20,105 nucleotides of DNA from a bacterium. GTDB taxonomy: Bacteria; Spirochaetota; UBA4802; UBA5550. Under the pieces are notes generated by a model. It saw only the letters and a list, made by a program, of their open reading frames with translations. It had not been told where the DNA came from and ran no database searches. The stretch covers positions 1 to 20,105 of the forward strand of contig JAAENB010001125.1 in NCBI GenBank assembly GCA_024224995.1. The letters run 5' to 3'. Below are positions 1-20,105 of the stretch, one piece after another. The position numbers and the translations under genes are program-made. The number at the start of each line of letters is the position of its first letter. Position 1 is the stretch's first letter.

Positions 1-2
1 AT

Positions 3-128
3 ATAAAGCGGGAATACTTAGACGAAGAAGAAAGAATATGCCGAACGCAGATATGGAAGCTAGCGGTAAATATTGTTTTGTGCATGAGTGCTAATGAATG
101 TAATATCGAGCCTGTTGTTGATTTTTAA
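3..128 (+). CDS. C-terminal end of an unidentified protein (5'-truncated by window)
   Basis: Frame 3 is open from the window edge to a TAA at 126-128 and encodes 41 residues. The composition is protein-like: an acidic and basic helix (EYLDEEERICRTQIWK) followed by a hydrophobic stretch and the end ...IEPVVDF. The adjacent frame 2 is also open to a stop at 92-94 but reads as an Arg-rich string, so frame 3 is preferred. The gene would converge on the leucine-rich-repeat gene that ends at 210. Too little is visible to name a family, and the call rests only on an open frame and composition. Confidence 0.4.
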   Translation: MKREYLDEEERICRTQIWKLAVNIVLCMSANECNIEPVVDF

Positions 129-145
129 TTTGATTTAAATTTCTC

Positions 146-162
146 GTCAACAAATAGTTGAC
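146..162. terminator. Small inverted repeat between convergent genes
   Basis: GTCAAC (146-151) and GTTGAC (157-162) form a 6-bp stem with a 5-nt loop between the stop at 128 and the convergent stop at 210. On the minus strand a second weak stem (CCGGG/CCCGG around AATAA/TTATT, about 173-226) overlaps the leucine-rich-repeat stop codon and is followed by TTCTTTT. These could be terminators for the two converging transcripts, but neither has a strong T tract directly after a long GC stem. No other feature is seen in 129-209. Confidence 0.25.
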
Positions 163-209
163 ATAAAAGAACTCCCGGGTAATAATAAGGGCATGAACCT
201 TCAGGGGAT

Positions 210-1454
210 TTATTGTCTCCCGGTTTTTGTACACCGTTTTCCTTTATGTATTTCATCCTGGTCTTTAGGCGCGCAATGGAGTAAATTTTTTCCATTGCCA
301 TCGAAAAAGTTCAGCTTTTTCAGATTGGCAAAACAACTGGTATCCCTATGGTTGTTTCCATGCACAGCCAGACGATTCAGGTTCAGCAAATTGCAAAGTG
401 GAGTAATGTTTGAAATTTGGTTATATGCGAGGTCCAGCTCCCGCAGACCGGTCAAAGAGCTGAGCACGGAAACATCAACGATCTTGTTCATTGAAAGATC
501 AAGTTTTTTCAATCGCGCCAGGTTTTTCAAGGAGCTGATTTTTTTTATCGCATTGGATGAAATGTTTAATTCAGTTAATCGTTTTAATTTTTTTAAAGGG
601 CTAATGTCCCTGATATTATTTTTCATAAGATTTAAATATTTCAGGTTAACAAGATTTTCCAGACCTTTTATATTTTCAAGCTCATTATATGAAATATCAA
701 GCTGTACCAGATTCTTTAGGTTTTTTAACAGCATACATCTGAAATTTTTTTTACTGCCGGAATTACTCACAGGCGCAGGATGTTCATAGGCAGAACCCAT
801 TTTTAAATCCCGCAGGTTTGTTAGTCCTTTTAGAGGAGACCAATCATTTACCGGGTTCAGCAGAAGACTCAATTTTTTTAACCTTGTTAACCTTGCAAGT
901 GGAGCAATATTTCTAATTTCATTATCCTCAAGCGATAGCTCTTTCAGGTATTTTATACCTTCAATGCCCGCAATATTTTTCAGTTTGCATGAGTTAATAC
1001 TCAGCTTTCTGAGTGAACGCAACGGCGATAGTGACCGGAGATCAATCCTTGTTTTGCAGGACGATACGTCTAAATCGGCCAGGTACTTAAGTTTTTTTAA
1101 ACAGCGAATATCCTCAAACTGATTATTGGTGATATCAACTCTGGTTAAATGTTTTATGGCACATATGGGGGATATGTCCCTGATTGGGCCTTCACTACCG
1201 CTGCCACTGAACATAAAAGTTCTGCGATACCGGAAGTAATTAAAAAATGCGGCGCATTTACTTTTTTTTCCAACAGGAATCTCATAATTTTGAATTACAA
1301 TATCTATTGTTTGCAATTGAGTCTTTGTCAATGACCGGCAGAAATTGGCAATAGTTCTGTCGTATTTTTTTGATTCCACCTGTGTCGCTGAGAAAAGCAG
1401 GATTATTTCAAAAACAAGAATTATGATTATTTTAAAAAGTTTTTGCGTTTGCAT
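210..1454 (-). CDS. Exported leucine-rich-repeat protein, last gene of the spike/effector operon
   Basis: A 414-residue protein. Residues 1-28 form a signal peptide (basic MQTQKLFK, then a long Ile/Leu core) with no lipobox, so a periplasmic or surface location is expected. Residues about 30-90 form a Cys-containing cap. From about 91 to 385 there are roughly a dozen SDS22/internalin-type repeats of about 22 residues (pattern LxxLxxLxLxxNxIxxIxPL), interrupted near 220-240 by a short insert. The tail has several Cys residues. The start ATG lies 6 nt after the lipase stop, so the two are almost certainly co-transcribed and possibly translationally coupled; no good Shine-Dalgarno is visible. 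The gene is visibly AT-rich. Leucine-rich repeats bind proteins. Position directly after a putative lipase effector, plus export, makes an immunity role plausible, but an effector or adhesin role is also possible. Confidence 0.88.
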   Translation of the reverse strand: MQTQKLFKIIIILVFEIILLFSATQVESKKYDRTIANFCRSLTKTQLQTIDIVIQNYEIPVGKKSKCAAFFNYFRYRRTFMFSGSGSEGPIRDISPICAIKHLTRVDITNNQFEDIRCLKKLKYLADLDVSSCKTRIDLRSLSPLRSLRKLSINSCKLKNIAGIEGIKYLKELSLEDNEIRNIAPLARLTRLKKLSLLLNPVNDWSPLKGLTNLRDLKMGSAYEHPAPVSNSGSKKNFRCMLLKNLKNLVQLDISYNELENIKGLENLVNLKYLNLMKNNIRDISPLKKLKRLTELNISSNAIKKISSLKNLARLKKLDLSMNKIVDVSVLSSLTGLRELDLAYNQISNITPLCNLLNLNRLAVHGNNHRDTSCFANLKKLNFFDGNGKNLLHCAPKDQDEIHKGKRCTKTGRQ

Positions 1455-1460
1455 TAGATG

Positions 1461-3155
1461 TTACTGCCATGAATCAAATGCATCGGTTAACGTTCGTAAA
1501 TATTCTCTTTTACCGTATTTGTGATAGACTGTTGACCTGCTGAAACTATGAGCTGTCATCATCAAATAAGAAATGCTGCCCCGGACATTTTCAAGAGAAG
1601 CCTTTCTCCCGGCTTCTATATCTTCTTCATATTTCTCATAATCCTCTTCCACAACAATATTGTTATTAAGACTGTTGAGGGAACTTTGGTATCGATTTAA
1701 TGTTGCGCGAAGCTTCATTAGTTCATCATCAATTGCATCTTCATATATTAGTTCTAACGCGTGAACCCCCCATATCAAGGAGTCCAGAATACTGTAATCA
1801 AACTGGGCCATCATTTTCATGAGAAAGTACCTCAGATGAGAAGGATTTTTACTTGAACAGTATTTTGATTGAGAGGTTTCCAAATCGCTAATAAATTTTT
1901 TGAAATTATTCGCGTGTTCTTTTTCCTTGCTATATTTATCCAGAGCCTGTATTTCGATATCGAAATACTGATATTTTTTATCATCAAACTGTTCTTTAGG
2001 AGTCCGAACCGTATCTTCAACAGAGGCAAACCTGTCAATCAATGAATCGACCAGGAAATTTATTAAATAACCATCATAGGTGCTGCTGTTATATTTTGTT
2101 AATTTATTAAGAAGCTGTAATATGCCTATTAACTCCAGATCAACACTTAATACGCTAAGTCCTTGAGTGAAGTCCGTACGTCTTTTCAGATTTCTTTGAG
2201 CATCCTTTTCCCATTTCAAAATAGGATTAATCATGTCTTTAAGAATTTGCTGATATACTGATTTTTTAAACACTTTACCGTAGTTTTTATTCAATTTATC
2301 CATTAAATCTCTCAGTTCAGTGATCAGCTTCTTAACATGACCAAGCAGGTCAGATGTATCATTCCAATATTTTTGACTCTTTCTTTTATTTTTTTCTTTT
2401 CCAAGGTATCTGCCGGTAACTCCCATGTTCGACCAGAATACGCGCCAGGTGGTGTAAGATGTTGATTCATCTTTATATTTTTTAAATTCATCTTTAACCT
2501 TCTTTAATGCACTATCAAATCCTTTTTTATTCTTCATAACATAAGTTATGACATTCGGCAGGGATTGAAGCGTAAAATCGGCAATAACGCGCTGCGTTAA
2601 GTCAAATTCATTCCGGACATTAATAATCCTGCACTTCCGGTGAAAATTTTTTGTACTCAGTTGATGCTTTTTCTTAAAAAAAGGAGTTGAAAGATACGTA
2701 ATACTTTTTATTTTCCACTTTTTTGGCAATTTGTGTTTTGTAAACTCATTAACAACATTCCCGCCATGGGAATGGGCAATGAGGTGCAGAGAAACCCGGG
2801 AGCCTTTGGATTTAGGGTAGGATCCCTGTATATCACTGCATAATTGTTTCCCGGCTTTTATTCGTTCTTCTTTATTGTTGTCGCCCGACCAATTAAATTC
2901 CGACCAAACATGAAGATGTTGATACGCAACATATCCAATTGCTTTTGCGGATTTAGTATGTTCTAATGCCACCAGTTTTTTTAAAAAATTTTCATGGTAG
3001 CTTTTATTTTTAGTCCAATAAGACTGATCAGCTCTCTGCTTCATTGCGTTTCCGGGATTTGTAGTACCGGGAACCATTACAACAATATCAGTAACTACAG
3101 GCCTGCTTAATTTTTGTTTATTCTCGGGAGAAACATGTAATTTTGTTGGTGCCAT
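1461..3155 (-). CDS. Alpha/beta-hydrolase lipase-like protein, putative injected effector
   Basis: A 564-residue protein with no signal peptide. The N-terminal ~200 residues are an alpha/beta-hydrolase: a first strand ending VVMVPGT (about 25-31, oxyanion region), a WSGDN segment (89-93), and the nucleophile elbow AHSHGG with Ser129. The acid is probably Asp185 in NEFD. A C-terminal HS pair (His536) in AHSFSRSTVYH could supply the catalytic His; that assignment is inferred. Residues about 205-530 are Lys/Glu-rich and look almost wholly helical, unlike compact lipases. Such layouts occur in type VI secretion lipase (Tle-like) effectors. The gene sits 29 nt after the LysM gene and 6 nt before an exported leucine-rich-repeat gene, matching adaptor, effector and immunity order. 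The substrate (phospholipid or other ester) cannot be read. It is AT-rich compared with the spike gene upstream. Confidence 0.8.
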   Translation of the reverse strand: MAPTKLHVSPENKQKLSRPVVTDIVVMVPGTTNPGNAMKQRADQSYWTKNKSYHENFLKKLVALEHTKSAKAIGYVAYQHLHVWSEFNWSGDNNKEERIKAGKQLCSDIQGSYPKSKGSRVSLHLIAHSHGGNVVNEFTKHKLPKKWKIKSITYLSTPFFKKKHQLSTKNFHRKCRIINVRNEFDLTQRVIADFTLQSLPNVITYVMKNKKGFDSALKKVKDEFKKYKDESTSYTTWRVFWSNMGVTGRYLGKEKNKRKSQKYWNDTSDLLGHVKKLITELRDLMDKLNKNYGKVFKKSVYQQILKDMINPILKWEKDAQRNLKRRTDFTQGLSVLSVDLELIGILQLLNKLTKYNSSTYDGYLINFLVDSLIDRFASVEDTVRTPKEQFDDKKYQYFDIEIQALDKYSKEKEHANNFKKFISDLETSQSKYCSSKNPSHLRYFLMKMMAQFDYSILDSLIWGVHALELIYEDAIDDELMKLRATLNRYQSSLNSLNNNIVVEEDYEKYEEDIEAGRKASLENVRGSISYLMMTAHSFSRSTVYHKYGKREYLRTLTDAFDSWQ

Positions 3156-3184
3156 AAGCTACCGTTTCCTTATAAGTAAATTTA

Positions 3185-3904
3185 TTAACAATTATAAATG
3201 TCTTTTAATTCCCCCTGGGTTTTTTTCCCGGGAATGCCATCAACCGTTAAATCATAATCTTCCTGAAACTCTTTAACTGCGGCTTCGGTTATTGGGCCTT
3301 TGATCCCGTCAATGCGACCTGAATCATAACCCAGGTTATTTAAGCGGGCCTGGATACCGGAGATGGTATCGAGAGGATCGAGATGGCCGATTTTAAGCTC
3401 ATACTCGAAATCGGGTTCCGTACTTTCTTCTTTTGTCCATACTTTTAAAAAAGCGTCTCTTTCTCCGTCCAGAATTTCTTCCACTAATTCTCCTTTCTCC
3501 AGGTTACCTTCAAACTTTTTCTTTTTGTCGCCACCATCTCCACCCCCCGGCCTCTCAATGGTCCTCTTTTCATTCCCCTTACCAATAAATGTAATTTCGT
3601 ACTTAACAATTTTTTCTTCAATTCCGCCAGCCAGAAGGTCGAGTTTTAATTTCGCGTTTTCTTTACTCTTTTTTTTGTACCGGTATTTATTTCCGGGTTT
3701 ACAATCTTTTTCTTTTTTCTCCAATTCATCCTTAGAGGGAATATACAGCTTTTCCCCGGGATAAATAATATTTGGATCGGGATATTTTTTTTTGAAATCT
3801 TTATTTTTATCGTGGTCATAAATGGGTTCCCAGTTGTGAAAACCATGTTTTCGAGCAATTTTATGCAAGTAATCACCCTGTTCTATTTTATAATACTCTC
3901 CCAT
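3185..3904 (-). CDS. LysM and peptidoglycan-binding domain protein (spike-associated adaptor)
   Basis: A 239-residue protein without a signal peptide. LysM is at about 4-56 (YKIEQGDYLHKIARKHG ... YPGEKLYIP). The middle, about 70-165, is a low-complexity Lys/Glu/Gly-rich beta region resembling a degraded carboxypeptidase-regulatory-like domain. A PG_binding_1 domain is at about 175-239 (GHLDPLD, then IQARLNNLGYDSGRIDGIKGP and FQEDYDLTVDG). I recognise this LysM / beta / GHLDP.. / PG_binding_1 order from proteins encoded beside VgrG-like spikes in proteobacteria and myxobacteria; LysM proteins also sit next to the spike in Afp/PVC particles (Afp7 class). It begins 10 nt after the spike gene and precedes the lipase by 29 nt. 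Likely role: attach to the spike or tube and hold or position the effector at the cell wall. The role is inferred from family and context. Confidence 0.87.
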   Translation of the reverse strand: MGEYYKIEQGDYLHKIARKHGFHNWEPIYDHDKNKDFKKKYPDPNIIYPGEKLYIPSKDELEKKEKDCKPGNKYRYKKKSKENAKLKLDLLAGGIEEKIVKYEITFIGKGNEKRTIERPGGGDGGDKKKKFEGNLEKGELVEEILDGERDAFLKVWTKEESTEPDFEYELKIGHLDPLDTISGIQARLNNLGYDSGRIDGIKGPITEAAVKEFQEDYDLTVDGIPGKKTQGELKDIYNC

Positions 3905-3914
3905 AAATTATCTC

Positions 3915-5252
3915 CTATACATCCCACTCATCGGGATCAAGATTCGGAAAGGTAACTTTACAGCTATTGGGGTCATCAACTTCAACTTCCGCCTTTCCTT
4001 CCTTATTAAGTCTTCCTTTAATCTCTTTCCCGGAAGCTGTAGTTACAATATAACTTTCATTGGCAACAGGTTCGCCATCCTCTTCCTCAAGGGAAATTTC
4101 AAGGAATTTGGATTCTTTTTCTTTAACAACTTTACCTTCTTCCTTCTTCTTCTCCGGAGGCGGAGTCGCAGGACCGGCAGAAGCCACAGATTCCGCGGAG
4201 GTTTTCATAAGCCCTGTATTCTTCTCCACAAAGAAAAAAGTCTCAAACCCAACAAGGGGCACGAACTTATGCTTTACACTGGTGACAAAATACTTCCCGG
4301 AAAACTTTTCTCCCAGGGCTTTCAGGTCCAGCATGGTACCGGCTTTAACCTTGCAATTCCCGGCACATCGACCGGTAGATTTAATATACCGCATGGAGTT
4401 TGCGGTAATATACTCAAGCGCAGCCTTGTCCGCAGCGTTCTGATCTTTAACATTGGCATCGAGCAAAATGGCTTTGGCAGCGCCATAATTTTCTTTTGCG
4501 ATATCTCCGCCCAGAACATTATCACCAATCTTGAAGGTGATATCGTCGCACGTGGCTGTGCCAACAAGCGTCTCTTCCGGGCTTTTTGAGCCCCGTACTT
4601 CAACCTCGTCGATAAGTCTCCGGCAGGTAAGCCGGGGATCGAAGTCGAGAAGGGTTTTGCCCCATTCAAGCACAACATCACCTGAGGAGTTTGCCTCGGT
4701 CGGTTTTACGAACAATTTTTTTCCTTCGGCCCAGACCCGGCAATTATAGGAATTGGCAATAGTCATGATGTACTGTGCGTCTGTTAAGCCGCTTTGCAGG
4801 GTAAAGGGCTTTTCAACACCGATATCTTCAATATCGTGTTCCAGTTCTGCGGCATCGGCCAGTTGTTTGATAATATCGGCATCGGTCATTTCGGAAAAGG
4901 ATTGGGTTTTTCTTCCCCTGGCGAGACGGTGGAGAAAACTGTTTCCTTTGAAGGTAACGGCATCGTCGCTGTTTTTAACAAAATCGGGCATAATCCCCGT
5001 AATTTCACCGGTAATAACCTCAGTAAGGTCATCTTTGTATCCCAGTTCAATCGTCACTTCAGTACCTTCAGCCCAGTCAGTGCTGTCCGTGAGAGTCCGT
5101 TTGGCATCGTCGGCCATGCGGATATAAAAGATTGATACGGAATCGATTATCTCAATGATTATAATCGATTTTACCGCAACTTCCTGCTCCTGCTGGATTT
5201 TGCTCCCGTTCAGTTTAATAGAGAAGACCGGGGTAGGTTCGCTTTCGGACAT
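3915..5252 (-). CDS. Phage late control D / VgrG-like spike protein with C-terminal beta module
   Basis: A 445-residue protein. Residues about 1-345 match the phage late control gene D family (gp27-like hub of contractile tails and VgrG): an N-terminal beta domain (ELGYKDDL, VITGEITGI), the segment LARGRKTQSFSEMTDADIIK, then SGLTDAQYIMTIANSYNCRVW and a later SGKYFVTSVKHKF strand. A Pro/Lys/Glu linker (about 350-383) leads to a ~60-residue beta module (LEEEDGEPVANESY ... PNLDPDEWDV), a type often found on effector-carrying VgrG-like or PAAR-associated proteins. No gp5 OB-fold, beta-helix or PAAR tip is visible, so the spike tip must come from elsewhere. Start: a perfect AGGAGG lies 6 nt before the ATG, with a consensus promoter upstream. 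It is the first gene of a four-gene operon. The GC content looks higher than in the two distal genes. Confidence 0.87.
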   Translation of the reverse strand: MSESEPTPVFSIKLNGSKIQQEQEVAVKSIIIIEIIDSVSIFYIRMADDAKRTLTDSTDWAEGTEVTIELGYKDDLTEVITGEITGIMPDFVKNSDDAVTFKGNSFLHRLARGRKTQSFSEMTDADIIKQLADAAELEHDIEDIGVEKPFTLQSGLTDAQYIMTIANSYNCRVWAEGKKLFVKPTEANSSGDVVLEWGKTLLDFDPRLTCRRLIDEVEVRGSKSPEETLVGTATCDDITFKIGDNVLGGDIAKENYGAAKAILLDANVKDQNAADKAALEYITANSMRYIKSTGRCAGNCKVKAGTMLDLKALGEKFSGKYFVTSVKHKFVPLVGFETFFFVEKNTGLMKTSAESVASAGPATPPPEKKKEEGKVVKEKESKFLEISLEEEDGEPVANESYIVTTASGKEIKGRLNKEGKAEVEVDDPNSCKVTFPNLDPDEWDV

Positions 5253-5302
5253 GAGATTCCTCCTGATAGATAATAGGGGTGAGGGCGATAAAAGTTTAGA
5301 GA

Positions 5303-5331
5303 ATTATACCCTGAAAAAGGAGAGTTGTCAA
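5303..5331 (-). promoter_or_regulatory. Consensus sigma70 promoter of the spike/LysM/lipase/LRR operon
   Basis: On the minus strand TTGACA (5326-5331) is followed after exactly 17 bp by TATAAT (5303-5308). Both hexamers are perfect. The expected start of transcription near 5296 gives a leader of about 44 nt ending in AGGAGG (about 5259-5264) and the ATG at 5252. A promoter this strong implies high basal expression unless a repressor acts. Confidence 0.82.
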
Positions 5332-5432
5332 GAGGAGAGGCTAAAATTTATTTATTTTTTAGCATCGTTCAAGTCGTTGACATAAGAAGTAAAATAACGG
5401 GCCGCCCGGCAGTAAAAACCTCAAAAAAATTA

Positions 5433-5460
5433 TTGAAATATTAAAAAACCCATATATACT
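5433..5460 (+). promoter_or_regulatory. Probable sigma70 promoter of the histidine kinase gene
   Basis: TTGAAA (5433-5438), 16 bp, TATACT (5455-5460). An overlapping TACTAT at 5457-5462 gives an 18-bp spacing. The leader to the kinase ATG is about 30 nt and contains GAGGGA just upstream of the start. It is divergent from the spike operon promoter about 100 bp away, so one regulator could serve both. Confidence 0.55.
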
Positions 5461-5497
5461 ATAAGACTTTACAGTAGAGAAAAGTTGAGGGAAACTC

Positions 5498-7708
5498 ATG
5501 GATCAAATACTAAACAGCTGTATGACATTGTTGAAGTCCCTGCCGGATATAGTATATAAAATAGACCCGGAAGGAAAATTTACTTTTGTAAGTGACTCAA
5601 TAAAAATGTTGGGATACGAAGAAAGTGAGATTCTGGGCAAACATTTTAGCCAAATAATCCATCCCGAAGATAGAGATACTGTACAACGGAGCATAATCGT
5701 ACCTGAGTTGAAACAGCAGCTGCCCGGAGCTCATCACGCGCCGCAGCTTTTTGATGAAAGAAGAACAGGAAAGAGAATAACAAAAGAGCTGCCGGTGAGG
5801 CTGGAATCAAAGTATCAAGATGAGAGAAACAGTGAACGGAAATGGAATGTAATCGCAGTCGGCTTGTATGAAAAAGATAAAGAAACAATGAAGCAAAGCT
5901 TCATAGGAACAATCGGGATAATCCGGGATTTATCCGAGCATAAGCGTTCGGAAAAGGCATTGATCCGGTCGATAAAACATTATGAGATGCTCATCGCCAA
6001 TTTGTCGGAAGTGATAAGTATAATCGCGGTAGACGGAACAGTGCTGTATAAAAGTTCATCGGTAAAAAGGATATTGGGATATGATTCGTATGAGTTAATA
6101 GGCAGCAATGAATTTGATTTTATACATGAAAATGATAAATTTATAGTGCATAATTTTTTTCGAAATAATAGCAGTTCACCCCTGGAAGATCAACTGGAAT
6201 ACAGCATTCAAGATAAAGATGGCCAATGGCGGATTTTCCGCACAACAGTAGAACCCGTATTGGACGACGACCGGAGCCTTATGTGTTATATCTTAAATTC
6301 GGTAGATATAACCGAGCAAAAAAACGCGGAGGGAAAACTTGAGCGGGCTCAAGGAGAGCTGCAAATGAGAGTGCAGGGACAAACGGAAGAGAAGCGGACC
6401 GGGGAGCTGGAAAAAGCGAACGAACTGCTTAAATGGGAAATATCGGTACGGAAGCAGGCGGAGGAGCGGGTATCCCGGCAGCGGATACTTTTAAACGGGA
6501 TTAATAAAATACTCCTGGAAACATTGCGGTCGAATACGGAAGAGGATATAGCCCGGACCTACCTGTCAGTGGCAGAGGAGCTCACAGGAAGCAAGATAAG
6601 CTTTATAAGCGAGGAGATCAGTGAAGAGCAATATTCAATCATCGCGTTAAGTGAGAACGCGAAGCGGGAATGCAAGATGCAGGGGGCGGAGCTGCCGAAA
6701 ATGGTAAAAGACTCCAGGGCGGCCCGGTTCTGGAGTGGTGTCATAAAGGATGAAAAGTCGATAGTCGTACAGGATCTGGCATCGTACGAAAAGAGCCAGG
6801 GAGTACCGCCCGGACATATGCCGATACAGTCTTTTATGGGAATCCCTCTAAAGAATAAAGAGAAGACCTTTGGCCTTACGGGCCTGGCAAATAAAGAAGA
6901 GGCCTATTCAATTGAGGATGAGCATGATATAGAGATCCTGTCAATAGCCTTTGTGGAGGCGCTGCATAGAAAACAGGAGCAGGAAAAACTGGCAAAGTAC
7001 CGGGATAATTTAGAGGAGATGGTAGAGCAGCGAACAGCAGAGCTGGAACGGTCGCGCGAGGAATTGCGCAGCCTGGCAGCACACCTGGAAACCGTGCGGG
7101 AAGAGGAACGGGTAAGTATCGCCAGGGAGATCCATGATGAGCTGGGGCAGATCCTGACTGTCTTGAATATGGATATAGTCTGGCTGCATAACAGGCTGAA
7201 AAAAGATGAAAGTCTCAGTGAAAAGATACAGGTAATGCTTGACCTCGTAGACGCGGGAATAGAAAGCATATGGAAGATATCCTCGGAATTACGGCCGCAC
7301 CTGCTGGACGAGCTTGGCCTGTCGGCGGCACTTGAATGGTACAGGGAAGATTTTGCCAACAGGCATGGAATCGAGTGTACGTTGAGTATTTTACCAGCCG
7401 ATTTCGCTGCAGATAAAGACTGTACCCTGTCGATATTCCGGATTGTACAGGAGTCATTAACCAATGTGTCGCGGTATTCACAAGCAACCCGGGTGAGCAT
7501 AGACCTGGAAAAAAAAGCGGAAGGAATATTCCTGAAGATAAGCGATAATGGAATAGGAATAGAGCCCGATGAAATATGCAGTTCAACATCTTTTGGGATT
7601 ATGGGAATGAGAGAACGGGCGATTTATTGTAAGGGAGATTTTAACGTAGAAGGCAGCAGGGGAGAGGGAACAACAATAACGGTTAAAATTCCGTTGGTGA
7701 ATAAATAG
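5498..7708 (+). CDS. PAS-PAS-GAF sensor histidine kinase, NarL-type (HisKA_3)
   Basis: A 736-residue kinase. Two PAS domains (about 8-150 and 158-275; NPxG-like LGYEESEILGKHF and LGYDSYELIGSNEF segments) are followed by a coiled coil (about 275-330), a GAF-like domain (about 335-490), a second coiled coil (about 490-535), and the HisKA_3 dimerisation helix with phospho-acceptor His546 in REIHDELGQ. The ATPase domain carries an N-box (IVQESLTNVSRYSQA, about 647-661), DNGIGI (about 683) and FGIMGMRERA, ending in GEGTTITVKIPL. There is no signal peptide or membrane span, so it should be a cytoplasmic sensor; the ligand is unknown. PAS1 holds an Arg/Lys/Glu-rich stretch after IHPED. The partner is the response regulator 43 nt downstream. 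It is divergent from the injection-type operon, which makes regulation of that operon possible but unproven. Confidence 0.93.
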   Translation: MDQILNSCMTLLKSLPDIVYKIDPEGKFTFVSDSIKMLGYEESEILGKHFSQIIHPEDRDTVQRSIIVPELKQQLPGAHHAPQLFDERRTGKRITKELPVRLESKYQDERNSERKWNVIAVGLYEKDKETMKQSFIGTIGIIRDLSEHKRSEKALIRSIKHYEMLIANLSEVISIIAVDGTVLYKSSSVKRILGYDSYELIGSNEFDFIHENDKFIVHNFFRNNSSSPLEDQLEYSIQDKDGQWRIFRTTVEPVLDDDRSLMCYILNSVDITEQKNAEGKLERAQGELQMRVQGQTEEKRTGELEKANELLKWEISVRKQAEERVSRQRILLNGINKILLETLRSNTEEDIARTYLSVAEELTGSKISFISEEISEEQYSIIALSENAKRECKMQGAELPKMVKDSRAARFWSGVIKDEKSIVVQDLASYEKSQGVPPGHMPIQSFMGIPLKNKEKTFGLTGLANKEEAYSIEDEHDIEILSIAFVEALHRKQEQEKLAKYRDNLEEMVEQRTAELERSREELRSLAAHLETVREEERVSIAREIHDELGQILTVLNMDIVWLHNRLKKDESLSEKIQVMLDLVDAGIESIWKISSELRPHLLDELGLSAALEWYREDFANRHGIECTLSILPADFAADKDCTLSIFRIVQESLTNVSRYSQATRVSIDLEKKAEGIFLKISDNGIGIEPDEICSSTSFGIMGMRERAIYCKGDFNVEGSRGEGTTITVKIPLVNK

Positions 7709-7711
7709 TAC

Positions 7712-7739
7712 TTGAAAAGAAATTAATGCTCGTTATTAT
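7712..7739 (+). promoter_or_regulatory. Possible internal promoter for the response regulator
   Basis: In the 43-nt gap between kinase and regulator, TTGAAA (7712-7717) is followed after 16 bp by TATTAT (7734-7739). Transcription would start about 5-8 nt before the regulator ATG at 7752, leaving almost no leader. No good Shine-Dalgarno precedes that ATG, so a near-leaderless regulator message is conceivable. The hexamers are imperfect and the region is AT-rich, so chance is a real alternative. Confidence 0.3.
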
Positions 7740-7751
7740 AGAATATGAACT

Positions 7752-8390
7752 ATGAAAACAATAAGAATCATAATAGCCGACGATCATGTTATAGTGCGGG
7801 CAGGGTTAAAACAAATATTATCTGACTATCCGAATATGGCAGTGGTGGATGATGTGGATACCGGGCAGGAATTGATTGAAAAAGTCCGGCATAGTGTTTA
7901 TGATATAGTGCTGCTTGATATATCCATGCCCGACAGAAATGGGCTGGAGATCTTAAAACAATTAAAGATTGAAAATCCGGCAGTACCCATACTGATATTA
8001 AGTATGCACCCGGAAGAGCAATATGCCACACGGGCATTTAAAGCCGGAGCAGCCGGATATTTAACAAAACGGTCAGCACCAACGGAGCTGGTTGCCGCGA
8101 TTAATAAAATAGTACAGGGCGGGAAATATGTGAGTAACCGCTATGTGGAAACCCTGGTTTCACTGATCGGTAATGACGCGGAAAAACTCCCTCATGAAGA
8201 TTTAACAGACCGGGAGTACCAGATATTTCGAATGATAGCATTGGGAAAAACGGTCAATGAAATAGCAAAAGAGTTATTTCTCAGTGTAAGCACTATAAGT
8301 ACGTATCGGCGGCGGATACTGGACAAGATGGAAATGAAAAATAATATAGACATGGTAAAATACGCCATGAGCTATAAATTACTGGAATAA
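7752..8390 (+). CDS. NarL/FixJ-family response regulator
   Basis: A 212-residue protein. The receiver domain (1-120) has the acidic pair Asp10/Asp11, phospho-acceptor Asp56 (DIVLLDISMP), switch Ser84 and Lys106 (GYLTK). The LuxR-type helix-turn-helix is at about 150-208 (LTDREYQIFRMIALGKTVNEIAKEL, recognition helix VSTISTYRRRIL). The cognate kinase is immediately upstream. On phosphorylation it should dimerise and bind DNA; targets are not visible. The start at 7752 gives the standard receiver N-terminus (MKTIRIIIADDH); no strong Shine-Dalgarno is seen. An 82-residue open frame on the opposite strand is only a shadow. Confidence 0.95.
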   Translation: MKTIRIIIADDHVIVRAGLKQILSDYPNMAVVDDVDTGQELIEKVRHSVYDIVLLDISMPDRNGLEILKQLKIENPAVPILILSMHPEEQYATRAFKAGAAGYLTKRSAPTELVAAINKIVQGGKYVSNRYVETLVSLIGNDAEKLPHEDLTDREYQIFRMIALGKTVNEIAKELFLSVSTISTYRRRILDKMEMKNNIDMVKYAMSYKLLE

Positions 8391-8581
8391 ATATTTATTT
8401 CAGTTCTTCCCCTATGCAGCAATTGTGCAGCTGTTATACGTACAAAATTATAGTCCATAGAGTTACATTTTTTTGAATAGAGTATAATCAAAACGGAGGG
8501 AAGAAAATATAGGCACTTTCAACGGGACCGGGTACTATCCGGGATCATTCAGGAGATCCCGGAATACTGGTGCAAAGAGTT
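8391..8581. other. Intergenic DNA between convergent genes, with an unexplained TATAAT/GGAGG pair
   Basis: The 191-bp gap between the response regulator and the convergent acidic-protein gene contains a perfect TATAAT (8483-8488) followed by GGAGG (8494-8498). No start codon with an open frame follows: the frame after GGAGG reaches ATA TAG. No good -35 is 16-18 bp upstream. A GC-rich hairpin follows at 8538-8563. It could be a short non-coding transcript or the leftover 5' end of a lost gene. Confidence 0.25.
8538..8563. terminator. Hairpin between convergent genes, possible bidirectional terminator
   Basis: A perfect 9-bp inverted repeat TCCGGGATC (8538-8546) / GATCCCGGA (8555-8563) with an 8-nt loop. 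It sits 19 nt beyond the stop of the minus-strand acidic protein and also downstream of the response regulator. No T-run follows directly on either strand (a TTTTAATTTT comes about 17 nt later on plus), so classic intrinsic termination is uncertain. Confidence 0.4.
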
Positions 8582-9100
8582 TTAATTTTGCAGTTTTGAG
8601 CTGTTCTCTTCGGAAAGGACAAGACAGTCTATAACTGTTTTTACATGGAGAATAATAACCAGTAATATGTCTTCACGGACAGTATCGCTGTTTGCTTGCT
8701 GGCCGTCCCCGGCAAAACCAAGGATGAAATCCATTAATTCCGGCTGATTATTGTATTTTGTGAGAATATCCATCATATCGTCAGCGGAATCTTCATCCAG
8801 CTCTTCCATTTTTTCAAAGAGTTCAATATTTTTGTCCAGCTGGCTGTCCAGGGATTCGTTTTCTATTTTATTTTTACAACCGGTGGTTTCATTAAATATG
8901 TACCATGCTATAGCACCGCAAAAAATAAGCAAATCCCTTTCTTCATCGCTTGTTTCGTCTCCTTCAGCTTCATAAAGATAATTTACCAGGGGCTGCTGTT
9001 CAAGGTCCATTGCTTCAATAATGCCGTCAAAGGGGTTTTCATCTGACTGCTCAAGTTTCTCCAGGGCGTTATTTATATGATCTTCAGTTATTAGTGTCAT
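8582..9100 (-). CDS. Small acidic protein of unknown function
   Basis: A 172-residue, very Asp/Glu-rich protein that I do not recognise. It begins MTLITEDHINNALEKLEQ and appears all-helical, with several DE-rich turns (DETSDEERD, EELDEDSADD). It has one moderately hydrophobic helix (LLIFCGAIAWYIF, about 82-94) and another near the C-terminus (ILLVIILHVKTVIDCLV). Neither looks like a clear membrane span or signal peptide. AAGGA precedes the ATG by about 6 nt, and composition and helical periodicity support a real gene. It is monocistronic, between a hairpin at 8538-8563 and the divergent promoter region of the next gene. Acidic helical proteins of this size can be chaperones, inhibitors or DNA mimics, but nothing here picks one. 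Confidence 0.75.
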   Translation of the reverse strand: MTLITEDHINNALEKLEQSDENPFDGIIEAMDLEQQPLVNYLYEAEGDETSDEERDLLIFCGAIAWYIFNETTGCKNKIENESLDSQLDKNIELFEKMEELDEDSADDMMDILTKYNNQPELMDFILGFAGDGQQANSDTVREDILLVIILHVKTVIDCLVLSEENSSKLQN

Positions 9101-9229
9101 GTTGTTTCCTTATATTTATATTATTTGAGGATATTTCAATTCCGCAGAATATACTCTAAAATGTCAAGGATCTATTTTTTCCCTGCTAAACCGGGTCAGT
9201 CGTGTCTCAATATACCGAAAAACGTAATT

Positions 9230-9341
9230 CGGAATGCAACCTATGCCCGGAGCGATGCCTCTGCGGGTTGTGAGGCTGTTTGAGCGAAGCGAGTTCCGAA
9301 CGTTCTGCGGAGGCATCGCTCCGGGCATAGGTTGCATTCCG
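9230..9341 (+). repeat. Long perfect hairpin with conserved loop (copy 1)
   Basis: A 32-bp perfect inverted repeat: left arm 9230-9261, right arm 9310-9341. On the plus strand pairing continues six more positions (9262-9267 with 9304-9309), three of them G.T wobbles. The loop core 9271-9298 (starts TGAGG, CTGTTTGAGC at 9275-9284, ends GCGAGTTCCG) recurs in the hairpin at 14148-14275, although the two stems are unrelated. The core contains GCGAAGC (9284-9290), a heptamer known to form an extremely stable DNA mini-hairpin. The stem is far longer than an intrinsic terminator and has no T tract. It lies between divergent genes, upstream of the promoter at 9488. Confidence 0.9.
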
Positions 9342-9428
9342 GGTTGATATACCTTATATATGGTCCGCTCTGCGGGTCAGCTGCTCTTAAGTAGGTGGAG
9401 GCGAAGCCCCCTTCACCCCCCTTCTCTT

Positions 9429-9448
9429 CGCGGCGCGGAAGCGCCGCG
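9429..9448. repeat. GC-rich hairpin with GGAA loop
   Basis: CGCGGCGC (9429-9436) and GCGCCGCG (9441-9448) form a perfect 8-bp all-GC stem around GGAA. Just upstream is a pyrimidine-rich GC block with a small GGC-GAA-GCC hairpin (9400-9408). It is strikingly more GC-rich than the flanking DNA and may belong to the same inserted element as the long hairpin at 9230-9341. No T tract follows on either strand. Confidence 0.6.
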
Positions 9449-9487
9449 TTACCCTGATCTTTACGGCTCAATACCGGGATTATATTC

Positions 9488-9516
9488 TTGACGGATTGGG
9501 CGATTTTTCGTATAAT
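9488..9516 (+). promoter_or_regulatory. Near-consensus sigma70 promoter
   Basis: TTGACG (9488-9493), exactly 17 bp, then TATAAT (9511-9516). This is followed by a short leader containing AGGAG (about 9536-9540) and the TTG start at 9549. Together these fix the transcription and translation start of the next gene. Confidence 0.8.
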
Positions 9517-9548
9517 ACGGTAAATCCGGAATAACAGGAGTAAAACCA

Positions 9549-11228
9549 TTGATCGAGAAAAACAAAGCCCAGAAAGCGCGAACAGCCATCCAGATTTTTA
9601 AAACCACTACCGATGCCCTGGCGCTGCGAGGATATTTTAGACCTTCGGGAAGATCGGGACAAACCCTCGCGTCGAGTCTGAAGATGTTGAGCCCGGAAAT
9701 TTACGGAACTATCAATGATCCGCGAACTATAGAGTTAAAGGGGCTGGGATACGTAATTGACCGTTTGCCCCGGGGAATAGAGGAATGCTCGCGAATTATT
9801 CTAACGGCACACGATGAGCTGGAACACACCACTTTTGAGAAGATCATTCCTCCCAAACGGAGGCGGACCTCTTACCGGGTGAGCAGCGATGAAATGTCCT
9901 TTGTAATAACCAGGGGCATGAGTGAGATTTATGATATTTTAACCCACCTGACCTTTCTTAATATAGAAGCCGAAAAAATAAAAAACCAGATGCGGGACAC
10001 ACGGGGGAAACTGATCGTTGAGTGGCAGAACCTGGAAAAAACTATCAAAAATGATATAACCACTGAAGCCGAGCTGGACAGAAGCCTGTGGAATCTCAGC
10101 ATACTCCTGGGCAGGTCTTTTCAGGAGACCAGGGACGCCTATTTGGAAATGGAAAAGTACCGGAAGGAGAAGAACAGCAACCGGGGCCTATTTAAGCTTA
10201 TTTATGGCCTGGGGATTCGGGCAGAGGAAGAAAGCAATGTGGTAGAAGGCAAAGGGCTTGTTTATTTTACACCGTCCTTGCGGGATATGATTGGCCGTCA
10301 TAAATACGGCAGGGACTGGGCCGATGCCATTATGGTCAAGATCCGAAAGCTGGGACTGGAAAACCGGCCGTTTCATATAATAAGCGCGAATATGCATAGT
10401 GTCATGAACGCCATATACGCGTACGCGGCACTGGAATCGGACCGTGGGGAAAAAATCCCTCATGATTTCTATGAGTTTATTCTAAAGAATAAAGACAAAT
10501 CGGGAATTATTCGAAAATTTGCCCGTGACCATGGGCTTCACGAGCTGCCGGATGAGTCCGGAACCTACATTGATTGCCAGGTAATTGATACAGCGGGTTT
10601 GGCGACTATTCCCTTTCATCCGCAGAGTAATTTTAACGCATCGGTATTTGAAAAAGAGAAGCCCGTACTCCTGGTAATGGATTACGCGTTTGGGGCACAG
10701 GCTTTTGAAGTTCTTGGGGAACTGCTCAGCCCCCTGGAGCTTGAAGACGAAGTAATTTCATTCTCCGTAAAGTCAATTTCCATTATGGGAAAAGCGGGCA
10801 TTCTGCCCGGCAAAAAGGGTGATATCATGTTGGCCACAGCGCACGTCTTTGAGGGAACTCCTCATAATTATATTTTCGATAATGACCTTAAAAGAGACGA
10901 TTTCGATAAATCCATAGATGTGTATAGCGGCCCAATCGTAACGGTCCTGGGAACCTCTCTACAGAATAAAGATGTATTAAAAAAGTTTCAGAGAACCAGC
11001 TGGAAGGCAGTGGGGCTTGAAATGGAAGGAGGCCACTACCAGCGGGCAATAAGCGCTTCAATTATCCGGGGCCATATTTCAGCGGATGTAAAAGTCCGGT
11101 ATGCCTACTATGCTTCGGATAACCCGATTATAAGCGGGCAAACCCTGGCCTCGGGCGGACTGGGAGACGAAGGAGTACGGCCAACATATATGATAACCAG
11201 GGTTATTCTTGAGAAGATCTTTTCTTGA
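9549..11228 (+). CDS. DUF6909-like protein with nucleoside-phosphorylase-like C-terminus
   Basis: A 559-residue protein starting at TTG, chosen because AGGAG lies 8 nt upstream and a near-consensus promoter precedes it. Residues about 1-230 are largely helical (SLKMLSPEIYG, YVIDRLPRGIEEC, RGMSEIYDILTHLTFL); I associate this pattern with proteins annotated DUF6909, from memory only. Residues about 270-559 look alpha/beta. IVTVLGTSLQNKD and GLEMEGGHYQRAI (Met492-Glu493-Gly494) resemble the ribose-binding Met-Glu motif of PNP/MTA nucleosidases, with the preceding Glu also present, and a final SGQTLASGG loop follows. It may therefore bind or cleave a nucleoside or nucleotide-like ligand, but this is inference. 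No membrane segments are seen. It converges on the SNF2 gene, with 38 bp between the stops. Confidence 0.85.
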   Translation: MIEKNKAQKARTAIQIFKTTTDALALRGYFRPSGRSGQTLASSLKMLSPEIYGTINDPRTIELKGLGYVIDRLPRGIEECSRIILTAHDELEHTTFEKIIPPKRRRTSYRVSSDEMSFVITRGMSEIYDILTHLTFLNIEAEKIKNQMRDTRGKLIVEWQNLEKTIKNDITTEAELDRSLWNLSILLGRSFQETRDAYLEMEKYRKEKNSNRGLFKLIYGLGIRAEEESNVVEGKGLVYFTPSLRDMIGRHKYGRDWADAIMVKIRKLGLENRPFHIISANMHSVMNAIYAYAALESDRGEKIPHDFYEFILKNKDKSGIIRKFARDHGLHELPDESGTYIDCQVIDTAGLATIPFHPQSNFNASVFEKEKPVLLVMDYAFGAQAFEVLGELLSPLELEDEVISFSVKSISIMGKAGILPGKKGDIMLATAHVFEGTPHNYIFDNDLKRDDFDKSIDVYSGPIVTVLGTSLQNKDVLKKFQRTSWKAVGLEMEGGHYQRAISASIIRGHISADVKVRYAYYASDNPIISGQTLASGGLGDEGVRPTYMITRVILEKIFS

Positions 11229-11266
11229 TTGTGCCCGGGAAATAAGTTACGCCTCTTCCCTTCTCA

Positions 11267-13801
11267 TTAATCAAACAGGTCCATGATATCGTTTGATGAT
11301 AAGGATTTGAAGAAGCCGCTTTCTTCGGTGATGAGTTCTTTAACCAGTTCCTTCTTCTTCTCCTGGAGCCGCAGGATTTTTTCTTCAACAGTGTTTTTAA
11401 CGATCATTTTATAGGCGATGACTTTATTTGTTTGCCCAATGCGGTGGCTCCGGTCAATGGCCTGTTGTTCAACAGCGGGATTCCACCAGGGATCGAAGAG
11501 GAAAACGTATTCGGCTTCAGTGAGGTTAATACCCACACCGCCTGCTTTGAGGCTGAGCAGGAAAACCTTCCTGTTTTGATCTTCCCTGAAGCGGATAATT
11601 TCCTCTTCCCTGTTGCGGGCAGCCCCGTCAATATAGGAGTAGGAGATTTTTTCTTTATCGAAATAGTTCCTCACAATAGCAAGAGAGCTGGTGAAGCTGG
11701 AGAAAATAAGCATTTTATGATCTTCCCGGATGATTTCATCGATCATGTCTTTCATCATGTCAAATTTACACGAAGGGGCATTCGCTTCATCTTTATAGAC
11801 CAATGAGGGGAACAGCGCGATTTGCCGAAGTTTTAACAGGGCGTCAAAAATATGTATGGTCGATTTATTAATCCCCTGCTCCCGGATCGTTTGTTCAATC
11901 GAATCCCGGTACCGGCGGCGGCACGATTCATACAGCTCAGCCTGGCGGGAGCCCATTTCAGCGTAGATAATGATCTCTTCTTTAGGAGGAAGATCCGGGG
12001 CGGCCTCTTCTTTCCGCCGCCGAAGGATAAAAGGATAGATGCGTTTTTTAAGCTGCTCAGCCGCGCCGGAGCTCCCGTGTTTTTCAATGGGCCTGGAATA
12101 GGTATTCGCGAAATCTTCCCGCGAGCCCAGCATGCCGGGATTAAGAAAGTCCATCTGGGACCAGAGCTCCCCGGTATTGTTTTCCACGGGAGTACCCGTA
12201 AGAGAAAGACGGTGACCGGAAAACAGGGCGCGCACACTCTTGAATATTTTGGATGAAGAATTTTTAATATACTGAGCCTCATCCAGGATAATATAATCGA
12301 ACCGCATGCCGGCAAAAAGATCGTGATCGTTTTTTAGGGTGTGGTAACTTACCAGGATGCAGTTGAACTGCTCCAGGTGTTCTTTTGTTTTAACGCGGCC
12401 GCTGCCGCTGTGACGGGTACAGGAGAGAGAAGGGGTGAATTTGTTTATTTCATTTTCCCAGTTCGCCATGGTAATAACCGGGAGAACAATGAGCGATACA
12501 AAAGGGACTTTTTCTACCAGGGCTTTTTCTTTTAGAGCCTGCAAAAAGGCCAGGGTTTGAACGGTTTTACCCAGGCCCATATCGTCGGCAAGGCAGCCGT
12601 TCAGGTCGTGCTCATGAAGGAAGCGGAGCCAGTTGTACCCGGCATACTGGTAAGGACGGAGATTTCCCTTAAAGTTCAGGGGCAGGGGATATGTATCACG
12701 GTGCCCGTTTGCCTTGAGTTTTTGAGAAATACGCTTTGCCCGGGCCAGGGCCGGTTCATCTTTGTTAATGATATCATCGTAAAGGGAATCAATAAGATTA
12801 AGATCGAGAATGGAGACTTTCATAAAGCCGCTGGAATTCATGCCCTGTTTCACCAGTTTTTCAATAGAACGGATCTCTTCTTTTTCAGGAACAACAAGAG
12901 AGTCCCCAACGCGCACAACACCTTTTTGTAAAAAAGAGCTATTAATATCTACGGAGCTTTCGCTGCCATTGGGAGACACATACCGGGCATCCAGGGAGAG
13001 CCAGTTTATTTCCGAAGAGGCCCTGAAAGCAAAGGAGCCTTCGCTGTGGGTAACCCGGTGCCGCCTGCCTTTCAGCCGGATCTCAATCTCAGTTTGAGAA
13101 ATGGGCTCGCTATAGCGGGTCATAAATTGCCGCAGACTAAGGGGAACCGCGTAATCGTCATGGGGGAAATTCTCATGGAATTTCGCGGAGCCGGGATTCA
13201 CCCGGGATATTTTTGAAAAGATTTCGTCGAGGCGTTTTTTTGTAGTCCATTCCAGTTCCCGGTCCCGTTTAATATAGACCGGAGGCCTGTTTTGTTCTTT
13301 TGACGGTTTTACGAAAACCATGTCGTCCCGGTCATTGATGGAAACCCGGGTTTTGTTGTACTTGAAAAAGAGATTCACCGTAAGCCCCTGCTTGCGCTGA
13401 TCCATTTCAATGAAGGGGAGGGGCGCAACCGAAAGGATCTCCGGAGAGCGGCCGCGGGAAACCGGGCGGTTTGCCCGGCCGGGGGGAGGTTTGTTTTCCG
13501 GGTTTTTAACGGGAGCGGGTTTTTTCTTTTGCCGGACGAAGGCAACCAGGGCTTCACCAATGTGGACGCAAACGCGCGGCGTGGAACAGGAACAGGTAAC
13601 GTTAGAGAACATGCCCTGGGGATTCAGCCGGATCTCAACAATATAGGGATAAATATCATCACCCTGAACTTCCGATTGAATGGAATTACCGAAGAGCTCG
13701 GTTTTTTTAACGTGCCCCATTTGCACTCCGTCAACGGCCTGGTAATATAATTCATCTCCAATAAATGAACGAATTTTTGGTATGGTTATGGATTGGGTCA
13801 T
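11267..13801 (-). CDS. SWIM zinc-finger SNF2/Swi2 family DNA helicase/translocase
   Basis: An 844-residue protein. The N-terminus carries a SWIM zinc-binding motif, Cys70-x-Cys72-x5-Cys78-x-His80, then a Pro/Lys/Arg-rich linker (about 90-125) and a beta-rich bacterial SNF2-associated region (about 125-370). The SNF2 motor follows: Walker A DDMGLGKT (406-413), DEAQ box (507-510), SLTGTPVEN (533-541), and in the second RecA lobe the signature FDPWWNPAVEQQAIDRSHRIGQT (from 769) with the arginine finger. The length and order are those of stand-alone bacterial SNF2 ATPases (HepA/SNF2 class), expected to translocate on DNA and remodel protein-DNA or RNA polymerase complexes. No nuclease or methylase partner is adjacent. 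No clear Shine-Dalgarno precedes the ATG. Upstream DNA holds two giant hairpins. Confidence 0.95.
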   Translation of the reverse strand: MTQSITIPKIRSFIGDELYYQAVDGVQMGHVKKTELFGNSIQSEVQGDDIYPYIVEIRLNPQGMFSNVTCSCSTPRVCVHIGEALVAFVRQKKKPAPVKNPENKPPPGRANRPVSRGRSPEILSVAPLPFIEMDQRKQGLTVNLFFKYNKTRVSINDRDDMVFVKPSKEQNRPPVYIKRDRELEWTTKKRLDEIFSKISRVNPGSAKFHENFPHDDYAVPLSLRQFMTRYSEPISQTEIEIRLKGRRHRVTHSEGSFAFRASSEINWLSLDARYVSPNGSESSVDINSSFLQKGVVRVGDSLVVPEKEEIRSIEKLVKQGMNSSGFMKVSILDLNLIDSLYDDIINKDEPALARAKRISQKLKANGHRDTYPLPLNFKGNLRPYQYAGYNWLRFLHEHDLNGCLADDMGLGKTVQTLAFLQALKEKALVEKVPFVSLIVLPVITMANWENEINKFTPSLSCTRHSGSGRVKTKEHLEQFNCILVSYHTLKNDHDLFAGMRFDYIILDEAQYIKNSSSKIFKSVRALFSGHRLSLTGTPVENNTGELWSQMDFLNPGMLGSREDFANTYSRPIEKHGSSGAAEQLKKRIYPFILRRRKEEAAPDLPPKEEIIIYAEMGSRQAELYESCRRRYRDSIEQTIREQGINKSTIHIFDALLKLRQIALFPSLVYKDEANAPSCKFDMMKDMIDEIIREDHKMLIFSSFTSSLAIVRNYFDKEKISYSYIDGAARNREEEIIRFREDQNRKVFLLSLKAGGVGINLTEAEYVFLFDPWWNPAVEQQAIDRSHRIGQTNKVIAYKMIVKNTVEEKILRLQEKKKELVKELITEESGFFKSLSSNDIMDLFD

Positions 13802-13935
13802 TTTGTATAATCTACTCGTGATATAAATTTATATAGAAGCAAATTTGATTAATAGCATACTCATGTCAAGGAAATTAGTTCTTTTGAGACTACTCGCCGG
13901 GGGTACGCCTTGTGTGCGATGTTGTTGGCGTGTGC

Positions 13936-14090
13936 GGGAATGAGTCCCCGCGAGGGATGCGGGGGGCGGCCCCTGCTTTCCTCCACCCTGGTGAAAATCC
14001 GTCCTGGATTGCACCAGGGCAGGACCGTCCGTGGTCCTTGTTCCGGAAAGCAGGGGCCGCACCCCGCACCCCTCGCAGGGACTCATTCCC
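13936..14090. repeat. Long palindrome with two internal hairpins (T-shaped fold)
   Basis: Arms 13936-13981 and 14045-14090 are inverted repeats of 46 bp with three mismatches (13949/14077, 13957/14069, 13965/14061); the first two are G.T wobbles on the minus strand. The 63-nt interior folds again: CCCTGGTG (13986-13993) with CACCAGGG (14012-14019), capped by AATCC/GGATT (13996-14000/14006-14010), and AGGACC (14021-14026) with GGTCCT (14033-14038). The result is a long stem topped by two side arms, like a viral inverted terminal repeat in shape. The loop does not match the one at 9271-9298. Open frames on both strands here are artefacts of the palindrome. Confidence 0.88.
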
Positions 14091-14147
14091 TGATGCTGTT
14101 GTAAAACGCACAAAATGCATTCGGTAAAATGGGAGGGAAACATTATT

Positions 14148-14275
14148 TGTTGTGACAGTGACACCCTCGCGGGGGGCGTACCCCTCTTCAGAAGGTGAGG
14201 ACTGTTTGAGCAACGCGAGTTCCGCAGCCTTCTGAAGAGGGGTACGCTCCCCGCGAGGGTGTCACTGTCACAACA
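14148..14275 (+). repeat. Long hairpin with conserved loop (copy 2)
   Basis: Arms 14148-14195 and 14228-14275 form a 48-bp inverted repeat with one exception, 14175/14248, which is a G.T wobble on the plus strand. The 32-nt loop starts with a core (14196-14224) matching 9271-9298 at all but two bases and one inserted A, in the same orientation. The mini-hairpin position reads GCAACGC (14210-14216), keeping the GC/GC pairs around a changed three-base loop. The stem sequence is unrelated to copy 1. It lies between the ankyrin gene stop and the SNF2 gene start (both minus strand), 58 bp from the palindrome at 13936-14090. Confidence 0.92.
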
Positions 14276-14344
14276 GGGTGCACCAGCTATTTCTGAGTAT
14301 GGTACTTACCTCGCTAAACCACACCACCTGCGCCGGGCAAAAAA

Positions 14345-14376
14345 CCTCGAACCTCGAACTTCGAACCTTGAACCTC
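14345..14376. repeat. Seven-base tandem repeat (about 4.6 copies)
   Basis: CCTCGAA, CCTCGAA, CTTCGAA, CCTTGAA, CCTC in exact 7-bp register. On the minus strand the units read TTCGAGG-like and begin three bases after the ankyrin stop codon (14379-14381). The units vary at positions 2 and 4 only. No tRNA surrounds the GGTTCGA-like strings this creates. Confidence 0.85.
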
Positions 14377-14378
14377 TT

Positions 14379-15494
14379 TTACCTCCGCGCTCCCGCCTTT
14401 TCTAAAATTTCCACAATTTCAAAATTGCCCAGGTTTTTCGCCATTTTCAGGGCGGTATTCCCGCTGCTGTTCCGGAAGCTGACGTTCGCGCCGTTGGCAA
14501 TGAGCAAACGGGTGATATCCGCGTAGCCTCTGAATGAGGCGATAATTAACGCGGTATTGCCAATGTTGTCCTTAGCGTTAATGTGGGCGCCTTTGACAAT
14601 GAGCAAGCGGACAATCTCGATCTTGCCGGAAAAAACACCGTCAATTAAAACGGTTTTTCCGCTGGAGGCCCTGCTTTTAATGTCGGCGCCGTTTTTAATA
14701 AGGAGTTTTACTATAGCGGTGTGACCTTTGTAGGCGGCAAAGTGAAGCGCGGTGTCGCCGTCTTTGGTTTTGGCTTTTACATCAACTCCTTTGTTAATGA
14801 AGAATTGCACAAGACCGGTTTTGCCGGAATGAACCGCGGTCATTAAAACGTTTTTTCCAAAGCGGTTTTCTGCTTTAATATCCGCGCCCTTTTCCAGCAG
14901 CAGTTTCGCCACGGGCAGGCTTCCCACGGCAGCGGCGATTAAAAGCGGAGTTCGCGCGGAGGAATCTTTCGCGTTAACGTCGAGCCCTTTGCTGATTAAA
15001 TAGTCAACAGTTTTAGTATTGCCCGAAGCCGCGCCGTTTAGTAAGGCAGTGGTGCCGTTATTGGTCCGGGCATCAATGTCGGCGCCTTTTTTTACCAGCA
15101 ATTGAACCAGGCCCGGCTTTCCGGAACGGGCCGCGCTGAGTAAGGGGGTAAGCCCCCGGCTGGTGGCGGCGTTAATGTCGGCTCTTTTTTTAAGCAGCAG
15201 TTTTACCACGGCAGTTTGCCCCCTGCCCGAAGCGAAGATGAGAGCGGTCATACTTTTGTAGGTGATATCGACATCGACCCCTGCTTTCATGAATTTCTTT
15301 ATGGCAGCCATATCACCATTACCACATGCCGATATGAAGTTATAAGCGGTCCCTTTTTTGGCAGAAAGCTCCGGCAGAGTTCCGGGCACGGCAGAAAGAA
15401 GCAAAATCGCAACGGCAAAAATTATTTTTGGAATAAGTGGATTTGTTGACGATTTTGATGATTTATTTCTTGTTTTTTGTGTAGAATAGCTCAT
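14379..15494 (-). CDS. Exported or membrane-anchored ankyrin-repeat protein
   Basis: A 371-residue protein. The N-terminus is basic and Ser-rich (1-22), followed by a hydrophobic segment (about 23-38, IIFAVAILLLSAVPG) that acts as a signal peptide or N-terminal anchor. From about 46 to the end there are ten 33-residue ankyrin repeats with the usual GxTALxxAAxxGxxxxVxLLLxxGADIxA pattern; several diverge at the TPL position (KNVLMTA, KTVLIDG). No catalytic domain is present, so it is a protein-binding scaffold, probably periplasmic. The ATG is preceded by GAGGA at 5-nt spacing. It is transcribed alone from a likely promoter at 15546-15574. A heptamer repeat and giant hairpins follow it. The partner is unknown; ankyrin proteins can be immunity proteins or inhibitors, but no effector gene is adjacent. 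Confidence 0.92.
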   Translation of the reverse strand: MSYSTQKTRNKSSKSSTNPLIPKIIFAVAILLLSAVPGTLPELSAKKGTAYNFISACGNGDMAAIKKFMKAGVDVDITYKSMTALIFASGRGQTAVVKLLLKKRADINAATSRGLTPLLSAARSGKPGLVQLLVKKGADIDARTNNGTTALLNGAASGNTKTVDYLISKGLDVNAKDSSARTPLLIAAAVGSLPVAKLLLEKGADIKAENRFGKNVLMTAVHSGKTGLVQFFINKGVDVKAKTKDGDTALHFAAYKGHTAIVKLLIKNGADIKSRASSGKTVLIDGVFSGKIEIVRLLIVKGAHINAKDNIGNTALIIASFRGYADITRLLIANGANVSFRNSSGNTALKMAKNLGNFEIVEILEKAGARR

Positions 15495-15545
15495 AAATCC
15501 TCTTTTCCCCCGGATTTTTTTCTGCTTTCTCCGGCTTATAGTAAA

Positions 15546-15574
15546 ATATAAGTATAAAAGAAGGACTTTGTCAA
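15546..15574 (-). promoter_or_regulatory. Probable sigma70 promoter of the ankyrin gene
   Basis: On the minus strand TTGACA (15569-15574) is followed after 17 bp by TTATAT (15546-15551); an overlapping TATATT gives 18 bp. The leader to the ATG at 15494 is about 45 nt and carries GAGGA. Confidence 0.6.
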
Positions 15575-15667
15575 GGAAATAGTCCGGAAATAAAAATTAA
15601 CACTTTCAAAAGCTCTATAAAAGCGTTGTCGTTCATGCCTCTACAACTAGCGTTCATTCCCCTTTAG

Positions 15668-15696
15668 TTGACGATTTGAAAAAAAAACAGTACTAT
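15668..15696 (+). promoter_or_regulatory. Possible promoter for the large fusion gene
   Basis: TTGACG (15668-15673), 17 bp, TACTAT (15691-15696). The -10 matches consensus at only 4 of 6 positions. It would give a leader of about 275 nt before the ATG at 15979. Confidence 0.35.
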
Positions 15697-15978
15697 AGAA
15701 TAAAGAAAAATCATCAGTGGGGGGCTTTTGAGTGATATCATATCCGGCAGCGATTTACCTTTTGCGTTGTATCATTCTATAGCAACAGCTACATAATACC
15801 CTCTTTCCCATTTACAATTTTAAGCGGTTTAACCCGGCAATCTCACCGGTGTTTCGTATTGCTGCAATGAGATTTTATTCCGGTCTGCTGCGGGCAGAAT
15901 TTAGAGAATTAACATCACAAAGTGTGGTGAACAGGAATTGTTTGTAATATCCTGAATAAAATGGCTTGGAGAATTAAT
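15697..15978 (+). other. Long leader or intergenic region upstream of the fusion gene
   Basis: About 280 bp with no gene I can support. A 22-codon frame begins at TTG 15728 after a G-run (LSDIISGSDLPFALYHS...) and stops at TAA; it could be a leader peptide or a gene remnant, but there is no further support. Short inverted repeats occur (ATTGC/GCAAT near 15860; CATCACA/TGTGGTG near 15915-15930). No riboswitch class was recognised. Confidence 0.3.
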
Positions 15979-18900
15979 ATGGAAGAAAGTAAGAAGAACA
16001 GAAAATTGAGTACGCTTAAGGAAATGATGGGCAGTATCGGGAGTGATGCCTATGATTTGAAAGCGTTGAGTATGAAACTGGGAGAAGACTATTTTAATAC
16101 TACCTATGGTGAACTTAAAAACTACGTAGAATTAATGGGCAGCGCGCTTCTTAACAAGGGGATCAAAAAAGGAGATACTATTGGTATTATTTCCGAGAAC
16201 AGGATTGAGTGGCCTCTTGTGTATCTTGGAGTAAGTTCAATTGGCGCCGTTATTGTTCCCTTGGATCCCGCATTGAAGCCCGACGAAGTGGAAACAGCTG
16301 TTGCGGCAAGTGATTGTGCCATGATCGTGGTTTCAAATTATACTATAGATAAACTTGCCAATATAGAATGGGGCAGCAATAATTTGAAACAGGTAATATG
16401 TCTGGACAAACATGAAAAGACAAATGACACAGCGGAAGAGAACGCTTATGTTTATTTTCAGTCGCTGCTTGGAACGGGACAGGAACTGATGGAAAAAGGG
16501 CAGGATCTTCTTTCAGGGAATACGGTAGAACCGGAAGATGTGGCCGCCATGATCCACATGCACGGATCGACCTTTGCCATGCTTACCCATAAGGGCCTCA
16601 TGGCAAACGCCTATGGGCTCATTGACCACGCGGGTTATACCGAAACAAAAATGAATCCCGGAGATAAGTCGCTTGCCTGCCTGCCGTTTCATCATACCCT
16701 CCAGGCCATGCTTGGCTTTTTAACGCCGTTGTTAACCTATGGAAATGTAGTAATTCTTGTCCGCTTTGAACTGGAAGAACTTATCGCGGTAATTAATGAA
16801 CTCGACATTCGTTTTATGCCTTCTGTTCCTTATCTTGTAGAGGCTCTGTGTAAAACTATGAAATTGAAAAATCTGCGAATCCCCAGCATGAAACTGGTTA
16901 TGAATGGGGGTGCCTCAACGCATAAAAGCATCAGTAAAGAGGCAGAAGCGCTGGGGGTTCCCTTATTCAGCGGATATGGGTTGAGTGAGTGCGCGCCAAT
17001 TGCTACCGCAGAAAAACCAGGGTATACAAAATATGCTTCTGTGGGTATTCCGTTTAACAACATGGAAATAAAAATCGCGAATCCCGGAACCCGGGGCAAT
17101 GGAGAGGTTCTGATTAAAGGACCAAGCGTCATGAAAGGATATTACAAAAAGCCGGAATTAACAAAAGCAGTTATTGATGAAGAGGGCTGGCTCCATACCG
17201 GCGACATTGGTAAGATCGATGAAGACGGCTATTTATTTATCACCGGAAGAATTAAGAATATTATTGTCAATAAGGGAGGCAAAAATATATTTCCCGAAGA
17301 CCCGGAAACCGCTTTATTAAAAAGCGAATATATTTCCCAGGCAGTAGTAGTTCCCCGGATTGATCCCATATTTGGAGAATCACCTTTTGCCATCATTCAT
17401 CCCAATGTAGCCGCTTTTACGGCACTGGAAAAAGAGACCGGGAAAAGAATGGGGGAAGATGATACCAAAAAGTTTTTAAGTGATGAAATAAAAAAAGTAA
17501 ACGAAGCTATCTCGGGCTATAAAAAAGCCCGGAATTTTGAGATATCCTATACTCCCTTACCGGTAGAATCAATAAAGAATGAACTCTTTATGTTTGAAGA
17601 TTTCTATCTCACTGAAGTGGAAAAGAAAACCGGGGATCAACCCGCGGAAAATAGTGGAAAAAATGAAACTTTACTGCAAAAGATCCAAACAGCATTAATA
17701 CTTGAGATTGAAACTTTTTTTCAAATAGGCAGAGAGCATATTTCCATGAGCAATGATCTTGGCGACTATGGGTTTGATTCCATGAGCCTGATCAGTTTTG
17801 TCGATGGGATCAATGAAAAATACAACCTTACTTTAAACCCGGCAGTTTTTATTGAATACGATTCAATAGAGAAGGTCTCGCTCTATCTTGAGGATGAACA
17901 TTCACAAAGTTTTCAAGAGTATTTCCAGGCAGGTACCCGGCAGGAACTCCCGGTTAAACAAAACGATACTGTTTCAAATGAGCGTAATAAGATTGATGAG
18001 CGAAAAGAAACAGAACCGGTAAAAACCGCTTATGCCCAAAAACGGACCTCGCGTGGGGGCCAGGAGTATTTCATGGGAATTGATGCCGGTTCCACTACGA
18101 TTAAAACCGTGGTAGTAAACCAACATGGCGAGATTTGTAATACAAGCTATGAGAGAACAACACCGGGAGAAGGAAAACCGGTACAATGCTCCGGTAATTG
18201 TGAACGCTGCGGCCGGTGTTCTCTGGGAAGTTTAAAAAACATCGTTACTGCCGCTCTCGCGGAAATTAATCTAAATCTCAATGATATTTCAAATATCGTG
18301 GTCACGGGAAGCCAGATTACACCGGAAACCAGGGATGTAATTCCGTATAACTTTCACGTGAGTGAAGTGAATGCTCATGTTTCCGGAGCATTGCGGCTGC
18401 ACCCTGATTGTAAAGCCATACTTGATGTTGGCGGCCAGGATAGCAAATCAATGATGTTCGATGAGAAATTAGGAAATTGGACATCCAAGATGAGCGGGAT
18501 TTGCGCGGCCGGAACCGGCGCTTTTCTGGATAGTGTAGCCGGAAAACTGGGGATTACGGTAGAATCAATGGAAGATATAGCGGACTATAATTCCACCCTG
18601 GATTTTTCATCGGTGTGTGCCGTGTTTGCTGCAACTTCGATTAATAAATTCAAGAACCGGTATTCCCTTGGAGAGTTAGTGGGCGGGGCCTGTGCCGCCC
18701 AGGCGCGGACTGTTATGTCCGGCGTGGGGGAGCTGTTCCAGGATTATTCAGGGACAATTTTGTTCCAGGGCGGCGTTGCCTCAAACAAAGTTGTTGCCCA
18801 TTACCTGGCTGAAATTACGGGGAATAAGATTGTTGTACCCGAACAGTATAAAGTCATGGGCGCTTTTGGGGCTGCCTGTCTCGCGCGGGAACATATTAAA

Positions 18901-20105
18901 ATAGAAAAAACCTTATCTACGGAATCGTTTTTTACCGCAAATGATATGAAGAAAAAATCCGTGACCATGCGGAGCCGAATGGTTATTAAAGATTTTTTCG
19001 CGTATAAGAAAAAGCCCTTTGTGTGGCGTAACCTGTTTTATCCAATAGAAGTTCTTAATGCCCTTGATTGCAGTGTTCTTACGCTCGAATCCCGGGCCGC
19101 GCTGGCCGCGCAAAACCGTAAAGAGGTTAAGGCGTCCCTGGACAAAGCCGCCTATAAAGGGTACGGCGCGGAGACCTGTTCGTTCTTGCGGGTGCTGGAA
19201 GGAATGGATTTGCCGGACCCCGTAGCCGGCGTTTCAACTTCCCAGCCATGCCAGCAGGGAGAACGTATTTTACGGGACCTGGTCTATTCAAAAGGTAAAA
19301 AAGATTCTTTTTATTCACTTAATACCCCTATTGATTCGGGTCCAAATACGCTTACGGATCTGGCCAGGGATATTGAGCAGTCAATTCATTGCCTGGAAAA
19401 AAGTCTTGGCAGAAAAATGGACATGGGACGGCTGGCAGAAGCGTTTGAGTATTCTAACCAGGCTCGAAAATTGGCTATGGAGTGTAATGACCTGCGGCGG
19501 GCCAATGTACCGCTGATTCCCGGCAGAGTGGCTATTAACTTCGCGAACATATTGTCACAGGGCTGGGGAACTCAGGAGTTTGTAGACATACAAAAGCAAT
19601 ACCGTATCGATTTATTGGAACAAAAAGATAAGCTGGAAGGAAGGGTTTCCATTGAAGACACGCACCGGCTTGTGTGGCTCCATCTTTCACCGTTTTACAA
19701 TACGAATCTTATGGATTATATAGAAGATACCTGTAACGCGCCGATTGTTATGGAAGAAGTGAATTCCATTCGATGGGACGCGCTGGATATTAGCAATCCA
19801 TATGAATCTCTGGCGAAAAAAATATTGAACTCCGGTTTTTTGAATATGGAAATGCGTTTTCAAAATGTGGTTGAGGAAGTGAAAAGAAGCAGCGCCAATG
19901 GCGTTGTTCTCTATAATCACATGTTCGGCAGATGCGCCATGTCCGACATTACCGTTATTCGAGGCTTGCGGGAATCTCTTGAAGAGGTTGGCATACCGCT
20001 TCTGGTCCTTGACGGAGACTGTATCGATCCTACGATTGATCCCTGTAGTACCTATACCAAGGTTCAGTCGTATGTTGAAGTGTTAAACGATAAAAAATTC
20101 AATAA
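15979..20105 (+). CDS. Fusion: AMP-ligase-like + acyl carrier + dehydratase activase + 2-hydroxyacyl-CoA dehydratase D-type subunit (3' end outside window)
   Basis: Open for 1375 codons with no stop. GGAG lies 7 nt before ATG 15979; an in-frame ATG at 15961 lacks a Shine-Dalgarno. Residues 1-540: AMP-binding fold with GYGLSE (332), GWLHTGD (403), GRIKNII (423), but a degenerate P-loop (189-204, MHGSTFAML; the TGxPKG part is missing). Residues 555-640: carrier domain, phosphopantetheine site Ser601 in GFDSMSL. From 698: BcrA/BadF-type activase, GIDAGSTT (700), VGGQDSK, CAAGTG with Cys842, and Cys880; the 38-residue spacing fits the two cluster ligands of HgdC-type activators. An additional Cys cluster is at 737-747. 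From about 1015: HgdB/D-like domain (ETCSFLRVLEG, STSQPCQQGER, LDGDCID), nearly complete at the window end. It would couple ATP-driven electron transfer to dehydration of a bound hydroxyacyl group. Confidence 0.9.
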   Translation, partial: MEESKKNRKLSTLKEMMGSIGSDAYDLKALSMKLGEDYFNTTYGELKNYVELMGSALLNKGIKKGDTIGIISENRIEWPLVYLGVSSIGAVIVPLDPALKPDEVETAVAASDCAMIVVSNYTIDKLANIEWGSNNLKQVICLDKHEKTNDTAEENAYVYFQSLLGTGQELMEKGQDLLSGNTVEPEDVAAMIHMHGSTFAMLTHKGLMANAYGLIDHAGYTETKMNPGDKSLACLPFHHTLQAMLGFLTPLLTYGNVVILVRFELEELIAVINELDIRFMPSVPYLVEALCKTMKLKNLRIPSMKLVMNGGASTHKSISKEAEALGVPLFSGYGLSECAPIATAEKPGYTKYASVGIPFNNMEIKIANPGTRGNGEVLIKGPSVMKGYYKKPELTKAVIDEEGWLHTGDIGKIDEDGYLFITGRIKNIIVNKGGKNIFPEDPETALLKSEYISQAVVVPRIDPIFGESPFAIIHPNVAAFTALEKETGKRMGEDDTKKFLSDEIKKVNEAISGYKKARNFEISYTPLPVESIKNELFMFEDFYLTEVEKKTGDQPAENSGKNETLLQKIQTALILEIETFFQIGREHISMSNDLGDYGFDSMSLISFVDGINEKYNLTLNPAVFIEYDSIEKVSLYLEDEHSQSFQEYFQAGTRQELPVKQNDTVSNERNKIDERKETEPVKTAYAQKRTSRGGQEYFMGIDAGSTTIKTVVVNQHGEICNTSYERTTPGEGKPVQCSGNCERCGRCSLGSLKNIVTAALAEINLNLNDISNIVVTGSQITPETRDVIPYNFHVSEVNAHVSGALRLHPDCKAILDVGGQDSKSMMFDEKLGNWTSKMSGICAAGTGAFLDSVAGKLGITVESMEDIADYNSTLDFSSVCAVFAATSINKFKNRYSLGELVGGACAAQARTVMSGVGELFQDYSGTILFQGGVASNKVVAHYLAEITGNKIVVPEQYKVMGAFGAACLAREHIKIEKTLSTESFFTANDMKKKSVTMRSRMVIKDFFAYKKKPFVWRNLFYPIEVLNALDCSVLTLESRAALAAQNRKEVKASLDKAAYKGYGAETCSFLRVLEGMDLPDPVAGVSTSQPCQQGERILRDLVYSKGKKDSFYSLNTPIDSGPNTLTDLARDIEQSIHCLEKSLGRKMDMGRLAEAFEYSNQARKLAMECNDLRRANVPLIPGRVAINFANILSQGWGTQEFVDIQKQYRIDLLEQKDKLEGRVSIEDTHRLVWLHLSPFYNTNLMDYIEDTCNAPIVMEEVNSIRWDALDISNPYESLAKKILNSGFLNMEMRFQNVVEEVKRSSANGVVLYNHMFGRCAMSDITVIRGLRESLEEVGIPLLVLDGDCIDPTIDPCSTYTKVQSYVEVLNDKKFN

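Follow-up and report, generated by a model that had tools for sequence, protein, structure and literature searches.

Two long hairpins with unrelated stems and a common loop core belong to a dispersed repeat family

Two long hairpins in the 20,105-nucleotide stretch of DNA analysed here (the window) belong, on balance and with fair probability, to a non-autonomous repeat that is widely dispersed, would act as a folded single strand and would have its tip read in trans. The first, 112 nt long in total, is built from a left arm (9230..9264, + strand), the conserved loop core CTGTTTGAGC-GAA-GCGAGTTCCG (9276..9298, +) and a right arm (9307..9341, +); each arm has 35 nt, their complementarity is 97%, and 42 nt separate them. 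The second, of 128 nt, pairs a left arm at 14148..14195 (+; 48 nt, 98% complementary) with a right arm at 14228..14275 (+), and the 32 nt between them hold the conserved core CTGTTTGAGC-AAC-GCGAGTTCCG (14202..14224, +). The repeat search confirmed the two giant hairpins described in the initial annotation and found no similarity between their stems, as had been stated there; of the stem lengths given, 48 was borne out for hairpin 2, while the arms of hairpin 1 measured 35 nt rather than 32. The comparison of the loop cores at 9271-9298 and 14196-14224 had also been correct: they differ by two substitutions (GAA versus AAC) and one inserted A. Both copies run in the same direction, 4.9 kb apart.

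The pattern CTGTTTGAGCNNNGCGAGTTCCG, allowing up to three mismatches, matched the window exactly twice and gave no match in 100 dinucleotide shuffles, and both hairpins fold far better than shuffled sequences whether treated as DNA (z of -12.6 for hairpin 1 and -16.6 for hairpin 2) or as RNA (-13.6 and -17.1, respectively). Among the best 120 protein relatives, those carrying a name came mostly from Spirochaetota and Desulfobacterota MAGs.

Extent of the family

An exact-match genome scan recovered the core CTGTTTGAGC-N3-GCGAGTTCCG in at least 120 stretches, against a chance expectation of about 0.5 exact cores (simple arithmetic on 20 fixed bases and 257 Gb), and the family spans at least seven phyla as judged by record titles. 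Twenty genomes chosen for holding the core, with 1-29 copies per genome, gave 177 core matches versus 2 for the reversed pattern. The distribution is patchy: one scan found 2 positive genomes among 249, a second 11 among 249 and a third 6 among 247. Some exact-core loci, such as L116, L145 and L216, resemble chance coding matches. Searches of plasmids and phages with the window, Iodobacter or viral copies yielded little, and neither the flank of hairpin 1 nor the loop of a third hairpin had a match in the viral scans.

The dispersed family predicted at the outset, with many copies sharing a loop on different stems, is what the genome loci contain: the flanking arms of most genome copies are mutually unrelated in sequence. 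Two contrary cases had also been named. One, a single stem common to all copies, was not found. The other, a core without flanking inverted repeats, was mostly not encountered among the genome loci and window copies, where the two arms of a copy match each other more closely than permuted arms do (85 of 117 exceed the 5% threshold set by permutation), and was seen in part in viral contigs, where a scan with a shorter pattern gave an arm score of at least 8 in only 28 of 107 stretches. Many of the low-scoring viral stretches are one repeated leader-like sequence or apparent coding matches.

Inherited stems, the folded tip and a second module

Homologues of both window stems occur on a single contig titled Lentisphaerae (L176), whose copies 1 and 3 carry the stem of hairpin 1 and whose copy 2 carries the inner part of that of hairpin 2. 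When hairpin 1 is compared with copy 3, 39 of the 49 pairs are the same, 4 have changed on one side, 5 are compensatory and 1 is broken, with an additional paired insertion of 4 bp. The inner part of hairpin 2 and copy 2 share 23 of 29 pairs unchanged, the remainder being one-sided (2) or compensatory (4), with 0 broken. Because these homologues differ by compensatory substitutions and a paired insertion, the stems have not been rebuilt at each site; they are inherited, with their pairing kept. The initial choice between a stem rebuilt at every site and selection on the loop only is not supported, and the argument that a copied element would have brought its stem with it goes wrong, since each window stem has its own homologue elsewhere. 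The window's DUF6909 protein had no match among 145 genomes from the phylum of L176, so the window probably belongs to a different phylum.

The same comparison largely contradicts a separate origin of stem and loop, in which template switching would generate each stem on the spot around a loop under selection. The near-perfect, mutually unrelated arms in the window would fit such an origin, as would a Butyrivibrio plasmid copy that lies, by eye, inside a longer unrelated hairpin, but with homologous stems and, for hairpin 1, similar flanks in L176 we find it scarcely credible. Apical modules vary among copies of one family, and copies would exchange them, gene conversion being the probable route.

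Among 117 copies with distinct flanks the N3 of the core is GNA in 102, all four bases occurring at the middle position, so the GC-N3-GC conservation remarked on initially is retained in the form GC-GNA-GC. In four Iodobacter copies (L346, L348, L352 and L364) the tip is lengthened by paired GAGC/GCGA. The 38-nt tip consensus alone is predicted to fold no better than shuffles (z of 0.01 as DNA and -1.13 as RNA). Mismatches in 115 stems (G.T 183 versus A.C 107, and G.A 329 versus C.T 101, compared with 1272/1203 and 1790/958 in permuted arms) lend statistical support to a strand-specific fold and suggest that the core-bearing strand is the one that folds, in a test whose stem finder is lenient (it accepts 936 of 1170 permuted arms too) and which counts related copies as independent. 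The combination of a conserved 19-base loop with stems that change in matched pairs suggests that some factor reads the folded tip.

A second 3' module accompanies about 40% of copies. An alignment was made of 35 such modules. The module is probably a pseudoknot that covaries and could also form a triple helix, and both features have statistical support: a pseudoknot helix of at least 5 bp occurs in 63 of 97 cases versus 29.5% of shuffled sequences, and a triple match of at least 7 in 45 of 97 versus 11.9%. Folds of this type are typical of RNA, and pseudoknots with a parallel pyrimidine loop are known from RNAs. The selected form could be RNA, namely a structured noncoding RNA in which the hairpin is joined to a 3'-protecting triple-helix pseudoknot and whose copies are mobile or selfish RNA genes, a reading that we hold to be rather unlikely. 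It draws on the strand-specific mismatches, on the covarying H-type pseudoknot with its parallel pyrimidine loop and on six array copies in one genome (G905), in which a sharp 3' boundary falls where the pseudoknot ends. However, where the two neighbouring genes are in tandem, the core strand is antisense to them 37 times and sense 24 times, Rfam gave no match above the gathering score on the element in the window and 30 relatives (14 + 16), and the pseudoknot module was not found beside either window copy, while the Bacillota loci yielded one false candidate only (L442). The orientation counts also do not support an element that is read in the sense direction at the 3' end of mRNAs. The sole Rfam match was sRNA-Xcc1 in L087, ~3.4 kb from the core.

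Genomic siting and the search for a partner

Copies are largely intergenic. Convergent gene gaps account for 30 of 84 gaps with a core versus 37 of 261 without, and divergent gaps for 5 of 84 versus 60 of 261; hairpin 1 of the window sits in a divergent gap, contrary to this preference. Family-wide, the 25 pairs of copies less than 700 bp apart comprise 21 divergent, 3 tandem and 1 convergent, and some inverted pairs are made of unlike halves. At one orthologous Iodobacter site followed through nine genomes, the element is present in three, and the spanned gap of five others contains no match. In some Iodobacter copies the ends appear, by eye, to be inverted. A replication-strand insertion bias was considered and set aside as inconsistent: it is weak in three Iodobacter chromosomes, where 24 of 66 copies are co-directional with replication (hand count, two near skew boundaries dropped), and absent from a Nitrospirales chromosome (7 of 13, one dropped).

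We consider it improbable that the repeats are long, REP-like elements on which HUH enzymes of the IS200/IS605 type (RAYT/TnpA-REP) act. Inverted pairs, some of unlike halves, a high and patchy copy number and intergenic siting are as described for REPs (PMC3733652), but Y1 (PF01797) occurs in only 11 of 20 core-bearing genomes versus 5 of 14 controls, the core is absent from 20 of 20 fetched Y1 loci, neither GTAG nor CGTC lies within 12 nt outside either foot of the two window hairpins, and a lagging-strand bias is absent. As to the initial proposal of recognition as single-stranded DNA or RNA, the mismatches suggest folding of the core strand, and an HUH-type partner is not supported. TnpB (PF07282) was found in only 4 of 29 core-bearing genomes, contrary to what a TnpB reRNA scaffold would require; Y1 and TnpB were both rejected as universal partners. 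Among tyrosine recombinases, another kind of partner named initially, Xer is near-universal. An all-against-all comparison of nearby ORFs revealed no clear partner gene; among the 40 clusters listed, several of the largest overlap the repeat itself, and the second largest comprises 10 loci. A composite transposon was rejected, Pfam identifying ordinary-looking genes and no transposase among ten ORFs between neighbouring copies (TssF, DnaA, RsmB, a zinc peptidase, a flavin oxidoreductase, a radical SAM protein, LysR, AGS_C, Fe-ADH and a zinc ribbon). These profile and neighbourhood searches found neither a dedicated enzyme nor an autonomous copy.

The G905 array consists of six same-orientation copies 1.1-2.6 kb apart with small modules between them (DUF4143 and DUF234 ATPases, HTH proteins, a Gp49/HTH pair and Fic), and for three of its genes the end lies 3 bp beyond the element. 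This layout would suit integron-like recombination sites, with attC-like hairpins bounding gene cassettes, but we judge such an identity very unlikely: the neighbours of other G905 copies look like housekeeping genes (by eye, RecN-, CoaBC- and DnaN-like), no integrase is present among the 10 proteins scanned at the array, and the loop is conserved here whereas attC sites conserve the stem base. The GTTRRRY-like stretches of G905 are, by eye, internal rather than basal.

Relation to known repeats and implications

Literature searches by literal sequence returned no relevant paper. REPs are 20-40 bp long with a conserved foot tetranucleotide (GTAG/CGTC). The present family recalls REP, BIME and REPIN elements in being made of dispersed palindromes, patchy across phyla, with inverted dimers often of unlike halves and with stem and loop variants inside a family (PMC3733652, PMC8266576), and it shares the predominance of inverted close dimers (21 of 25 divergent). 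It differs in conserving the loop rather than a foot tag, in the length of the window hairpins (112 and 128 nt) and in the pseudoknot module that may follow the repeat. The family behaves as REP/MITE-type repeats, yet it lacks the REP hallmarks tested, namely length and foot tag at the window hairpins and a Y1 partner in the genomes. Like MITEs it is non-autonomous and multi-copy, but no family-wide terminal repeat, target duplication or parent transposon is established. MRSC-65-2, one of the 'mobile/repeat sequence candidates', is similar by description: it has one long stem with covariation, occurs in diverse phyla with dozens of copies in a genome, and possibly acts as DNA. It differs in the conserved repeat reported for it, UYCCGG, and its excerpted description mentions no pseudoknot (PMC11109978). 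The pyrimidine run of the second module, which could form a triple helix with a hairpin, resembles intrastrand triplex motifs, reported as abundant; the characterised motif, TMECO, is G/C-rich, and the part of that report available describes neither a pseudoknot helix nor a hairpin with a conserved loop further upstream (PMC4666352).

We propose that the core-carrying strand would fold into a long imperfect hairpin, at the tip of which GC-GNA-GC and flanking tandem G.A pairs would present a 19-nt signature (TGTTTGAGCGNAGCGAGTT) to a trans-acting factor, presumably a protein, while the stem, having only to pair, would drift as long as changes on one side are compensated on the other. A predicted H-type pseudoknot would follow ~65 nt 3' in many lineages, and a major-groove triple helix could arise from its pyrimidine loop. 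Copies, single or in divergent pairs with their 3' ends outward, would spread as single-stranded DNA via a putative enzyme, amplify in a few genomes and come to rest chiefly in intergenic DNA, in many cases where two genes converge. It is possible, if doubtful, that they represent a previously undescribed mobile structured nucleic acid of at least seven phyla, in which a sequence-free stem presents the GNA/tandem-G.A tip, often with a triple-helix pseudoknot, and which moves or acts as a single strand via a conserved host factor with no dedicated transposase.

Known dispersed palindromes of the REP type depend on a foot tag and partly on a transposase; here it is the tip of the fold that is conserved between phyla, and the stem is free to change while its pairing is kept. 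A factor that reads the tip is the prediction that follows, and the family offers a clean handle on the spread of transposase-less repeats. Genomic repeats would not usually be expected to carry a fold such as the linked pseudoknot with its covarying third strand, which makes the question of DNA or RNA testable.

Two window hairpins with a common core

The repeat search returned three long, near-perfect local inverted repeats in the window, hairpins 1 and 2 among them. Hairpin 1 occupies 9230-9341 (35-nt arms, 97%) and hairpin 2 occupies 14148-14275 (48-nt arms, 98%). Their core, CTGTTTGAGC-N3-GCGAGTTCCG, lies on the + strand in both hairpins, starting at 9276 and 14202, and has exactly two matches in the window against none in 100 shuffles, confirming the two hairpins with a common loop described in the initial annotation. 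Hairpin 1 sits in a divergent gap between ORF 8582-9100 (-) and the DUF6909 ORF 9549-11228 (+), and hairpin 2 is flanked by a SNF2 ORF (11267-13801, -) and an ankyrin ORF (14379-15494, -); repeat-overlapping ORFs of 102-111 aa were treated as spurious. A third giant hairpin adjoins hairpin 2 (13936-14090; 46-nt arms, 93%; 63-nt loop); its loop is unrelated, and 20 nt of it have no exact copy in viral contigs or in 529 loci. Elsewhere, 3185-5252 encodes a peptidoglycan-binding protein and a weak, sub-cut-off match to a phage baseplate hub, perhaps a tail-like cluster.

The exact core pattern occurs in at least 120 stretches of one-genome-per-species contigs. By record title, the matches listed span at least seven phyla (Lachnospiraceae, Bacteroidales, beta- and gammaproteobacteria, Desulfobacterales, Sulfurimonas, Nitrospirales, Saccharibacteria and Parcubacteria), one Lentisphaerae record being left uncounted. 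Allowing up to two mismatches, the pattern gave 177 matches (1-29 per genome) in 20 whole genomes picked for holding the core, against 2 for the reversed control. The proposed dispersed family with a shared loop holds. Even sampling of genomes within a phylum shows that the exact core is uncommon and clustered: 2/249 Pseudomonadota (pattern with CC), 11/249 Bacillota and 6/247 Bacteroidota, counts that include the centre genome each time and that diverged copies escape. A shorter pattern run on viral contigs gave 107 stretches, just 28 of them with an arm score of at least 8; many arm-poor stretches are one repeated leader-like sequence or coding-looking matches, as expected of a pattern that fixes only 16 bases. 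On Inc18-typed enterococcal plasmids a 19-nt core (L340:3147-3165, L341:2600-2618), which could be chance, precedes a 'primase C-terminal domain' gene by ~175-180 nt; viral copies of a similar leader-like kind lack arms.

Stem inheritance and the probable folded strand

Stems vary widely among the 125 core copies collected from genome loci and the window, 117 of which have distinct flanks. The flanking inverted repeats that the initial annotation proposed to look for were found around most of these copies: mean duplex energy between left and right arms was -38.9 kcal/mol, against -20.4 for permuted arms, and pairing passed the 5% permuted threshold in 85/117 copies. The suggestion that the stem is rebuilt at each site is contradicted by L176 (contig JAAEMX010000089.1, 3 kb, three cores), which carries homologues of both window stems. 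Hairpin 1 has homologues in copies 1 and 3, with homology reaching ~45 nt into the 5' flank in copy 1 and into some of the 3' flank in copy 3, and hairpin 2 has one in copy 2. Of 49 pairs compared between hairpin 1 and copy 3, 39 are unchanged, 4 differ in one partner, 5 are compensatory and 1 is broken, and an additional 4-nt insertion is found in both arms; for the inner part of hairpin 2 against copy 2 (29 pairs), the figures are 23, 2, 4 and 0. The stems were therefore copied along with the loop and then drifted while staying paired. Copies 1 and 2 are divergent and ~213 bp apart, and the same two stem types lie 4.9 kb apart in one direction in the window. The Lentisphaerae label of L176 may be a binning error, since the contig is short, is bounded by the repeat and carries both window stem types, and the window DUF6909 protein has a match in 0/145 sampled genomes of that phylum. 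On a Butyrivibrio plasmid (L344:2910-3159) the core lies inside a far longer hairpin (arm tens of bp, by eye), with a small additional hairpin next to it.

The mini-hairpin d(GCGNAGC) has the signature GNA, with the middle base free. N3 is GNA in 102/117 copies (GAA 62, GTA 26, GCA 12, GGA 2); the other 15 are AAA (6), AAC (2), ACA (2) and ATA, CCA, ACG, ACC and GAC (one each). Probable chance coding matches are L116 (Nocardia) and L145 and L216 (Bradyrhizobium, inside long ORFs). The flanking GA/GA could form tandem G.A pairs, and in four Iodobacter loci (L346, L348, L352, L364) one GAGC/GCGA unit is added jointly on both sides of the tip, with uneven variants in L357 and L365. Against such a tip fold speaks the predicted stability of the 38-nt tip consensus alone, not above that of shuffles (z 0.01 as DNA, -1.13 as RNA). 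In 115 stems the mismatches depend on the strand (G.T 183 vs A.C 107; G.A 329 vs C.T 101; permuted arms 1272/1203 and 1790/958), which suggests that the core strand is the one that folds, with a significance overstated by a permissive stem finder (936/1170 permuted arms also pass) and by kin copies counted as independent. The finder and the tip prediction together slightly lower our trust in the proposed mechanism.

A second module, and a site with and without the element in Iodobacter

In 84/206 copies (a count without shuffled control) the 220 nt 3' of the core contain a hairpin whose left arm, at least 10 bp long, is pyrimidine-rich; it starts 59-83 nt past the core in 67/70 copies among the matches listed. 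Judged from base pairing, this second module is probably better read as an H-type pseudoknot than as a plain hairpin: the hairpin loop is complementary to the strand ahead of the pyrimidine run (CGGCC/GGCCG, TCGCC/GGCGA, ACGGG/CCCGT, CTTGACC/GGTCAAG), and the run matches the 3' purine strand in parallel (CTTTTTCTCTTT with GAAAAAGAGAAA; TTTCTTTT with AAAGAAAA). Among 97 candidates, which include many close kin and a few false ones (e.g. L442), 63 have a pseudoknot helix of at least 5 bp (29.5% with shuffled partners) and 45 a triple match of at least 7 (11.9% shuffled); the window copies are absent from this set. Core-free second modules occur in Paraburkholderia (at least 38-40 places per replicon), Burkholderia, Pasteurella and Aeromonas records; in the four inspected, the hairpin-like region upstream has other loops. 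By eye, the pseudoknot in Proteobacteria often appears to be followed on its 3' side by a third hairpin, small and G+C-rich (L133, L165, other betaproteobacterial copies).

A core-region query gave 40-45 matches, mostly to an element of ~300 bp, in each of nine Iodobacter genomes (40 candidates scored per genome). Comparing orthologous loci for empty sites, as had been proposed, revealed one site with the element in G003, G166 and G167 and with both flanks spanned and no element match between them in five of the nine (G002, G165, G168, G170, G171); gain is not told from loss. In G002, 143 bp separate the flanks instead of 473 (G002 and G171 were read base by base; in G169 the right flank alone was found). 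The apical module at this site bears the core in G003 and other loops in G166 and G167, and in G168 copies of one outer element type bear the core on apical stems of two unrelated kinds, for which gene conversion between copies would be the simplest reading.

Genomic context and relation to known systems

Neighbouring cores less than 700 bp apart are divergent in 21/25 cases, seven of them at 164-177 bp. According to a simple ORF caller, convergent gaps make up 30/84 core-bearing against 37/261 control gaps (p 5e-5) and divergent gaps 5/84 against 60/261 (p 3e-4). Sorted by core strand, 41 copies are convergent and 8 divergent, and of those in tandem settings 37 are antisense and 24 sense; of the rest, 39 are at the edge of a locus, 7 are far and 5 fall within ORFs. 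This distribution is at odds with a sense-read element of mRNA 3' ends. Counted by hand against GC skew, 24/66 copies were co-directional with replication in three Iodobacter chromosomes (11/33, 6/18, 7/15; two boundary copies dropped) and 7/13 in a Nitrospirales chromosome (one dropped). In genome G905, six same-direction copies set apart small gene modules, and further copies lie between housekeeping-looking genes (named by eye). The run (L494-L497) is cassette-array-like, with AAA ATPases with DUF4143 or DUF234, HTH proteins, a Gp49/HTH pair and Fic; three genes end 3 bp from the repeat.

Domain searches and a comparison of nearby ORFs revealed no partner for the repeats. The HUH enzyme suggested as a partner is unsupported: the Y1 transposase domain PF01797 occurs in 11/20 core-bearing genomes (10 above cut-off) against 5/14 controls, and none of 20 Y1 loci holds a core. 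TnpB (PF07282) occurs in 4/29 against 6/14, and comparing nearby ORFs gave no clear partner and one 10-locus cluster without identification.

As described in PMC3733652 and PMC8266576, REPs resemble the family in dispersal, patchiness and inverted dimers of unlike halves; unlike REPs, the window hairpins have no REP tags at their feet. MRSC-65-2, as reported in PMC11109978, is built on one long covarying stem with a UYCCGG repeat and counts more than 20,000 representatives across varied phyla; compared by description, it and the present family could overlap. PMC4666352 describes intrastrand triplex motifs; no mention of the element was seen there. No earlier description of the family was found in the open-access papers searched. 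The dispersed hairpin repeats are a real cross-phylum family in which the tip is conserved and the stems are inherited and compensating.
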